Source: Candidatus Obscuribacterales bacterium (lineage in GTDB: Bacteria; Cyanobacteriota; Vampirovibrionia; Obscuribacterales; Obscuribacteraceae). Taken from it: DNA of 64,000 bases. The translations under genes were made by a program, and so were the position numbers. Numbering within the stretch: position 1 is the stretch's first letter; each line of letters opens with the position of its first letter. Positions 1 to 64,000 of the stretch are shown here, piece by piece. Location: NCBI GenBank assembly GCA_949127735.1, contig CASBPX010000027.1, positions 32,578 through 96,577 on the forward strand, given 5' to 3'. The notes under the pieces were generated by a model. It saw nothing but the letters and a program-made list of their open reading frames with translations, was not told where the DNA came from and searched no databases.

Positions 1-1101
1 CCCGTTTTGAAGAATACCCTTGCTAATTGCCTCAGTATTACCCATGGTGCTGGCTACTTGAAAGGCAAAAGCGAGCGTAAAATCTTGTTTGGTTAAAGCC
101 GGCACCGTGCCGTCAGAAAGGGCGGGCCGCTCTGCCAAGATCTTGCATCCCACTGCATAAATAAGACGAACAAAGCCTTTTTCTGACTCGCTCAGATGAT
201 CGCTTTCCAGTACCGATGAAAGTTCAAAGAAATCAACGTAGCCATTGAAATCGAGGTCAACCAGTGTATAAATGCGATCGATGGTGGCAGTCAACTCAGG
301 TGTGAGAGCTAACTTGGCAAAACGTTTATCAGCCGATAAGTGAAGAGGGGCGGTAGTTACTTCACGGGGTCTTTTCGCCCCACGTGGCTTGGGCCAGCCT
401 TCAGCATCAGAATAATTGGCATCATAGACTGGCTCCCCGGGCGGCACCACTCCCCAGTCACGTAAATCTGGTGCACTTTTTAAAGGTGCAGCTTCAGGCA
501 TTTGGAAGGCATCTTGAGAGACGCTGGCATCTTCAAGAGAAAAAGCATTTTGAACAACGCTTGCTTGCACGCTAGATTGCTGTGTAGCAAAAGCGTCTTG
601 AGCCACCGAAGCTTGTTGCGAATAACTGGCATTTTGAGACACACTTGTATGTGGCGCATTGAACGCATCTTGAGTAACATGTGCCATTGCTGAATAGGTG
701 GCATTTTCAGCCACACTAGTGTGCTGCCAGTCAAAAGTATTTTCAAAAACTTTTGCTTCCTGCGTCGGTGCCGCGTTCTGCGATATGGTAACGCCCTGAG
801 AAAGCATAACATCTTGAGCAATATTAGCCTGGCCGCCGTTTTGTCCTGATGAAGGCGACACTGGAGCATTTGGCGCAGTGCCAGCAGCTTGAGCAGGTCC
901 GGAAGTTTGAGCCGGAGCAGAAACACTAATGCCGGAAGTCATAGTATGGAACCAATCTGGCGGAGATGTATCCATACCAAATGTATAAGCAGCATTGCCT
1001 GGTTCGTTTACAAAGAATGAATAACCTGAAGGCGAGCCAGGTAGGTCGCCACCAGCAGCGGTATTATCTTTCTTTTTTTCATTAGTATCTGCTTCAGACA
1101 A
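1..1101 (-). CDS. EF-hand protein with 12-residue repeats (partial, C-terminus outside window)
   Basis: The frame is open from a TTG at 1101 to the window edge, giving 367 visible residues. TTG follows the previous stop by 3 bases and has GAGG about 10 bases upstream. Residues 1-93 are polar and rich in Gly, Ala and Pro. Residues 94-205 (487-822) are about nine copies of a 12-residue unit, roughly [V/I]-x-[Q/E]-[N/D]-A-[F/Y]-x6, with a single 4-residue insertion. Residues 282-293 form a textbook EF-hand loop, DLDFNGYVDFFE, with acidic or Asn ligands at positions 1, 3, 5, 9 and 12. No signal peptide is visible. The role is unknown; calcium binding is inferred from the loop. It is probably co-transcribed with the secreted coiled-coil gene upstream. 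Low-complexity overlapping frames in this stretch are shadows. Confidence 0.8.
   Translation of the reverse strand, partial: MSEADTNEKKKDNTAAGGDLPGSPSGYSFFVNEPGNAAYTFGMDTSPPDWFHTMTSGISVSAPAQTSGPAQAAGTAPNAPVSPSSGQNGGQANIAQDVMLSQGVTISQNAAPTQEAKVFENTFDWQHTSVAENATYSAMAHVTQDAFNAPHTSVSQNASYSQQASVAQDAFATQQSSVQASVVQNAFSLEDASVSQDAFQMPEAAPLKSAPDLRDWGVVPPGEPVYDANYSDAEGWPKPRGAKRPREVTTAPLHLSADKRFAKLALTPELTATIDRIYTLVDLDFNGYVDFFELSSVLESDHLSESEKGFVRLIYAVGCKILAERPALSDGTVPALTKQDFTLAFAFQVASTMGNTEAISKGILQNG
487..822 (-). repeat. Twelve-residue (36 bp) degenerate coding repeat array
   Basis: Within the EF-hand protein, successive units read for example VTQDAFNAPHTS, VSQNASYSQQAS, VAQDAFATQQSS and VSQDAFQMPEAA. 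Positions 1, 3, 4, 5 and 6 are conserved; positions 7-12 drift. The period is an exact 12 residues except for a VQAS insertion before the penultimate unit. I do not recognise the family. Confidence 0.75.
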
Positions 1102-1104
1102 TAT

Positions 1105-1794
1105 TTAATAACCTCGACCGCCACCGAGCCATCGGCGTCCGCCCCCCATGCTGTAGCCATAGCCTCCATTGAAGCCGTAACCACCCACCGAGTTGTACGT
1201 GCCATCTCTAGGCGTGTCACCCCAAGAGCAGGCGCCCATTTCACTCTTTAGTTCGTTAAACTGGTTCATCTGCATCTGATTTTCAAATTTTTGCTGATCT
1301 TTGCCATCTTGCACACCCTGGCGCATAGAATTAATATCAGTGTTCAAATTAGCTAGTGTGCTGGTTTGACTGGTGCGCAAATTGCTGATGCACTGCTCTA
1401 ACTGGTCGATATAAGCCTGTTGTTTAGCGCGATAAGCATTGTCTTGCATCAACCATTGCTGCAAGACCCTCATTTCACCAGCCTTGGAACCAGCCAGCGA
1501 TGGTGATTTGCTTTTATTTTGCTCGAGTTGAGCAATACGCTCTTCGGCATACAGCCTGTAGGCATTGGTTTTCGCCTGCTCCGCGGCCAGTTTGTTCTCA
1601 GCCGATGTTTCAGAAGTCTGATATTGATTAATCATGGCCTGGTCAGTATTTAGCATTTCTTGCTCGTCGCGATAAATGCTCTGATTTGCCCCGGCAACCT
1701 GGGCGGTTGCAGCGGGCGCATATGCCAGACTGGCCAAAGACATAGTGGTCAAAATCAGCTGATAAATTCTGAAACTGAATCTGTTGACAAACAT
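1105..1794 (-). CDS. Secreted coiled-coil protein with Gly/Tyr-rich tail
   Basis: This is a 229-residue protein starting at ATG 1794, which has a good upstream GAGGAAG ribosome site. A longer in-frame extension to 1893 would overlap the preceding gene and has no such site. Residues 1 to about 30 form a Sec signal peptide ending in an Ala-rich ATAQ-type cleavage region. Residues about 35-185 are strongly charged, Gln/Lys/Glu-rich helix expected to form coiled coils, with two Cys near the middle and C-terminal part. The last 35 residues are rich in Gly, Tyr and Arg (GGYGFNGGYGYSMGGG). No enzymatic motif is visible. A periplasmic or surface structural role is plausible but unproven. The next gene downstream starts 3 bases after its stop, so the two are likely one operon. 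Confidence 0.7.
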   Translation of the reverse strand: MFVNRFSFRIYQLILTTMSLASLAYAPAATAQVAGANQSIYRDEQEMLNTDQAMINQYQTSETSAENKLAAEQAKTNAYRLYAEERIAQLEQNKSKSPSLAGSKAGEMRVLQQWLMQDNAYRAKQQAYIDQLEQCISNLRTSQTSTLANLNTDINSMRQGVQDGKDQQKFENQMQMNQFNELKSEMGACSWGDTPRDGTYNSVGGYGFNGGYGYSMGGGRRWLGGGRGY

Positions 1795-1889
1795 AACTTC
1801 TTCCTCTGCACCTTCACCAAGCTTTCTATACCCGCTCAGGGGCCATAGCCACGCTTTGAAAAATGAGACAAAAATGAAGATTTTGCAGG

Positions 1890-3686
1890 TCAACAGCTAA
1901 CGCTAAGCTTACTCATTTGGAAGATATGGGGCTCAACCAACACTTTCACGCTGGGTTGAAATGGGCTGCCGATCTTTACCTGATTTTTAGGCAATGCCTG
2001 ATTATTAGAAGATACCTGATTTTTAGACGACACGCGGGCCAATTCAGTCATTAATACTCGCATGCGATCATAAGTGTTTATATCGAGCCCGCTCCATGAA
2101 CAATCACTGTCGACAGAACTAGGTTGGTGGTCAGCATCTACTAAACATCCGTCACTAAAGGTCAAAATGCGATGTTCGCCGTCAAAAAATTCAATGCGAC
2201 TATTCAACAAAATTGTTAGTTTTTTCGCTTGCAAATACATCTTAGCGCTGCGCATTAAAATGCCGTAGATCATCTCCAGAACATCATTTTCGTCTAGTTC
2301 GCGCTCTTCGTCAATTTCGTTGTCAGCCTCTTCATCGGCCTGTTCATCTGTCTGGTCATCTGGCTGGTCCACAACTATCAACTGACTTTCTGTGCCATCC
2401 ACCAACTGAGATTGAAGTGCTAACAATTTCAGCAGTTGCTCTTCTTCACGTTTAAGAGCGCGTAAGGCATTGACCTCGGCACGGAGAAGCACCATGCCCA
2501 GTGCCAGAAACTTTCTCGCAGTTATTTGTTGTAGAGAATAATCGGCAAGCATTCTATTTTGTAAGAATAGTGCGAAGGCAGCGCCAATCACCTCTTCTCC
2601 CACCAGACCCCAGAATATCTCGGACGGCCGAGAGCCGCTCTGCAAAGCCTGCAATAAATCGAGCAGCGGTTTAAATTGATCGCTGACAAAAGGGCCAAAT
2701 TTAAAGTTGCTATCCTGGTTAAGTGAGCTTGCAGTAAAATCATGATTATAAAAACTGAGGAAGCGGCCGCGCTCACGCAAAGCCCTGTTGTAGGGCGGAT
2801 CGTGATGTTTGATCAGATCTGTTTCGAGTAGAGCGGCCTCAAGCGGAGTGGCCACAACTGTCACCGCCACATCAAAAATTTGGCTAATTAGCTCTTTGGT
2901 TTTAGAATCTTTACCTTTGCGTCCGCGAAAATAACTGTTGACACGGCTTTTTAACGAAGTGGCCTTGCCCACATAGAGAATTTTGCCTTCGGCATTAAGC
3001 ATCCGATAGATGCCTGGCCGATCTGGCAGATCAAGCCGCTTCAGTCTTTCCATCGGAATGGCATAAGCATTTTTCTTAGCTTGAGTTTTAACTAGCGGCT
3101 TACTCAACAACTTAAGCAACTGGTCGCTATCTTCAATGCCCAGCGCTGACAAATCTGATAGCAATCTCTGCCAGATAAAGAATGTGGCTTCCACATGACA
3201 CGATGATCGTTTCATTTCAGAAAGGCTCAAGCCGAAGTAGCCACCCAACGCCCGGATAGCACGTGATGGTAAATCAGGATAAAGCCTTTTGGCAATCTGA
3301 CAGGTGCAAATAAACTTAAATGGTGCGTCCACCGCATGATCGGCAAAAAGTTGCCCAACAAAACTTTCTTCAAACTGTGCGTAATGTGCCACCACAAATC
3401 TAACCGGTCCAAATGAACCGTCACCGATTTGCCCCATCAACTCTGCCACTACATCTGCCGGTCTGTGGGCTGTGGCCATATCAGCAGCTGTAATGCCGGT
3501 AATGCGCTGAATACGCATCGGTAATTCTTGATCGTCGGGCAGCCGTAACAGCCGATTTACTATTGTAGGCTTTGTGTCGCTAACGCCACTCAAAGACCAG
3601 CCCAGTTCAAGCACATGCGCCGTTTTTGGAGTAGCACCAGTTGTCTGGCAATCTAAAAATAGAACTTTTTCTTCAGCTAGTTTCAC
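1890..3686 (-). CDS. DnaQ-like exonuclease fold fused to UvrC/Cho-type GIY-YIG nuclease domain
   Basis: This 598-residue protein has a GTG start and overlaps the helicase stop by 14 bases, so translation is probably coupled. Residues about 7-175 match the DEDDh exonuclease fold of DNA polymerase III epsilon, but the catalytic motifs are altered: LDCQTTG at 11-17 has Gln for the second acid, HYAQFEE at 101-107 has Glu for Asp, and the third motif has Glu166 without a His at the usual spacing. Residues about 220-310 form a GIY-YIG domain with PGIY (224-227), LYVGKA (237-242), Arg248 and a downstream LEAALLE Glu, all intact. An acidic linker follows (DDQTDEQADEEADNEIDEE). This arrangement resembles Cho/UvrC-like repair nucleases with a DnaQ domain. 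Likely role: DNA incision in repair or defence, with a non-catalytic DnaQ domain. Confidence 0.8.
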   Translation of the reverse strand: MKLAEEKVLFLDCQTTGATPKTAHVLELGWSLSGVSDTKPTIVNRLLRLPDDQELPMRIQRITGITAADMATAHRPADVVAELMGQIGDGSFGPVRFVVAHYAQFEESFVGQLFADHAVDAPFKFICTCQIAKRLYPDLPSRAIRALGGYFGLSLSEMKRSSCHVEATFFIWQRLLSDLSALGIEDSDQLLKLLSKPLVKTQAKKNAYAIPMERLKRLDLPDRPGIYRMLNAEGKILYVGKATSLKSRVNSYFRGRKGKDSKTKELISQIFDVAVTVVATPLEAALLETDLIKHHDPPYNRALRERGRFLSFYNHDFTASSLNQDSNFKFGPFVSDQFKPLLDLLQALQSGSRPSEIFWGLVGEEVIGAAFALFLQNRMLADYSLQQITARKFLALGMVLLRAEVNALRALKREEEQLLKLLALQSQLVDGTESQLIVVDQPDDQTDEQADEEADNEIDEERELDENDVLEMIYGILMRSAKMYLQAKKLTILLNSRIEFFDGEHRILTFSDGCLVDADHQPSSVDSDCSWSGLDINTYDRMRVLMTELARVSSKNQVSSNNQALPKNQVKIGSPFQPSVKVLVEPHIFQMSKLSVSC

Positions 3687-6144
3687 TTAAAACTCTATCC
3701 TTAACAGCTAAATCTTGACTTTGCCAAAACGATTGAATATCTGCAATGATGCTGGCTGATACTAGCTCACTGACCTGCTTATCGAACCAATCGGCGGGCA
3801 TTGAATCGGCATATTGTTTTTGAATAAAACGCTGATCCATCAGCACAATTAATCCGCGGTCATCGCCTGAGCGAATAACTCTGCCTGCCGCTTGAATTAC
3901 TTTAGCCATGGCCGGATAAACATAGGCATAATCGAAACCATTGCCATAGCGTTTATCGTAATATTGTCTAATTTGCTCTCTTTCAAAATTGAAATTAGGC
4001 AGACCCGGCCCCACAATAATCGCACCAATAATCATTTCGCCCGGATAATCTACCCCTTCAGCAAAAACCCCACCCTGTACAGCAAAAACTAGAGTGGGCG
4101 AGTCTGATTTAGCCAGTGATTCCATAATACTTTTGGCTTTAGCCTGAGTAATTTCACTATCTTGTTTGAGCAGTAAAACGGAGTTGGGCAATTTTTCTTT
4201 TATGAGATCGTGCACACTGCCAAGAAATGCAAAGCTGGGGAAGAAAACAAAATAATTGCCAGGCTTAACTTGCACAATGCGGGCGATACCATCGGCAATT
4301 TTGCCAAAATTTCTCTGCCGATCAGAATATTTTGTTGATACTTGAGGAATAACAAGAAGCTTGCGGTGCTCTTTAGGAAACGGGCTTGTATACTCACGCT
4401 TAGAAAGCTCAGGGTCATCCAGCCCGGAGAGTTGAGCAAAATAATCAAATGGCTTAATGGTGGCAGAAAATGCCACCACGTGAGCAAACTCTTTATGAGC
4501 CACTTTGAGTTTGGCCGACGCGTCGCAGCAAACTACTTTCAGCGCTTCATCGATGGTGCCGTCACGCAATTTATTGCGGGTATAAAGGTGAAAAAATTCA
4601 TCACCTTCATAATCAACGGCATCAATAAAATCGTTAAAATAGTGCATGATTGCCATCAGCGGATCTGACCCCGGGCTGCTGTCAGCGGCCTTGCTGGCGA
4701 TTCTCCGAACCACCAGGTCTTGCAAAGCCGGCAGGGCCTCGCCAAATAAGTCACGCGAAATGGTGATGCGCGATTCTTTATATCCGACCATGCGGCCAAC
4801 GTTGGCAATCACAAATTGAATTTTAGAGACAACAGCTCTGGCTTCCACCACCTGATCAAAGGGCAGTGATGCCAGCTCAAGGGCGAGATTGGCAATTACT
4901 GATGAATTCAAACTTTTACTGTAATAATCAACTGCCCGCTGTGGCAAATTATGAGCTTCGTCAATGACCAGATTAGGCTTCTGCGCCGTTTTACTGAGGC
5001 TGTAAGTAAATCTTCCCAGGGTGTTGCGCGGCGAGAAAACATAATTATAATCGCCGATCACAACGTCTGCCGCTGCCACCGCATCTAGTGAGGCCTCAAA
5101 GGGGCAAACTTGATACTGCTGTCCAATTTCTTTGAAAGCATCTGCAGTGAGGCTGGTCATTTCAGCCATTTTCTCAACAACTCTATGCTCGCTCATTTTT
5201 TCATAATAGTCGCGGGCGTACTCGCAATATCCCGGATTGCAAATAACTTCTTCTTTTAAACACATTTTTGCCTTGGCATTGAGAGTCAAAGCTTTAATGG
5301 CAGCGCCACCATCTTGCAACCTGGTTATCGCTTCTTGCGCTACAGAATGCTGACTATTTTTGGGAGTGACGTAGACCAGTTTTTGACCACGGCGCAAACT
5401 GTCTTGCAATAGCGGAAATATTACGCCGATGGTTTTGCCAAGACCTGTAGGAGCCTGCACCAGCACTTGATGCTTGCTTTCAATATCGGTGGACAGTTCA
5501 TCGACTAATTCTTTTTGGCCCACACGCAATTTCGTAAAGGGAAATATTAATCGCCCTGCCATTTCCATGCGACGAGCGCGCGCATCTTCTTCAGCTTTAA
5601 CTTCTTCTTCAAGTTCGGCCATACGCAGAGCAAGCCACTTTTCGTAAAGTGGAACCTGAAAATCGTATTCGAGAACATCAACTTTATCAAATGTATTCGA
5701 AGTCACTAAAAATCTAGTGCGCGGCACCACTTCTCGCTCTAAATATAAAATGTACGCGTAGGTGGCCAACTGCAAACTGTATGGATGCTCGTGATCGCTG
5801 GCCAGTTTTTGTAACAACTCCACTGGCGAAGTCGAGCTTTTGATCTCTTCAATTTCTGGTATCAAACCATCGACAAAACCATCGATGCGACCCGATACAC
5901 TGAAAATATAATTTGCCCCTTCAAATTTGTGGGCAGCCTTCACTTCGGCTTTGTAAATAGGAAAAAGGCGCTGACGTTCCTTTTGAATTTTTCCATGCAA
6001 CTGCCGGCCTTCGGCAGCCAGTGCCAATGGCCCGCCAAATAATTGACCATAGCCGCTGTTGACCTCGATGCTGCCTGTACGTGGACAGGGCATAGCGAAG
6101 TCTCTTACACCTATCACTACTGTTTTTTTTGCAGACTTCGACAC
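3673..6144 (-). CDS. XPD/DinG-type Fe-S helicase with N-terminal Cas4/RecB-like nuclease domain
   Basis: This 823-residue protein starts at GTG. Residues about 20-170 look like a PD-(D/E)XK nuclease: His50, GRID with Asp88, EIK with Glu100 and Lys102, and QLATY (Gln125, Tyr129) as the RecB-family Q-xxx-Y motif. Residues 231-238 are Walker A (APTGLGKT). Cys296, Cys303, Cys308 and Cys348 have the spacing of the XPD/DinG iron-sulfur cluster, DEAH is at 396-399, and the C-terminal AGRVIRSGDDRG is helicase motif VI. DinG-family enzymes unwind DNA 5' to 3', often R-loops or forked structures. Fusion to a Cas4-like nuclease suggests coupled unwinding and cutting. The downstream DnaQ/GIY-YIG gene overlaps it by 14 bases, pointing to one repair or defence module. 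A plausible promoter lies at 6192-6220. Confidence 0.85.
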   Translation of the reverse strand: MSKSAKKTVVIGVRDFAMPCPRTGSIEVNSGYGQLFGGPLALAAEGRQLHGKIQKERQRLFPIYKAEVKAAHKFEGANYIFSVSGRIDGFVDGLIPEIEEIKSSTSPVELLQKLASDHEHPYSLQLATYAYILYLEREVVPRTRFLVTSNTFDKVDVLEYDFQVPLYEKWLALRMAELEEEVKAEEDARARRMEMAGRLIFPFTKLRVGQKELVDELSTDIESKHQVLVQAPTGLGKTIGVIFPLLQDSLRRGQKLVYVTPKNSQHSVAQEAITRLQDGGAAIKALTLNAKAKMCLKEEVICNPGYCEYARDYYEKMSEHRVVEKMAEMTSLTADAFKEIGQQYQVCPFEASLDAVAAADVVIGDYNYVFSPRNTLGRFTYSLSKTAQKPNLVIDEAHNLPQRAVDYYSKSLNSSVIANLALELASLPFDQVVEARAVVSKIQFVIANVGRMVGYKESRITISRDLFGEALPALQDLVVRRIASKAADSSPGSDPLMAIMHYFNDFIDAVDYEGDEFFHLYTRNKLRDGTIDEALKVVCCDASAKLKVAHKEFAHVVAFSATIKPFDYFAQLSGLDDPELSKREYTSPFPKEHRKLLVIPQVSTKYSDRQRNFGKIADGIARIVQVKPGNYFVFFPSFAFLGSVHDLIKEKLPNSVLLLKQDSEITQAKAKSIMESLAKSDSPTLVFAVQGGVFAEGVDYPGEMIIGAIIVGPGLPNFNFEREQIRQYYDKRYGNGFDYAYVYPAMAKVIQAAGRVIRSGDDRGLIVLMDQRFIQKQYADSMPADWFDKQVSELVSASIIADIQSFWQSQDLAVKDRVLSETS

Positions 6145-6191
6145 TAGCGAAGGATTACCGATTATTCAAAAAAACGATTACATAGATACGT

Positions 6192-6220
6192 ATGGTATAG
6201 GTGATCGGGCGCACAGTCAA
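6192..6220 (-). promoter_or_regulatory. Putative sigma-70 promoter for the helicase/nuclease operon
   Basis: Read on the minus strand, TTGACT (6220-6215), a 17-base spacer and TACCAT (6197-6192) fit a housekeeping promoter. It sits between the stop of the zinc-ribbon gene and the helicase start and predicts a leader of about 40 bases. Confidence 0.4.
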
Positions 6221-6225
6221 TCGAT

Positions 6226-6546
6226 TTATCTGCGTCCACCAAACTGATCAGCTGTGGTGATTTGCTCTCCGCAATGTGTACAGCGGGGAAAATCGCCGTC
6301 CCATGCCCCTTTAGGGAAGACATGACCATTTAGCGAGCAAGAAGAATGATTTTTCTTGCTCGGCAGAAGATCGGCAAGAGCACTGAAGATTCCTGCCCAA
6401 AAGCCTTGAATGCCTTTGATGAGTTTGACAACCGGGCTATCTTCTTTTGTTTGCACTGTTTTGAGCGTTTTAAGCTCGCTATGAGTCATGCGCCCAGCGC
6501 GCCTACCTGGCCTTGCCTCTGGCGGTTGCTCACCTTGTTCATCCAT
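6226..6546 (-). CDS. Small protein with C-terminal zinc ribbon
   Basis: The protein is 106 residues from ATG 6546, which has GAGAGG and GGAG upstream; a GTG at 6615 would add 23 residues. The N-terminal half is basic and polar. A short hydrophobic stretch (IQGFWAGIFSALADLLP) could be an amphipathic or membrane-touching helix. The C-terminal part contains C-S-L-N-G-H and CTHC, a Cys/His and Cys-x2-Cys arrangement typical of a small zinc ribbon. No family is recognised. It precedes the helicase operon in the same direction, but a separate promoter seems to lie between them. Confidence 0.6.
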   Translation of the reverse strand: MDEQGEQPPEARPGRRAGRMTHSELKTLKTVQTKEDSPVVKLIKGIQGFWAGIFSALADLLPSKKNHSSCSLNGHVFPKGAWDGDFPRCTHCGEQITTADQFGGRR

Positions 6547-6671
6547 TCTCCAATTCCTCTCAACCACCGATACAGAACAGCCAACTCTTGACTGCCATTC
6601 TATTCCCTTTTCCACCTATTTGCACTAAAAGAAAGTTACAGTCTGGCACTAAGTCTTACAGCGAGCGATGC

Positions 6672-6699
6672 TTGGTGGTAGCCTTTGCTAGTCTATATC
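6672..6699 (+). promoter_or_regulatory. Weak candidate promoter upstream of dnaK
   Basis: TTGGTG (6672-6677), a 16-base spacer and TATATC (6694-6699) are a partial sigma-70 match. There is no CIRCE inverted repeat in this leader, so HrcA control is not indicated. Confidence 0.25.
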
Positions 6700-6737
6700 T
6701 ATATTAAAACCGTTTCTTAGGAACCGCGAAAAAAACC

Positions 6738-8792
6738 ATGGCAAAAACAGTCGGAATCGATCTTGGAACAACAAACTCTGTCGTAGCAGTGATGGAGGGT
6801 GGCCGCGCCACCGTCATCGCAAACTCTGAAGGCGGTCGCACCACACCTTCAGTTGTAGCCTTCAACAAAACTGGTGAACGGCTTGTGGGGCTTCTGGCCC
6901 GCAGGCAAGCTGTAGTCAATCCGGTCAATACAATTTACTCAATCAAGCGCTTCATCGGCAGACGCTTTAACGAAGTATCAGAAGAGTGCAAAATTGTCTC
7001 GTATAAAGTAAAAGAATCATCAGATGGCGGCGTGCGCGTGATGATTTCAGACAAGGAATATACGCCGGAAGAAATTTCAGCCATGATTCTGCGCAAATTG
7101 AAAGAAGACGCTGAAAAATATCTGGGCGAGAAAGTAGACAGTGCCGTAATTACAGTACCGGCCTATTTCAATGACTCCCAAAGACAATCAACTAAAAACT
7201 CGGGAACTATTGCCGGTCTCGAAGTGCTACGCATCATCAACGAACCCACTGCAGCAGCGCTCGCATATGGTGTCGAGAAAAAAGGCAAAGACGAAACCAT
7301 TCTAGTTTTCGATCTTGGCGGCGGTACATTTGACGTTTCCATATTAGAAGTGAGCGATGGTTTAATTGAAGTTAAATCAACCTCAGGCGACACTCACCTG
7401 GGTGGCGACGATTTCGATCACGCGCTTGTACAGTGGATTGCCACCGAATTTCAAAATAGCGAATCGATTGATTTACGCAAAGATCCACAAGCTCTGCAGC
7501 GCTTAACTGAAGCTGCGGAAAAAGCAAAAATAGAACTTTCATCTGTGACTGAAACTGTCATCTCGTTGCCTTTCATCACTGCCAATGATCAAGGGCCCAA
7601 GCACCTTGACATGAAGCTGACACGTTCGCGTTTCAATGAGCTCACACACGCTCTTGTTGAACGTTGCAAACAGCCAATCGAACAGGCCATGGCCGACGCT
7701 AAACTGACCTATAACGAAATCGATGAAGTGGTGCTGGTGGGTGGCTCAACTCGTATTCCTGCAGTCAAAGATCTTGTCAAAAGCCTGACTGGCGGTAAAG
7801 AGCCAAATCAGAGCGTTAATCCTGATGAAGTGGTGGCAGTAGGTGCCGCACTGCAAGCAGGCGTGCTCTCTGGTGAAGTAACAGATCTGGTGCTTCTCGA
7901 TGTCACTCCGCTGTCTCTTGGTATTGAAACCTTAGGTGGTGTTTTCTCCAAATTGGTGGAACGTAACACCACTATTCCTTGCCATAAAACCCAACTCTGT
8001 TCAACTGCTGCCGACAATCAAACTGCAGTAGACATTGTGATTTTCCAGGGCGAGCGCCAAATGGCGAGAGACAACAAAAAATTAGGCAATTTTAGCTTAG
8101 ATGGCATCGCCCCTGGTGCCCGAGGCGCATCGCGCATCGAAGTATCATTCGATATTGATGCCAGCGGCATAGTAAAAGTTTCGGCCAAAGACTTGGGCAC
8201 CGGCAAAGAACAAAATGTCACCATCACCGCCAGTACCAATCTAACCAAAGAAGATATTGAGCGTATGGTTTCAGAAGCTGCTGAAAATGCCGAAGGTGAC
8301 AAAAAGACCAGAGCCCTGGCCGACCTGCGCAATGAGGCTGACGGCCTGATTTACACTATTGAAAATCAAATGCGCGATCTTGGCAAAGGCTTAACCGATG
8401 CCTCGAAAGCAAAAGCCGAAGACATCATTGGTAAATTGCGCGGTCAAGTAGCTGCCGAGGCTGAAGAAGCCGAAATCAGAGAGACCATGAACGAGCTGCG
8501 CGGCCATGTTGTCATCATGGACCAGGAAGGCAACGAATACAAGCAGAAACAAGCGGCTGAAGCCGCCTCTGGTGAAGGCACAGAAGAAAAAGCTGAAGGT
8601 GAAAAAGCTGAGGCTGAAGCCAAAGCCGAGGGTGACGCTGCAACCGCAGACGAGGCCAAGGCAGAAGGCGAAGGCCAAAGCGAAGATGATGCCGAAGAAG
8701 TTAAGCCTGAAGGCAGCAACGGTAATTCTAATCACGAAGCCAAGGCTGAAGACGGAGCTGGCGCCGAAGAAGAAGCCGGAGCGGCAAAATAA
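6738..8792 (+). CDS. dnaK: Chaperone protein DnaK (Hsp70)
   Basis: This 684-residue protein is a clear Hsp70. The ATPase domain opens with GIDLGTTNS and contains [25 protein letters not shown] and [10 protein letters not shown]; the substrate domain has [12 protein letters not shown] and [15 protein letters not shown]. It folds client proteins in the cytoplasm with DnaJ and GrpE, neither of which is in the window. The last roughly 80 residues form an unusually long Glu/Lys/Ala-rich tail instead of the short EEVK-type end, making it about 45 residues longer than E. coli DnaK. It stands alone between a helicase operon and a secreted lipase-like gene, which suggests it may be one of several paralogues. 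A hairpin terminator follows at 8842-8875. Confidence 0.97.
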
Positions 8793-8841
8793 AGGTTCGC
8801 CTAAGCTCCAGCCGGTTTTAATGGCAACCATATATAATGAT

Positions 8842-8875
8842 GCCCTGGCCCACGCCGGGGCTCATTTACTTTTTG
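8842..8875 (+). terminator. Rho-independent terminator of dnaK
   Basis: An 8-bp stem (8842-8849 with 8854-8861, one T-G pair) closes a CCAC loop and is followed by a T-rich run (8864-8874), 50 bases after the dnaK stop. Confidence 0.6.
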
Positions 8876-8876
8876 C

Positions 8877-8903
8877 CGGTTACGCCTAATTCGGCAGTAA
8901 CCG
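8877..8903 (+). other. Inverted repeat in the leader of the lipase-like gene
   Basis: CGGTTACGCC (8877-8886) pairs with GGC-A-GTAACCG (8893-8903), a 10-bp stem with one bulged A and a 6-base loop. It lies directly after the dnaK terminator and 32 bases before the next start. It may be an operator, an RNA leader hairpin or part of a double terminator. Confidence 0.35.
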
Positions 8904-8934
8904 CAGTAGGTGACTTGTTAGGATAACTGTCTAA

Positions 8935-10683
8935 GTGAAAGTGATGAAAAAAACAAATACATTTTTGGCTCTCGCCACCATAATTTTCAGCCAGGCTAGC
9001 TGCATGCAAGCAAAGGCCCAGAACGCCGGCGACAACTATGATATGTTCCGCGCCGAAAATGCAATCAGTCACTATTCTCCGCCAGCAGGGCCCCCAGCGC
9101 AGTTTCCAGCCTCTGCCATGGCTGGCGCTACTGTAGCTAACAGCGGCAGAACACAAAAGCTCGACAAAGTGCCTTGCATTCGCTGGATAGACGAATTGGC
9201 CACCCCAAGAGCAGTGCTCTTGTGCATCCACGGCCTGGGCCTGCACAAAGGCGTTTACGAAGAATTTGGCCGCGAGATGGCAAAAAAAGGCATCATTACC
9301 TATGCAATCGACATGCGCGGTTTTGGCTCGTGGATTCCTAAAGAAAAAAATTCGCTGATAGATTTTGATGGTTCTCTGGTCGACATCAAAAGAGCCTTGC
9401 TCGAAATTCGCAAAGTGCACCCCGGCCTTCCTGTAATTATGTTGGGTGAGTCTATGGGTGGAGGAATCGGCATTCACGCCACCGCCATGTATCCTGACTT
9501 AATCGACGGCCTGATTTCGTCAGTACCGTCAGGTGATCGCTTCAATGACGTTACTCTGCACGTAGGTGCTCATGCCATTTTTGGTGGATTTGATAAACCC
9601 ATGGACATCGGTCCGATGGTAGTTGGTAAAGCCACAACAAAAAGCGATTTGAGATCGCGCTGGCTCAATGACCCGCTTTGCCGTACCAAACTGAGTCCTA
9701 ACGAACTCAGAGCTTTCCAGAAATTTATGGACGGCAATATTGAACAAGCGGCCATGATCAAACAAACACCCGTACTCTTCATTATGGGTTCGAACGATAA
9801 ACTAGTGCGGCCGGTTGCCACTTTCAAACTTTTCGACAGCCTTGCCACTCCAAACAAAGACAAAGTAATGTCAAACTCAGCTGAGCACCTGATTTTTGAA
9901 ATCGGTCAATTCAGCAAAGACGACCTTAGTTTCGTCAATAAATGGATAGACAAAAAAGTTCTCGCTAAAGGCGTTGAAGAGCCGACTGAAGAAATTGCAG
10001 TGAAGACCGGCAAAAAAGAAGAGGAAGTTGTGGTACTGGCACCAGCGGTGACAGTAAAACCAGTTAAGCCCCTAACCCCTGTGGTGGAGACACCCCCCGT
10101 GAAAGTCTCCGCTGAGAGCACCGGCATGTCTTACTGGATTGAACTCAATCGCAAAGGCAAAATTTTCCGCTGCAACAATAAAATGGCTTTCCAATCAGGT
10201 GATTCCATTCGCTTTCATGTGATACCAGACAAAGACGGCTTTGCTTACATTTTGATGAAACAGAGCAGCAGCGGTAAAAAAGCCATCCTCTTCCCATCTA
10301 AAGATACGGGCAAAGACAATCAGCTCAAAGCCAAAGTCGACTATCCGTTGCCAAAAGATTGGCTGACTTTCGATCACAATCCTGGAATTGAAAAAATCAG
10401 CCTGCTTTATTCAACCAAGAAAATAGCTGACGAAGCCGCTCTTAACCCCCCTGAATACCTCACCGCCTATGTCTCTGACGACATGTCTGGTGCTAAAGAT
10501 CTGGTGCCCACACGCATGCAATTATCATGGGACGATCCAACCCCGGTGATTTTGCCTGATCAAGTGCCCGGTCAAGAAAGAATGGCTCGCAGCACCACAA
10601 TAATGTCTGGTAGTTTGGTTAAAGTAAGCTTTAACGACCCCAATGGACTGATGGCGGTAGATGTGGCTCTTGCCCACCAATAA
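8935..10683 (+). CDS. Secreted monoacylglycerol-lipase-like hydrolase with DUF4384-like C-terminal domain
   Basis: This 582-residue protein starts at GTG 8935 with AGGA upstream; ATG 8944 is an alternative. Residues 1-29 are a Sec signal peptide ending in AKAQ. Residues about 75-330 are an alpha/beta hydrolase of the lysophospholipase/monoacylglycerol-lipase type: oxyanion-side HGLGLHKG (99-106), nucleophile elbow GESMGGG with Ser173, acid Asp288 in GSNDKLV, and His318. A Pro/Val/Lys linker leads to a domain at about 425-560 resembling DUF4384 (SYWIELNRKGKIFRC, FHVIPDKDGFAYILM). DUF4384-like domains are commonly found with caspase-fold proteins. The next gene, 24 bases downstream, is a caspase-fold protein, so the two probably work together outside the cytoplasm. 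Confidence 0.82.
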   Translation: MKVMKKTNTFLALATIIFSQASCMQAKAQNAGDNYDMFRAENAISHYSPPAGPPAQFPASAMAGATVANSGRTQKLDKVPCIRWIDELATPRAVLLCIHGLGLHKGVYEEFGREMAKKGIITYAIDMRGFGSWIPKEKNSLIDFDGSLVDIKRALLEIRKVHPGLPVIMLGESMGGGIGIHATAMYPDLIDGLISSVPSGDRFNDVTLHVGAHAIFGGFDKPMDIGPMVVGKATTKSDLRSRWLNDPLCRTKLSPNELRAFQKFMDGNIEQAAMIKQTPVLFIMGSNDKLVRPVATFKLFDSLATPNKDKVMSNSAEHLIFEIGQFSKDDLSFVNKWIDKKVLAKGVEEPTEEIAVKTGKKEEEVVVLAPAVTVKPVKPLTPVVETPPVKVSAESTGMSYWIELNRKGKIFRCNNKMAFQSGDSIRFHVIPDKDGFAYILMKQSSSGKKAILFPSKDTGKDNQLKAKVDYPLPKDWLTFDHNPGIEKISLLYSTKKIADEAALNPPEYLTAYVSDDMSGAKDLVPTRMQLSWDDPTPVILPDQVPGQERMARSTTIMSGSLVKVSFNDPNGLMAVDVALAHQ

Positions 10684-10695
10684 GTAGCTAGTAGC
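10681..10695 (+). repeat. Seven-base tandem duplication right after the stop codon
   Basis: AGTAGCT is followed by AGTAGCA, starting in the TAA stop. The extra TAG triplets at 10685, 10689 and 10692 close the other two reading frames within 14 bases. Confidence 0.5.
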
Positions 10696-10707
10696 AGGAG
10701 ATAGCAA

Positions 10708-12471
10708 TTGAAGTTTTGTCTGTTGAATCGGTTGTTCAGCCTGGCCGGAAGTTTGATTCTTGCAGGGTTGACACCAACTCTGGCCGCCGGAACCAGTACC
10801 GCCACTGGTGCTACCGCCGAGCCCGATTTAAACAAAGCACCAGCATCAGGGGTGCAATGGACAAAAATTCAAGATCTTGATCCACATGCTACTGCCGGCA
10901 ATCGCCCCATTAAACAGAAATGGGCGGTCGTCATTGGCACCGCTAAGTTTAGAGAACACCGCTTAGACGCAGCGGACGCAAAAATGGATGTAGCAGCTCG
11001 TAACTTTGCCAGTTATCTGAAAGATGAAACTGCTGGTCGTTTTCCAGAAACCCACGTCAAGACGCTTATAAATCAAGAAGCCACCAGACAAAACATCCTC
11101 AACAATATTGGTAAAGGCTGGCTCGGAAGCCTGGCCGGCCCTGATGATCTGGTGGTTGTCTTTATCTCTACCCACGGTTTTCCCACCACCGATGGTACTA
11201 CTTATTTAAGCGCTTATGATTGTGCTTTAGATAACGTCTACTCAACTTGCATATCAATGCAGTCTTTGATGAAGACGTTGAAAGAAAACGTTAACACTGA
11301 TCGCATCGTCATGGTGCTTGAAGCGCCCTACAGTGGAGCTGCAGAACTTACAGAAGGTGCGAAAACCGCATACCCAAAAGCCAGCGTAGATTCAAGTAAA
11401 GTCAATCTAGGCAAAGGCTATATTATTTTGACATCGAGCAAACCAGATCAAATGACCTGGGGCAGTTCATTCTCATCTAACTTGATCAAAGCGCTCAAAG
11501 AAAATGACGGAATGGCACCACTTACTACCGCTTTTCAAAAAGCGCGTGAGTTGACTGAACAAGAGACCGGCAGCAGCGCCAATTCTAAGAAACAGACGCC
11601 GGTAATGAAATCTGACTGGGTCGGCAATGATATTGTGCTTGGTGCGCCAACCAAAGAACGAATCAAAGATATTCCCGAAAACGTCATGCAGTTTGTGGCG
11701 GCAGAGGCACACTATCTCAAAGCCAACAATTTTGTGGGTGAAGGCAATTTTGACGGAGCCATTGCTGAATACAAGGCCGCCATCGAAACCGACCCCGATT
11801 ATGCCGACGCCATCGCCGATTATGGTGCGGTGCTCACAATCAAGGGCGACTGGACCGCCGCTGCCGAGCAGTATAAACGAGCAATTACTCTGAAGCCGAA
11901 TGATGCACTGTTTCATGCCAACTATGCCAGGGTGCTGAACAAACTCGGTCAAGAAGAACAAAGCATTAAAGAGCTTGAACTGGCTTATCAGTTGAACCCC
12001 AAAGACAAAATAATCTTGGGTGCGCTGGCTAATAAATGTGTGGCCGCCGGCAACTTTGATAACGCGATTAGCTTGTTGGAGCAAGCCATTTATCTGTTTC
12101 CTAATTCTGCCCAGATGCACGATCGCTTGAGTTACGCTTTCGCTCGATCTGGCAACGTCACTCAATCATTTGCTCACGCTAAAGAAGCTGTAAAACTAGA
12201 TCCTAAGCTAGTTTCTGCTCGCTTGAACTTGGGCTCTGCACTCTTGCTAAAAGGCGACGCCGACTCCGCTAAAAAGGTCTATCAAGAAACAACCGCTATT
12301 GATCCTAAAAACCTCGATGCCCACTTCTTACTGGCCAGTACAATGGAGAAGCTCGGTGACGCTCAAGGAGCGAAATCAGAATTGACTACATTTATCGAGT
12401 TGGCACCGGTGCAAGATCCACGAGTGGAAAAAGCAAAAGCTAAAATTGCGATACTTGGCAAAGTGGAATAG
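10708..12471 (+). CDS. Secreted pseudo-caspase (peptidase C14 fold) with C-terminal TPR repeats
   Basis: This 587-residue protein starts at TTG with AGGAG upstream, 24 bases after the lipase stop. Residues 1-27 are a signal peptide. Residues about 70-310 match the caspase/metacaspase fold: KWAVVIGTAKF opens the first strand and FISTHG carries the catalytic His156. The second catalytic motif, normally D-x-C-x-S-G, reads LEAPYSG, with Pro207 (11326-11328) where the Cys should be. It therefore cannot use the normal Cys-His dyad. Residues about 330-585 are six or so TPR motifs (for example GNFDGAIAEYKAAIETDPDY). It is likely a binding or scaffold protein rather than a protease. A strong terminator follows at 12521-12572. 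Confidence 0.85.
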   Translation: MKFCLLNRLFSLAGSLILAGLTPTLAAGTSTATGATAEPDLNKAPASGVQWTKIQDLDPHATAGNRPIKQKWAVVIGTAKFREHRLDAADAKMDVAARNFASYLKDETAGRFPETHVKTLINQEATRQNILNNIGKGWLGSLAGPDDLVVVFISTHGFPTTDGTTYLSAYDCALDNVYSTCISMQSLMKTLKENVNTDRIVMVLEAPYSGAAELTEGAKTAYPKASVDSSKVNLGKGYIILTSSKPDQMTWGSSFSSNLIKALKENDGMAPLTTAFQKARELTEQETGSSANSKKQTPVMKSDWVGNDIVLGAPTKERIKDIPENVMQFVAAEAHYLKANNFVGEGNFDGAIAEYKAAIETDPDYADAIADYGAVLTIKGDWTAAAEQYKRAITLKPNDALFHANYARVLNKLGQEEQSIKELELAYQLNPKDKIILGALANKCVAAGNFDNAISLLEQAIYLFPNSAQMHDRLSYAFARSGNVTQSFAHAKEAVKLDPKLVSARLNLGSALLLKGDADSAKKVYQETTAIDPKNLDAHFLLASTMEKLGDAQGAKSELTTFIELAPVQDPRVEKAKAKIAILGKVE

Positions 12472-12520
12472 ACGCATGAACTTGCGCCGGACGCACCGCA
12501 CCTTAATGCGCCGTAAATGG

Positions 12521-12572
12521 CCATTTAACATCGTAATGACGCCGTAATTACAATGTTAAATGGCGGTTTTTT
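12521..12572 (+). terminator. Strong intrinsic terminator after the pseudo-caspase gene
   Basis: CCATTTAACAT (12521-12531) pairs perfectly with ATGTTAAATGG (12553-12563), and inside it GTAAT pairs with ATTAC. Six T residues follow at 12567-12572. It ends the rightward transcript from 8935 or earlier. Confidence 0.8.
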
Positions 12573-12610
12573 CAAAAATCGCATACAGCAGCCAGTTCAG
12601 CTCGACCCAA

Positions 12611-12630
12611 CTAATCACTAATCACTAATC
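12611..12630 (-). repeat. Seven-base tandem repeat (three copies) across a stop codon
   Basis: CTAATCA is repeated 2.9 times. On the minus strand each copy supplies a TAG; the middle one (12618-12620) is the stop of the GGDEF-like gene. Because the period is 7, the three TAGs fall in three different frames. Confidence 0.6.
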
Positions 12631-13331
12631 GGAAAATTGACACTGTTGCCGCCGGCTTTAATGCCGACCTGCAAAGTCTCAACAGCTGCGGCAATTAGCT
12701 GGTCTGGCTTATCTATCACTTCGTCCATGCTGGCACCACCGACAGTGACAGTGAGTAATATTTCGGCCCCTTTAAAATCAACTGCCAAATTTTCCATGCG
12801 TGTGCGAATGCGTTCGGCTGCAATCTCGGCCCCGTTTCTTGGTGTCTCAGGCAGTATCACACCAAAACAATCGTCACGACAACGCCCAGCAATATCGACG
12901 TCACGGACGCAGCCCAAGAGGCCGCGACCCGACCCGAGTATGACTGCATTTTCGCCTTGTAGGCCGTGACGCTCGACAATTTGTGCCAGCTTATCGACCG
13001 TAACAAACACCAGCGATAGTGGTCGTTTATATCTGGCGGCGCGCCGAGCCTCGTAGTTTAGGCGTTTGTAAAACGACCAGAAATTAAAAGAGTTCAAATC
13101 TAGCAGTGCGCGCCTCTCTACTTCTTCGTCAGTCAAAGACGGGTCTTCAATATAACGGTCGGCAAAAAGCTTAGATTGTTCTGCCGGAATTTCGAAATTT
13201 GGCTGCTCTTTCAGATTCCACGGAAACTGATTATTGCGCGCTTGCAGCTCAGCCAGGCGCTTCTGAAAACGCAGCTCCTGCTCAGCGCGCTCGGCATTTC
13301 TTCTAGCAATTTCTAAGTGATCTTCGGCCAT
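12618..13331 (-). CDS. Degenerate GGDEF-domain protein (probably not a cyclase)
   Basis: The protein is 237 residues. Residues 1-35 are a charged helix that may form a coiled coil. Residues about 80-235 align with diguanylate cyclases: FWSFYKRLNYEARRAARYKR, then LVFVTVDKLAQIVERHG in place of the D-x-F region, then FGVILPETP and a C-terminal GGNSVN. The signature GGDEF reads RDDCF (Arg152-Phe156), losing both Gly and the metal-binding Glu. Diguanylate cyclase activity is therefore unlikely; nucleotide sensing or protein binding is possible. Its ATG directly follows the TAG of the upstream lipoprotein gene (TAGATG), so the two are translationally coupled and probably share one pathway. Confidence 0.75.
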   Translation of the reverse strand: MAEDHLEIARRNAERAEQELRFQKRLAELQARNNQFPWNLKEQPNFEIPAEQSKLFADRYIEDPSLTDEEVERRALLDLNSFNFWSFYKRLNYEARRAARYKRPLSLVFVTVDKLAQIVERHGLQGENAVILGSGRGLLGCVRDVDIAGRCRDDCFGVILPETPRNGAEIAAERIRTRMENLAVDFKGAEILLTVTVGGASMDEVIDKPDQLIAAAVETLQVGIKAGGNSVNFPISD

Positions 13332-13997
13332 CTATTTCTCAGGCTTCTTTGTTTTGTCTGACATCTGAGCAGAAAAAGTACTTTCGGTTTTTTCGTCTTC
13401 CATATATTTTGACACCATGTTCTGCTCGGTGTCATGCACCAGGGCCAAAACAGAATCGATTCTTTTACCAAAGCGTTTTTCAGCGGCCCGCCACCAGAGT
13501 TCCGAACCATCAAGCAGAGATTCGTGTATCCAGGCCACTTGATACTTTTCTATGGCGCTTTTAAATAAAGCGGAAGCAGATGAATGCTCCCAGTATTCCC
13601 TGGCGAAAGCCGCGCGTTTTTTGTGAGGCACATATGTAGACAAGTCGTTAGCGAGGTCTTGATGAAGAGGCTCTAGCCAATCGTGATAAGCAACTGCAAA
13701 CTCAGCTTTATCTCGGGCCGACAAATTTCTATAAGGCGACTTAAATACGCGAGCGTCACGACCGGCTATCCAACCGTCTTCAAAACCAAGATCCACAACC
13801 TTGGCAATTGCTTCAACATCGGCCACAGTCACGCGGTCTAATGGGGATGGTGCAGAATTAACAGTACTCGATGAAGCCCGGCTTGCTTGAGATGAACCAG
13901 AAATGCTGGTTGCAGAGCCGCTTTCAGCGGCAGCACAGCTTGTCAAGGCCAGGGATAGGATTAAGACTACAACACAAAGGCTGGCAACACTGTTCAT
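13332..13997 (-). CDS. Putative lipoprotein of unknown function
   Basis: The protein is 221 residues. An N-terminal hydrophobic segment ends in LALTSC, a lipobox with Cys at about residue 21, so the mature protein should be membrane-anchored outside the cytoplasm. A Ser/Ala-rich linker (to residue 50) precedes a mostly helical, Trp- and Tyr-rich domain (FEDGWIAGRDARVFKSP, FAVAYHDWLEPLHQDLA, ELWWRAAEKRFG). I do not recognise a family. It is directly upstream of, and coupled to, the degenerate GGDEF gene. Its start is back-to-back with the rightward gene after it, so a divergent promoter region must lie around 13998-14072. Confidence 0.65.
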   Translation of the reverse strand: MNSVASLCVVVLILSLALTSCAAAESGSATSISGSSQASRASSSTVNSAPSPLDRVTVADVEAIAKVVDLGFEDGWIAGRDARVFKSPYRNLSARDKAEFAVAYHDWLEPLHQDLANDLSTYVPHKKRAAFAREYWEHSSASALFKSAIEKYQVAWIHESLLDGSELWWRAAEKRFGKRIDSVLALVHDTEQNMVSKYMEDEKTESTFSAQMSDKTKKPEK

Positions 13998-14072
13998 TTG
14001 GTAATGATAAACTACATTCTTGTAAGAAGTGAGAAATTGTCACTTCCACCCAGACGTGCGGGTCGCATTTCC

Positions 14073-15086
14073 ATGACTGATAACAGCACAATAATCTATC
14101 GCCCAGGCCAAAGTGTCATGTGCAAAATTGAGAGCGCTGAGCCAGGCGGTTACAACGCCGTTGTCGTCGGTTCAGGTTTGCCGCCGTCAGCAGAACATGA
14201 TGACCCTCAGCATCCGCACATAAAAGCATTCTTGCCCAGCATTGAGCCGCTAAAAATTGGCCAGACTGTTCCTGCAACTTTTGTTTGCATGCACAACAAC
14301 CGCGCGCTCATGACTTTTGCTTTTATGCTCGGCACCACCGAACGGGTTCAGCACAGCACAGCCTCTGACGAAGACAATGCCTTTGCCATTTGGGTCGATT
14401 CGTATCCCAGTACACAAAAATTACGACGGGCTATCGACCTGATTATGCCTGCGGTATCAGGCAAATTATTCCGTGAGCTAAACAGTTCTGTGGCAGACAC
14501 ATCGATGTTGCTGGCAGAGCTTGAATTGGCCAATTTTACCGGTTGTGTGAAAGTGCGCTCTGAAGTGCAAAAGTCGCGCTCAGCAATGCTCTTATTTGAT
14601 GGAAGAGTAGCGGGAGCCATTTATGGTCGCAAGGATGCTCAAGAGACTTTTGCTGTAGAAAAAGCCATGAAACTGATGAAAGCAGACATACCTGAGCAAG
14701 ATACGTTCTTGCAGGTTTACGAGTTGCCACCAGATGTAGTGCTTTCGATGTCGGCCTTGTTTCTTGGTTGCCCGGTTGCTAAAGACAAAGAAAAAACTTT
14801 ACTCGATTATTTTGATACCACTTTAATGTCTATTTCGGTTTCTGGCGAGACCGGCTGCCTAACTTTTTCTGAGAGCGAAGATGGCTTGCAGCCAGACATA
14901 CTAATATTCATCAAGCAGGGGAAGCCTTTTGGTGGTTACAAAATTGCCGACCAGCTTTATGTTGAAGAAGTCGAAAGCTTATTAGCGGAAATTCGAGAGA
15001 TCGCCAAAGGGGCAGTGGAAGCTCACATACTGCCGGAACAATTACTCTCAGAAGCCATGACCTTCGGCTATAAACTGCAGACTTAA
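14073..15086 (+). CDS. S1-like plus DUF4388/PatA-N-like protein
   Basis: The protein is 337 residues from ATG 14073. The open frame reaches back to a TTG at 13998, which would abut the divergent gene, so the later start is preferred, although neither has a clear ribosome site. Residues about 7-90 resemble an S1/OB-type fold (PGQSVMCKIESAEPGGYNAVVV, KAFLPSIEPLKIGQTVPATF). Two later segments (LELANFTGCVKVRSEVQKS ... LLFDGRVAGAIYG, and ISVSGETGCLTFSES ... IFIKQGKPFGGYK) resemble the DUF4388/PatA N-terminal module, a domain of bacterial signalling proteins. The function is unknown. It ends 21 bases before the fatty-acid oxidation gene and may be co-transcribed with it. Confidence 0.65.
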   Translation: MTDNSTIIYRPGQSVMCKIESAEPGGYNAVVVGSGLPPSAEHDDPQHPHIKAFLPSIEPLKIGQTVPATFVCMHNNRALMTFAFMLGTTERVQHSTASDEDNAFAIWVDSYPSTQKLRRAIDLIMPAVSGKLFRELNSSVADTSMLLAELELANFTGCVKVRSEVQKSRSAMLLFDGRVAGAIYGRKDAQETFAVEKAMKLMKADIPEQDTFLQVYELPPDVVLSMSALFLGCPVAKDKEKTLLDYFDTTLMSISVSGETGCLTFSESEDGLQPDILIFIKQGKPFGGYKIADQLYVEEVESLLAEIREIAKGAVEAHILPEQLLSEAMTFGYKLQT

Positions 15087-15107
15087 TAAAGCACCAAGGG
15101 GAAAAAA

Positions 15108-17309
15108 TTGAATAAGCCGACAACCGAACAGGCAATTGATGCCTCGCAGAAGGAAGGATCGGCAGAAACTCCAACCTTACTGACTTTAAAACATCAGCGC
15201 GACCTCAAGATTGAAAAATTGCCTTCCGGTGTGGCTTTTCTCTGGTTCGATTGCGCCGGCAAAGTCAATGTTTTGGGCAACAGCGCCATGGTGGAATTGC
15301 GCGAGCTGATTCAAGCCATCAAAGGCGATGACGAAATTAAAGCCGTGATTATCGCTTCCAAAAAACCTGATACTTTTGTCTCTGGCGCTGACTTGCATGA
15401 GATCATGAGTTTCGAATCAAAGGAGCAAGCGCACCAGCTTTCGCAAGACGGACAATTTGTTTTTAATCAGCTGGAAAATTTAGGCAAACCCACTGTAGCA
15501 GCCATTAATGGGCCTTGCCTCGGAGGCGGACTTGAAGTAGCTTTGTGTACAAACTATCGCATCGCTACAAACTCCCCGCTAACAGTTTTAGGTTTACCTG
15601 AAGTACGTCTGGGTTTGATTCCAGGTCTGGGCGGCACCCAAAGGTTGCCACGCCTGATACCAGTCAAAGTGGCTCTGGAATATATTCTCAATTCAGATAT
15701 TGTTTCGGCTGAACGCGCACTTGAGCTTGGAATAGTAGACAAAATTGTAGATGCAAATATTTTGTATGAAGAAGCAGAGTTTGTTGCCTTAGCTATTCTT
15801 GGTGGTAAAGCTCCAGTACGTGCAGCCAATGTTGAAGATCCCGAAAAGCTCAAAAAGCTTTTCGCCACCATGACCAGGTCAATTAAAATTCGCTTGAAAG
15901 GCAATTATCCGGCGCCAGTTAAAGCTATTGAAGCAGTACACCTGGCTACCAGCGCTACGCTGGCAGAGGGCCTCGCTTTTGAAGCGAAATCTTTTGCTGA
16001 CCTCGCTTCAGACAAAAGTTCCTCTAATTTGATTCAGCTTTTCTTTTCGCAAGATTTCACAATTCGATCTGCTGCACGAACAGCCGAAAAAACTGCGGGT
16101 AAAGAGCTGAAAACAATAGGCATTATTGGCAGTGGCATTATGGGCATGGATATTGCCAAAATCGCATCGACTCACGGCATCAATGTAATGGTGAAAACTA
16201 GCTCAGAAGCTCGTGCCCGGCAAATGACAGAAACACACCTGGCATTTGAAGAACATCATCGCCTGGCACCTTCCAATCACTTGCCTGAACATGCAGACAT
16301 AACGTTTTCACACGAACTTTCAATTTTGAGCGCATGTGACATGGTGATTGAAGCAGTACCAGAAGACAGCAAGCTCAAGCAAAAGCTTCTTGCAGAAGTA
16401 GAAAGTTTGGTTTCAGATGACTGCGTACTGGTGACAAACACCTCTGCAATAGAGCTAATTGAGCTCGGCCAAGAATTGAAAAAACCTGAGCGCTTTGTCG
16501 GTTTACATTTCTTCTATCCGGTAGACAAAATGCCTCTGGTTGAAGTGATAAGTCACCCCAGCACAAATGCTGTGACTAATGCCCGAGCAATTGCCCTACT
16601 GACAAAATTGGGCAAGGTGCCAATCAGCGTAAAAGACTCAGTCGGATTTCTTGTTAACCGTCTACTTACCACGCATTTGATGGAAGCTTCACGAATGCTT
16701 GATGAAGGCTATCCGTTTAATTGGATTGAAGATGCAGCTCTGCAGTTCGGTTTGCCCATGGGACCGTTTACCCTTGTAGATGAACTCGGTTTGCCTCTAT
16801 GTATTTCGGTGGCGAACAAACTGCATGCCGCTTTTGGAGAAAGATTTACGCCACCTGAAGTTATGCAGATAACAGCTGCAGCCGGCTTCAAAGGCAAGGC
16901 CGATGGTGCGGGCTGCTACCACTGGGATGAGAGCGGGAAAAAACTCGAAATCAATCCTGAATTTTCAGCTATTTCAAAAATGAAAATTAGCGAAGCAAAA
17001 GCAAGCCCTGAGCAGATTATCGAGATTCAAAACAGACTGGTTCTGGTGATTGTCGATGAAGCCGCCCGCTGTCTAGAAGAAAAAGTTGTGCGCAAACCGC
17101 GTGAGCTTGATCTGGCTCTGGTGGTAGGAACCGGTTTCCCTCCATTCAGAGGCGGCGTACTTCGCTATGCCGACAGCTTTGGCATCTCAAATCTGGTTGA
17201 GACACTGCGCCAAATTTACGGCACCACAAAACCAAAACGAGAAATTTCTAATCTGCTCACGTCTATGAGCCAGACGGGAAGAAGATTCTATTCATCGGGC
17301 GCGGAATAA
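15108..17309 (+). CDS. fadJ: Fatty acid oxidation complex alpha subunit (enoyl-CoA hydratase / 3-hydroxyacyl-CoA dehydrogenase)
   Basis: This 733-residue protein starts at TTG with AAGGGG five bases upstream. The N-terminal 200 residues are a crotonase: SGADLHEIM, GGGLEVALCTNYRIA and GLPEVRLGLIPGLGG keep both catalytic Glu positions. A dehydrogenase follows at about residue 330, with the NAD-binding GIIGSGIMGMDIA, catalytic LHFFYP and DSVGFLVNR, and then C-terminal helical domains. It hydrates enoyl-CoA and oxidises the product in beta-oxidation. The usual thiolase partner (FadA/FadI) is not nearby. The order and length fit FadJ/FadB; the gene symbol is assigned by family resemblance only. 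Confidence 0.88.
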   Translation: MNKPTTEQAIDASQKEGSAETPTLLTLKHQRDLKIEKLPSGVAFLWFDCAGKVNVLGNSAMVELRELIQAIKGDDEIKAVIIASKKPDTFVSGADLHEIMSFESKEQAHQLSQDGQFVFNQLENLGKPTVAAINGPCLGGGLEVALCTNYRIATNSPLTVLGLPEVRLGLIPGLGGTQRLPRLIPVKVALEYILNSDIVSAERALELGIVDKIVDANILYEEAEFVALAILGGKAPVRAANVEDPEKLKKLFATMTRSIKIRLKGNYPAPVKAIEAVHLATSATLAEGLAFEAKSFADLASDKSSSNLIQLFFSQDFTIRSAARTAEKTAGKELKTIGIIGSGIMGMDIAKIASTHGINVMVKTSSEARARQMTETHLAFEEHHRLAPSNHLPEHADITFSHELSILSACDMVIEAVPEDSKLKQKLLAEVESLVSDDCVLVTNTSAIELIELGQELKKPERFVGLHFFYPVDKMPLVEVISHPSTNAVTNARAIALLTKLGKVPISVKDSVGFLVNRLLTTHLMEASRMLDEGYPFNWIEDAALQFGLPMGPFTLVDELGLPLCISVANKLHAAFGERFTPPEVMQITAAAGFKGKADGAGCYHWDESGKKLEINPEFSAISKMKISEAKASPEQIIEIQNRLVLVIVDEAARCLEEKVVRKPRELDLALVVGTGFPPFRGGVLRYADSFGISNLVETLRQIYGTTKPKREISNLLTSMSQTGRRFYSSGAE

Positions 17310-17349
17310 GTAAGAACTGCCCTGCTTTCAAGATTTTCTGTCAGCGCAA

Positions 17350-17367
17350 GAATACGCCTTCGTATTC
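17350..17367 (+). other. Small perfect hairpin after fadJ
   Basis: GAATACG (17350-17356) pairs with CGTATTC (17361-17367) around a CCTT loop. No T-run follows, so it is at best a weak terminator or an RNA 3' end structure. Confidence 0.35.
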
Positions 17368-17393
17368 CCCCCTGTATATAACAGAAATAACAT

Positions 17394-17422
17394 TTGACAT
17401 CATCAGGTGGCGGATCTAATAT
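17394..17422 (+). promoter_or_regulatory. Near-consensus sigma-70 promoter
   Basis: TTGACA (17394-17399), exactly 17 bases, then TAATAT (17417-17422). It points right, into a gap whose only rightward reading frame is a 39-codon ORF at 17484. The predicted transcript start is near 17429. Confidence 0.65.
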
Positions 17423-17483
17423 TTAGAAAGAAATATAAGGAAATCATAAAGGGCGCCGCCATCCATTCCCCCGTAGGTCCGCC

Positions 17484-17603
17484 ATGGAAGAAATTATGTG
17501 TTTGTTCTCAATTCCCGTGCTCTATGCCATGTCATTCAAACTGGGTAGTTTGATCGATAACATGTTAGAAAAGCGCTGGCCCACCGAAGTCACCGAACTT
17601 TAA
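17484..17603 (+). CDS. Possible 39-residue small protein or sRNA locus
   Basis: ATG 17484 opens a short frame (MEEIMCLFSIPVLYAMSFKL and on) with a hydrophobic N-terminal half and a charged C-terminal half, which could be a small membrane peptide. AGG lies 8 bases upstream. It sits about 55 bases downstream of a near-consensus promoter. Its last 14 bases overlap, on the opposite strand, the end of the oxidoreductase gene. The RNA itself, rather than the peptide, may be the product. Confidence 0.35.
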   Translation: MEEIMCLFSIPVLYAMSFKLGSLIDNMLEKRWPTEVTEL

Positions 17604-18582
17604 CGACTATTTTGCCGCGCTGTTCGTTTGATTCCATATACTCGTGAGCTGAAACTATCTGTTTAAAAGAAAAGACTTTGTCGATCACTGGTGCGAGCGA
17701 TCCATCCTTTAAACCGCTATAGATATATTGTTTTCCTCTCGAAAAACGTTCAATGTCATCCGTCACCTGAAACATCGTATAGCCCTGAACAGTAAGGCCT
17801 TTTTTCAATGCCATCTGCAAAGGAAACGGGGTTGTCTCAAGGCTTAGTGCGCCATATATAAAAATGCGAGCCTCATACGCAGCCGCTTTCGCCAATTGTT
17901 GCAGCAGTGGTCCTGCCACAGCATCGAAAATTATATCCGCTCCCTTGCCGCCGGTGGCCAACATCACTTCGTCTACGAGACTGTCTTGATCAGTGACCAC
18001 CACAAAATCGGCACCAGCATCAAGCAGACTCTGCTTTTTAGCAATACCACGCGTAGTGGCTATGATTTTCGCACCTTGCCGGCGCGCTATTTGAATGGCC
18101 GCAAAACCTACTGAACTCGAAGCCGCAGAAATAAGAACATACTGATTTTCTCTTAGCTGGCCAAGCTCAATCAAGGCACCATATGCGGTGAGATACTGCA
18201 TCCAGATTGAAGTGGCCTGCTCATCGCTAAGATTGTCGGGATATTTTGCCAGGCAACGAGCTGGAACCAGCGCCCACTCTCCATACACGCCATATTTCGT
18301 CTGCGAAAAACAGGGTATTGTACTGACTCTATCGCCTACGCTAAAGCCCGGCACTCCCTCTCCCAGAGCGATAATTATTCCGCTCGCCTCATAGCCTATG
18401 CGAGAGGGCAAAATTGGTTTTTCCAGATACCGCCCCTGCCGCAACAATACTTCAGCGCGGTTCAGCCCCAGAGCGTGTACTTGAATTAGCACTTCACCGG
18501 CCATCGGTTCCGGCTCCGCCATATCTTCAAACTTAAGAACGTCGGCAGCACCGGTCTCATAGAAACGAATAATCTGCGACAT
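17590..18582 (-). CDS. Quinone oxidoreductase-like MDR-family enzyme
   Basis: This 330-residue protein is a medium-chain dehydrogenase/reductase. The N-terminal GroES-like domain includes GEVLIQVHALGLNRAEVLLR and IGYEASGIIIALGEG. The nucleotide-binding motif is AASSSVGFAAIQIARRQGAK, typical of NADPH-dependent zinc-free members. The structural and catalytic zinc Cys/His ligands of alcohol dehydrogenases are absent. It should reduce quinones or activated double bonds in the cytoplasm; the substrate is not predictable. It is divergent from the ribokinase gene. Confidence 0.85.
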   Translation of the reverse strand: MSQIIRFYETGAADVLKFEDMAEPEPMAGEVLIQVHALGLNRAEVLLRQGRYLEKPILPSRIGYEASGIIIALGEGVPGFSVGDRVSTIPCFSQTKYGVYGEWALVPARCLAKYPDNLSDEQATSIWMQYLTAYGALIELGQLRENQYVLISAASSSVGFAAIQIARRQGAKIIATTRGIAKKQSLLDAGADFVVVTDQDSLVDEVMLATGGKGADIIFDAVAGPLLQQLAKAAAYEARIFIYGALSLETTPFPLQMALKKGLTVQGYTMFQVTDDIERFSRGKQYIYSGLKDGSLAPVIDKVFSFKQIVSAHEYMESNEQRGKIVVKVR

Positions 18583-18697
18583 GTCTTTGATTCCTCAGTG
18601 GCACTGACAGTCTAGCAGCACCTTCTGCTAATATAAATTGCTCAAATGGCAATTTTTCAGTGCTGGCGATAACGCTAACCACACCAATGGAGAAGAT

Positions 18698-19639
18698 ATG
18701 AATTCAGAGGTAACTGTCGTCGGCAGCCTGAGCATGGATATTGTCATTCGAGTTCCACGCCTGCCTGCGCGCGGCGAAACTCTCAAAGGCACGACCTTCG
18801 ACACATTTCCGGGCGGCAAAGGCAATAACCAGGCCCTGGCAGCAGCCCGCGCCGGTGCCAAAGTGATAATGATCGGAAAAGTGGGAGGCGATTCTTACGG
18901 TCAAATATTGTTGAACACATTAGCTGAAAACAAAGTCAGCCTCGAAGGCATGTTCGCCGACAAAAATCAGACCACCGGAATTGCCAATATCTGGGTGGGT
19001 CAGTCGGGCGAAAATAGTATTGTCATTGTGCCAAACGCAAATAATGCTTTGAGACCCCAAGATCTTGAATTGAAAAGCCACCTGATGGATAAATCTAAAG
19101 TATTGCTGTTACAGCTTGAAATTCAAATTGACACAGTTTTAGCAGCCGCAAAAATGGCGCACGCTAAAGGCATCACTGTGATACTAAATCCGGCCCCCGC
19201 AGCCGCACCGGCCGATTTGCCTGCTGAACTCTTTCAATATATAGATATTCTGGTGCCCAATGAAAGCGAAGCTGAATTACTGACAGGAATTAATCCTTCT
19301 ACAAATGATTTGGCCCATCAGTGTGCTCGTAAACTGCTTACTATGGGCGTAAAAAATGTAATTCTCACTTTAGGTGAAAGAGGTGCGCTGATATTAGAAA
19401 GCAGCCAAACCGACAATCCGCACTTTGTTGATGCTTTTAAAGTTACGGTGATTGATTCGACGGCTGCTGGTGATGCCTTCTGCGGTGCACTGGCTATGCG
19501 TCTGGCGGCAGGTGACAATCTTGTGGACGCCGCCAAATTTGGTTGTGCAGCCGGCTCACTCGCTTGCACGAAGGCAGGAGCGGTGCCGTCTTTGCCGACT
19601 CTAAAGGAATTGGAAGCATTGATGGTCAGCTCGCTGTAA
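18698..19639 (+). CDS. rbsK: Ribokinase (PfkB family)
   Basis: The protein is 313 residues from ATG 18698, preceded by GGAGA; an upstream in-frame start at 18638 lacks a ribosome site. PfkB hallmarks are the N-terminal VVGSLSMDIVIRVPRLP, the sugar-binding FPGGKGNNQALAAARAGA and the anion-hole/catalytic TAAGDAFCGALA (Asp as base), which is close to E. coli ribokinase. It phosphorylates D-ribose to ribose-5-phosphate for nucleotide and pentose metabolism. No ribose transporter or repressor is adjacent. A TPR protein gene begins 7 bases after its stop. Confidence 0.87.
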   Translation: MNSEVTVVGSLSMDIVIRVPRLPARGETLKGTTFDTFPGGKGNNQALAAARAGAKVIMIGKVGGDSYGQILLNTLAENKVSLEGMFADKNQTTGIANIWVGQSGENSIVIVPNANNALRPQDLELKSHLMDKSKVLLLQLEIQIDTVLAAAKMAHAKGITVILNPAPAAAPADLPAELFQYIDILVPNESEAELLTGINPSTNDLAHQCARKLLTMGVKNVILTLGERGALILESSQTDNPHFVDAFKVTVIDSTAAGDAFCGALAMRLAAGDNLVDAAKFGCAAGSLACTKAGAVPSLPTLKELEALMVSSL

Positions 19640-19646
19640 TTGGAGA

Positions 19647-20513
19647 ATGCTCATCGGCCTCTCGCGACAATTAACTAACTATTTCATAATCAGACTGGTC
19701 GCAATTATTTTGACGACTTCAGTCGCACTTGTGACAGGCTCTGGCGTTAACGCAAAAACGACCACTGATAGACTGCATTTTAAAAGTTATCAGAGCAACC
19801 CCAAAAGAAATATGAAAGCTTGCAACAAATACATCTCGGGTTTAATTGCAAGTGAAAGCGGCGATTTCGGCAGCGCCATTGACTTACTGAAAGAAGCAGT
19901 AGCACTAGATCCTAAATGCACGGGCGCCATGTACACCTTGGGCTCATGTTATATGTACGATGAAGATTATGTGAACTCGTTGGCCATAAATAATCAAGCT
20001 ATAAATGTAGATGCTAATGACAAAGATCTGCTTTATCGTCGGGCATACACATACGTAAGTCTATTCAAATACAAGGAAGCCATCGCCGATTTGAATAAAA
20101 TATTGACTATGGATCCTAGATATGACGGCGGTCGCGTACTGCGGGCTAAGTGCCACGCTTCGCAGGGAAATTTGAAAGGAGCACTGGATGACTATTCAAG
20201 CATGCTCAAAGACAATCCCAGCGATGAGGAAAATCTTTTGCATCGAGCCAAACTTTACACGCAGCTCGGTGATTCACAAAAGGCAATCGTCGACTACAGC
20301 ACACTGATAAAATTTTATCCTGACGAATTCGAAGCTTATGCAGGCAGAGCTGACCGTTATTTTGCTCTTGGTCGCTATAAAGACGCAGGCTCTGACTACA
20401 ACACAGCAATATTAAAAGGGACCGACTGCTACAAGCATTGTTTACAACAACGCGAATTATGTTTTAAAAAAATGGGTAAAAATAATCAGGAGTCCGGCGT
20501 ACGTCACAAGTGA
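19647..20513 (+). CDS. Secreted TPR protein
   Basis: The protein is 288 residues, with ATG 7 bases after the rbsK stop and GGAG just upstream. An N-terminal hydrophobic signal segment (LVAIILTTSVALVTGSGVNA) is followed by about six TPR units, for example GDFGSAIDLLKEAVALDPKC and GDSQKAIVDYSTLIKFYPDE. It is probably periplasmic and binds partners; no catalytic domain is seen. A second TPR-type gene follows 12 bases on, so the two form a pair, perhaps with rbsK as the leading gene. Confidence 0.75.
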   Translation: MLIGLSRQLTNYFIIRLVAIILTTSVALVTGSGVNAKTTTDRLHFKSYQSNPKRNMKACNKYISGLIASESGDFGSAIDLLKEAVALDPKCTGAMYTLGSCYMYDEDYVNSLAINNQAINVDANDKDLLYRRAYTYVSLFKYKEAIADLNKILTMDPRYDGGRVLRAKCHASQGNLKGALDDYSSMLKDNPSDEENLLHRAKLYTQLGDSQKAIVDYSTLIKFYPDEFEAYAGRADRYFALGRYKDAGSDYNTAILKGTDCYKHCLQQRELCFKKMGKNNQESGVRHK

Positions 20514-20525
20514 GCTGAGGCTGCC

Positions 20526-21518
20526 ATGAGAATTTATCTTGCGTCGACTCTCGCTAAAGCTCTTTCAATAATGCTCGTTCTAATTAATTCTGCAATCGCT
20601 TCAAGTGCAAGTGACGGAGATGAACAGTTACGTTTATTTCTCGCGGCGAATTCAGCAGCAACGCAGCAACGGCCTAAAAAAGCCATTGCGCTCTACGAAC
20701 AACTTATTGCTGAAAAAATGGCGCAAGATCCACACAGCCCATTAATACTTCGCTGCCGCATCCGCATTGCGCGAATTCTCTTAGACAGCGGTCAAATGAA
20801 GGGGGCCGAATGCACCTTTAAAGAAGTTGTGAAACTTGATACTGACCGCTTTAAAGAAGATAGAGAGCTTCTAGTAGAGATGGACGAATTTGCTGATACT
20901 TATAGAAATTTAGCGCTGAAAAAATACACCAAAGAATGCCTCACACATGCGCTGCAACTGCGAAAATGCATCGATCCTCATCATCCGAAAGTATACATTT
21001 CATATCGCGATTTATCTATCTATGCTCACAACCATGGCGATGAACTTGGCGCCATCAACTACATAAAATCTGCTATTGAAATAGAGAAAAAATTTCCACG
21101 ATATAAAACTGATCAGTTGATTAATGATCAACTAGTTCTAACTTCGCTGTATTTGACCACCAATGAATTAGATAAATCGGAACAGCAAGCCAACGAGATA
21201 CTGCAATTTTCAAAAAACGCTCCTGACCTTCGCTGGTCGTGGCCACGCTGCCACTATGAGTTAGGCCGCTGTTTTGCCAAGAAATATGATTTTGACAAAT
21301 CGGATCTTGAATTTAATACAGCGTTAGAATTGATCAAAAAATATCCGACCAGACGCGGTGACGTCAGTCTTTTTTGCATACAAGGGCTACAAGAAAACGC
21401 CGCATTGAAAATTAAAAATAAAGCGAAACTCAAAAAAGTCTCCGCTCACAGCTGTCGAAACGCTGCTATTTCTGCGGGTGTTGGCAAATCAATAACCGCT
21501 CCCTCTAGAAAAGGATGA
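20526..21518 (+). CDS. Secreted TPR-like helical repeat protein
   Basis: The protein is 330 residues. ATG is preceded by GAGG. Residues 1-27 form a signal peptide ending near AIASSAS. Helical repeats follow (PKKAIALYEQLIAEKMAQD, LTHALQLRKCIDPHHPKVY, GAINYIKSAIEIEKKFPR), with the longer spacing of kinesin-light-chain-like TPRs. The last 24 codons overlap, tail to tail, the end of the LysM-like gene by 73 bases. The basic C-terminus (CRNAAISAGVGKSITAPSRKG) within that overlap differs in character from the repeats and may be a recent extension. Confidence 0.7.
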   Translation: MRIYLASTLAKALSIMLVLINSAIASSASDGDEQLRLFLAANSAATQQRPKKAIALYEQLIAEKMAQDPHSPLILRCRIRIARILLDSGQMKGAECTFKEVVKLDTDRFKEDRELLVEMDEFADTYRNLALKKYTKECLTHALQLRKCIDPHHPKVYISYRDLSIYAHNHGDELGAINYIKSAIEIEKKFPRYKTDQLINDQLVLTSLYLTTNELDKSEQQANEILQFSKNAPDLRWSWPRCHYELGRCFAKKYDFDKSDLEFNTALELIKKYPTRRGDVSLFCIQGLQENAALKIKNKAKLKKVSAHSCRNAAISAGVGKSITAPSRKG

Positions 21519-23848
21519 ACTCCATACGCAACTTCAGGCAAAACGTATTTGCGATTTTTGCCGTACAAGAGCGGTGCCAAACTCAAATCATTTAACTCAG
21601 CCACAGCTACCGATTCAACCGTGTCACCAGGCCGCACTACGTATGCATAACGATGCATAGGCCGCACAGGATCTTTAGCTTCGTCGTCGCTGGACCAGGT
21701 GTTTTCTTGAGAGTCAATTTCTTTATTGACGTAAGCTGTGCGTCGGTCAGACAAATTGACAGCGGGAAGGTCGGTAGCAACCAAAGGCTTCGCCTCGTCG
21801 GACAATTCTTCAGACACAGTTGGCAGCGTATGCTCTTGCGCTTCTACCAATCTGCGTTTTTCAGTCAAAGCGGGATTAACTGCAGGTCGAGTGGAACTTT
21901 GATCATCGTGAGCTTTTTGAATTGCGTCAGGCACGTCCAACCATGGCGTTACTACTGGCTGTCTGGATGCAACAGGCGGTCTTTCCGCACGGTATTCACT
22001 ATCTGCTCCGTGCAACTGAATGAAAGGACGACTTTTATCAGGTGGATTATTAATATCAAAAGGTTTTGGCTCGGGAGATTTTATCTCTGGCGATTTCGCC
22101 TCCGTAGATTTCGATAAAGGCTTCTGGTCGGCGGCTCGAACAGCCGGCCCGCGAGAAGATTTATTCTTCTGTGGCCGAGGAGAAACATCAGAAGGTTTTA
22201 TGCCGGGCGCACGAACAATGCTCCATTTGACCAGGTGTGACGGTATAAGCACAGCAATGATTTCAGCAGAAGAATATATTTCATTTTTTAGTGGTGGCAT
22301 TAGATCTTTTTGAGGGAATGCCACAAACTCGCCAGCTTTAAGATTTACCGCAGCGCGGTCACCTTGACCTTTAAATGTGCTCTTTACATTCTCTTTGACT
22401 GTGTCGACTAGGCCTAGAAGTCCGTCTACGCTCGATTTAATTCCATCGAGTTTAACTCCCGCAATCTTTACGCCTTCGATACCAGAAGCCGGAGTTCGGC
22501 CGGCACCAGATTTGGTGGCATCAACTATCGTAGCAGGTTCTAACTTGCTCTCTGGCTTTTGTGCTCTTTCTGATTTGTCGGATTTGTCGGATTTGCTTGC
22601 CTTTTCGGAATTGTCTGATTTGTCCGCCGCCGGTTTGCCCCCTCGGATACCCGCCTGACTTTCGATAAACTGAATAAAGGCAGAAGGCCCTGACGAGCCA
22701 CCTGAGCCTTTACTGCCCGTAATTCTGTCTCCCTTCGTATCTGCTTTATCGGTTTTTATTTCTGATTTGCCAGCTTTGTTAGATTCAGTTTTGTCGTTGA
22801 CTCGATCAGCTTGCTTCCCGTCAGCAATTTTGCCTTCCGGAATCTTCCCTTCGAAAGGCGATCGGACATTCGCAGTCAAATCAGTTTTGGACTTGGTACT
22901 TTCGGCAATTTTTCCTTCAGTCGGAGGAACTTGCGGGAGTCGCGTTCTTTCTACTTTTGCGTTGGCATTTCCATCAAGTTGTGAAGGTTCTACTTTCGAG
23001 TCACGCGCTGTGGCCGGCTTGGTAGACTCTGCACCTGAAACTAGCGGTCTGGTGCTGGTGACACTTTCTGCTGTTGGGCGGGTTTCTACATTTGCAGGCG
23101 TACGAATCTCTTCAAGGACTGGCTTCGTCGGCAGCATGGGGTCTGGGCGGTGTTCCGGAATGGGCAAACTGACAAGACTGCCAGAACGAAAATCTGCTAC
23201 CGAAAGGGATTTGAGTGCTGATTGGCCATTTTGGGTTTGATTTTCTGACTTGGAAATCTCTGGCGGTCGCGGAATCTCTGACTTAGAGTTTTCTAGTTGC
23301 TTTGAGGTGTCGAGCGCTCGCGCTGAAGGCTCTATGGGTTTTGCTGGGCGCGTGACATCACTTGCTGGTTGCTCAACCGTTAACGGTTGAGTTTTTTGCA
23401 TACCCTGTCTGTCAGTGGGTGGATTAGGGTGGTCGCCTGCGTTGAGAAGAGTGCGTTGTGGTTGCGGTAGCGGATGGACTAGCGGCTGATCATTAACTTC
23501 GGATTTTGCCGAAGGTGAGGATTCTTGCTCAGTTCTAATCGGAGGCTGTTGGGCCGAAGTCTCTTTAGGGGCAGACTTGGATTCGTTGTGCTGTGGGATT
23601 GGGGTTTCTTTAAGTTCTGGTTTGGTTAAAGTAGTGCGAGTGACAATATGTGACGCTGGTTGGGGCGAACTTTCCTCAGTCGGCAGCAAAGGACTATCGG
23701 TTGGCGATGAACTTTTGGCTGGAGATTTTTTGTTCTCGGAGATAGCTAATGCGGCAGAAGAGTCGTCGTCCCGCGTAGAACCAAACAGGTCTGCACCAAA
23801 TCGGGGGACCTGTTCGGGTTGTTTCTTTGGCTTCTCCGAATGATCCAA
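21446..23848 (-). CDS. Long disordered protein with C-terminal LysM-like domain
   Basis: The protein is 800 residues from TTG 23848; an in-frame stop lies 15 bases upstream, so no earlier start exists. Residues 1-480 and 560-720 are Pro/Ser/Lys/Glu-rich and predicted disordered, with short repeats such as KSDKSDKSE and GKIPEGKIADGK. A short ordered segment at about 470-560 (VKIAGVKLDGIKSSVDGLLG, KAGEFVAFPQKDLMPPLK) lies between them. The last 70 residues resemble a LysM-type module (YAYVVRPGDTVESVAVAELN). LysM domains bind peptidoglycan, but no signal peptide is visible. It may be a FimV-like or phage-tail-like scaffold. The function is unknown. Confidence 0.65.
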   Translation of the reverse strand: MDHSEKPKKQPEQVPRFGADLFGSTRDDDSSAALAISENKKSPAKSSSPTDSPLLPTEESSPQPASHIVTRTTLTKPELKETPIPQHNESKSAPKETSAQQPPIRTEQESSPSAKSEVNDQPLVHPLPQPQRTLLNAGDHPNPPTDRQGMQKTQPLTVEQPASDVTRPAKPIEPSARALDTSKQLENSKSEIPRPPEISKSENQTQNGQSALKSLSVADFRSGSLVSLPIPEHRPDPMLPTKPVLEEIRTPANVETRPTAESVTSTRPLVSGAESTKPATARDSKVEPSQLDGNANAKVERTRLPQVPPTEGKIAESTKSKTDLTANVRSPFEGKIPEGKIADGKQADRVNDKTESNKAGKSEIKTDKADTKGDRITGSKGSGGSSGPSAFIQFIESQAGIRGGKPAADKSDNSEKASKSDKSDKSERAQKPESKLEPATIVDATKSGAGRTPASGIEGVKIAGVKLDGIKSSVDGLLGLVDTVKENVKSTFKGQGDRAAVNLKAGEFVAFPQKDLMPPLKNEIYSSAEIIAVLIPSHLVKWSIVRAPGIKPSDVSPRPQKNKSSRGPAVRAADQKPLSKSTEAKSPEIKSPEPKPFDINNPPDKSRPFIQLHGADSEYRAERPPVASRQPVVTPWLDVPDAIQKAHDDQSSTRPAVNPALTEKRRLVEAQEHTLPTVSEELSDEAKPLVATDLPAVNLSDRRTAYVNKEIDSQENTWSSDDEAKDPVRPMHRYAYVVRPGDTVESVAVAELNDLSLAPLLYGKNRKYVLPEVAYGVHPFLEGAVIDLPTPAEIAAFRQL

Positions 23849-23949
23849 AACGCACCGATCTTAATTTGGGAACAAGGCTCTACTACTTTATTATTTGCCA
23901 CTCTTGCCTTCAATGATAACTTCCTAAACGATCGCCTGAGTCGAAAGAA

Positions 23950-23965
23950 ATACTTTCGAAAGTAT
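23950..23965. promoter_or_regulatory. Sixteen-base perfect palindrome
   Basis: ATACTTTCGAAAGTAT lies 4 bases past the stop of the TPR gene and about 100 bases upstream of the LysM-like gene, both leftward. As RNA it could fold with a TCGA loop followed by TTTCTTT, a weak terminator; as DNA it could be an operator. Confidence 0.35.
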
Positions 23966-23968
23966 ATC

Positions 23969-24580
23969 TTAGGGATGAGGTTGCCGCGCAGTAGAAAATT
24001 GTTTTCGTACTTCACCCAACAATTGCCGTACGTCCTGGCGTGCGGGATCCAATGCCACACATTTTTCCAAATCGCTAATACACTTTTCACACGCTCCATA
24101 AAGCTGAAAATAGCAATCGGCTCGGCACCTATAGGCTTTTGAATCATCTGGAGTCAATGAAATTACCTTTGTGGACAGTGCTAGCGCTTCAGCGTACTGT
24201 TTGTTTGAAATAAGTAAATTTGCTTTGACTACGAGCTCAGAGGGGGTAGGAGCACCGTGCAGAAACGCACTGTTCAAAGCACTCAGCGCTTCTGGATATC
24301 GTTTCAACCGCAAGAGTCCATGCTCCTGCATTAAATACGCTTTTCTAAGCGCAACCTTATTAGCAATCAGCTTATTTGCCTGCGCAATTTCATCCTCATA
24401 ACGTCTCAGCTCACCCAAGACAATCCCGCGATTCACCTGCAAATCCACATCACCCGGGTTCTTAGCTAACTGCGCTTCAATTCGAGCCAACTCAGCTTGA
24501 GCATTCGAAGATTCAGCGGCCCATACTGACGAGCCCAGCAAAAAAGCGCAAACAGTTAACGACAGAAAGTGCAATTTCAT
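23969..24580 (-). CDS. Secreted TPR protein
   Basis: The protein is 203 residues with a clear signal peptide (LTVCAFLLGSSVWAAES) and about four TPR units (RYPEALSALNSAFLHGAP, KQYAEALALSTKVISLTPDD, ACEKCISDLEKCVALDPARQ). Three Cys lie in the third and fourth repeats. It is probably periplasmic. It lies downstream of the Ser/Thr kinase gene in the same direction, separated by about 50 bases, and could be co-transcribed with it. Confidence 0.72.
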   Translation of the reverse strand: MKLHFLSLTVCAFLLGSSVWAAESSNAQAELARIEAQLAKNPGDVDLQVNRGIVLGELRRYEDEIAQANKLIANKVALRKAYLMQEHGLLRLKRYPEALSALNSAFLHGAPTPSELVVKANLLISNKQYAEALALSTKVISLTPDDSKAYRCRADCYFQLYGACEKCISDLEKCVALDPARQDVRQLLGEVRKQFSTARQPHP

Positions 24581-24630
24581 TCGAAACTCTCACAAGCTTA
24601 ACAGCACCATTATAACGCCTTCAAAAAAGC

Positions 24631-26610
24631 TCACGAGATTACAGAAACTAGAACTGCCTGAATTTCTTCAACCGATTTCTGTCTCGAATCCGGATTCTTT
24701 TCTAATGCGATCGAAACCATTGTGCGAACATCTGGAGGAATTGGCAAATTCGGCGGAAAGCCTGGTGCGGGGCTACTGACGTGCATAGTCATGGTTTCAA
24801 AAACACTTGTTGATAAAAATGGTGGCGTGCCGACCAGACATTCAAAAATAATACAACCTAGCGCGTAAATATCACTGCGATAATCCACTGGCTTTGAAGT
24901 GCATTGTTCTGGGCTCATATAAGGTGGGCTGCCCTGACAGTCACCAGTCTGCGTGAGCTTAATCATTTCAGGATCATCGCGTCCTGACATTTTTGCCAGA
25001 CCAAAATCCACGACCTTGACGTCATAGCCGCCACGACCGTCAGGGCTGCACATAATGTTAGAAGGTTTGAGGTCGCGGTGAATTATTCCCTCACCATGCG
25101 CATGAAGCAGAGCTTCGCAAACCTGCACTATGATCAGAGCAGTTTCGTACATAGTCAAACTTTTTTGTTTGCTGATTAAGTCACTGAGCGCAGTTCCTTT
25201 TACGTACTCCATCGCCAGAAAGGCTTCACCATCAGTGGTAAAACCAAAATCTTTCACACCGACAATATTGGGATGGTTAAGTGTACCCAGAGCTTTTGCT
25301 TCTTGCTGAAACCGTTTGACACCATGAATATTTCCAGAAAGTGATGCATGTAAAACCTTAATGGCCACATCTTGTTTTGTATACAAATGCTTTGCCAGAT
25401 AAACGCTGGCCATGCCACCATCACCCAGAGACCAAACAACTTCGTACTTATCAGCAAAGAGTTGGCCCACCAGCGATTTATCAATCATGCGCGTCAGCGC
25501 TGATTCGCACTCAGGGCAGACGTCTTCATCTTTTGAAAATTCCACTTCACAGGCAAGGCATACTTTTCGTACTCGGTCACTTACAAACGATCCGGTGCTA
25601 AAGCTTTGAGGCTCTCCTGATGCGTCTGCCACCGGCGAGTAAATAGAACTTGCGACCACACTCGACGATACTGGCGCCAGCAGTGCCGGTGACACACGCA
25701 CTGCTGTGGTCATTAGTTGTTCGGCAGATCTGACACCACTTACTACCAGAGCAATCGCCAGCGCTAGGCCACCGACGCCGAAGGCTACCCAGCCGAGGGA
25801 ATTGTCCACGATTTTGTAGTGCACTAACACAAATCGCAAGCCGAAAAGCGCCGGCATAAAAATTACGAGAAGAGCCGCACGTCGGGCCACTAGACCGGCC
25901 GCTGAGTACGACCAGAGAAAAGCCGATAATCCTTGATCTGGCCTGAGCAAAAAGCATGAACCTGAAAGTAAAATAAAAAGTATCGAGATTGCCTCTGACA
26001 TTCGCAAGCAACCGAAGAAAGTACAGAGCGATTCAGCACCACTCATGGCACCAACCAGTGGCAACGAAGTTACGACTAAAGCAACAACAGACAACCACTG
26101 AGCAATCTCAATTTTGCTCACACTTAGCCAGGTTTGTATAAACAAGGCGACACTTAGTGCGATGAACGCCAGAGAAACATCTGGTGTCATTGGTCCTGGG
26201 TACGATAAACCAGATGAGTCTTCCGAAGGGCGGTACCATGTGTGGTTCAGACCAAGATCCAATCCGCCCAGAGTTTCAATTACCGTGCTGAGAGCACTGG
26301 CGAAGACTATAAAGCACAACACACTGCCCAACACTTTGCAGACAAAAACAATTTTGTCAGAAAGCGGTAATTGAAAACTAGCAATCAGCAGGCTGAGCAC
26401 CGCGGCAAGCAATACAGCGTCAATTCCGACGCTCGACCAGACCACCGGCCCGCTCATAAACATGTGCTTGCATATTTCAGCGTCGGCTAACCAACCATAA
26501 ACAATACATGCACCTAATATGGTGGCAATACCAACAAGAGCTATTGCCAATCGCTTGGCAAAATTCACAAGACGCTGGTTTATGTATTGGTCGGTTTGAA
26601 CGATAGACAT
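24631..26610 (-). CDS. Membrane Ser/Thr protein kinase with N-terminal multi-span region and zinc ribbon
   Basis: The protein is 659 residues. Residues about 18-290 contain roughly eight membrane segments. Residues 351-368 carry CxxC-x10-CxxC (Cys351, 354, 365, 368), a zinc ribbon placed just before the kinase. The Hanks-type kinase spans about 388-655: GDGGMASVYLAK glycine loop, Lys418, HRDLKPSN (511-518), DFG (535-537) and GSPPYMSPEQ activation segment. It is thus a complete, probably active kinase facing the cytoplasm, with the sensory part in the membrane. Its ATG abuts the TAA of the thioredoxin-like gene, so the two are translationally coupled, which suggests redox input. Confidence 0.9.
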   Translation of the reverse strand: MSIVQTDQYINQRLVNFAKRLAIALVGIATILGACIVYGWLADAEICKHMFMSGPVVWSSVGIDAVLLAAVLSLLIASFQLPLSDKIVFVCKVLGSVLCFIVFASALSTVIETLGGLDLGLNHTWYRPSEDSSGLSYPGPMTPDVSLAFIALSVALFIQTWLSVSKIEIAQWLSVVALVVTSLPLVGAMSGAESLCTFFGCLRMSEAISILFILLSGSCFLLRPDQGLSAFLWSYSAAGLVARRAALLVIFMPALFGLRFVLVHYKIVDNSLGWVAFGVGGLALAIALVVSGVRSAEQLMTTAVRVSPALLAPVSSSVVASSIYSPVADASGEPQSFSTGSFVSDRVRKVCLACEVEFSKDEDVCPECESALTRMIDKSLVGQLFADKYEVVWSLGDGGMASVYLAKHLYTKQDVAIKVLHASLSGNIHGVKRFQQEAKALGTLNHPNIVGVKDFGFTTDGEAFLAMEYVKGTALSDLISKQKSLTMYETALIIVQVCEALLHAHGEGIIHRDLKPSNIMCSPDGRGGYDVKVVDFGLAKMSGRDDPEMIKLTQTGDCQGSPPYMSPEQCTSKPVDYRSDIYALGCIIFECLVGTPPFLSTSVFETMTMHVSSPAPGFPPNLPIPPDVRTMVSIALEKNPDSRQKSVEEIQAVLVSVIS

Positions 26611-27054
26611 TTATTTGGCAGATAGCGCCTGGCTGATGGCCGCTAAGTAAATTTCTTTCTTCTTTGGTCCAACAAGTTCTTTGACCAACTTTCCTTTAGC
26701 CGAGAAAACGCCGATTACCGGCGCATAGTCAACATTTTCGGCAAGAAATTTAGAAATACCCATTGTTTTGGCAGTGCTTTTACTGCTTGGCAAGCCTTCT
26801 TTCGAGGTGTCCAGCGAGACGAACTCAACTTTTTTATATTCACTTTGCAAACTGGACAAAATTGGCTTCACCTCGCCACACCAGACACTGCACTCTCGGT
26901 CGAAGACCATTACCACACGCGCGTCGTAAGCAGGATCAACTTTTTTATTTGCAGACTGGGCGCAGACCGGCTTCAGCGACAAGCTGACTATAGCCAGGGC
27001 GGCTAAGGCTAAAGCTTTCTGCGACAGCTCTTTCAAAGGGTCTAAATGTGCCAT
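26611..27054 (-). CDS. Thioredoxin-like protein with atypical Cys motif
   Basis: The protein is 147 residues. A hydrophobic N-terminal segment ending near KPVCAQSA is a signal peptide or anchor. The rest has a thioredoxin fold (ARVVMVFDRECSVWCGEVKPI, KVEFVSLDTSKEGL, VDYAPVIGVFSAKGKLV). The usual WCxxC reads WCGEV, losing the second Cys, but an extra Cys four residues earlier gives C55-x3-C59. A redox-active or disulfide-sensing role is possible but not standard. Its stop abuts the kinase start (TAAATG), so the pair is one unit. Confidence 0.75.
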   Translation of the reverse strand: MAHLDPLKELSQKALALAALAIVSLSLKPVCAQSANKKVDPAYDARVVMVFDRECSVWCGEVKPILSSLQSEYKKVEFVSLDTSKEGLPSSKSTAKTMGISKFLAENVDYAPVIGVFSAKGKLVKELVGPKKKEIYLAAISQALSAK

Positions 27055-27138
27055 ATACGCCTCTTTCCGGGCACAACCATCATGCCCGCGATCTTTATAC
27101 CAATATGCTCAAACGCTCAAACCGCACTTACACCACAC

Positions 27139-27843
27139 TCAAATCACCATCTGATCGGCTGAAACAGCGTCTCCGTCTGGCACCAGCATATATCCACGGT
27201 TACGTACGGTTTTGATGATGCTGCCTTCCTTAATGCCAAGACTTCTGCGCAGAAGCTTAAAATGCGCGCGCACCGTATCAGTCGAAACCATAGCGTCGTC
27301 TAGCCAGACCCGCTCCAGAATGGCATCAGCCGAAAACACCTGATTCTGGTGGCGCATTAGAAATTCGAGCAGGCTGTAGACTTTGGGCCGCAGCTTTATT
27401 TCCTCGCCATCTTTGGTCACTTGACAGGTGGCCGGGTCGAGGGTTATGCCGTTGACGGTCAAAACGGTGTTAGCCAGAGAAGTGGGGCGCCGCAAAAGTG
27501 CTCGCACACGGGCCTGCAATTCCCGATGCTCAAAAGGCTTGGTCAAATAATCATCGGCGCCGGCGTCGAGACCCGTTTCCTTATCTTCCAGCCGCGTTTT
27601 GGCGGTCAACATCAAAACCGGGGTCTTGCCGCCGTGGCCGCGATAACCCTGCAGCACCTCGATACCGGTTAGGTCCGGCATCATCCAGTCTAGAACCACC
27701 AGGTCATACTTGTTGACCCGCAAATTCAACAATGCGTCGTCGCCGTTTGAGGCTATCTGCACCATGTGACCCTGGCTTTCAAGACCAAATTTGGTCACTT
27801 CTGCCAGTGCGGCATCGTCTTCTACTAATAAGATTTTGGCCAT
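27139..27843 (-). CDS. OmpR/PhoB-family response regulator
   Basis: The protein is 234 residues. The receiver domain (1-120) has VEDD (7-10), phospho-acceptor Asp52 in VVLDWMMP, MLTAKTR and KPF. The winged-helix DNA-binding domain (130-225) ends with TDTVRAHFKLLRRSLG and VRNRGYML, typical of OmpR regulators. No histidine kinase is directly adjacent in the same transcript; the nearest is the LOV kinase at 28.8 kb on the other strand. It is divergent from the epimerase gene. Confidence 0.93.
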   Translation of the reverse strand: MAKILLVEDDAALAEVTKFGLESQGHMVQIASNGDDALLNLRVNKYDLVVLDWMMPDLTGIEVLQGYRGHGGKTPVLMLTAKTRLEDKETGLDAGADDYLTKPFEHRELQARVRALLRRPTSLANTVLTVNGITLDPATCQVTKDGEEIKLRPKVYSLLEFLMRHQNQVFSADAILERVWLDDAMVSTDTVRAHFKLLRRSLGIKEGSIIKTVRNRGYMLVPDGDAVSADQMVI

Positions 27844-27957
27844 ATGGGCAAGATGATACCAGGATGGTCAACAACCCGTCTGACTCAACAGTGAGTTCAC
27901 TGCATATTCACAGTCAGGGTCTAGTTTAATACATGTGATGCACAGCGGAGAAAAAGT

Positions 27958-28866
27958 ATGAAAGTTGCCATAGCCGGCGCCAGTGGAATGGTAGGTAGAG
28001 CCCTCTCCAGTTACCTCAGCAAAAACGGTCACACTGTCACCGCCCTCAGGCGCAAACCGAATGGTGGTGCCACTGATGCCTTTGTTGACGTCACGCCCGA
28101 CAGTATGCAAGATTTCGATGCCGTCATCAATCTGGCGGGAGAGAATATTGCAGGCAAACGCTGGGATGAAGATCAAAAAAAACTGATTGTCGATAGTCGG
28201 GTCACCACCACATCTTTTCTGGCCAATACCTTGGCCAAGACCGTCGGCCCAAGAGTTTTCATTAATGCATCGGCGGTTGGGATTTACGGTAATCGCGGCG
28301 ACGAGAAACTTACAGAAGAGAGCACAGCGGGTAGCGGTTTCCTTGCCAGTACCTGCCAACAGTGGGAAGACGCTACCAAAAGCGCCAAACGTCCTGGGTT
28401 GCGAGTGGTGCTGGCTCGACTTGGTGTGGTTCTGAACAAGGACGGCGGCGCATTAAACAAGATGCTGTTGCCCTTCCAGCTAGGAGCTGGTGGTGTACTC
28501 GGTACGGGACGCCAGTACATGAGCTGGATCGCATTGGACGACGTGGTCAGCGCTATGGCCTTTCTTCTGCAAAGTGATATTGAAGGGCCAGTCAACCTAA
28601 CCGCTCCAGAACCAGCAACCAATGCCGAATTCACTAAAACAATGGCAAAAGTCTTACATCGGCCCGCTATTTTGCCGGCGCCAGCTTTTGGCCTGAAACT
28701 TATATTGGGCGACATGGCACAAGAAATGCTTCTAGAAGGAAACAGAGTGATGCCGGCCAAACTGCAAAACGCCGGCTTTAGATTTGATCATGCAAACTTA
28801 GAAATGGCAATTGCACATGAACTTAAACCAAAAGCAGAAACTCTTGAAGCATCAGCAGTTAAATAA
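27958..28866 (+). CDS. NAD-dependent epimerase-like protein (TIGR01777/SDR39U1 family)
   Basis: The protein is 302 residues, with GCGGAGA upstream of the ATG. An N-terminal Rossmann motif AGASGMVG (6-13), VINLAGENIAGKRW and FINASAVGIYGNRGDE are diagnostic of the TIGR01777 group (YfcH-like), with a C-terminal DUF1731-type region (PAPAFGLKLILGDMAQEML). The substrate is unknown. The LOV kinase frame begins before this gene ends, so co-transcription is likely. Confidence 0.88.
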   Translation: MKVAIAGASGMVGRALSSYLSKNGHTVTALRRKPNGGATDAFVDVTPDSMQDFDAVINLAGENIAGKRWDEDQKKLIVDSRVTTTSFLANTLAKTVGPRVFINASAVGIYGNRGDEKLTEESTAGSGFLASTCQQWEDATKSAKRPGLRVVLARLGVVLNKDGGALNKMLLPFQLGAGGVLGTGRQYMSWIALDDVVSAMAFLLQSDIEGPVNLTAPEPATNAEFTKTMAKVLHRPAILPAPAFGLKLILGDMAQEMLLEGNRVMPAKLQNAGFRFDHANLEMAIAHELKPKAETLEASAVK

Positions 28867-29998
28867 TAAAGAAGAAGTAGAAACGATCGTGGATACCCCT
28901 AACACCTACGGCCCTGAAGATGAGCAACTTTTGTTCTTCAAAAGGGCAGTCGAAGCTGCTCGCAACGGAATTTGTATTACAAATCCGAGGATGACGGACA
29001 ATCCGATTGTTTATGTCAATGATGGTTTTCTTGATTTTACAGGATACAAAAGAGATCAAGTACTTGGTCGCAATTGCCGCTTTTTACAAAGAGATGATCG
29101 CGACCAGGCGCCTATAGAAAGTATTCGCGAAGCCTTGCGCTTAGAGATTCCCATCACTACCATACTGCGCAATTATCGCCGTGACGGCTCACTTTTTTGG
29201 AATGAACTGACACTATCGCCGGTGCATGATCAATCAGGTCGCTTGATTAATTTTGTCGGGGTTCAGAACGATATTTCGGCTCGCAAGGACGCTGAAAAAC
29301 GTGTTTCGGAATTTTATTCTGTGATTTCGCATGAGTTGCGCACACCGCTCACATCAATAAACAGCGCTCTCAGTGTCATTGCTGATGGTTCTGCCGGCAA
29401 AGCAAACGCTCAGATAATGCGTATGGTTGAAATTGCCCTTGAAAATTCTGAACGTCTGGTTCGTTTAATTTCAGATATTCTCGATTGGAAAAAAATTGAG
29501 TCTGGAAAGTTTAAATTGAACAAAACTTATACCTGCCCTGAGGCGCTGGTAGACAGACTAATCACTGGGGTGAAGCCGCTCTCAAATTCTGCCAAAGTAC
29601 AACTTTTAAAAGAAGTGCAAACTACAGCCGAGGTCTATTTAGATATTGATCGCACTCTACAGATACTAACTAATCTTGTAGACAATGCTATCAAGTTCTC
29701 GGCCGCAGACAATGTTGTCACCATTCGGGTGGAACTTCGCAATGCCGATACCGTCCGTTTCTCGGTAGTTGATCAAGGGCCAGGAATTCCTAAAGACCAA
29801 CTGAATAAATTGTTCAAAGTTTTCCAGCAACTAGACTCATCCGACAGAAGAAAAACAGGCGGCACCGGCTTAGGATTATCAATCAGTCGATCGTTAGTCG
29901 AACTGCACGGCGGTCAAATTGGCGTGGAGAGCGAAGTAGGTAAAGGCAGTATGTTCTGGTTCGAAATTTACTCAAAAGTCGAGAGCGAGGTCAATTAA
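28811..29998 (+). CDS. LOV-domain (blue-light) sensor histidine kinase
   Basis: Up to 395 residues. The ATG at 28811 overlaps the epimerase by 56 bases; GTG 28889 (GAAGAAG upstream) would give 369 residues and is equally likely. Residues about 42-156 are a PAS domain of LOV type: GRNCRFLQ (86-93) with photoactive Cys89, NYRRDG with Asn121, FWNEL with Asn131 and VQNDIS with Gln152, all flavin-contact positions. It continues into a histidine kinase: phospho-His174 in SHELRTP, N-box TNLVDNAIKFS, DQGPGIP and GTGLGLSISRSL. It should sense blue light through FMN and phosphorylate a regulator. The sigma factor gene follows 62 bases downstream. Confidence 0.92.
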   Translation: MHMNLNQKQKLLKHQQLNNKEEVETIVDTPNTYGPEDEQLLFFKRAVEAARNGICITNPRMTDNPIVYVNDGFLDFTGYKRDQVLGRNCRFLQRDDRDQAPIESIREALRLEIPITTILRNYRRDGSLFWNELTLSPVHDQSGRLINFVGVQNDISARKDAEKRVSEFYSVISHELRTPLTSINSALSVIADGSAGKANAQIMRMVEIALENSERLVRLISDILDWKKIESGKFKLNKTYTCPEALVDRLITGVKPLSNSAKVQLLKEVQTTAEVYLDIDRTLQILTNLVDNAIKFSAADNVVTIRVELRNADTVRFSVVDQGPGIPKDQLNKLFKVFQQLDSSDRRKTGGTGLGLSISRSLVELHGGQIGVESEVGKGSMFWFEIYSKVESEVN

Positions 29999-30002
29999 AA
30001 AA

Positions 30003-30039
30003 GCGCACTGAAAAAAGTTTTCTAGATGTTGGCGCACTG
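30003..30039 (+). repeat. Direct repeat GCGCACTG upstream of the sigma gene
   Basis: GCGCACTG occurs at 30003-30010 and 30032-30039, 29 bases apart, between the LOV kinase stop and the sigma start. It may be a regulator-binding pair, or chance. Confidence 0.3.
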
Positions 30040-30060
30040 GAAACTTTAGAGGTGAACAAA

Positions 30061-30987
30061 ATGTACGAAATAGATTATCAAATAGATCAAATTGATCAAC
30101 TAGGTCAAATAGATCAAGTTGACGAGTTAACAATCGTCAAAACCGATGACCCTGCGGCCAATAGCGAAGCGGCATTGACTGCCTATTTGCAAAATATCGG
30201 TAAGACCAGCCTGATTAAAGCGAATGAAGAAATCGAGCTTGGCCGAGCCATACGCCAGGGCGATAATGCCGCTCTTTCCAAACTAGTGGTCAGTAATCTC
30301 AGGCTTGTAGTCAGCATAGCCAAACGGTTTCGTAACCAGGGTATGGATATGGAAGACATGATTCAGGAAGGCAATCTGGGCCTAATTCATGCCGCCAAAA
30401 AATTCGACCCCACTATGGGAAACCGATTTTCCACCTATGCAACATGGTGGATTCGTGAGTCTGTTAATCGTGCCATTGCCAACAAGGGCCGCACGATACG
30501 CATACCGGTGCACATCAGAACGCAAATGGGACGCCTCAAAAGAGTGGCGAAAGAGTATTTGCAATCGCATAACCGCTTCCCAACTGAGGCCGAATTGGCC
30601 GTAGCCCTTGAGTGCCAACCTGAAGAAATTGTCAGATTGGTCAGCAGCTCCAGCAGCATTGTGTCGCTCGACGAGCCGGTGAGCGGCGCTGAAAAAGACA
30701 CGCTTGAGTGTTTTATCGAAGACCAGTTCTCAGCCATGCCAGAACAAGCGGCCGAACAAGCCATGCTCAGGCGCGGTATTGACCGAATGACAGCGCAGCT
30801 GAGCAACTTAGAGAAGACCGCTATCAGCTACCTGTATGGTCTGGAAGGGGACGGTCTTTATGACGCAAAAATGGTTGCCGCCAAGCTCAATATTGATGTG
30901 GCAGAGCTAAGGCGCATCCAAAAACGCTCGTTAAAGAAGCTCAGACGGCATCTCCACAACAAATCTTTGAACGATTTCATCTCCTAG
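30061..30987 (+). CDS. Group-2 sigma-70 factor (RpoD/SigA-like)
   Basis: The protein is 308 residues. ATG 30061 has a perfect AGAGGTG site; the GTG at 30052 lies inside that site and is rejected. Residues 1-30 are an odd Ile-Asp-Gln-rich repeat. Region 1.2 starts at about DPAANSEAALTAYLQNIG. Region 2 contains NLRLVVSIAKRF, DMIQEGNLGLIHA and FSTYATWWIRESVNRAI. Region 3 has IRIPVHIR, and region 4 ends with RRIQKRSLKKLRRHL. Region 1.1 is absent, so it is an alternative, primary-like sigma. It lies just after the LOV histidine kinase and may carry its output. Confidence 0.9.
   Translation: MYEIDYQIDQIDQLGQIDQVDELTIVKTDDPAANSEAALTAYLQNIGKTSLIKANEEIELGRAIRQGDNAALSKLVVSNLRLVVSIAKRFRNQGMDMEDMIQEGNLGLIHAAKKFDPTMGNRFSTYATWWIRESVNRAIANKGRTIRIPVHIRTQMGRLKRVAKEYLQSHNRFPTEAELAVALECQPEEIVRLVSSSSSIVSLDEPVSGAEKDTLECFIEDQFSAMPEQAAEQAMLRRGIDRMTAQLSNLEKTAISYLYGLEGDGLYDAKMVAAKLNIDVAELRRIQKRSLKKLRRHLHNKSLNDFIS
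30079..30132 (+). repeat. 27-base imperfect tandem repeat in the sigma N-terminus
   Basis: CAAATAGATCAA begins both units (30079 and 30106); they encode QIDQIDQLG and QIDQVDELT. Confidence 0.6.
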
Positions 30988-31005
30988 CCGTTCACTAGCC
31001 GTTCA
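30984..31005 (+). repeat. Eleven-base tandem duplication across the sigma stop codon
   Basis: CTAGCCGTTCA is present twice in direct succession; the first copy holds the TAG stop (30985-30987) and the second places another TAG in a different frame. Confidence 0.6.
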
Positions 31006-31096
31006 CGATGCCAGGTTAAATTGAATATGCCGACATCTAGAAACAGTCAAAAACAGCTCAAGAAGCCGGTTAATCACGTAACAAATTCTTTACGAG

Positions 31097-31261
31097 ATGT
31101 CCCGTCGCAACGCTGGCAGGAAGATAATAAGCCATCCCTCCGGAGTGTTCATTTTTATGACTCTTGCCAGTTTGGCCATTGTTGTCCTGGGAACGATAAT
31201 TTGCACATTGATCAATGATTTCACCACGATGGGTGGTGATTACATTGAAGAAAATCCGTAG
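31097..31261 (+). CDS. Possible 54-residue single-span membrane protein
   Basis: ATG 31097 is the only start between an in-frame TAA at 31079 and the stop. The peptide has a basic N-terminus (MSRRNAGRKI), one membrane span (FIFMTLASLAIVVLGTIICT) and an acidic tail (DYIEENP), a natural N-in topology. The ribosome site is poor. A larger overlapping frame (31021-31218) has no such organisation. Confidence 0.4.
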   Translation: MSRRNAGRKIISHPSGVFIFMTLASLAIVVLGTIICTLINDFTTMGGDYIEENP

Positions 31262-31294
31262 TGAAATCACAAAGCGCTACGAGCATATAGACTG

Positions 31295-31332
31295 GCAAAT
31301 AATGCCACCACCTGTGATGCCACATTATTTGC
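31295..31332. other. Ten-base inverted repeat with overlapping direct repeat
   Basis: GCAAATAATG (31295-31304) and CATTATTTGC (31323-31332) form a perfect 10-bp stem with an 18-base loop. CTGGCAAATA recurs directly at 31292-31301 and 31332-31341. No T-run follows. It lies 33 bases after the small membrane protein and just before a promoter. Confidence 0.4.
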
Positions 31333-31362
31333 TGGCAAATAGCAATACTTGAAAAATAGCGC

Positions 31363-31391
31363 TTGACATAAATTGCGGGCGCTACTATCCT
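31363..31391 (+). promoter_or_regulatory. Sigma-70-type promoter
   Basis: TTGACA (31363-31368), a 17-base spacer and TATCCT (31386-31391). The predicted start near 31398 is followed at once by a terminator-like hairpin. Confidence 0.55.
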
Positions 31392-31402
31392 GGAAATATG
31401 TA

Positions 31403-31444
31403 TTGACCTTGAGCTGCTCCCCACGAGGAGCTTTTTTCGGTCAA
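31403..31444 (+). promoter_or_regulatory. Terminator-like leader hairpin (possible attenuator or tiny RNA)
   Basis: The inner stem GCTCC/GGAGC (31416-31420, 31427-31431) is followed by six T (31432-31437). An outer stem TTGACC/GGTCAA (31403-31408, 31439-31444) encloses the T-run. Outer and inner pairings could be alternative states, as in an attenuator. It begins about 5 bases after the predicted transcript start. Confidence 0.45.
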
Positions 31445-31467
31445 ACTGTTAAGACGAGGACAGCGCC

Positions 31468-31620
31468 ATGTTTCGGCCAACCATCAGCATCGTTAGACGA
31501 GATTGCCGCGGAATTCTATGCGGCTCGCATTCTAACGAGCAGGTCTTTTCAGTGAGCAAAAATTTCAAAGGCAGTTACGTCAATATGCCGACGGTGACCA
31601 CACCGATACTGCGAGCGTAA
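31468..31620 (+). CDS. Doubtful 50-residue ORF
   Basis: ATG 31468 has GAGG nine bases upstream and follows the leader hairpin. The peptide (MFRPTISIVRRDCRGILCGS and on) has no recognisable feature and overlaps a strong hairpin at 31490-31538, so the RNA structure may be what matters. Confidence 0.2.
   Translation: MFRPTISIVRRDCRGILCGSHSNEQVFSVSKNFKGSYVNMPTVTTPILRA
31490..31538 (+). ncRNA. Candidate structured RNA: long bulged hairpin
   Basis: TCGTTAGA (31490-31497) pairs with TCTAACGA (31531-31538), CGAG (31498-31501) with CTCG (31524-31527) and CCGC (31506-31509) with GCGG (31520-31523), leaving a 4-base bulge on the left, a 3-base bulge on the right and a 10-base loop. It lies downstream of a promoter and upstream of rtcB. 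The family is not recognised. Confidence 0.4.
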
Positions 31621-31824
31621 ACCTTTTAAAACATAGATAGTTAGCGGTTTTTGCTGCTTCATCGCTTGATGAAACAGGGTCAATTCATGGCAAAGAATTA
31701 CCAAATTACCGAATAACTAATTGCATTGAAGCAAATTTTCCATCCGCCTGAAAGCCGGCTGACGCTTCAATGCGGCACCGCCGGTGATATCGCTGGCGAT
31801 ACCCTAACACTCGGAGGAACTGAT

Positions 31825-32034
31825 ATGAGGTTCATGATCGAAGCCATTAATCCTGCTCGCCTGATGAGGCGATTTATCGTTGAGCATGTATTTGTACATG
31901 CCGGTTACCGCGAATACGGTAATTGCAACAGCGATGCCGATAATGCCACCACCGTTGCAGAGCATGCCGACGGCGCGGTCATCGAGATTAAGTCGATGTT
32001 GCAGCTAACTCTACAGCTCAGTGACACTGTATAA
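31825..32034 (+). CDS. Small protein of unknown function upstream of rtcB
   Basis: The protein is 69 residues. ATG 31825 has an excellent GGAGGA site seven bases upstream; a TTG at 31726 in the same frame has none. The sequence (MRFMIEAINPARLMRRFIVE, then HAGYREYGNCNSDADN and an alternating hydrophobic tail EIKSMLQLTLQLSDTV) has no known motif. It ends 28 bases before rtcB and is in the same direction, so co-transcription is probable. It is too short and too different from archease or RtcA to be either. Confidence 0.5.
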   Translation: MRFMIEAINPARLMRRFIVEHVFVHAGYREYGNCNSDADNATTVAEHADGAVIEIKSMLQLTLQLSDTV

Positions 32035-32062
32035 GTTAAAATCAAAAAAAAGAGATAGATAA

Positions 32063-33319
32063 ATGAACAGCGAAAAAATTCACCTCGATAGCTCTCACGA
32101 AGACTACGAGATGATCAAAATCAAAGAAAGAAAGCCAATCAAGGCCTGGGTTAAGGGTGTTGCACTAGAACAACCTGCGCTCCAGCAACTGATCAATCTC
32201 GCTTCCATGCCTTTCATTCACAAGCATATCGCGGTTATGCCCGATGCTCATATGGGTAAGGGCACTACTGTCGGTACAGTTATTCCAACTTTTAAGGCAA
32301 TCATTCCTGCTGCTGTTGGAGTCGACTTAGGGTGCGGCATGATTGCTATTGCCACCAGTTTGAAGGCCACCGATTTGCCTGATAATCTCAAGGTTCTAAG
32401 AAATGCCATTGAGAACGCAGTGCCAGTTGGTGCTGGTTTCTGGCGCAACGATTTGGCTGGCAACCATCCGGCTCAAAAGCCGGTTAATCAAGCCTGGGCT
32501 TCCCTGGCTGATAGATGGGATGTAATTGCTGAGAAGCATCCACAAGTTGATATCGGCCAAAATCGCAACCGTCTACAGCTAGGTACACTTGGATCTGGCA
32601 ATCACTTCATCGAGATTTTGCTCGATGGCAGTGAAAATGTCTGGTTCATGCTGCACTCAGGTAGCCGTGGCGTGGGCAACCGCATCGGTACTTATTTCAT
32701 CGACCTGGCTCGCAAAGAAATGGCAAAGAACCAAATTCATTTGCCCGATCAAGATCTGGCCTACCTTTCAGAAGGAGCCGTATATTTTGACGACTATCTT
32801 TTTGCCGTTCAATGGGCGCAAGATTATGCCTATTTGAACAGGCAGGTAATGATGGGACAAGTCATTGCTGCGCTTAAAGCCACTGGTCTGCTACCCGAAT
32901 TCGAAGCAGAAGCACAAGTGATCAACTGCCACCACAACTATGTGACCAGAGAAATTCACTTCGGTGAAGATGTCTGGGTAACCAGAAAGGGTGCAGTCAG
33001 AGCGCAGCTTGGCGATTGGGGCATCATCCCAGGATCTATGGGTGTAGGTTCTTATATCGTCAAGGGCAAGGGTAACGCTCAGAGCTTCAACAGCTGTTCA
33101 CACGGCGCAGGTCGCACCATGTCGCGTACACAAGCAAGAAAGAAAATTTCTCTTGAACGCCATGCTGAGGACACCGCCCATGTAGAGTGCCGCAAGGACG
33201 AAGGAATTCTTGATGAATCGCCTTCAGCCTACAAGCCACTAGATGCGGTGATGGCTGCTCAAGCGAGTTTGGTTGAAATTGTGCACAAACTCAGACCCCT
33301 GGTTTGTGTCAAGGGATGA
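32063..33319 (+). CDS. rtcB: RNA-splicing ligase RtcB
   Basis: This 418-residue protein is a clear RtcB family member. PDAHMGKG, GVDLGCGM (Asp and Cys metal ligands), LGSGNHFIE, HSGSRGVG and SCSHGAGR (the His that carries GMP) are all present. RtcB joins RNA 2',3'-cyclic phosphate or 3'-phosphate ends to 5'-hydroxyl ends with GTP and manganese, in tRNA repair and splicing. The usual partners (archease, RtcA, RtcR, Ro60/Rsr, PrfH) are not in the window; instead a small ORF and a structured-RNA region lie upstream. A long hairpin terminator follows. Confidence 0.95.
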   Translation: MNSEKIHLDSSHEDYEMIKIKERKPIKAWVKGVALEQPALQQLINLASMPFIHKHIAVMPDAHMGKGTTVGTVIPTFKAIIPAAVGVDLGCGMIAIATSLKATDLPDNLKVLRNAIENAVPVGAGFWRNDLAGNHPAQKPVNQAWASLADRWDVIAEKHPQVDIGQNRNRLQLGTLGSGNHFIEILLDGSENVWFMLHSGSRGVGNRIGTYFIDLARKEMAKNQIHLPDQDLAYLSEGAVYFDDYLFAVQWAQDYAYLNRQVMMGQVIAALKATGLLPEFEAEAQVINCHHNYVTREIHFGEDVWVTRKGAVRAQLGDWGIIPGSMGVGSYIVKGKGNAQSFNSCSHGAGRTMSRTQARKKISLERHAEDTAHVECRKDEGILDESPSAYKPLDAVMAAQASLVEIVHKLRPLVCVKG

Positions 33320-33342
33320 AGGTTGAAATCTCTCAATCCTAG

Positions 33343-33380
33343 TCGATATGTCGCGGTGGACAGCCACCGCGACAATCGAT
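33343..33380 (+). terminator. Long hairpin after rtcB
   Basis: GTCGCGGTGG (33350-33359) pairs perfectly with CCACCGCGAC (33364-33373) around ACAG, and TCGAT (33343-33347) pairs with ATCGA (33375-33379) outside it. Only a short T-run follows, so termination may be partial. Confidence 0.6.
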
Positions 33381-33450
33381 TTCACTCACGACATTTTCAC
33401 GCCTGATTTATTACTGTAAGTTTCATACTTAGTCATGATCACATCAACAC

Positions 33451-35355
33451 ATGTTCTGCAGCACCGACAGCCTCATTGATGAACGCTACCAGATTGTCAC
33501 CACAATCGGGCAGGGTGGCTCTGGCAGAGTTTATCTAATTGTTGATCTTGTGCGCAGTCGCCAGTTGGCGCTGAAAACTCTAGAACTCAATCTTGACCAA
33601 CAGATATCCTGGGCCAGATTTGAAAGGGAGGCACGCATTGCCAGCCGCTTAAATCATCCACATATCGCCCGCGTTTATGATTTTGGTCTGCTCGATAAAA
33701 AATTGCCTTACCTGGTAATGGAACTGGTGCACGGTCAAACACTTTTTGATCGGGTGAAAAATAATGGTCCACTGACAGGACATGAGACATTAATAGTGTT
33801 CAAGGCCATGGCAAGCGCCTTGCTTTACGCTCACGGGCTCAATATTATTCATCGCGATATCAAGCCGGCCAATATTATACTGACCACTGATATGCACGGA
33901 GAAATCACGGGAGCAAAACTGATCGATTTTGGCCTTTCAAAATGTGGTGGTGGCACAGAGTTTGCCCAATCACTTACAGCCACCGGTGAAGTTTTTGGCA
34001 GTCCTTACTATATGAGCCCCGAACAATGGAATGGCGAGACGCTGTCTGCCAGCGCCGATATGTACTCATTGGGCGTCTCCCTGTTCGAGACCTTAAGCGG
34101 CAATGTGCCCTACCAAGGAGAAAACGCCTTCGCCACAGCCCTGCTTCATACAACCAAGCCTGTGCCATATCTCGGTGATTTGAGTAATCCGCCGGACAAT
34201 CATGCTAACTGGGACTTGATCCTGCAAAAAATGCTGGCAAAAACTCCAGAACGGCGTTATGAGAATATGGCTGATCTAAATGATGACCTCAATCGTCTCT
34301 CTCAATGCCAAAGAATCGACAGTGAAGTCATAAGGGCAAGTTCCGCTCCTTCTTCGAGCTTCCTGGCACCACTTTCAGATCACAAGAGCAAGCTTCTGTG
34401 GGCCTTAATTTTCATAACCTTTTTGATATTGTCAGCTTTTGCTACTCTGATTTTTAATGCTTTTCCAAGTACAGTCGGCTACAACAAGAGCGAAGCTGAT
34501 TCAGAGCAACTGCCGATTCCAGGCATCACCAGAACCCTGCACACATACACTGTGGTCAGGGATCTGACCGAGGAAGGTCAAACTCGTTTTTATTTCCCAG
34601 AAAACAGCATGGGTAAATTCAAAGCTGGTGAATACACAATTAATGCTAGTGGAGTAGTGATACTGCCTATGCACCTGCCGCTCAAATTTAGCCCCAATGA
34701 GCTTTTCTTACAGCAACCTCACCTATTTCAAAATTTCCACCCAAATGACCTGGCAGAGCTTTCTATCAAAGGCTGCCCCGTTGAATTCAACGATCGGGCC
34801 ATGGAATATATCGGCTCCCTGACCGGCCTGAAGTCTCTGGAAGTAAAAAATTGTGCCATCACGTCAAAGTCAATTAATACATTGAATCAGCTCCCCAGTC
34901 TGACCGAAATGGTTTTAGAAGATACAGATATACAAGGTTCTGATTTACTAAAATTCAATCGACTAAAAGAACTGAAGACCTTAGAAGTGTGCGATATAGC
35001 TGATGTTCGCAATGTATTGCCGACCTTGAAAAATAACCAACACATAAAACATCTGGCACTCAACAACGATAACTTGCAAAATCAAGACCTAAAAATAATC
35101 AGTTCGTTAAGCAATCTTGAATTTCTGGAACTGAACGCCAACAAACAAATTGATGAAGACGGGCTTCGTTTGCTGGCCGATTTACCTAAGTTAACACGAC
35201 TTTCCATCTCTCATATTGCTTTCGATCCGAGCTGCTCGAAAACTCTGGCAAAATTCAAACAACTAAAAATACTTGCAATTGGCACCCACCATTGGTCCGC
35301 CAGTGAAGTTGCCGCACTAAAAAGAGCTCTTCCCCTCTGTATCATCAACCCTTAA
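33451..35355 (+). CDS. Receptor-like Ser/Thr kinase with extracellular leucine-rich repeats
   Basis: The protein is 634 residues. The N-terminal Hanks kinase (13-285) has IGQGGSGRVYL, Lys42, HRDIKPAN (134-141), DFG (159-161) and GSPYYMSPEQ. One membrane span lies at about 315-338. The outer part (340-634) ends in at least five leucine-rich repeat units (LAELSIKGCPVEFNDRAM, LKSLEVKNCAITSKSINTL, LTRLSISHIAFDPSC). So it is an inside kinase with an outside LRR sensor, like plant receptor kinases reversed in order. The ligand is unknown. The gene stands alone, after the rtcB terminator, and converges on an esterase gene. Confidence 0.9.
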   Translation: MFCSTDSLIDERYQIVTTIGQGGSGRVYLIVDLVRSRQLALKTLELNLDQQISWARFEREARIASRLNHPHIARVYDFGLLDKKLPYLVMELVHGQTLFDRVKNNGPLTGHETLIVFKAMASALLYAHGLNIIHRDIKPANIILTTDMHGEITGAKLIDFGLSKCGGGTEFAQSLTATGEVFGSPYYMSPEQWNGETLSASADMYSLGVSLFETLSGNVPYQGENAFATALLHTTKPVPYLGDLSNPPDNHANWDLILQKMLAKTPERRYENMADLNDDLNRLSQCQRIDSEVIRASSAPSSSFLAPLSDHKSKLLWALIFITFLILSAFATLIFNAFPSTVGYNKSEADSEQLPIPGITRTLHTYTVVRDLTEEGQTRFYFPENSMGKFKAGEYTINASGVVILPMHLPLKFSPNELFLQQPHLFQNFHPNDLAELSIKGCPVEFNDRAMEYIGSLTGLKSLEVKNCAITSKSINTLNQLPSLTEMVLEDTDIQGSDLLKFNRLKELKTLEVCDIADVRNVLPTLKNNQHIKHLALNNDNLQNQDLKIISSLSNLEFLELNANKQIDEDGLRLLADLPKLTRLSISHIAFDPSCSKTLAKFKQLKILAIGTHHWSASEVAALKRALPLCIINP

Positions 35356-35379
35356 TTGCTGTACGTCTTAATTGCTGTA
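35351..35379. repeat. Thirteen-base direct repeat at convergent stop codons
   Basis: CTTAATTGCTGTA occurs at 35351-35363 and 35367-35379, period 16. The first copy holds the kinase stop (35353-35355); the second holds, on the other strand, the esterase stop (35368-35370). Confidence 0.65.
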
Positions 35380-36891
35380 AGCCTTAACCGGCATCTTTTC
35401 TCTGGCAACGGCTTGCTGCTTGAGCCACTGTTGGGCGTCCAGTCCGGCAGTGCGTCTTCTATCTGGTGTACCATGCAAAACAGACTGTATTGCCGGCATT
35501 CCCCGATTGCCATGGTCATCCCAGGCATGCTGTCCATTTTTAATTACTTCCACCACCACTGGGGCACCTTTGCAGTTGTACTCGCTAGTAACCACATCGG
35601 CTTTAACTACAGTTTTGGCATCGGCCTCACAGTCGTTTGCGGCGGCCCATACTTTTTCTTGTTTCAGGGGTTGTGAAAGCTCGAGATTGGTTTTAATCAT
35701 CCAGTCCATTTTCTTACTGATATCGCCCATGCCACCTTTAAGTGGAAGAGTCTGATCATCTGAGCCAAGCACGATTTTAATTGGCATTGATTGGCGTGGG
35801 GCTTGTTCTCCGCTCATCCAGGTGCCGTGGCTGCTATAAACTCCTGAAACCTGATTGGGGCGCTCAGTAGCGTAGACTTGAGCAAATCTGGCACCATCGC
35901 TGAAGCCTGCCAGGCCCACTTGATCAGCTATCGAAACCTGAGTTTTCACAGTTTTGATTACCTGGTCGAGATAGTCGACATCGCTGTATGACTTGTTTTC
36001 TTGAGCAGGCAAATTAATGCGCCCGGGAACATTCCAAACAGCACCAGTGTTTGCACCGACTGCGTTAGCTAGACGGCCTGCATCAAAAGTATTCAATTTG
36101 GGATAAGCGAATACAACGATGCTGCCGGTGCGCTCGGCGGCGGCAATCATGCCCATTTCTTCACGAGGCAGCCCAGCACCTTCACCAGCTGCAGCACCAT
36201 GCATAGCTATAACCATGGGGGCCCGAGAATCTGCGTTTTTAGGCACGTATATTTCATAGTGACGATCGCCGACTTCGACGTCATTGACTTCACCAACTTT
36301 TAAATTGCTACCGGCCTTAAGCAACTGATCGCCAGTAACGCGGAATTCTTGTGGTACGTCATTACTTTTCTTTTCATCCATCAGCATTTGGAAACGAGCA
36401 TTTTCAGCCGGGCTGGCAATGCGACGCATTTGTTCGGTGAGATTCAACATTTCTACTTTATTGCTACCGAACCTGATGCCGTATTTGTTGGTGTACAAAT
36501 CGTCAATACGCTTAATTTCTTCTGGTGTTTTATTTTCTAGAATTTTATAGATTTTGTTGAAGTCGTGTCCAGAGCCCAACAGTCGTGCTGGCGAATATTT
36601 ACTGGTAGCATTGAAGGCCGAGTCCAGCTCTTTGGCGGCAGCTTCCATTTTAGCCTGGTCTACAGGCCACTTAGTAGCATAAGAAGTTTTCTCAGAACGA
36701 TCATCACCGTTGAATAAATCATCAAACTTAGGCAAATAACGGTCAGCAGAAGAAGGCTCCAGGTCTTTGCCGGACCGGACAGGAGATGAAGAATAGATAT
36801 CTTGCACCATTTTTCCCATCGACTCGGAAAAACGCGACGAAGTCGACTCGGCTGCTTCAGGCCTCTCTGCGGTTGCGCGGTCATTTGCCAT
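35368..36891 (-). CDS. PHB-depolymerase/feruloyl-esterase-like hydrolase (paralogue 1)
   Basis: The protein is 507 residues. Residues 1-190 are a polar, helical N-terminal region with YKILENKTPEEIKRIDDLY, which recurs in the neighbour. Residues about 195-500 are an alpha/beta hydrolase of the LpqC/PHB depolymerase type: HYEIYVPKNADSRAPMVIAM, oxyanion HGAAAGEG, nucleophile GFSDGAR, acid GSDDQTLP and His in GQHAWDD. It probably cleaves esters of polymers or cell-surface material. No classical signal peptide is visible, so its location is unclear. Long blocks match the neighbouring 36987-38522 gene, so this is a tandem duplication. Confidence 0.8.
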   Translation of the reverse strand: MANDRATAERPEAAESTSSRFSESMGKMVQDIYSSSPVRSGKDLEPSSADRYLPKFDDLFNGDDRSEKTSYATKWPVDQAKMEAAAKELDSAFNATSKYSPARLLGSGHDFNKIYKILENKTPEEIKRIDDLYTNKYGIRFGSNKVEMLNLTEQMRRIASPAENARFQMLMDEKKSNDVPQEFRVTGDQLLKAGSNLKVGEVNDVEVGDRHYEIYVPKNADSRAPMVIAMHGAAAGEGAGLPREEMGMIAAAERTGSIVVFAYPKLNTFDAGRLANAVGANTGAVWNVPGRINLPAQENKSYSDVDYLDQVIKTVKTQVSIADQVGLAGFSDGARFAQVYATERPNQVSGVYSSHGTWMSGEQAPRQSMPIKIVLGSDDQTLPLKGGMGDISKKMDWMIKTNLELSQPLKQEKVWAAANDCEADAKTVVKADVVTSEYNCKGAPVVVEVIKNGQHAWDDHGNRGMPAIQSVLHGTPDRRRTAGLDAQQWLKQQAVAREKMPVKAYSN

Positions 36892-36986
36892 ATCGATTGC
36901 CGTCCCTGGTAAGTAGTCTCAGACTATTACATCGTCAGGGCAATACGGGGGCAGATTATTGGCAGGTTATTGGCAGCTCAAAACGC

Positions 36987-38522
36987 TTACCGGCTGAGGC
37001 GTTTCTCAATTTTCACCGGCAGGCCGCCGCGAGATTCTCCTTGCTGCTTAAGCCACCTTTGGGCATCAAGTGAAAGGGTGCGAGTGCGATCGGCACTGCC
37101 GTGCAAAACTGATTGTATGAGTGGATTGCCACGATTTCCGTGGTCATCCCAGGCGTGTTGCCCGGTGTTGTATACATTCACCACCACCGGAGCACCTTTA
37201 CAGGAGTAATCGGTCACGGTTACGGCAGGCTTAATCACCACTCTTGGCTTGTCATCGCATTCGTTGGTGTTGGCCCACACTTTCTCAATGTCGCGTGGAC
37301 GGGAAAGAGCTAAATTAGTAGCCACCACTTTATTCATAAAATTGCTGACACTACCCATGCCACCATCGATAGGCAGAGTTCGATCGTCTTTGCTAAGAAC
37401 CACTTTAATCGGAACAGGCACCAGAGGTAGTGCCTCTCCTTCCATCCAGGTACTGTGTGAGCTGTATACGCCAGTAACTTTATCAGGACGTTCGGAGGCA
37501 TAAATCTGAGCCAATCTCCCCCCATCACTGAACCCGGCAAGCCCCACGCGGTCGGCCGTTTGCACCTGAGTTTGCACATTTTTTACGATGTTGTCGAGAT
37601 AGTCAATGTCGCTATACGAACGGTCTTCCTCAGCCGGCAAATTAATCCGCCCAGGAACATTCCAGGCGGCACCGGTGTTAGCGCCAATTGTGTTGAAAAC
37701 GGTGCCGGCATCAAAGGAGCGTACTTTGGGATAACCGAAGAGCACAATACTGCCTGTACGTTCAGCAGCTGCCACCATCCCCATCTCTTCACGAGGCAAG
37801 CCAGGGCCATCACCACCAGCGGCGCCGTGCATGGCAATAATCACCGGTGCGCGGGAGTCGGCATTTTTAGGCACGTATACTTCAAAATGGCGATCACCCA
37901 TTTTAATATCGGTGACTTCACCAACCTTGATTTTGCTGCCGGGTTTGAGTAGTTGATCACCACTAATGCGAAACTGTTCAGGAACGTCGTTATTTCTTTT
38001 GTCGTTCATAAGCATGTCGTAACGCGCGACTTCAGATTCAGTGGCGCTGCGCTGCATTTGTTCTTTGATACCAAAGCGCTCTCCGTTCGACGCCAGGTCA
38101 GGGCCATAAGTTCTGGCATAAATTCCGTCGATTGCCTTTATTTCTTCAGGCGTCTTGTTTTCAAGAATTTTGTAGGCTTGATTGAAATCGTATCCCCAAC
38201 CGGTTTTCTTGCTGTCAAACAAACGCGATGGGGCGTAATACCAGCTGGAATTAAAAGCATCATTAAGTTGCTTAGCGGCCTCTTCCATCTTCGCCTGGTC
38301 AACGGGCCATTTAGTGCCCGCTGTGCTCTCTGGCGTTTTAAATATAGTGAGACTCTCGTATTTAGGCAGTAAGTCAACTGCATTGCCCGGCGGCACCTGC
38401 TCGATTTTGGTTCCAGCGCGATAAGCGCCGGTATCGTTGGCGTTAAGGGGCGCAATGTCGGCAGTCTGTTGAGCCTTGTCTGGCTTTTCCTGAGAATCCA
38501 AAGAACCATTCAGAGTAGCCAT
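36987..38522 (-). CDS. PHB-depolymerase/feruloyl-esterase-like hydrolase (paralogue 2)
   Basis: The protein is 511 residues, with the same architecture as its downstream neighbour: an N-terminal helical region containing YKILENKTPEEIKAIDGIY, then HFEVYVPKNADSRAPVIIAM, HGAAGGDG, nucleophile GFSDGGR, acid SKDDRTLP and His in GQHAWDD. The catalytic triad is complete. The N-terminal region has an annexin-like flavour (helix-turn with Y-x3-YG), but I cannot confirm that. It is divergent from the lysozyme-like gene across a 170-base gap, so the esterases and that enzyme may be co-regulated. Confidence 0.8.
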   Translation of the reverse strand: MATLNGSLDSQEKPDKAQQTADIAPLNANDTGAYRAGTKIEQVPPGNAVDLLPKYESLTIFKTPESTAGTKWPVDQAKMEEAAKQLNDAFNSSWYYAPSRLFDSKKTGWGYDFNQAYKILENKTPEEIKAIDGIYARTYGPDLASNGERFGIKEQMQRSATESEVARYDMLMNDKRNNDVPEQFRISGDQLLKPGSKIKVGEVTDIKMGDRHFEVYVPKNADSRAPVIIAMHGAAGGDGPGLPREEMGMVAAAERTGSIVLFGYPKVRSFDAGTVFNTIGANTGAAWNVPGRINLPAEEDRSYSDIDYLDNIVKNVQTQVQTADRVGLAGFSDGGRLAQIYASERPDKVTGVYSSHSTWMEGEALPLVPVPIKVVLSKDDRTLPIDGGMGSVSNFMNKVVATNLALSRPRDIEKVWANTNECDDKPRVVIKPAVTVTDYSCKGAPVVVNVYNTGQHAWDDHGNRGNPLIQSVLHGSADRTRTLSLDAQRWLKQQGESRGGLPVKIEKRLSR

Positions 38523-38692
38523 TTATGGACCTCTTAAGATGCAGAATGCAGTGCAGAAGGAATTCCTTGGTTGTATATACCCAACCCTGATAGTTCTTGG
38601 ACGAAAGTCCCGAATACAGCTCTACCATGCCAGTCACGGGATTTTCACGTAAATGCCCACATTATAGGTATACCGAATCTCTGGAGATCCTC

Positions 38693-39640
38693 ATGGCACT
38701 CGAAACTACCGATTTCACACCGCCCAACGAGAAACCCGCGCTACGCAGCGCAGACAACTTTAATCGCGGCGCTCAAAAAGAGATTGATGCTACGCCTCCG
38801 CAAGAGCAAAGAATAGGCCGCAATGCTGCTCTTGATAATGCCACCATGGTGAAATTCGGCTTTCCCACACCCTTAATTTCCGACACTAATATGGGTCACA
38901 TGAACGGCACGCTTCGCGGCGACGAACAAGATCGCAAGCTAATCACGGGCCCTAAAGCTAAGCTCGAAAACCATTTAAGCAATTCACTCAACGACCGGGT
39001 GATTAGCACTGTAGCCGGCAACGAAGGAGGCCTGACAACACTTACTAAAAACGATGCTGGACACGGCATTTCTGTGGGCATCAGACAATGGAATCAAAAA
39101 CGAGGCGAATTACCAGATTTGCTCAAAAGTTTTCATGACAAAAATCCAGAAAAATTTGATGCTACTTTTGGCCGTTACGCCGATCGTTTACTAAACGAAA
39201 AATATGTCAGAAAAGCCAATCTGGCAGGCAACAAAGAAATAATGAGAGGTATGAAAATAGCTCTGGCCGATCCTGAATTTCAGGAAGTGCAAGTAGATAA
39301 ATTCCGCAAATTTGCCGACAAATCAGCGGAGACGGCTAAAAAATATGGCCTTAAATCAGAATTAGGTGCTGCTTTAGTAGCCGATATCACCAATCAAATG
39401 GGTGAAGGCGGCCTGAGAAGAGTGATGCGCAGAGCCGGTATTCAGCCCGGCGGCGAAATCAAAGACGAAGCCGCCGCTCTCAAAGCCATGGAAAAAGCCA
39501 CCCGCAGACCAAATTCATCTTCACGCTTTGAGCTTTTGGCTTCAAACTTTAGCCCAGACCGTGTCAAACCGAGGACGCCTGTTAATGATCCTCGAACCTT
39601 CATGGCCTCACTAGATATGGTGACTAGCAATGTTGGCTAA
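38693..39640 (+). CDS. Putative lysozyme-like / peptidoglycan hydrolase
   Basis: The protein is 315 residues from ATG 38693 with GGAGAT upstream; a GTG or TTG extension to 38597 lacks a site. Residues 1-105 are polar and unstructured. Residues about 106-280 include TVAGNEGGLTTLTKNDAGHG ISVGIRQWNQ (Glu in NEGG as likely acid catalyst, then a GHGISVG loop), LLNEKYVRKANLAGN and VADITNQMGEGGL, which resemble lysozyme-fold muramidases or chitosanases. The assignment is by motif only. No signal peptide is seen, so export may use another route. It sits between esterases and ppk1. Confidence 0.55.
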   Translation: MALETTDFTPPNEKPALRSADNFNRGAQKEIDATPPQEQRIGRNAALDNATMVKFGFPTPLISDTNMGHMNGTLRGDEQDRKLITGPKAKLENHLSNSLNDRVISTVAGNEGGLTTLTKNDAGHGISVGIRQWNQKRGELPDLLKSFHDKNPEKFDATFGRYADRLLNEKYVRKANLAGNKEIMRGMKIALADPEFQEVQVDKFRKFADKSAETAKKYGLKSELGAALVADITNQMGEGGLRRVMRRAGIQPGGEIKDEAAALKAMEKATRRPNSSSRFELLASNFSPDRVKPRTPVNDPRTFMASLDMVTSNVG

Positions 39641-39668
39641 TTATGTTGGCTAATTACATTGGCTAATT
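39630..39668 (+). repeat. Thirteen-base tandem repeat (three copies) across a stop codon
   Basis: ATGTTGGCTAATT (39630-39642), an identical copy (39643-39655) and ACATTGGCTAATT (39656-39668). Each has a TAA; with a 13-base period the three TAAs (39638, 39651, 39664) close all three forward frames. Confidence 0.75.
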
Positions 39669-39670
39669 AA

Positions 39671-41995
39671 TTAACGCTTGTTCGTTTGATTGTTGGTTAA
39701 GAACCACTGCTGGCAGCTCAAGCCTTGCTCTCCGGTGCGCGGACGCAATCGCAGATAACGGCCGTCGCTTTGCATAACTCGAGCCTTGCTGGTATCAAAC
39801 AAATAGGTCTTCAGCACAGCATCACGCACAAAGCGTGCCAGGCGTTCGTCTTCAATAGGGAAAAGCACTTCCACACGGCGATTTAAATTGCGCGGCATCA
39901 AATCGGCACTGCCGCAGAAAATTTCGTCTTTGCCACCATTGCGGAAATAATAAATGCGACTATGTTCAAGGAAACGTCCTACAACGCTTATCACTTGAAT
40001 ATTTTCACTCACTCCAGGAATGCCTGGAATTAAGCAGCAGACACCGCGGACAATCAAATCTACTTTAACGCCCGCTTGCGAAGCACGATACAAAAGTTCT
40101 ATTAGGCGTTCATCAGATAGAGCATTCATTTTTAAAATGATGCGACCTTTGGCACCACTTTTGCTGTGCTCAATCTCTCTTAAAATCAACTCTTCAAATC
40201 GTTCACGCAAATTAATAGGAGCCACTAAAAGCTTGCGATAGTCTCGCTTGGCCGAATAACCGGTGAGGTAATTAAAGAGGTCTGAAATATCAGTACCAAT
40301 TTTTTCATCGCAGGTAAGTATGCCAATATCGGTATACAAATGGGCGGTCATGGGATTGTAATTGCCGGTGCCCAAATGCACATAGCGCTTGATGCTGTCA
40401 CCTTCTTTACGAACGACCAGAGCCAGTTTAGAGTGAATCTTCAGGCCAAGTAATCCATAAACTACGTGCACACCCTCAGCTTCCAAGGCCTTGGCCCATT
40501 CAATATTACTTTCTTCATCAAATCTAGCTTTTAGTTCTACTAAAACAGCCACCTGTTTGCCGCGCTCTTGCGCTTTCAAAAGTGCCTCTACCACCGGTGA
40601 GTTTTTACCCACACGATAGAGAGTCATTTTTATAGCAAGCACATTAGGATCGCTGGCAGCGGCATTGAGGAAATTGATAACTGGTTGGAATGAGTCGTAT
40701 GGATGGTGGAAAAGAATGTTGCGTTTGGATATGGCGTTAAACATATCCTCGCCTTTGTCCATCATGTCTGGATCTAAGACGGCTGGAATCGAAGGCACAA
40801 ACGGTGTGTATTTGAGATCATGGCGATCTAAGTTTGCTACATACTTCAGCGAGCTTAAAGGCATGCGGCCTTCGATCAGATAAACATCGTAAGGTTCGAT
40901 TTGCAAATTGCTCATCAAAATTTCTAAAATATAAGCAGGCATGGCATGGTGCACTTGCAGTCGCACAACATCACCGAAACGGCGCTGTCTTACGCCTTCT
41001 TCGGTAGTCTCAAGCAGGTCGCCCGCTTCCCACTCTTGAATTTCCATCTCGGCATCACGCGTAACATGGAAAGGATAAACTTCAACAATCGACATGCCAG
41101 GGAAAAGCTGCTCAATATTAGCTTTGCAAAGATCATCGAGCCAGATGTAAGTATTAGGCTTGCATTGAATTACGCTTGAGCGAGCGCCAGGAGGCTCGGT
41201 TTTACCGATTGGCACCAGTTGCGGCAAACTATCAGGGATTTTAACGCGGGCAAAGCGCTCATCTGAAACCGGATCACGAATTAGTACGGCCAGGTTCAAA
41301 CTCAAGTTGGAAATGTGCGGGAAAGGATGGCCAGGATCAAAAGCCAGTGGTGTTAGTACAGGAAATATTTTTTTGCGGAAATATTCGCGCGCATCGACTT
41401 TTTGCTCTTCAGAAAGTTCGTCAAAATCAAGAATTTGAATGCCGGCCATTTTTAGCTCTGGCAAAAGACGTTCTTTCAGACAATCGTGGGCACTGGCAAG
41501 CAGTCTCGTTACTTCCGAACTGACCGCATCCAGCTGTTCTGATGGTGCGAGTCCATCTGGGCCAGCAGTATGTGCACCTGATTCAATTTGGCGCTTGAGC
41601 CCGGCCACCCGCACCATAAAAAATTCTTCGAGGTTGGAGCCTAAAATTGAAAGAAAGCGGAAACGCTCAAGCAATGGGTTGGTGCCATCTGTTGCTTCTT
41701 CTAATACTCGCCACTGGAAGGAGAGCAAACTCAACTCACGATTAAGATAATAACGTGGGTCGGTTAAGAGGGGCTGAATATCTTCAACAGTGTCTACAGG
41801 AGGCTGCTCTTGCGTAATAGTGACCAGGTGATTGTCATCTGGCAAGACCACTGGAACTGCAGGAACCACAGCTGTAGCTGGGGGCACTGGAGTTGCGGCA
41901 ATGTCTTTTGCTCCAGCAGCGACAATTGCTTCGAGAGCCTCGGAACGCTTGATTTCGCTTGTTTTACGAGTATTGGCCGTGTCGGGTGATTGCAT
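39671..41995 (-). CDS. ppk1: Polyphosphate kinase 1
   Basis: This 774-residue protein is a full PPK1. After an Ala/Pro-rich N-terminal extension (about 75 residues) it has YYLNRELSLLSFQWRVLEEA, FLSILGSNLEEFFMVRVAGLK, SFQPVINFLN, LVELKARFDEESNIEWAKAL, VHLGTGNYNP (phospho-His motif) and LEHSRIYYFRNGG. It reversibly polymerises ATP gamma-phosphate into polyphosphate, for phosphate and energy storage. It is the last gene of the leftward series from moxR, with a 112-base gap upstream that could hold its own promoter. No exopolyphosphatase or Pho regulator is adjacent. Confidence 0.95.
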   Translation of the reverse strand: MQSPDTANTRKTSEIKRSEALEAIVAAGAKDIAATPVPPATAVVPAVPVVLPDDNHLVTITQEQPPVDTVEDIQPLLTDPRYYLNRELSLLSFQWRVLEEATDGTNPLLERFRFLSILGSNLEEFFMVRVAGLKRQIESGAHTAGPDGLAPSEQLDAVSSEVTRLLASAHDCLKERLLPELKMAGIQILDFDELSEEQKVDAREYFRKKIFPVLTPLAFDPGHPFPHISNLSLNLAVLIRDPVSDERFARVKIPDSLPQLVPIGKTEPPGARSSVIQCKPNTYIWLDDLCKANIEQLFPGMSIVEVYPFHVTRDAEMEIQEWEAGDLLETTEEGVRQRRFGDVVRLQVHHAMPAYILEILMSNLQIEPYDVYLIEGRMPLSSLKYVANLDRHDLKYTPFVPSIPAVLDPDMMDKGEDMFNAISKRNILFHHPYDSFQPVINFLNAAASDPNVLAIKMTLYRVGKNSPVVEALLKAQERGKQVAVLVELKARFDEESNIEWAKALEAEGVHVVYGLLGLKIHSKLALVVRKEGDSIKRYVHLGTGNYNPMTAHLYTDIGILTCDEKIGTDISDLFNYLTGYSAKRDYRKLLVAPINLRERFEELILREIEHSKSGAKGRIILKMNALSDERLIELLYRASQAGVKVDLIVRGVCCLIPGIPGVSENIQVISVVGRFLEHSRIYYFRNGGKDEIFCGSADLMPRNLNRRVEVLFPIEDERLARFVRDAVLKTYLFDTSKARVMQSDGRYLRLRPRTGEQGLSCQQWFLTNNQTNKR

Positions 41996-42107
41996 ACATT
42001 AAATTGTAAGGCATCGCTCCACTTGACCACAAGCTTGTCAGGCACCAAGATCGCAAACCTAACAATTGTTACAGCGATTTTAGCCAGTTTTTGAACTTTT
42101 TTACCGT

Positions 42108-43271
42108 CTACTTAACTTGTTGAGACGTGGCTACAGTCAAATTACTAGTGGAGTTCAATTTGTAAAGGCTAATAGCATTGCTTCGCAGAATCGCCCGCTC
42201 TACCTCAACCATTTGTCCTTTGAGCATATAGTCTCGTTCTACCAGCTCTTTAAGCGCTTCAGTCAGGCTGCGCCTTAGACACATGGCGCCATACCAGTGA
42301 GATTCAGGCTGGCTGTGGCCATCAGTGCCTGCCAGAATCTTAGAAACGGGTGCGGCCGAAAGCGCTTCGTAATAAATACGAGTTAAATCAGGCGCAATCA
42401 GACTATTAGCCAGTGAAAGGTCAAAAAAGACGCCTGGATAGATGGAAGCCAGATATGCCACTTCTCGGACATATGGATAGCAATGCAGGAAGACGCACTT
42501 CAGCTCACGGTAGCGCTCAGCTTTCAAAAGTGCTTGAAAATGGATTGGATTGGCTTGCGACAAAAGCGCATCATCGTCTCCAAGGCCGCAATGAATCTGC
42601 ACCGGCAGCTGGCGAGCAACAGCGAAATCTAAAACTTCGCTGAGCAGATAGTGATATGTAGCAGAGCGATTGATGCGGCCGCTTTCCAATACTTCTTTGC
42701 GAGCAGGATGGTAACTTGATCGCGCATTCGATAAAGCGACGGCGTCTATTTGCAAACCGCCGCGATAAGCAACTATGGTCTTCAGTGCCACCACCGGAAA
42801 ACTTTGATCAGCACTGAGTTCGTGATTCAATATTTCAGGCAAAGTTTTGAGCACCTGGTCAAGACTGGTACATTCACGAACCAAATTTTCTAAAACTGTT
42901 TCGATGCGCAAAACTCTCGCAGTCTTTACCTGAGCTAAGCGCGACAGGTTTTGGGCTGACAGCGCCTCGCCCGAACCGTAGTAGCCGTCGTCCACGAGTA
43001 CTGTTTCAATACCGGCGTCACTAAATAATCCGCTCAAATGCTCGGTTTGATCTTGATCTCGCCTCAACTCGAGATAATCATCAAGAGTGGGGCAACGATA
43101 GCGGCTCAGTAATTTTCTAATTAGGTGTTGGTAAAACAAAGAAAGCGGAATATGCCTGGTCAGCATTTCGTCAAAACGGCTTTCGCAGTATGGTTTAGCA
43201 AAATCAATCAAACTACACTGACGATAGTCAGCGAGCAAATTGTGAGCGTGATTGTCGACCATTTCAATCAA
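42108..43271 (-). CDS. FluG-type amidohydrolase
   Basis: The protein is 387 residues. Metal-dependent amidohydrolase (Amidohydro_2) features: N-terminal DNHAHN (His8, His10), QIHCGLGDDD, VFLHCYPY and the late acid in AGTDGHS. The gene lies 12 bases downstream of a glutamine-synthetase-like gene. In fungal FluG and plant nodulin-type proteins these two domains are fused, and here they are adjacent separate genes. It probably hydrolyses an amide related to the gamma-glutamyl product of its partner. The substrate is not known. Confidence 0.83.
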   Translation of the reverse strand: MIEMVDNHAHNLLADYRQCSLIDFAKPYCESRFDEMLTRHIPLSLFYQHLIRKLLSRYRCPTLDDYLELRRDQDQTEHLSGLFSDAGIETVLVDDGYYGSGEALSAQNLSRLAQVKTARVLRIETVLENLVRECTSLDQVLKTLPEILNHELSADQSFPVVALKTIVAYRGGLQIDAVALSNARSSYHPARKEVLESGRINRSATYHYLLSEVLDFAVARQLPVQIHCGLGDDDALLSQANPIHFQALLKAERYRELKCVFLHCYPYVREVAYLASIYPGVFFDLSLANSLIAPDLTRIYYEALSAAPVSKILAGTDGHSQPESHWYGAMCLRRSLTEALKELVERDYMLKGQMVEVERAILRSNAISLYKLNSTSNLTVATSQQVK

Positions 43272-43283
43272 AGTGCCACCATT

Positions 43284-44642
43284 TCAATATCTCAGCAAGT
43301 GTGTACTAAATTCAAATTCAGCATCATTTAAATAGGCTGATACCTCTGAAGTTTTAACGACGATAAAGGTGTTAGCCAGCTCGGGCCCCAGCTGCTGAAA
43401 CAAGAATAGATCAGCTTCCAGTTCGGTTAACGCCTCATTGAGACTTTGAGGTAGACGTTCAATCTGACCGGCAATCATTTCTTCATCACTGAGTTCACTG
43501 GGCTCACATTGCACTGCTGGTGGCGCCACCAGTTTGCGCTTGACGCCATCTAAGCCGCAAGCGATTACCGCACCCAGTGCCAGGTACGGATTTGCAGTAG
43601 CATCACATGCCTTAAGCTCAATATTGCAAGTTTGACTTTCCTGGCCGGAAAAAAGCGATGGCACACGCAAAGCAGCTTCGCGATTATCAATGCCCCAGCA
43701 AGTGTAAGCAGAGCTCCAACTGCGCGGCTTGAGACGTCTGTAAGAATTAACTGAAGGGCAAGTGATAGCGGTGAGGGCTTTCAAATGAGTTAAAATGCCG
43801 GCGATAAATTGAAGACCAATTTCGCTCAGGTTACCACTTTCTGATTGCGCATCGTAAAACAAATTTGTTTTTTCATCACTGCTCCAAAGTGACAAATGCA
43901 AATGGCAGCCATTGCCCGCATCTTCCGATGAGCGTTTAGGCATAAATGTCGCAGTCAGGCCGAGCTCCTGCGCCACACCATATGCTGTTTCTCTGTATGT
44001 GATCAAATTGTCTGCGGCCGTAAGCGCGGTTGCCGGTTCGATGCTCAGTTCATGCTGGCCGGCACCAAGCTCAGCGTAATATTGTTCGACCTTTAGATCT
44101 TGCCGCTCCAGGCAATCAAACAGGCGCGAGATAAACCGGTCAGCAGCATTCATGCTCTGTGTTGAAAAACACAAACCCTTATCTACAGGCCTGAATTCAC
44201 CGGCTTCCATCACCCCGAGCATAAACTCGGGCTCGAAAGCGGCAAGCACCTTAAAGCCCATATCAGCTGCAGCTTCGATTTGTTTCTTGAGAAAATTGCG
44301 CGGACAAGAGGCCCACGGCCCACCATTAAGCTCTTGCATGTCGCATAGAACTGAAGCCGAAGCCGAAGTGTACGGTAGAAGGCGAAAAGTGTCCAGATCT
44401 GGAATTAAACGCACTTCCCCAGTGGCACTGTAACCACTGTCAGTCTGCATTTGATCGAGCAAATTCTGCGCCATAGTGGCTTTGACAATGCCGATACCAC
44501 TCTTGAATCTACCGGCGGCAGTAGCGATGCTCGAACATTTACCTCGCACGCAACCATTGGTGTCGCTGAACAAAAAGCGCACCAGTTTCACACCTGCTGC
44601 CTGTGCCTTTCCGATCACTTCTTCTGCGGTTCTGGCGGCCAT
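43284..44642 (-). CDS. Glutamine-synthetase-like (gamma-glutamyl ligase) enzyme
   Basis: The protein is 452 residues. It shows GlnA-family motifs: N-terminal FLFSDTNGCVRGK, EPEFML, AELGAGQHELSIEP, NGCHLHLSL and RLKPRSW (substrate/ATP side). It is closer to the gamma-glutamylpolyamine synthetase and FluG group than to housekeeping GlnA, and lacks the adenylylation Tyr loop as far as I can see. It should join an amine to the gamma-carboxylate of glutamate using ATP. Its ATG abuts the TAG of the transglutaminase-like gene (TAGATG), so the two are coupled. Confidence 0.82.
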   Translation of the reverse strand: MAARTAEEVIGKAQAAGVKLVRFLFSDTNGCVRGKCSSIATAAGRFKSGIGIVKATMAQNLLDQMQTDSGYSATGEVRLIPDLDTFRLLPYTSASASVLCDMQELNGGPWASCPRNFLKKQIEAAADMGFKVLAAFEPEFMLGVMEAGEFRPVDKGLCFSTQSMNAADRFISRLFDCLERQDLKVEQYYAELGAGQHELSIEPATALTAADNLITYRETAYGVAQELGLTATFMPKRSSEDAGNGCHLHLSLWSSDEKTNLFYDAQSESGNLSEIGLQFIAGILTHLKALTAITCPSVNSYRRLKPRSWSSAYTCWGIDNREAALRVPSLFSGQESQTCNIELKACDATANPYLALGAVIACGLDGVKRKLVAPPAVQCEPSELSDEEMIAGQIERLPQSLNEALTELEADLFLFQQLGPELANTFIVVKTSEVSAYLNDAEFEFSTHLLRY

Positions 44643-47462
44643 CTACTTGCCTTTGGACTTAGCCAGCTTGTGTACTTCTGACGCTTTCTCTTTGAGATCG
44701 GGCATCAAATCTTTATTGCCAAAATGAACAGCGTCGTAGACAGTAAAGAAATCAGACAAGGCGTCCGGAAGACCACGATCGGCATTCATGCCTTGCTTAA
44801 TTCGATCTTTAATAATGTCTGCTACACGATGAACAAATTGAGTACTGGTTTCGTGCTCCATTCGCTCGATCTTTATCTTCTTCAGATCTTTGATAATGGC
44901 CAGGTAGAGCTTCCACTCTGGTCCACGCCAGCGTTTCATAGCCGCTTCTTGCCGCAGATGCCTGACGAGTACAATAATGCCGTAAATTATGCCGGCAAGA
45001 AGTATCAGCGACGAAATTATGATGGCAATCCAACCCATAATGCGGCGCGGACTGAAACCGTCATCGCTCAAATCAAGGCCCGTCTGAGCTTCTACCATTT
45101 TTTCTAAAGCACTGAAACTGTAGCCTTCTTCACGAGCCTGGGCCGGCAATATACCGTCAGGTACGGAGTCGAAAGGCACCCAACCGTACTCAGGTATAAA
45201 CACTTCGGACCAGAGGTGCGCGTCTGCGCTCGAGACTTCTCGCATGCCTGAAATTTTATTGGTTTTGCCGATGCCATAACCGCTCACTAGCCGGGCCGGT
45301 AAACCAACACTGCGGCAGAGCACCACAAATGATGCGGCAAAATCTTTGCTGTTGCCCAGCTTGCGCTCAAACAAAAATTGATTGATGCGATCATCGGCGC
45401 CTTCAAAATCGGACGGCTTATTGGCTTCAAACTTAGCGTGTGTGCGCACAATCTTGCAAATTTTATCTGCGGTGCTGAACCAGTTACCGGTCTGTCCCGC
45501 AGACTGATTAGCAAAATTGACCACTTCAGGCGAAAGGTTTTCGGGAAGTTGCAAATAGTTAGCCAGCTGTTTGCGAATCTGTTCTTCTTGCTGCATAGTC
45601 AATGCCGGTTCATTTCGCATACGAGCCGTATCGTACAGAGGCAATTGTGATACCACTTTAAAAGTGGTGCCTTTTCTCAATATTTCAGAACTCTGCACCA
45701 TGCCGTAATCATCTACGGTCAAAGTCTTGCCACCGATACCCACCATCTGCGGAATCCAGCAAACTGGGACCACATTATCAAGATCGGACAGTACTTCGTA
45801 GCCTTGAGTTAGTTCTACTGTGGGCAAAACTTTGGGCACAATAAAAGCATTGGCTTTCTTTAAATCAAAATTGGGTTTCTCTGGCTTAAAGAACACATAA
45901 TGCACCGCTGTGGCTGCGCCAAAACCGCTTAACTCTGCGTCCAGAGAACGCAAGCGCTCTTCTTCTAGTTCTTTTTCAGCTTGTGCTTCTTCGCTCAGCG
46001 CCGGTTGGCCAGAAGTTAATGCCGCGTCAGGCTCAACTGCAGACTCTGACTTTCCAGTAATTGGCTTTATATCGATATTCTTAGCGGTGAGAAAATCTTT
46101 GGAACGCATCCAGAAGCGACCGTCAAAATTGTCGAAAACAGCTCGCCTTTCATAAAACAGGCGCGTGGAGCTGACTTTAAAAAGTATTTCTTTTGATTTG
46201 GTTTCTTGAGCGCCGTCCATGTCTACCAGCTTGGTCGCCAGCGAACCGCCCTGGCCACCACCACCAGTGCCATTAGTTCCATTAGTTCCATTAGTTCCGT
46301 TAGTACCGTTGGCACCTTTGCCAGCGCCACCACTAGCTTTGGCAATAGCATCAGCGAGCTTCTGATCTTTTTGTGCTTTGCTTTCCTTTTCAGCATTCTG
46401 GCCGCCCTTCTTTCCAGCATTCTTTCCAGCATTCTTTCCAGCATTCTTTCCGGAAGCTTTGTCAGGGTTTTCAGACCCTTCTTGGCCTTTCTCGTCTTTG
46501 GCCTTCTTCACGGCTTCAGCTTTCGCCTGCTTTTCACCAGGCTTAGTAGATCCAGCAGCAGGAGCTTTGCCCTTACCAGAAGGAGGAGCCGCAGCCGACT
46601 TGTCCGCTTGATGCTCTTGCGCGGCCAACTGAGCAGCTTTCTTTTCAGCATCGTTGAGACGCTTTACACCGAGATTATGCAGCGGAGCGTTATAAGTATT
46701 ACGCGCTGGCTGGTTGGCACCATCATGCTTGCTAAAGTCTGGGAGGAGACGCATCAAACTGGCCAAGTTCATGTTTTTCAAGCTGGAAGTAATAATGTCT
46801 ATAGTGTCATCAGAGCGCGGCACCATTAAAAAAGAAAACAATGTAATTATGGGCAGAAGAGCCAGGGTCAACTGCGCACTACCGCTTGGACTTCGTCTTT
46901 TTTCGCTGACAAAAGAAGGCACTATCGGTGCCGGTTTCATCGGTTTATCTAGCCAATTGGTTAAAGTGCGCGACATGCAATCGTAATAAAGCATCGCTGT
47001 ACCAAGACTGATGTAAGTCAGCACAGCACCACCAAAAGCCAGACTGCGAGCCACAGGCGAAAGACAGCAAAGAATTAAGGCGCCGAGCATTGCTGAAAGA
47101 TTGATATCGGAACGCGATTTCAAATCGAATGTATGCAGGGCGAAGGTACCGGCGATGAAGTGCACCACCGGCCCCCAGAAATCGGCTGGCCCGTTCATGG
47201 GGTTCATAAATTCGGCCAGTGCGTTGGCTCCCACAGCGAGCACACCCACCACTACAATAATTTGCATCCACTTCTGGTTTTCGTGGCGATATTGATAGGC
47301 CACAAGCGAGCCAATGGTGCACAAAGTAAAACCAAGCACAATCACCGGCCACGCTGTCTTAACAAAGATACAGCTGGCTAAGATGCAAGTCAGAGTCATC
47401 AAATAGACAATAATTCGCAGAGGAATTGAATCTTCAGGAGGTAAGCTTTCACGTTTGCTCAT
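44643..47462 (-). CDS. TgpA-like membrane protein with transglutaminase-like domain (catalytic Cys replaced by Ser)
   Basis: The protein is 939 residues. About six N-terminal membrane spans (12-175) are followed by a long low-complexity region (260-420, with GKNA and NGT repeats), then a transglutaminase-core domain (about 660-780), one membrane span (about 815-840) and a DUF4129-like cytoplasmic tail. The core keeps LVSGYGIG, His749 in DAHLWSEVF and Asp765 in WVPFDS, but the nucleophile motif G-x-C-x-D reads GNSKDF, with Ser705 (45348-45350). Cysteine chemistry is therefore lost. This is the third gene of the conserved moxR-DUF58-transglutaminase set; its start overlaps the DUF58 stop by 4 bases. 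Confidence 0.88.
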   Translation of the reverse strand: MSKRESLPPEDSIPLRIIVYLMTLTCILASCIFVKTAWPVIVLGFTLCTIGSLVAYQYRHENQKWMQIIVVVGVLAVGANALAEFMNPMNGPADFWGPVVHFIAGTFALHTFDLKSRSDINLSAMLGALILCCLSPVARSLAFGGAVLTYISLGTAMLYYDCMSRTLTNWLDKPMKPAPIVPSFVSEKRRSPSGSAQLTLALLPIITLFSFLMVPRSDDTIDIITSSLKNMNLASLMRLLPDFSKHDGANQPARNTYNAPLHNLGVKRLNDAEKKAAQLAAQEHQADKSAAAPPSGKGKAPAAGSTKPGEKQAKAEAVKKAKDEKGQEGSENPDKASGKNAGKNAGKNAGKKGGQNAEKESKAQKDQKLADAIAKASGGAGKGANGTNGTNGTNGTNGTGGGGQGGSLATKLVDMDGAQETKSKEILFKVSSTRLFYERRAVFDNFDGRFWMRSKDFLTAKNIDIKPITGKSESAVEPDAALTSGQPALSEEAQAEKELEEERLRSLDAELSGFGAATAVHYVFFKPEKPNFDLKKANAFIVPKVLPTVELTQGYEVLSDLDNVVPVCWIPQMVGIGGKTLTVDDYGMVQSSEILRKGTTFKVVSQLPLYDTARMRNEPALTMQQEEQIRKQLANYLQLPENLSPEVVNFANQSAGQTGNWFSTADKICKIVRTHAKFEANKPSDFEGADDRINQFLFERKLGNSKDFAASFVVLCRSVGLPARLVSGYGIGKTNKISGMREVSSADAHLWSEVFIPEYGWVPFDSVPDGILPAQAREEGYSFSALEKMVEAQTGLDLSDDGFSPRRIMGWIAIIISSLILLAGIIYGIIVLVRHLRQEAAMKRWRGPEWKLYLAIIKDLKKIKIERMEHETSTQFVHRVADIIKDRIKQGMNADRGLPDALSDFFTVYDAVHFGNKDLMPDLKEKASEVHKLAKSKGK
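46271..46315 (-). repeat. Nine-base tandem repeat encoding Asn-Gly-Thr
   Basis: About five copies of a 9-base unit (CATTAGTTC on the plus strand) encode NGT repeats in the disordered part of the transglutaminase-like protein. Asn-x-Thr is also a glycosylation-type sequon, but no glycosylation is implied. Confidence 0.7.
46404..46451 (-). repeat. Twelve-base tandem repeat encoding Gly-Lys-Asn-Ala
   Basis: Three perfect copies plus a partial copy of AGCATTCTTTCC (plus strand) encode a GKNA repeat in the same disordered region. Confidence 0.7.
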
Positions 47463-49060
47463 AAGCCGTCAAAATCTCCTTCCGACTCTACGCGAGCGAC
47501 TACCATGCCACCAGTAGGGCCAATTTCATTGCGCTCTGACTTTTTAGTTGAAGCTCCACGCGCACTTTTAAAGTTTACGCCCTTCTCGCTATTCTGGTTC
47601 TCCATTCCCGGCAATGGTTCGCTCTCATCTTGCCAGTTGGGCGAAACTTCTACTACTTCTACAGGCTGACAAACCACGTCGCCTTTGCCTGGACTGTATT
47701 TCATAATTTTTTCGGAAGTAGGCAGAACTGTAAGTAACGGTCTGTCGTTAACATGCGACCAGGTTTCAAAATCTGTCGGGTCTTCCTCTTCTATGGTTTT
47801 GCGGTTGGCCGCCACTTTGGTAATAGGTTCGACCCGGGCCAGTATTTCAGCAGTCAGAGCCAGACCGGGAGGCACATGCGGCAGGTCAGCCATGAGCGCT
47901 TGCAAGTCGGCAGATTCGGTAGAAGGATTGAGAATCAACCTGGGCATGTGGCCAAGACTGTGACCAAGGTGCACTAGTGAATTAATCAAAGTGACTGTCA
48001 ATTCAAATTGTTCAGGTGAGCGGTAATTAGCGCGAAGATTGAGCAAAATATCAAAAACCGGCAGAGTCTCTGAATCAAATTCGCGCACCAGCATTTTGCC
48101 CTGCCTGGCTGTCGAGGCCCAGTGAATGTGCCGTAGGCTGTCGCCACTGCGAAACTCGCGCACGCTTCTAAAACTGCTTGATTGGTGAGTGATCACCGAA
48201 GTGGAAGTTGCATGACCCATGGGCGAAACGATGCCGGTTAGTCGATAAAGAAAATTTCCTGATATTGATAGAACATTTGGATAAACAGTAATGCTGGCAT
48301 CAGCGTCTCCGGCATCTTTATTCAATTTTACAGAGCGCGACCACCAGACAATGCCGAAAGGAAAACAAGTTGTCAGTTCAATGCTGTCAAGATAATAAAT
48401 GCCGCGTTTGAGTGATGGGGTAGGAAAGCTGTACCATTCCGAGCTTTCTAATTTGTCGATATAGACCGGATCTGGAGCGATGGTAACATCGCTCGGCAGG
48501 CCATCAGTAGAACGCTTGAGCATATTGACCGTCATACGCAGGGCACGCGTTGGCACCACCCACGATATCGGCCCCAGTTTTAACTGGCGCTTAATATTTA
48601 CTTTTATGGTGGCAGTTTCCAGCGGAGCTACTTCTTGCGGCAAAGAGTAACTGGCAGTGAGGCCCGCCAATTCAAAGAATGGCAGAACAAAACCTAGAAT
48701 CAAAGCTACGAGAAAGGCGGCAGAAAGTAAATAAATCCACTCGCTGGCTACCACCGCAGCAAAAATATAAAGCCCTACCGAGACTACCAGCATGCCAAAT
48801 TGTCGGCCTTCCAGATAGACGCTGTAACCAAAACCAACAGGAACTTTCAACCGCCGTCCGCCGGAGCTACCAAAGGGCGTGCTTGTATCCAATGGGCGGC
48901 CAGGCGCCAGGCCTGAGCTCATGCCTGGGCCCATACTAGAGCCCGTGCCTGAACCGGCCTGCGCCGGAGGCATTGGTTTAGCTGCACCAGATTTGGTGCT
49001 CCCCGCAGCGCTAGGCTGGGACGGGGACGGTCTCAAGGATTTTTTCGATGAGTTCTGCAT
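47459..49060 (-). CDS. DUF58 domain membrane protein
   Basis: The protein is 533 residues. A Pro/Gly/Ser-rich N-terminus (1-70) precedes two membrane spans (about 85-130) and a beta-rich domain. The DUF58 signature FRSVREFRSGDSLRHIHW ASTARQGKMLVREFDSE is complete at about 300-335, followed by a von Willebrand-like segment. It is a standard partner of MoxR ATPases in envelope or secretion-related assemblies. The ATG start overlaps the end of moxR by 50 bases; a later start in the Gly-rich part is possible. The C-terminal tail is disordered. Confidence 0.87.
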   Translation of the reverse strand: MQNSSKKSLRPSPSQPSAAGSTKSGAAKPMPPAQAGSGTGSSMGPGMSSGLAPGRPLDTSTPFGSSGGRRLKVPVGFGYSVYLEGRQFGMLVVSVGLYIFAAVVASEWIYLLSAAFLVALILGFVLPFFELAGLTASYSLPQEVAPLETATIKVNIKRQLKLGPISWVVPTRALRMTVNMLKRSTDGLPSDVTIAPDPVYIDKLESSEWYSFPTPSLKRGIYYLDSIELTTCFPFGIVWWSRSVKLNKDAGDADASITVYPNVLSISGNFLYRLTGIVSPMGHATSTSVITHQSSSFRSVREFRSGDSLRHIHWASTARQGKMLVREFDSETLPVFDILLNLRANYRSPEQFELTVTLINSLVHLGHSLGHMPRLILNPSTESADLQALMADLPHVPPGLALTAEILARVEPITKVAANRKTIEEEDPTDFETWSHVNDRPLLTVLPTSEKIMKYSPGKGDVVCQPVEVVEVSPNWQDESEPLPGMENQNSEKGVNFKSARGASTKKSERNEIGPTGGMVVARVESEGDFDGL

Positions 49061-50057
49061 GACTGACCCGGTTGGTCTTTACTTTTGGTAGCACACGATG
49101 GCCGAATACAGCAGGGGCAAGCAGCTTAATATCATCAGGAGTGACAAAATCGCGACCATCGATAAAGGCGTTGGCCTGTGCCGCCTTTACTAATAATTGC
49201 GAGCCCCGTGGGCTGACCCCGAGCAATACCGATGGATGCTTTCTTGTGGTCTGGACAATTTGCACAACATAATTAACGAGAGCGTCATGGACGAATATTT
49301 TTCTCACACCCAGTCTTGCGGCTAAAACATCTTCGGTACTTAAAATAGAATCGACATTAAAAGCACCGTCTCGCATTGTCTTTTTGATTATTTCCGCTTC
49401 TTGATCTGCCTGCGGATAACCAAGAGACATAGACATCATGAACCGGTCGAGCTGGGCTTCCGGTAATGGGAATGTGCCGTGGTGTTCAATTGGGTTTTGA
49501 GTAGCGATAACAAAAAAGAGTTGTGGAAGTGGCCGGGTAGTACCATCGCTGGTGACCTGCCCCTCTTCCATAGCTTCTAACAAAGACGATTGTGTACGAG
49601 GTGTGGCGCGGTTGATTTCATCGACCAGCAGTATATTGGTGAAAATCGGCCCAGGTAAGAAGTGGAAAGAGCTATCTTTCTGGTCAAAAATGTTGACACC
49701 GGAGACGTCTGAGGGCAAAAGATCGGGTGTGCACTGAATGCGCTTAAAATTAGCCTTGACCGAGTTAGCGAGACTTTTTGCCAGGAGCGTTTTGCCCACA
49801 CCAGGTACATCTTCCAGTAGCACATGACCACCAGCCAGGAGTGCTACCACCGCCAGCTTTGCCGGTCTCGCCTGGCCAACCAAAGCTTTGCCCATGTTTT
49901 GCACCAGAGCCTTGGCAGCACCCGTGTATGGTGAAGTTTGACCTGGACTAGTGTTGGCGAAAGCCTGTGAATTATTCACTTTGTGCAGCCCTTTCAAATT
50001 GGGAAAATCCAAGTGCGATGCCGAGCTAACCCAGCCGCCCTGAACGATAGCTATCAT
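49011..50057 (-). CDS. moxR: MoxR-family AAA+ ATPase
   Basis: The protein is up to 348 residues from ATG 50057; GTG 49979, with AAAGGG upstream, is a credible shorter start. MoxR hallmarks: Walker A LEDVPGVGKTLLAK, Walker B LLVDEINRATPRTQSSLLEAMEE, sensor region VIATQNPIEHHGTFPLPEAQ LDRF and GVSPRGSQLL. MoxR ATPases act as chaperones that mature or remodel partner complexes, usually with a DUF58/VWA protein. It is the first gene of the leftward moxR-DUF58-transglutaminase-glutamine synthetase-amidohydrolase operon. Confidence 0.93.
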   Translation of the reverse strand: MIAIVQGGWVSSASHLDFPNLKGLHKVNNSQAFANTSPGQTSPYTGAAKALVQNMGKALVGQARPAKLAVVALLAGGHVLLEDVPGVGKTLLAKSLANSVKANFKRIQCTPDLLPSDVSGVNIFDQKDSSFHFLPGPIFTNILLVDEINRATPRTQSSLLEAMEEGQVTSDGTTRPLPQLFFVIATQNPIEHHGTFPLPEAQLDRFMMSMSLGYPQADQEAEIIKKTMRDGAFNVDSILSTEDVLAARLGVRKIFVHDALVNYVVQIVQTTRKHPSVLLGVSPRGSQLLVKAAQANAFIDGRDFVTPDDIKLLAPAVFGHRVLPKVKTNRVSHAELIEKILETVPVPA

Positions 50058-50262
50058 ACCCTTGTATGATTAGCATCTAAACCACTTGGAAAGAGCTCAT
50101 GCGGATTGACTTACAAAGCGAAATATCAAACCTGGAGCAAACAGAAGCACTATTTGCTGATTTATCAGCCTCAGGCCTATGCAGCCAGTTCGTTATGCTC
50201 ATATAATTGCTGGGAACGTTTAAGAAATCAGTTTAGGTTCAACTCTACGGCAGGAACGGCGG

Positions 50263-50469
50263 ATGTCAAACAATACCAAGTTAATTCTGTTAGGTCTGGC
50301 GATTTGCGTTATTCTTGGCATCGTGCTCCAAAACACAATCTTTAACAGCCTCTCAAGAGATCTGGGCGGTACAGGCGAGCTTCTTACGCCCGACGAAATG
50401 GCCAAGAAGCAAAAAACTGAAGCCATTAAAAATCAGAAGAAATTCGAGCAGACTCAAAAAGCCAAGTAA
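50263..50469 (+). CDS. Small membrane-anchored protein
   Basis: The protein is 68 residues. A GGAACGGCGG site precedes the ATG. The N-terminus has one membrane span (LILLGLAICVILGIVL), followed by a polar segment and a Lys/Gln-rich helix (KKQKTEAIKNQKKFEQTQKAK). It is a single-pass protein with a basic cytoplasmic or periplasmic tail, of unknown function. It is divergent from moxR across a 205-base gap in which I see no other gene. Confidence 0.6.
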   Translation: MSNNTKLILLGLAICVILGIVLQNTIFNSLSRDLGGTGELLTPDEMAKKQKTEAIKNQKKFEQTQKAK

Positions 50470-50472
50470 TCA

Positions 50473-50504
50473 GGTTTGGTTACCGGTACCGGTTTGGTTA
50501 CCGG
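50473..50504. repeat. Eighteen-base tandem repeat between convergent stops
   Basis: GGTTTGGTTACCGG occurs at 50473-50486 and 50491-50504, period 18, filling the gap between the small protein stop and the permease stop (50505-50507). Confidence 0.65.
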
Positions 50505-51704
50505 CTAGAGCACCGTACCTGGTGCCTCCTCTGTACTGGCAATGTTCAGCTCTGCTCTGTCTTCTGCTTTGACTTCTGCCACGACATCCGCTTTGACTTC
50601 AGCCTCGGCTATTGTCTCCCCTTTGTTATCTTCAAGCAAATGACGATAGGCAACATTTAAAGCGCTTGCTACGGGTATGGCGAAAATAATTCCCAACATG
50701 CCATCGATTCTGGCACCGATCATAATAGCGATAAAAATCACCACCGGATGCAGGCCGATTTTATTGCCGATATAACGCGGCGCTACCAGATTGTCTTTGA
50801 GCCACTGAAAAATATTAAAGACCAGAATCAGCACTACCACCTGGCCAAAGCGATTCATTGGCACATTATCGAGGCCATTTAAAGCCACTACAATTAGAGC
50901 GGGAAGAAAACCAATCGGTGGTCCTATTACAGGCACAACTTCCCAGATAGCAAGCAGCGCGCTCAGCACCAGAGCAAACGGCACACCGATGACCACATAA
51001 ACTACCAGCATTAACAGGCCAAAAAAGAGGCCAAGGACCAGCTGACCGCGGAAAAAGGCTTGCAGACTGATATCAATTTCGGCGGTCATGGCGGTGAGTT
51101 TGTTGTGATAGCGCCTGGGGAAAGTAGAAATTACCCAACCGGTCATGCGATAGCCGTCGAGCATAAAATAGAAAGAAACAACCAGAATACTTAGTGCGTA
51201 AAGTAACCAGGTCATAGTTGACATAGCCACTTCGCCCACTCGTGAAAAAATCATTGAAGTATCAGGTTTGGGCACATTCTGGGCTATCGAGGTGAGCAAA
51301 TCGATGGCTCGAAGCTGAATTTGAGCCGCGTGCAGCCTCTGGTCAAACGGAGCCAGCGAGCGACCAAAACTCTCAATAGTGCGCGGCAACTCATGAAACA
51401 CAGATTCTACGAGCTGATTCAGCTGCACCACCAGCGATGGCACCACAGTCAGCATTAAAATTGCCAGAACTACAGCCACTATACTGTAAACAATAAAAAT
51501 GGCCACCGATCGATTCTTCAAATATTTCTCAAACCAGTCAACTAAACTGATGAAGAGATAAGAAAGTAAAATCGATATACCTAGAATGCGAATAATATCG
51601 AGAAAATAAAAGGAAAATATACAGACCACGCCAAAAAGTATGACCGAAAGTACAGCAATGACCAGTTTGCGCTGCAGGTCTATAAGTTTGTCGTTTTCCG
51701 GCAC
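50505..51704 (-). CDS. AI-2E/PerM-family permease
   Basis: The protein is 399 residues with about eight membrane spans. The AI-2E transporter family pattern is present: N-terminal paired spans (VIAVLSVILFGVVCIFSFYF), a soluble loop with FHELPRTIES, then ALLAIWEVVPVIGPPIGFLP and IGNKIGLHPVVIFIAIMIGA, a highly typical block. Members export or import varied small molecules, and some are Na+/H+ antiporters; the substrate is not predictable here. The C-terminal 40 residues are an acidic Glu/Ala/Val-rich tail. The TPR gene upstream is 25 bases away in the same direction. Confidence 0.9.
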   Translation of the reverse strand: MPENDKLIDLQRKLVIAVLSVILFGVVCIFSFYFLDIIRILGISILLSYLFISLVDWFEKYLKNRSVAIFIVYSIVAVVLAILMLTVVPSLVVQLNQLVESVFHELPRTIESFGRSLAPFDQRLHAAQIQLRAIDLLTSIAQNVPKPDTSMIFSRVGEVAMSTMTWLLYALSILVVSFYFMLDGYRMTGWVISTFPRRYHNKLTAMTAEIDISLQAFFRGQLVLGLFFGLLMLVVYVVIGVPFALVLSALLAIWEVVPVIGPPIGFLPALIVVALNGLDNVPMNRFGQVVVLILVFNIFQWLKDNLVAPRYIGNKIGLHPVVIFIAIMIGARIDGMLGIIFAIPVASALNVAYRHLLEDNKGETIAEAEVKADVVAEVKAEDRAELNIASTEEAPGTVL

Positions 51705-51729
51705 AGTTTACGTCGTCCTTGTAGAGCAA

Positions 51730-52470
51730 TTAATTAGCAGGCTTCAAAGCAGCCTTAATAAAATCAATTTTGGCTTTCAGCTCACCAGGGATGGTGGCAG
51801 CAGTAAAACCCTTAATTTCCACCACCGATTTGTATTGAATAAAAGCATCATCAAACTTTTTTTCTTTCATGTAAATGTCACCAAGTAACTCGCAATATTC
51901 TGCTCGGTCGGGCTTAAGCATAATTGCCAACTTAATTTCCTGCTCAGCAGGCTCAAGCGATTGTGTCTCACCAGCGGCGGTGAGCAATACTTGCACCAGA
52001 CGAAAATGGCAATCAGTGTCAGCCGCATCGATTTCGAGAGCCTGCCTGAATGAGGCCTCAGCCTCAGTCAAGCGCTTTTGCCTTTGTAGGATAATGCCCA
52101 AATTATAAAAATAATCAGCCCGCTTCGGCCTCAATTTCAAAGCAATTCGTGCCTCGCTTTCTGCTGTGGTCAATTCACCCAGATCTTTCAATGCCAGAGC
52201 CAGATTATTGTGATAGCCCGCTGCGAAGGCATTAATTTGAATGGCGCGACGATAACACTCCACCGCCTCTTTCAATTTCCCAGTAGATTGCAGCTCAATG
52301 CCCTTCATGTTCAACTCTCGAGCTGTGTCAACCGACTTCGTACGCACTGGAACTTGAGCGTCTAGCGGTGCGATCAAAATAGTTGACGAGAGCAAACTCA
52401 AAATGAGTAAGCAAGATATTCGGCAGAAACTGTTAGGCAAAGCGAAGGCGCGCATGGCAATACTATTCAC
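51730..52470 (-). CDS. Secreted TPR protein
   Basis: The protein is 246 residues from GTG 52470 (ATG 52455 is an alternative; neither has a clear ribosome site). A signal peptide (CLLILSLLSSTILIAPLDAQ) is followed by about five TPR units (GKLKEAVECYRRAIQINAFA, KRLTEAEASFRQALEIDAAD, KKFDDAFIQYKSVVEIKGFT). It is probably periplasmic and lies upstream of the permease gene, with which it may be co-transcribed. Confidence 0.72.
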   Translation of the reverse strand: MNSIAMRAFALPNSFCRISCLLILSLLSSTILIAPLDAQVPVRTKSVDTARELNMKGIELQSTGKLKEAVECYRRAIQINAFAAGYHNNLALALKDLGELTTAESEARIALKLRPKRADYFYNLGIILQRQKRLTEAEASFRQALEIDAADTDCHFRLVQVLLTAAGETQSLEPAEQEIKLAIMLKPDRAEYCELLGDIYMKEKKFDDAFIQYKSVVEIKGFTAATIPGELKAKIDFIKAALKPAN

Positions 52471-52567
52471 TGTTTCAACAAAAGCATCTTACTCTGCTAA
52501 GCTTCACAGGTAAAGGTCTGCCATTAGACGGTCGACAAAACGCCGACAAAACAAGGTAGCCGGGGCT

Positions 52568-53527
52568 ATGAATAATCGAGCACTTCTGATCTTCTTGCTG
52601 GTCGTAGCGCTAGTTTTCGACTGTGCCGGAGTGGTGTTTTGGGTGCTTTTTCTCAAGCAGTCAAGCAAAGTGCAGAAATTGCAGAAAGAACGCACGGTGA
52701 TGGTTACCAATATGGCGGCATTGCGGTCCATTAATAGCGGCGCGAAAGCCTTTGGCTTGGAGAATCAAAATTTTGTCTCTCGCCTCGATGGTGTACTGGG
52801 TTCATATACTGTGGCGGCCCCCCTTCTGTTAGACGGCAGCAAAGAACTTACTCTGCTTGTATATTTGCACGGCATGCGCGCTACCTCGCTAGAGCCATTT
52901 ATCGAGCCGAAAAGGGCGCCGATTGTACAAACTGTGCAAGGTCACTATCCTGGTTTAATCGTACTTTCACCCAGTTATCGCGCCAACTGTTCCTGGGCAA
53001 ACCCCAGTGCCATTGCCGATATCGACCAGAACATCCATGAACTGATGATGCGCTATCCAGTGGCGAAAATAGTTTTGATGGGCACATCAATGGGAGGTTG
53101 TTCCTCACTGGCCTACAGCTATTTAGCTGCTGACGATATTAAAGAAAAAATCGTGGGAGTAGTTTCAAGCGAAGGGGCCGGGGACTGGGCTGAGCTTTTT
53201 CACAAAACCCCATCAAGTCTCGTGCAAGCCGGTATGGTGGAAGGGTTGGGTGGCACTGCTGATGCAGCTCCGGCTCTCTATCAGGAACGCAGCATCAATA
53301 CTAATTTAAACCGGGTCAAGCCGGGCACGCGATTTGCTCTCATATCAGCTAGCGAAGACACGATCATTCCGCCCATCTTTCAAAAAGAACTGGAGCAAAA
53401 ATTACAGGGCCATAACTTGCCTACCACTTTTATAGTCGTGCCGGAAAAGCACGGCGTGCCCCAGGCCGGTTACTATTTGCAGGGTCTCAAGTTCGTTTTA
53501 GAAGGCTATGAAGGCACGCAAAAATGA
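52568..53527 (+). CDS. Membrane-anchored alpha/beta hydrolase
   Basis: The protein is 319 residues. One N-terminal membrane span (LLIFLLVVALVFDCAGVVFW VLFL) anchors a hydrolase: oxyanion region VYLHGMRATS, nucleophile GTSMGGCSS, acid in SASEDTIIPP and His in PEKHGVPQ. It probably faces the periplasm. The substrate is unknown. The last 4 bases overlap the Nudix gene (ATGA), so the pair is translationally coupled. Confidence 0.8.
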   Translation: MNNRALLIFLLVVALVFDCAGVVFWVLFLKQSSKVQKLQKERTVMVTNMAALRSINSGAKAFGLENQNFVSRLDGVLGSYTVAAPLLLDGSKELTLLVYLHGMRATSLEPFIEPKRAPIVQTVQGHYPGLIVLSPSYRANCSWANPSAIADIDQNIHELMMRYPVAKIVLMGTSMGGCSSLAYSYLAADDIKEKIVGVVSSEGAGDWAELFHKTPSSLVQAGMVEGLGGTADAAPALYQERSINTNLNRVKPGTRFALISASEDTIIPPIFQKELEQKLQGHNLPTTFIVVPEKHGVPQAGYYLQGLKFVLEGYEGTQK

Positions 53528-54072
53528 GTCAAAGTAAAATAGCTACTGCCAGAGTAACTGTAGACGCCGTGGTCTTTAGATACCAACATCACTGCCTGCA
53601 AGTGTTGCTGGTTGAGCGCCTCAATCCACCATGTCAGGGTTCATGGGCGCTTCCGGGCGGATTTCTCGACGAAGATGACGAAAGCCTTGAACAAGCCACA
53701 GGTAGAGAACTGGCTGAAGAAACCAGTGTCAGTCTGCCTCAATCAAGATTTTTTTCCTGCGGCAGCTTCGGGGACATTGGCCGCGATCCACGAGGTCGCA
53801 CAGTTACAGCCGCTTACGTGGCCCTCATATCAGAAGCTGAAGCTGCCACTGCCAGTGCTGCATCTGATGCTCGCACCCTGGCTTTTTTCAACGTTGCCGA
53901 GCTGCCTGAACTGGCCTTCGATCATGGTGCCATCATCCAAGCCGCACTGCTAACTCTGGTGCTGCGCCTAGGAAAGAATTCGCGTTTTCAAATAGATAGT
54001 CTGGTACCCGAGACGGTTTATGCAGATCTCGACAGTGCTGTTGACCTGGCTACCAATCTAATTTTGATTTGA
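53524..54072 (+). CDS. Nudix hydrolase
   Basis: The protein is 182 residues. The Nudix box (residues 45-67) is complete: GGFLDEDDESLEQATG RELAEETSVS with the RExxEE metal ligands. The preceding VDAVVFRYQHHCLQVLLVER LNPPCQGSWALP resembles the ADP-ribose pyrophosphatase and NrtR Nudix domains. It hydrolyses nucleoside diphosphate-linked compounds. Without an NrtR winged-helix tail it is more likely an enzyme than a regulator. nadC, a NAD biosynthesis gene, lies 1 kb away. Confidence 0.88.
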   Translation: MSQSKIATARVTVDAVVFRYQHHCLQVLLVERLNPPCQGSWALPGGFLDEDDESLEQATGRELAEETSVSLPQSRFFSCGSFGDIGRDPRGRTVTAAYVALISEAEAATASAASDARTLAFFNVAELPELAFDHGAIIQAALLTLVLRLGKNSRFQIDSLVPETVYADLDSAVDLATNLILI

Positions 54073-54086
54073 CTTGAACAAAATTG

Positions 54087-54638
54087 CTAAGAAGAAATCT
54101 TCTTCCACTGGCCCTGGCTATGCAATTCTTTCCACTGATCGCCTTCTTTGACGAATACTTTAGAATCGTGCGATTCAAAAACCACAGGATGCTTGCCGCC
54201 CATTACTTTACGCAAAACGCAAGTAACAGAGGCAGTTTTGCCATCATTATGTACTTTGGCATACGGTTGAAAAATTGTGTAAGAAACAGCATGATTTTCA
54301 GAATCGCGCACTGAGTTTTCATAGCGCTCTTTGATTCTGGCCACTACCGCTTTTTTGCCAACCAGCAACTTATTTGTGATGTCATCAAAAGTGGTGACAT
54401 TTTCATCGAAATATTCAGAGAAATGTTCAAAATCACCGCGATTGATTGCCTTCGCCATTTGGTGCAGAGTATCAATCACTTTCTGTGCTTCACTGCAAGC
54501 CGCATGCGGTTCAATGCAGTGCACTTGTGTTTCGGCATGTTCAGCCAGAGCAGCCGAAGTAAAAGCAAGCGAACAGAAAATAGCAGCCAGAGCGGCAACG
54601 CTGAAGCAAGATATTTGCCTGATGATAATAGAGATCAT
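54087..54638 (-). CDS. Secreted SnoaL/DUF4440-like protein
   Basis: The protein is 183 residues with a signal peptide (AALAAIFCSLAFTSAALAEH). The mature part fits the cystatin-like SnoaL/nuclear-transport-factor-2 fold: a helical start (VIDTLHQMAKAINRGDFEHF SEYFDENVTTFD), then strands ending in KVFVKEGDQWKELHSQGQWK. Such proteins bind small ligands or act as isomerases; no catalytic claim is made. It is 15 bases downstream of a small coiled-coil gene in the same direction. Confidence 0.72.
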   Translation of the reverse strand: MISIIIRQISCFSVAALAAIFCSLAFTSAALAEHAETQVHCIEPHAACSEAQKVIDTLHQMAKAINRGDFEHFSEYFDENVTTFDDITNKLLVGKKAVVARIKERYENSVRDSENHAVSYTIFQPYAKVHNDGKTASVTCVLRKVMGGKHPVVFESHDSKVFVKEGDQWKELHSQGQWKKISS

Positions 54639-54653
54639 TTGATTCTCCTGGTG

Positions 54654-54953
54654 TTATTGTCGTTTCATAGCGGTTTCAACGTCGCGCAAAGCGCGATCGT
54701 TGTCTCGCAGATAACCGTTGACCGTGTCAAGCGAAACATGCAAAGCATTGATTCTGACTGTAAGCCTGTCTGCTTCTGCTTGAAGATAGTGTCTTTGATC
54801 TAACAAGGCATCGCGACTGCGCTGCAGACTGCTGTATATTTGTGAATTTGTAGCAACGGACGCCACGCAAGCCATAATCAAAAACTCGAGGACGACTAGA
54901 GCCACCACAGTCGATAGCTTTAATTCGAAGGCTACAGTTTTTACCCTCTTCAT
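54654..54953 (-). CDS. Small membrane-anchored coiled-coil protein
   Basis: The protein is 99 residues. One N-terminal span (VVALVVLEFLIMACVASVA) is followed by a long charged helix with heptad character (LQAEADRLTVRINALHVSLD). It resembles small division- or envelope-associated single-pass proteins, but no family is recognised. It is upstream of, and likely co-transcribed with, the SnoaL-like gene. Confidence 0.6.
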   Translation of the reverse strand: MKRVKTVAFELKLSTVVALVVLEFLIMACVASVATNSQIYSSLQRSRDALLDQRHYLQAEADRLTVRINALHVSLDTVNGYLRDNDRALRDVETAMKRQ

Positions 54954-55060
54954 ATAAACTCCATGGATAGGCTGCTGCCAGCCGACCCCTTCATCAACCC
55001 ACTTACGGGAACCATAATATTAACGCACTCTCAACTGAATTCAAAGGCCATCATAAGAAT

Positions 55061-55996
55061 ATGTCAAGTTCTAGTTTAATTTCTCAAAAAATCACCAGCG
55101 AATTTCAGGAAGAGCTTCTGGAAAAGCTACTGAATTTGGCCTTTTTGGAAGATTTTGGCGCTACTCAAGAAACCGACGAGCAACCCTTTGATTTAACTAC
55201 AGCGGCCACAGTTGACCCATTACTAAGTACTCGCGCCGAAATATTGATGAAAGAACCAGGTGTCATTGCCGGCCTTCCGTTTCTGGAGAAGGTGATGGCA
55301 AAACTGAGCGCGGAGGTCAAGATCGAATTATTGACGGAAGATGGTGTCTACTTTACCCAAGCTCAAGTGCCCACGGCTGTGGCGCGGTTAGAAGGCCCTG
55401 CTCAAGCCATTCTCAAAGGTGAGCGGCTGGCGTTGAATATTATGCAAAGGCTTTCGGGCATTGCCACCCAGACGAGACTTTATACACAACTAGCCCAACC
55501 AGCCGGTATAGCCATTCTTGATACTAGAAAAACTACACCTGGTCTGCGGGTACTAGAGCGTTACGGTGTGCGGGCTGGCGGCGGCACCAACCACCGCTTC
55601 GGTCTTTTTGATGCCATTTTGATCAAAGACAACCACATAAAAATTGCCGGAGGCGTCAAAGAAGCGGCCGCTGCTGCTCAAAAATATTTGCAAAAGCATC
55701 CACATATAAAGATGAGTCAGGTTATGGAAGTGGAAGTCAGCAATCTGACTGAATTGAAAAGCGCTCAAGATCTAGGTGTCGGGCGGGTTCTGCTTGATAA
55801 CATGGCACCTGATATGGTGCGTCAAGCACTCCAACAGATATCCAATGGAGATAGCAAATGTTTCGTCGAAGTATCCGGCGGCGTAAATTTGACCAACCTC
55901 GAATCGTATTTAATAAAAGGCGTTGATGCCATCTCAACTGGGGCACTGACTCATTCTGCAAAAAATATCGACCTCTCTCTAGAGTTTCTTGACTAG
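55061..55996 (+). CDS. nadC: Nicotinate-nucleotide pyrophosphorylase (carboxylating)
   Basis: This 311-residue protein has the QPRTase motifs RKTTPGLRVLERYGVRAGGG, TNHRFGLFDAILIKDNHI and EVEVSNLTEL, with LLDNM and EVSGGVN near the end. It converts quinolinate and PRPP to nicotinate mononucleotide in de novo NAD synthesis. nadA and nadB are not in the window. The gene stands alone, with a hairpin possibly acting as terminator at 56061-56084. Confidence 0.95.
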   Translation: MSSSSLISQKITSEFQEELLEKLLNLAFLEDFGATQETDEQPFDLTTAATVDPLLSTRAEILMKEPGVIAGLPFLEKVMAKLSAEVKIELLTEDGVYFTQAQVPTAVARLEGPAQAILKGERLALNIMQRLSGIATQTRLYTQLAQPAGIAILDTRKTTPGLRVLERYGVRAGGGTNHRFGLFDAILIKDNHIKIAGGVKEAAAAAQKYLQKHPHIKMSQVMEVEVSNLTELKSAQDLGVGRVLLDNMAPDMVRQALQQISNGDSKCFVEVSGGVNLTNLESYLIKGVDAISTGALTHSAKNIDLSLEFLD

Positions 55997-56060
55997 CTTG
56001 ATTGAGTGCCAAAGCATATCTAAGGGTGATTAAGTTTCTTCCATCTTATCTCTTGGCAGC

Positions 56061-56090
56061 CAGGTCAATGCTTGACCTGCTCGGCCTTTT
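56061..56090 (+). terminator. Possible terminator after nadC
   Basis: CAGGTCA (56061-56067) pairs with TGACCTG (56073-56079) around ATGCT; four T follow after a short GC stretch (CTCGGCCTTTT). It is 65 bases after the nadC stop. Confidence 0.35.
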
Positions 56091-56158
56091 CAAGCACAAG
56101 CCGGGAGATCATTTGACAGCTCTCACTGCATTCCAAAAAGCTAGCTAAGGGTATACAC

Positions 56159-56188
56159 TTGCATACATCTTCAGTTTGTCTTTATGTT
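56159..56188 (+). promoter_or_regulatory. Weak candidate promoter upstream of the pseudo-receiver gene
   Basis: TTGCAT (56159-56164), an 18-base spacer and TATGTT (56183-56188), a partial match about 115 bases upstream of the start. Confidence 0.25.
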
Positions 56189-56303
56189 TGAAAACGAGTT
56201 CATTAAGTCGATGGGCTGGTAGTTTCAAGATTCAGGCTCTAATTTGGTCACTATCCCCACAGTGCCTCCGACCACCCTTATCGCGCAGGTCAGGTAAAAA
56301 CTA

Positions 56304-56735
56304 ATGAACCCGCCCACCAAAGTATTCATCGTCGACAGTGACCGTCTGGCACTGGTTACGCTCAGCCTCTGGCTCGAGCAGCACAAAGATTTTGAAGTGG
56401 TAGGCACGGCCTTACCGACCAGCAAGTTAGAACAAAAGCTTCGCGAGAGCCAAACCGACATGGTCGTATTGAGCCTTTCTGTGGCTGGTATCGAAGCGCT
56501 TTCAACACTACGCCGAGTTAAACAAACACAGAACGACTTACCTGTAATTATTTTGCACCAGGGCGATGCTAAAAGTATTGACGGCCCACTGAGTTATGAA
56601 TCTGACGCACAATTGTCACTCGAAGCCAGCTTAAAAGACCTGGTCGAAGTAATGCGCAAAATTGGTTTGCGCCAGAAAATTGTTAGCTCCAATCCAGCAA
56701 TGCTCAGCTCGAATTTGCTAACCAAGGCCGGCTAA
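56304..56735 (+). CDS. Pseudo-receiver domain protein
   Basis: The protein is 143 residues. The CheY-like fold is clear (KVFIVDSDRLALVTLSLWLE, then FEVVGTA and PVIILHQ). The acidic pair Asp11/Asp13 remains, but the phospho-acceptor Asp is Ser57 in MVVLSLSVAG, and the conserved Lys after strand 5 is missing. Phosphorylation is therefore unlikely; it may bind a partner constitutively. The stop is 7 bases before the GTG start of the large membrane protein, so the two are one unit. Confidence 0.8.
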   Translation: MNPPTKVFIVDSDRLALVTLSLWLEQHKDFEVVGTALPTSKLEQKLRESQTDMVVLSLSVAGIEALSTLRRVKQTQNDLPVIILHQGDAKSIDGPLSYESDAQLSLEASLKDLVEVMRKIGLRQKIVSSNPAMLSSNLLTKAG

Positions 56736-56742
56736 AAGTTTA

Positions 56743-58032
56743 GTGTATTTTGTCGAATTGCTGCTTATCTGCATAACGCTTCTGGTTATGCAAAAATCGC
56801 TGTCGGACAGCCAGCAAAAACATGGTTCGGACAATGCCGTCGATTTAGAGCTGGCACCGGTCGAAATTGCCTACTTAAGCCAGAATGGCGATACCAGCTT
56901 TGCACTGATAGTGCTGGTTTTCGACATGCTGCATCGTGAAATCAAAACACATTTGAATACGCTAACTTCGCGCACTGTCAGCGGCGAGCTTGCTCTTGAG
57001 CTAGATCTTGATTTGCCGCCACAACCAGCACCAAAGTTGCCAACGCTCTCGAAACGAGTCTCGCAAGACTCGACAGCTAGTCATTATGAGCAGCGATTGA
57101 AATCAATCATTACTTCTTCTCTGCGCAATTGGGGCGAAAAAAAAGTACAGACAGTGACCGGCACCAACAATATGGACATAAAGAAAGACCCGATCGGCTT
57201 TGTGCGCAGATTGCCTTTTCTCTATAAAATTCTGTCGATAGCCCTCAAAGGCACCGCTCAAGAAATTTTGAAAGATCCGCGCCATATTCGCAAATATTTT
57301 TCCAAGACAGGTTTGATGCGCATTATTGCCGAGGTTGGGGCAAGCGGTTATAAAGATTCTTTCGAACAGGAATTAAAGGCTGAGCTTTTACGCAAAGGCC
57401 TGTTGCTGGAAGAAAAAGATCGACATAAATTGGCCCGTACTTATTTCATTTGCTTTGCCTTGGCGCAAATTGCCTTCATTGCTTTGATACTACAGTCGGT
57501 GCCAAACTTTTTCAACGGCGCCATAATATTGATGGTGGCCAGCGCTTCAGCCTTTGCTGCAAGAACGGCTTTCGGTGCCCGTGCCTTTATTCCCTTATAC
57601 GCTGATCTATCAGAAGTCTTGAACAATGCGCCCCGTCGTAACTTTCGCATTGCTGCACTGACTATTTTTTTGCGTGTGGTCAATTTTGCCTTAAATAGTT
57701 TAAGCGTGATTGTCTTTATGATTTTGCTGCTCGTAGGCTCTACTATTCTTTATTTTACTCAGACCGTCCATGACACCACCACTTACATGATGCTGTTGAC
57801 AATGATGGTGGCCCAATATTTTGCAGCCAGTTTTTTCTTTGAAGGCTATCGGTTGAGCTTGCATCAAAGTGCTACTCCTTATGGTCTGCGTCACATAAAG
57901 CAATTGAAGGCTCGCTATCGCGACTCATCTTCTATAGATGCACTAAAATCAATTTTAACCAATAGCCAGTACGAAAGTGAAATGTCTTATCTGCTGGCCA
58001 TTTATGGCCTTGAAACCCTGTTCTTCATCTGA
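56743..58032 (+). CDS. Large membrane protein with TIGR04222-like N-terminal region
   Basis: The protein is 429 residues from GTG. An N-terminal span is followed by LAPVEIAYLSQNGDTSFALI VLVFDML, resembling the TIGR04222 region (PYEIAyLaGG). The middle is soluble (about 110-220) and the C-terminal half has about four or five spans (TYFICFALAQIAFIALILQS, SLSVIVFMILLLVGSTILYF). The function is unknown. It is coupled to the upstream pseudo-receiver and 14 bases before an SDR gene, suggesting a three-gene operon. Confidence 0.68.
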   Translation: MYFVELLLICITLLVMQKSLSDSQQKHGSDNAVDLELAPVEIAYLSQNGDTSFALIVLVFDMLHREIKTHLNTLTSRTVSGELALELDLDLPPQPAPKLPTLSKRVSQDSTASHYEQRLKSIITSSLRNWGEKKVQTVTGTNNMDIKKDPIGFVRRLPFLYKILSIALKGTAQEILKDPRHIRKYFSKTGLMRIIAEVGASGYKDSFEQELKAELLRKGLLLEEKDRHKLARTYFICFALAQIAFIALILQSVPNFFNGAIILMVASASAFAARTAFGARAFIPLYADLSEVLNNAPRRNFRIAALTIFLRVVNFALNSLSVIVFMILLLVGSTILYFTQTVHDTTTYMMLLTMMVAQYFAASFFFEGYRLSLHQSATPYGLRHIKQLKARYRDSSSIDALKSILTNSQYESEMSYLLAIYGLETLFFI

Positions 58033-58046
58033 ACGAGCAAATAAAA

Positions 58047-58892
58047 ATGTCGAAACTTAAAAAGGGCATCCCTATGCGCGGCATCATTACTGGCGCTTCT
58101 ACTGGTATAGGGCGCGGTCTGGCACTTTCACTGGCAAAAAAATATAGGGCCAAATTGATTTTAACTGCCCGCAGTGAGCCTGAACTTTTGAGCGCAAAAG
58201 AGCAGGTCATTGCCTCTGGTGGCGAAGCCGAAATTATTGTCGGCGACATTGCCTCTCCTGAGATGGCAAACCGCCTGGTTGAGCAATGTTGCACCTTATA
58301 CGGTGGCATTGATGTGCTTGTGAATAATGCCGGCATGGCCGTACCAGGTAAATTTGAAAGTCTGAGCATGGACGATTGGCGCAGGCTTTTTGAAGTCAAT
58401 TTTTTCATGCCACTGTCGCTGGTGTACGCATCGTTGCCGCATCTGAAAAATTCAAAAAACAGCAAAATTATCAATATCTCGTCAGTGGCCGGAAAAATTT
58501 CTTTTCCCGGCAGTGTTAGCTATTGTTCAAGCAAATTCGCCCTGACGGCCCTTTCAGAAGGTCTGGCGGCAGAGCTCACCAACCAAGTAGACGTCTTAAC
58601 TGTTTGCCCTGGATGGGTAAGAACGGAGTTTTTCGAAAAGAATGCAGTGCCTGGGCAGAAAAATCCAACTTTGATTGCTGAGAAAAATAATTTGACTGGT
58701 GCATTAATGAAATATGTGCTCAGCATCAGCACCACACAATGTGTAGACGAAATTGTCAAAAGCATGGAAAAAGGCGGATCACACGAGCTAATTTTGACCT
58801 TGCCCGGGCGCTTTGCCGAACGCTTTCACGGTGTGGCACCAGGCGTTATGCGCACCCTGGTCAGCGCCATTCCACCTGAATACAACAAATAA
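58047..58892 (+). CDS. Short-chain dehydrogenase/reductase
   Basis: The protein is 281 residues. A classical SDR: GASTGIG (16-22), VNNAGMAVPG, INISSVAGK with the catalytic Ser, and YCSSK as the Tyr-x3-Lys pair. The C-terminal region (LPGRFAERFHGVAPGVMRTL) is like SDR enzymes acting on lipids or acyl groups. The substrate is unknown. It probably belongs to the operon starting at 56304. Confidence 0.87.
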   Translation: MSKLKKGIPMRGIITGASTGIGRGLALSLAKKYRAKLILTARSEPELLSAKEQVIASGGEAEIIVGDIASPEMANRLVEQCCTLYGGIDVLVNNAGMAVPGKFESLSMDDWRRLFEVNFFMPLSLVYASLPHLKNSKNSKIINISSVAGKISFPGSVSYCSSKFALTALSEGLAAELTNQVDVLTVCPGWVRTEFFEKNAVPGQKNPTLIAEKNNLTGALMKYVLSISTTQCVDEIVKSMEKGGSHELILTLPGRFAERFHGVAPGVMRTLVSAIPPEYNK

Positions 58893-58902
58893 ATCGGGCG
58901 CT

Positions 58903-59853
58903 CTATTCCATATATTTAGAGCGAATCAGCTGCACGCGCCTGTCTAGCGAAACTGCTTCAGTACCGCGATTGGTTTTGCGCAACAGCTCGGCATAGTTTT
59001 CCAGACAAGCTGCTACATAAGCGTGATCAGGACCCAGGGCCCGCTCCCAAATTTCAATGGCTCGGCGATAAAGACTTTCAGCTCGACCGTGATTGCCGTG
59101 TTGATGATAGAGCCAACCTAAATTATTCAAGCTTTCAGCCACCTTAGGATGATCAGGACTCAACACTCTTTCTCGTATTGCTAAGGCCCGACGGTGCATG
59201 GGCTCTGCCTGATCAAATTGATCTTTACCGAGAAAAAGAGAAGCCAAATTATTGAGAGCATTGGCTACATTGGGATGGTCACTGCCATGCAGCCGTTCTT
59301 CAATCTTGAGCACGCGACGAAATAGAGGTTCGGCATCAGTGCTGCGATTCTGCTCTGAATAAATGTTTGCCAGCGAATTCAAAATTTCGATCAAGCTGCC
59401 GTCTTCAAATCCTAAATTGCGCTCGCGAATTTTCAAACCACGTTTGAGCACATCTTCGGCTTCGGCAAAGCGATTCAAAGTCATATAAAGATCGCCCAGA
59501 TTGTTCAAAGCTGCGGCGATTGAAACGTGCTCGACGCCGAACATTTTTTCTTGCAGACTGAGGGCTCGCTTAAAAAGCGGCTCGGCATCTGCATATTTGC
59601 CCTCGGCCAGATAAACGAGACCAAGGTGATTAAGTGCAGCGGCCACATCAGGATGGTCAACAGCCAGCAACCGCTCGCGCATAGCCAGAGCCCTGACAAA
59701 CAAATCTTCAGCTTCTTCGAAACGACTGTCGTGATAAAGCAAAAGGCCAAGCGAAATGAAATAATCGGCAAGATCTGGGTGATCCGGGCCGAGGGATTGC
59801 TCCATATCAGGTAGAAGCCTTAATAGGGCGTCAACATTTTCGTCAATGGACAT
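58903..59853 (-). CDS. Kinesin-light-chain-like TPR protein
   Basis: The protein is 316 residues built almost wholly from six 42-residue TPR units with repeated HPDVAAALNHLGLVYLAEGKYADAEPLFKRAL-like phrasing (LGPDHPDLA, AVDHPDVAA, GSDHPNVAN, SPDHPKVAE). There is no signal peptide, so it is cytoplasmic. Such proteins are common in cyanobacterial-type genomes and bind partner proteins. It converges on the SDR gene with a 10-base gap. Confidence 0.83.
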   Translation of the reverse strand: MSIDENVDALLRLLPDMEQSLGPDHPDLADYFISLGLLLYHDSRFEEAEDLFVRALAMRERLLAVDHPDVAAALNHLGLVYLAEGKYADAEPLFKRALSLQEKMFGVEHVSIAAALNNLGDLYMTLNRFAEAEDVLKRGLKIRERNLGFEDGSLIEILNSLANIYSEQNRSTDAEPLFRRVLKIEERLHGSDHPNVANALNNLASLFLGKDQFDQAEPMHRRALAIRERVLSPDHPKVAESLNNLGWLYHQHGNHGRAESLYRRAIEIWERALGPDHAYVAACLENYAELLRKTNRGTEAVSLDRRVQLIRSKYME

Positions 59854-59951
59854 GCAGCTGGGTCCGTCTCTACTTCTATCTCTATTTCTAGTGCGCCTCT
59901 GCTACTTTTTTACCAGCGTCAGGCCCTATTCTAAACCTACCCTTAGTTTGA

Positions 59952-62729
59952 TTATTTGTCTCTTTCTGTACCGGTTAATGTAGCTTGAGCTGCTGCCAGG
60001 CGCGCCACCGGCACTCTGTAGGGTGAACAACTAACATAAGAAAGACCTAGTTTGTGGGCAAAGGCAATAGATTGAGGCTCTCCTCCATGCTCTCCGCAAA
60101 TGCCGAGCTTTAGATCTGGTTTGGTTTTACGACCTAGATCTACTGCAATCTGCATCAATTTGCCGACGCCGGCAAAATCTAAGACCTCAAAAGGATTGTT
60201 GATCAAAACTTTATGCTTGCTGCCATTAAACTCCACTCCATCGAGATAGCGCTGCAAAAATTTGCCTTCGGCATCATCTCTGGAATAGCCGAATGTCATC
60301 TGAGTCAGGTCATTGGTACCGAAACTGAAAAACTCGGCATACTCGGCAATCTCATCGGCAGTAACGCAAGCGCGTGGAATTTCGATCATGGTGCCGAATT
60401 TGTACACAACTTCGGTTTTCTCTCTATCCATGACTTCGCGAGCAACGGCCTCAAGCTGCTGCCGGGCAAATTTTAATTCGTTGGCATGACCCACCAGCGG
60501 GATCATGATTTCGGGCAAGACTTCGATGCCTTGCTTTTTCACGGCAATGGCTGCTTCAAAAATGGCCTGCACCTGCATTTTATTGATGCCGGGATACATC
60601 AGTCCAAGTCTGCAACCACGCAAGCCCATCATCGGATTTGACTCTTTAAGCTCACCCACTTTTCTTAAAAGTATCTCTTTCTCGCGCAACTCTGCGCCTT
60701 TGACACCTTTGGCACGCATGGTGGCAAATTCTTCGATCAATTGTTCTTCTCTCGGCAAAAATTCATGCAAAGGAGGATCGAGCAGACGAATAGTCACAGG
60801 TAATCCGGCCATCGCTTGGAAAATTCCAGTAAAGTCTGCCCGCTGCATCGGCAATAATTTTGCCAGGGCGGCTTCACGCTCAAGGTCAGTAGAAGAAAGA
60901 ATCATTTGCTGCATCACCGGCAGCCGATCTTGTGCCATAAACATATGTTCGGTGCGACAGAGTCCGATGCCTTGTGCACCAAACTCACGGGCCAATTTTG
61001 CGTCTTCAGGAGTATCGGCATTTGTTCTGATAGCCAGAGTACGCACTTGATCGGCCCAACCAAGCAAGGTTTGGAAGTCTTGTGAAAACTGTGGTTCGTG
61101 AGTAGTTATTTGACCTTCAAAAATCTCGCCGGTGGATCCATCGATGGAAATTAAATCGCCTTTCTTATAAAGCTTGCCCTGAACATGCATTTCTTCACGC
61201 TCAAGATCAATCTTGAGAGCTTCACAACCGGCCACACACGGCTTGCCCATGCCGCGAGCGACTACTGCAGCGTGACTGGTCATGCCACCACGACTGGTGA
61301 TCACACCCTGGGCGGGCACGATGCCGTGAATATCATCAGGACAGGTCTCGATTCTGATCAAGATTACTTTAAGGCCCTGATTGGCCATTTTCTCTGCTTC
61401 ATCAGGGTTGAAAATAATTTTGCCGATAGCTGCACCAGGAGAAGCGTTGAGGCCTACAGCAATTAATCTATTTTCCTTTTTAGCTTTGTCTTTGTCTTCA
61501 GCGATAAAAGAGGGCAATAGCAACTGATTTAATTGCATAGGCTCGACTCTATTTAAACCTTCGTCGCGACTGATGATTCCCTCATCGACCATATCGACAG
61601 CAACCTTCACCGCTGCTGCAGCCGTTCTTTTGCCGCTGCGTGTTTGCAATAAATAAAGTTTGCCCTGTTCGATTGTAAATTCGATGTCTTGCATATCGCG
61701 ATAATAGTGTTCGAGGCGGCCAACATTGGCCAGTAGTTCTTTGTAAACATCAGGCATGCCTATAGCCAGATCAGAAATTTTTAGCGGTGTGCGAGTTCCT
61801 GCCACCACATCTTCACCCTGAGCGTTAACGAGATATTCTCCATATAAAAGCTTTTCGCCAGTGCTGGGATTACGGGTAAAGCAAACGCCAGTGGCGGAAC
61901 TATCATCAAAATTACCGAAGACCATAGATTGCACGTTGACGGCAGTGCCCAAATTGTGATCTATTTTATTGAGATTGCGATAGTAAATCGCACGACTATT
62001 GTTCCACGATCTGAATACTGCTTCTATCGCGCCATTGAGCTGCTCTCTTGTATCCTGCGGAAATGGTTTGCCAGACCGCTTTTCCACCAGTGTCTTAAAC
62101 TGTGTCACCAGGTTTTTTAAATCTTCCACACTGAGATCGGCGTCACTTTCAATTTTTAATTCGTCTTTGAGATCTTCCAGCAAATCTTCAAAACTATCTT
62201 TGCTGATTTCGAGCACCACACTGCTGTACATTGCAATGAAGCGACGATAACTATCCCAGGCAAAGCGGGCATTGCTGGTCAGAGTAGAAATAGATTCTAC
62301 AGTTTGATCGTTAAGCCCTAAATTTAAAATGGTATCCATCATGCCCGGCATAGAAAACTTGGCGCCGGATCGCACTGAAAGCAAAAGAGGTTTAGCCAGG
62401 TCACCGAGCACGCGATCAAGTTTTTTCTCTACATGAGCCAGTTCAACCAGAACATCATCAAAAAGCTTTTCCGGCATTTTTTGATTATTCTCGGTGTACT
62501 GTTTGCAGCATGATGTCAAAATTGTAAGACCAGGAGGCACGTTCACTCCTGAATGGGTCATCTCGGCAAGACCGGCTCCTTTTCCGCCCAAGAGCTCTTT
62601 CATGGCATCGCGGTCACCATCAAAAGCATCAAAACCTTCTTCAAAAAGATAAACTCGTTTGGAAAGTTTGAGCTTGTCAGCTTTGCCTTTCGAATCTTGA
62701 GCTTGACTGGAACTTGTCATACTCACCAT
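59952..62729 (-). CDS. ppdK: Pyruvate, phosphate dikinase
   Basis: This 925-residue protein is a complete PPDK. The N-terminal nucleotide domain has LLGGKGAGLAEMTHSGVNVPPG; the phospho-His motif is GGMTSHAAVVARGMGKPCVAG; the C-terminal PEP/pyruvate domain has FGTNDLTQMTFGYSRDD and CGEHGG. It interconverts pyruvate, ATP and phosphate with PEP, AMP and pyrophosphate. The regulator gene lies 46 bases upstream in the same direction, so both are one operon with paired control. Confidence 0.97.
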   Translation of the reverse strand: MVSMTSSSQAQDSKGKADKLKLSKRVYLFEEGFDAFDGDRDAMKELLGGKGAGLAEMTHSGVNVPPGLTILTSCCKQYTENNQKMPEKLFDDVLVELAHVEKKLDRVLGDLAKPLLLSVRSGAKFSMPGMMDTILNLGLNDQTVESISTLTSNARFAWDSYRRFIAMYSSVVLEISKDSFEDLLEDLKDELKIESDADLSVEDLKNLVTQFKTLVEKRSGKPFPQDTREQLNGAIEAVFRSWNNSRAIYYRNLNKIDHNLGTAVNVQSMVFGNFDDSSATGVCFTRNPSTGEKLLYGEYLVNAQGEDVVAGTRTPLKISDLAIGMPDVYKELLANVGRLEHYYRDMQDIEFTIEQGKLYLLQTRSGKRTAAAAVKVAVDMVDEGIISRDEGLNRVEPMQLNQLLLPSFIAEDKDKAKKENRLIAVGLNASPGAAIGKIIFNPDEAEKMANQGLKVILIRIETCPDDIHGIVPAQGVITSRGGMTSHAAVVARGMGKPCVAGCEALKIDLEREEMHVQGKLYKKGDLISIDGSTGEIFEGQITTHEPQFSQDFQTLLGWADQVRTLAIRTNADTPEDAKLAREFGAQGIGLCRTEHMFMAQDRLPVMQQMILSSTDLEREAALAKLLPMQRADFTGIFQAMAGLPVTIRLLDPPLHEFLPREEQLIEEFATMRAKGVKGAELREKEILLRKVGELKESNPMMGLRGCRLGLMYPGINKMQVQAIFEAAIAVKKQGIEVLPEIMIPLVGHANELKFARQQLEAVAREVMDREKTEVVYKFGTMIEIPRACVTADEIAEYAEFFSFGTNDLTQMTFGYSRDDAEGKFLQRYLDGVEFNGSKHKVLINNPFEVLDFAGVGKLMQIAVDLGRKTKPDLKLGICGEHGGEPQSIAFAHKLGLSYVSCSPYRVPVARLAAAQATLTGTERDK

Positions 62730-62774
62730 TTTCTCGATTCTCCATTGTTGATTGAGCTGGGTACTGGTCTTTTT

Positions 62775-63695
62775 TTAGTCATCACGCATATTCATGAAAA
62801 TTTCAGACGACGTCTCTTCAATTGCTTTTGCTGAAACGTCGAGGATATGGCATTTTAATTCTCTAAATATTTTTTTTGCATATCGACTCTCTTGCATGAT
62901 GCGTTCAGGATCAGCGTAGTCGGTATTATTCGGCATACCAAGAACGGCTGCCCGTGTGCTTCTAATCTCCTGCAACTGATAGGGATCAATTTTCAAACCA
63001 AAGATGCGTTTGGCCGGAACCTGAAATAATGCCCGCGGCGGATCAACACCAAAAACAATGGGAACGTTGGCGGCCTTTAGACCATAATGGTGCGCCAGAT
63101 ACATGCAATTGGGAGTTTTACTGGTGCGAGATACTCCAACCAGCACCACATCAGCTTGCAAAATGCCATCTGGATTTTTGCCGTCATCAAAACGTATGGC
63201 AAAATCGACGGCTTCGATACGTTTGAAGTAACTCTCATCGAGCAAATGCAAACGACCCGGTTGCGAAAGTGGTTGGGCGCCTGTCAAATTGCCTATGCGA
63301 GCCATTAGCGCGCCTATTAAGTCAATGCTCGGCACTTTAAATTTACTGGCCTCAGCTTCTAAAGTTTCGCGATACTCAGGCAATACCAGCGTATAAGCAA
63401 TAATTGAGCGACCCTGAGCAATTTCGCGTACCATACCGGGAATTTGCTGAGAGCTTCTCACTTGCGGCAATCTATAAATAGATGCATGTCCGGGAGGGAA
63501 TTGCACCAGAGCGGCGCGGGCTACAGCCTCGGCAGTCTCACCGCTGGAGTCGGACATCGTATAAATAATAAGCTCGCTGGAATTTGACGGCAGTTTCAGC
63601 TCGTTGGCCAATGCAGGCTTGGGTGAGTCGTGGCTTGCGTCTTTCAAGGTTTTCTCAAAGCAATTCCTGAGCGTTGGAATCAATAAGTAACACAT
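62775..63695 (-). CDS. PPDK regulatory protein (bifunctional kinase/pyrophosphorylase, DUF299)
   Basis: The protein is 306 residues. The DUF299/PDRP family is recognised by IYTMSDSSGETAEAVARAAL, ADVVLVGVSRTSKTPNCMYL (P-loop-like) and the C-terminal KCHILDVSAKAIEETSSEIF. It inactivates PPDK by ADP-dependent phosphorylation of a Thr near the catalytic His and reactivates it by phosphate-dependent removal. Its place just before ppdK fits that role. The N-terminal 40 residues are an extension. Confidence 0.93.
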   Translation of the reverse strand: MCYLLIPTLRNCFEKTLKDASHDSPKPALANELKLPSNSSELIIYTMSDSSGETAEAVARAALVQFPPGHASIYRLPQVRSSQQIPGMVREIAQGRSIIAYTLVLPEYRETLEAEASKFKVPSIDLIGALMARIGNLTGAQPLSQPGRLHLLDESYFKRIEAVDFAIRFDDGKNPDGILQADVVLVGVSRTSKTPNCMYLAHHYGLKAANVPIVFGVDPPRALFQVPAKRIFGLKIDPYQLQEIRSTRAAVLGMPNNTDYADPERIMQESRYAKKIFRELKCHILDVSAKAIEETSSEIFMNMRDD

Positions 63696-63794
63696 TTTGC
63701 GCCAAAAGTGGGCTGAGGATATATATGTTTTATTTCTTGGCTACCGTTCAGGCTAAAATAGACCTCAACTCCCGGGAGAAAAGAGGAAGGCTGG

Positions 63795-64000
63795 TTGGAT
63801 CCACAGGAATCTACCGTTAAACAAAAAGCCTCCCAAGACGATGAGCACAGCCTGATCGGCTCACGGGTGGGTGCGGCCTTTGTGATCACAGGGCTGCTCG
63901 GCTCTGGAGCGATGGGCAATGTCTATCGTGCCAGCCAGGAGACCATTGGGCGCGACGTTGCAATTAAGTTTTTGCCAGTGGAAATCGCCTCAGATGCAAC
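63795..64000 (+). CDS. Ser/Thr protein kinase (partial, C-terminus outside window)
   Basis: TTG 63795 has GAGGAAGG four bases upstream. The visible 68 residues (DPQESTVKQKASQDDEHSLI, then VITGLLGSGAMGNVYRASQE and RDVAIKFLPVE) give the Hanks kinase glycine loop and the ATP-binding Lys. It is divergent from the PPDK regulator gene. The sensory part, if any, lies outside. Confidence 0.8.
   Translation, partial: MDPQESTVKQKASQDDEHSLIGSRVGAAFVITGLLGSGAMGNVYRASQETIGRDVAIKFLPVEIASDA

Follow-up and report, generated by a model that had tools for sequence, protein, structure and literature searches.

The closest described counterparts of the two proteins considered herein are the EndoDinG helicase-nucleases, whose endonuclease activity is reported for B. 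bacteriovorus HD100 from unpublished data (PMC11981726, section 3.7), and the exo-GIY-YIG fusions, for which a role in excision repair has been proposed (PMC1564403). Among related arrangements, DinG from S. aureus, which combines an exonuclease with a helicase, is required for crosslink repair (PMC12345164), and B. subtilis employs MrfA and MrfB, a helicase paired with a DnaQ-superfamily protein, against mitomycin C damage (PMC11194089). The dead exonuclease fold of pExoDinG has in turn been proposed to serve in single-stranded DNA binding or regulation (PMC11981726, section 3.6).

The window, a stretch of 64,000 nucleotides from a genome of the Obscuribacterales type (78% complete), contains two genes of these kinds, hereafter designated A (EndoDinG) and B (a variant of Cho-like+Exo). 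As claimed in an earlier reading made from the sequence only, the two genes overlap; both lie on the minus strand and they share 14 bp.

Domain composition of A and B

The features of the two genes are as follows.

3673-6144, minus strand: gene A, EndoDinG-type helicase-nuclease by its sequence, 823 aa, GTG start
5545-6144, minus strand: PD-(D/E)XK (Cas4/RecB/RecE-like) nuclease domain of A, residues about 1-200, from the invariant residues and the 9kqh alignment
5839-5883, minus strand: putative nuclease core of A, D88 ... E100, K102, from the homolog alignment
3772-5544, minus strand: XPD/DinG superfamily 2 helicase of A, residues about 201-791, with Walker A (230-238), DEAH (395-398) and Helicase_C_2
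5104-5262, minus strand: FeS-domain cysteines of A, C295, C302, C307 and C347, from the homolog alignment
1890-3686, minus strand: gene B, predicted pseudo-DEDDh/GIY-YIG/UvrC-like protein, 598 aa, GTG start
3072-3686, minus strand: DEDDh (DnaQ) fold of B, residues 1-205, predicted to be catalytically dead from the fold match and site alignment
3645-3653, minus strand: motif I of B, D12-C13-Q14 (canonical D-x-E), with D and Q in 24/24
3369-3371, minus strand: motif II of B, E106 (canonical catalytic Asp of HNAxFD), in 24/24
3195-3212, minus strand: motif III of B, K159...H164 (canonical H-x4-D), from column mapping in the alignment
2652-3071, minus strand: UvrC/Cho-type GIY-YIG nuclease of B, residues 206-345, predicted intact from the invariant residues and UvrC 1yd6
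1890-2651, minus strand: acidic linker and helical C-terminal region of B, residues 346-598, its resemblance judged by eye
3673-3686, minus strand: 14 bp overlap between the stop region of A and the GTG start of B, from the ORF coordinates

Both Pfam and NCBIfam recognised XPD/DinG helicase domains in A, and the Walker A lysine as well as the D, E and H of the DEAH box were invariant across 79 A homologs from Cyanobacteriota, Bdellovibrionota, Thermodesulfobacteriota, Bacillota, Acidobacteriota, Lokiarchaea and other groups. In the same alignment, the nuclease residues E67, D88, E100 and K102 were identical in 79/79 sequences, and H50 was His in 77/79, so that the nuclease described in the sequence-only reading as intact-looking on account of Asp88, Glu100 and Lys102 retained that appearance throughout the family. 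To the earlier reading it can be added that the cysteines C295, C307 and C347 (79/79) and C302 (77/79, unaligned in the two other rows) are part of an XPD-type FeS domain. As judged from its sequence, the architecture of A is thus that of the published EndoDinG type, with the H, E, D, E and K of the N-terminal PD-(D/E)XK nuclease at H50, E67, D88, E100 and K102 and an XPD-like helicase core carrying the CCCC FeS motif. The nearest solved protein by sequence was 9kqh, DinG of Finegoldia magna (E 1.6e-90, residues 6-786), and the structural model of A (pLDDT 86.9) likewise found 9kqh as its nearest fold over the full length (TM 0.86 by target), with XPD structures next in rank. In A from Obscuribacter phosphatis (L110:9995-12859), the arch region was seen to hold a low-complexity insertion; an intein was considered there and rejected, the insertion being a Ser/Asn-rich repeat.

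In B, the GIY-YIG domain was recognised with an E value of 1.5e-9, and the DnaQ fold was detected weakly by Pfam (E 2e-4) and strongly by PRK07883 (E 1e-48). The AlphaFold2 model of B, built with 21 family members (pLDDT 82.7), matched DnaQ 8h2f (TM 0.85) and the GIY-YIG domain of UvrC 1yd6 (0.87-0.91) in a Foldseek search. Since Y227, Y238, K241, R248, E288 and N300 were invariant in all of the 24 B proteins tabulated, the GIY-YIG nuclease is predicted to be intact. A third, C-terminal UvrC/Cho-like part can be added to the two domains noted earlier: residues 346-598 apparently represent a divergent Cho-like/UvrC tail, a likeness seen by eye, as the hhalign alignment stops near residue 343, and the Cys4 motif that follows GIY-YIG in Cho-like+Exo proteins was not seen in the B alignments when these were read by eye.

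The exonuclease site of B was compared with the canonical DnaQ of the window genome (DVE / HNAAFD / HRALDD) and with intact Exo+GIY-YIG proteins, and carried D12, Q14, E106, K159 and H164 at the corresponding positions. D12, Q14 and E106 showed no variation among the 24 proteins; position 164 was H or Q (H164 in 21/24), and position 159 was K, but N or Q in Legionella. Neither the alignment to intact relatives nor the comparison across these 24 proteins restored the DnaQ acids, the point on which the sequence-only reading had let its inactive-looking DnaQ fold joined to an intact GIY-YIG nuclease depend, and the proposed make-up of B is thus upheld as a prediction. The motifs D-x-E, H-x-x-x-F-D and H-x4-D persist in seven Exo+GIY-YIG proteins that were not observed next to A, from Tsukamurella, Nonomuraea, three Burkholderiaceae, Persicobacter and Legionella israelensis, whereas three B genes that do not adjoin A have dead motifs too, with A present in their genomes; one of these lies in the bdellovibrionian genome G177, where B is unlinked from A. 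Chance decay would not give D12, Q14 and E106 in 24/24 proteins, and dead sites in B proteins encoded away from A, as against intact sites in unpaired relatives, indicate that the replacement is a trait of the EndoDinG-associated lineage rather than random decay. Considering the established chemistry of DEDDh enzymes, exonuclease catalysis is predicted to have been lost in B. That the catalytic residues are lost in a fixed manner wherever the lineage is paired suggests that the domain is a pseudo-enzyme serving in regulation or docking.

Co-inheritance of the two genes

A scan of a GTDB species collection with a profile of A yielded 80 loci, 78 of which contained A as a recoverable ORF. B was the adjacent gene on the same strand in 21/78, from Obscuribacterales, Bdellovibrionota, Legionella and one deltaproteobacterium, and was the sole neighbour of A kept across phyla; the gene order was reversed at one locus (L103). 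Most paired loci showed an overlap or short spacing between the two genes, and the 14 bp overlap in the window suggests translational coupling.

The association was also evident in a survey of 172 genomes, in which B occurred in 53, A was present in 53/53 of those, and the two genes were adjacent in 51/53. In Obscuribacterales, B was found in 23/53 genomes, all 23 with A on the same contig, and A occurred without B in 5; in Bdellovibrionia, B was found in 30/119 genomes, all 30 with A and 28 of them adjacent, and A occurred without B in 11. Fisher tests gave 2.6e-10 and 2.5e-19 for the two groups, respectively, values that ignore relatedness, and counting by genus in Obscuribacterales gave p 2e-5. 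The neighbourhood conservation on which the earlier reading had staked the pairing is therefore strong, and A and B are co-inherited and nearly always adjacent. Many lineages carry A alone, so that at least some functions of A do not require B.

The trees of A and B contained the same major clades and agreed on the groups of Legionella and Bdellovibrio and on most Obscuribacterales, with a correlation of A and B distances (rho 0.88) that is inflated by shared ancestry. When 82 A proteins were placed in a FastTree, those paired with B fell without exception within one group of 50 rows (99% local support). This placement is consistent with one ancient pairing followed by later losses, gain and loss not being separable here. 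One locus (L066) was labelled 'neither' in the tree though it carries B, having been left out of the underlying alignment (A3), and contig edges lie close to the ends of some of the other 'neither' rows; the number of pairing changes read from this tree may therefore be a slight overestimate.

Gene context and a candidate role in repair

On three Legionella plasmids, A-B is accompanied by a Y-family polymerase gene and umuD. Two of these plasmids also have dinB near the pair, two have SRAP and two Ku, LigD and UdgX occur on one each, and umuDC is among the surrounding genes; the plasmids share a related block and do not constitute three independent observations. In six loci where B was not adjacent, the gene immediately upstream of A belonged to TIGR04122, the ligase-associated DNA damage response exonuclease, in each case scoring above the curated cut-off. 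Of the 42 genes in operon-like positions next to unpaired A genes, more belonged to this than to any other family, and one encodes DNA polymerase IV; in G177 A adjoins a gene resembling a TIGR04122-type exonuclease.

The loci with EndoDinG directly downstream of a TIGR04122 gene were L070 (8943-9998), L077, L079, L088, L098 and L101, and at L165 (1706-2716) the gene beside EndoDinG resembles a ligase-associated DNA-damage exonuclease by its sequence. No description of this second partnership was found in the open-access literature.

Among the 104 genes flanking the pair, PADLOC matches were scattered and single only, and most flanking genes have no connection with defence. In Obscuribacterales, the flanks are syntenic, dnaK included; at the Obscuribacterales locus itself, dnaK and unrelated genes adjoin the pair, with no repair genes among them. 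No full-length relative of B was found on viral contigs, which gave small GIY-YIG matches only. Phage matches of A and B were set aside as evidence, being mostly unannotated records, some of them probably bacterial fragments. The PADLOC model PDLC01439 'typeIV_DinG' matched A at 1e-107 in the helicase part only, the Csf4 models scoring far lower, and the match was not taken as evidence of a type IV CRISPR system; of the genes next to A that were scanned, none was recognised as a Cas gene. As PDLC01439 calls this EndoDinG with no Cas gene recognised beside it, the model may over-call type IV systems. No RNA families or tRNAs were found near A and B, and a promoter and terminator scan rose hardly above shuffled sequences. 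Of the two roles offered in the sequence-only reading, repair is thus supported by the gene context, and defence is not, given flanking genes mostly unrelated to it, the scattered PADLOC singles, the syntenic flanks beside dnaK and the lack of a full B relative on viral contigs. The context favours repair over defence, for which the signals are weak.

Several genes next to the pair in the window are recorded here for completeness. An ORF of 129 aa with a zinc-ribbon-like C-terminal end (6226-6615, minus strand) lies directly upstream of A; it belongs to no Pfam or NCBIfam family and has homologs on the same strand and in the same place at four further loci (L062, L063, L080 and L099). Divergent from the pair is a dnaK/Hsp70 gene (6738-8792, plus strand), which is syntenic in several Obscuribacterales loci. 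The region downstream of dnaK (8935-12471, plus strand) encodes an S33-type, DUF4384-containing hydrolase and after it a protein that by eye looks caspase-like and equipped with TPR repeats.

Taken together, we put at roughly 60% the probability that A and B constitute a two-protein DNA-repair module for lesion processing. B would recognise DNA that is damaged or branched and nick one strand with its GIY-YIG domain, in the manner of UvrC/Cho. A would then load at the nick or exposed single strand, translocate 5'-3' like XPD/DinG, and cut the unwound strand with its PD-(D/E)XK domain, so that the fragment bearing the lesion (a bulky adduct, a crosslink or a blocked fork) would be removed and resynthesised. 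The pseudo-DEDDh domain of B may bind single-stranded DNA or dock B to A with no degradation of DNA. Since genus mates also encode UvrC, this route is probably accessory beside UvrABC. More tentatively, the pair could represent an undescribed two-protein excision machine, in which an XPD-like helicase-nuclease and a Cho-type incision nuclease would accomplish a UvrAB-independent dual incision reminiscent of eukaryotic XPD-centred excision repair, with the exonuclease domain as a non-catalytic DNA-end sensor or docking module.

DinG/XPD helicases act on replication forks and R-loops, and it is conceivable, though we consider it rather unlikely, that the substrate is a fork, R-loop or recombination intermediate instead of a lesion, with B cutting branched DNA and A clearing R-loops and flaps. 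B. subtilis DinG has been tied to replication stress (PMC12525004); the GIY-YIG domain of B is nevertheless of the UvrC/Cho and not the SLX1 type, and the context genes include some for translesion synthesis and end joining rather than recombination resolvases. A role in anti-phage defence, in which A degrades invading DNA after an initial cut by B as in Hna or other helicase-nuclease systems, appears improbable. Helicase plus PD-(D/E)XK is indeed a common defence design (Hna, PMC13381803), Hna stood at rank 49 among the fold matches of A, the 'typeIV_DinG' model gave its 1e-107 match, and the distribution is patchy, with plasmid carriage in Legionella. Against these points, the PADLOC match covers the helicase part only with Csf4 models far lower, the matches in the 104 flanking genes are isolated, the Obscuribacterales flanks are syntenic, no defence partner was found next to the two genes in the window, other lineages have repair genes as partners, and the nuclease of Hna is C-terminal and its helicase devoid of an FeS cluster, unlike those of A.

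The replaced site of B could also belong to a re-tooled, active DEDDh domain in which D12, Q14, E106 and H164 serve a different metal or substrate, and the near fixation of the replacements (D12, Q14 and E106 in 24/24, H164 in 21/24) is what a functional site rather than decay would show. We nonetheless give this only a slim chance, as one of the four metal-binding acids has become Q, another H or Q, and a third has been lengthened from D to E; K, N or Q stands in place of the general base, and K159 has changed in Legionella with the pair kept. Binding of a ligand or partner explains the conservation equally well. Finally, adjacency can persist by descent in close relatives, and B might merely be carried along with A with no functional coupling; this we hold to be highly improbable, because the adjacency extends across several phyla and includes the reversed order at L103, B is absent from every surveyed genome that lacks A, and B stays in the genome of A even when unlinked.

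As for the lesion-processing module, no description of the A-B pair or of the pseudo-exonuclease variant was found in the open-access literature, subscription papers lying outside the scope of the search. Both component kinds are known; what is new is the occurrence of B beside A across phyla and, among 172 surveyed genomes, only where A is present, together with the uniformly replaced exonuclease site and the repair context. To our knowledge, no biological role has been established for EndoDinG, and a partnership that crosses phyla, with B always accompanied by A where it was seen, offers a concrete, testable hypothesis for EndoDinG and the exo-GIY-YIG fusions. If the proposed mechanism were true, some bacteria would own an XPD-based excision route besides UvrABC.

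Comparison with described systems

With EndoDinG (PMC11981726; 9kqh), A shares the N-terminal PD-(D/E)XK domain, the XPD-like helicase and the CCCC FeS motif, together with full-length sequence and fold matches. A GIY-YIG partner is not mentioned in the EndoDinG section of that review (PMC11981726), whereas A in the window has B as its partner, and the pairing is confined to one clade of EndoDinG.

B resembles the Cho-like+Exo or Cho+Exo proteins (PRK07883, PMC1564403) in domain order, DEDDh fold, UvrC-type GIY-YIG domain and, weakly, the C-terminal part. With hhalign, residues 2-343 of B aligned with the actinobacterial Tsukamurella protein at 99.8% probability, and the PRK07883 set comprised the nearest curated models, with 166 bits for B falling far short of the cut-off of 495; a search of the named control genomes with NF005906 gave no member over its cut-off. 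B differs from this group in being paired with EndoDinG and in bearing D/Q/E/K/H in place of intact DEDDh residues: the seven unpaired members have an intact exonuclease site, and every paired B a replaced one. Nor is B a full UvrC with EndoV-like and HhH domains, as TIGR00194 covers the GIY-YIG end only (99-101 bits vs 285).

The proposal that A and B redistribute the parts of ExoDinG is unsupported as history, A being of the EndoDinG type and B a Cho-like+Exo variant, and ExoDinG need not be the ancestor of the pair. ExoDinG joins a DEDD exonuclease and DinG in one chain, whereas here the two parts sit on two genes and the nuclease of A is of another kind. In pExoDinG, a dead exonuclease fold is likewise linked to a DinG-type helicase (PMC11981726, section 3.6), yet it is fused, DEDDy-like and devoid of GIY-YIG, whereas B is a separate DEDDh-like protein with an active-looking GIY-YIG domain. 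Hna (PMC13381803) combines, like A, a DinG-like helicase with a PD-(D/E)XK nuclease. It is, however, a single gene product with a C-terminal nuclease and no FeS cluster, differing in each of these respects from A, which has an N-terminal nuclease, four FeS cysteines and a partner. MrfB is an active exonuclease and MrfA a helicase from another family than A, and we know of no description of a GIY-YIG domain in MrfB. As a helicase and DnaQ-superfamily pair for mitomycin C repair, MrfA-MrfB (PMC11194089) is a functional analogue of A-B.
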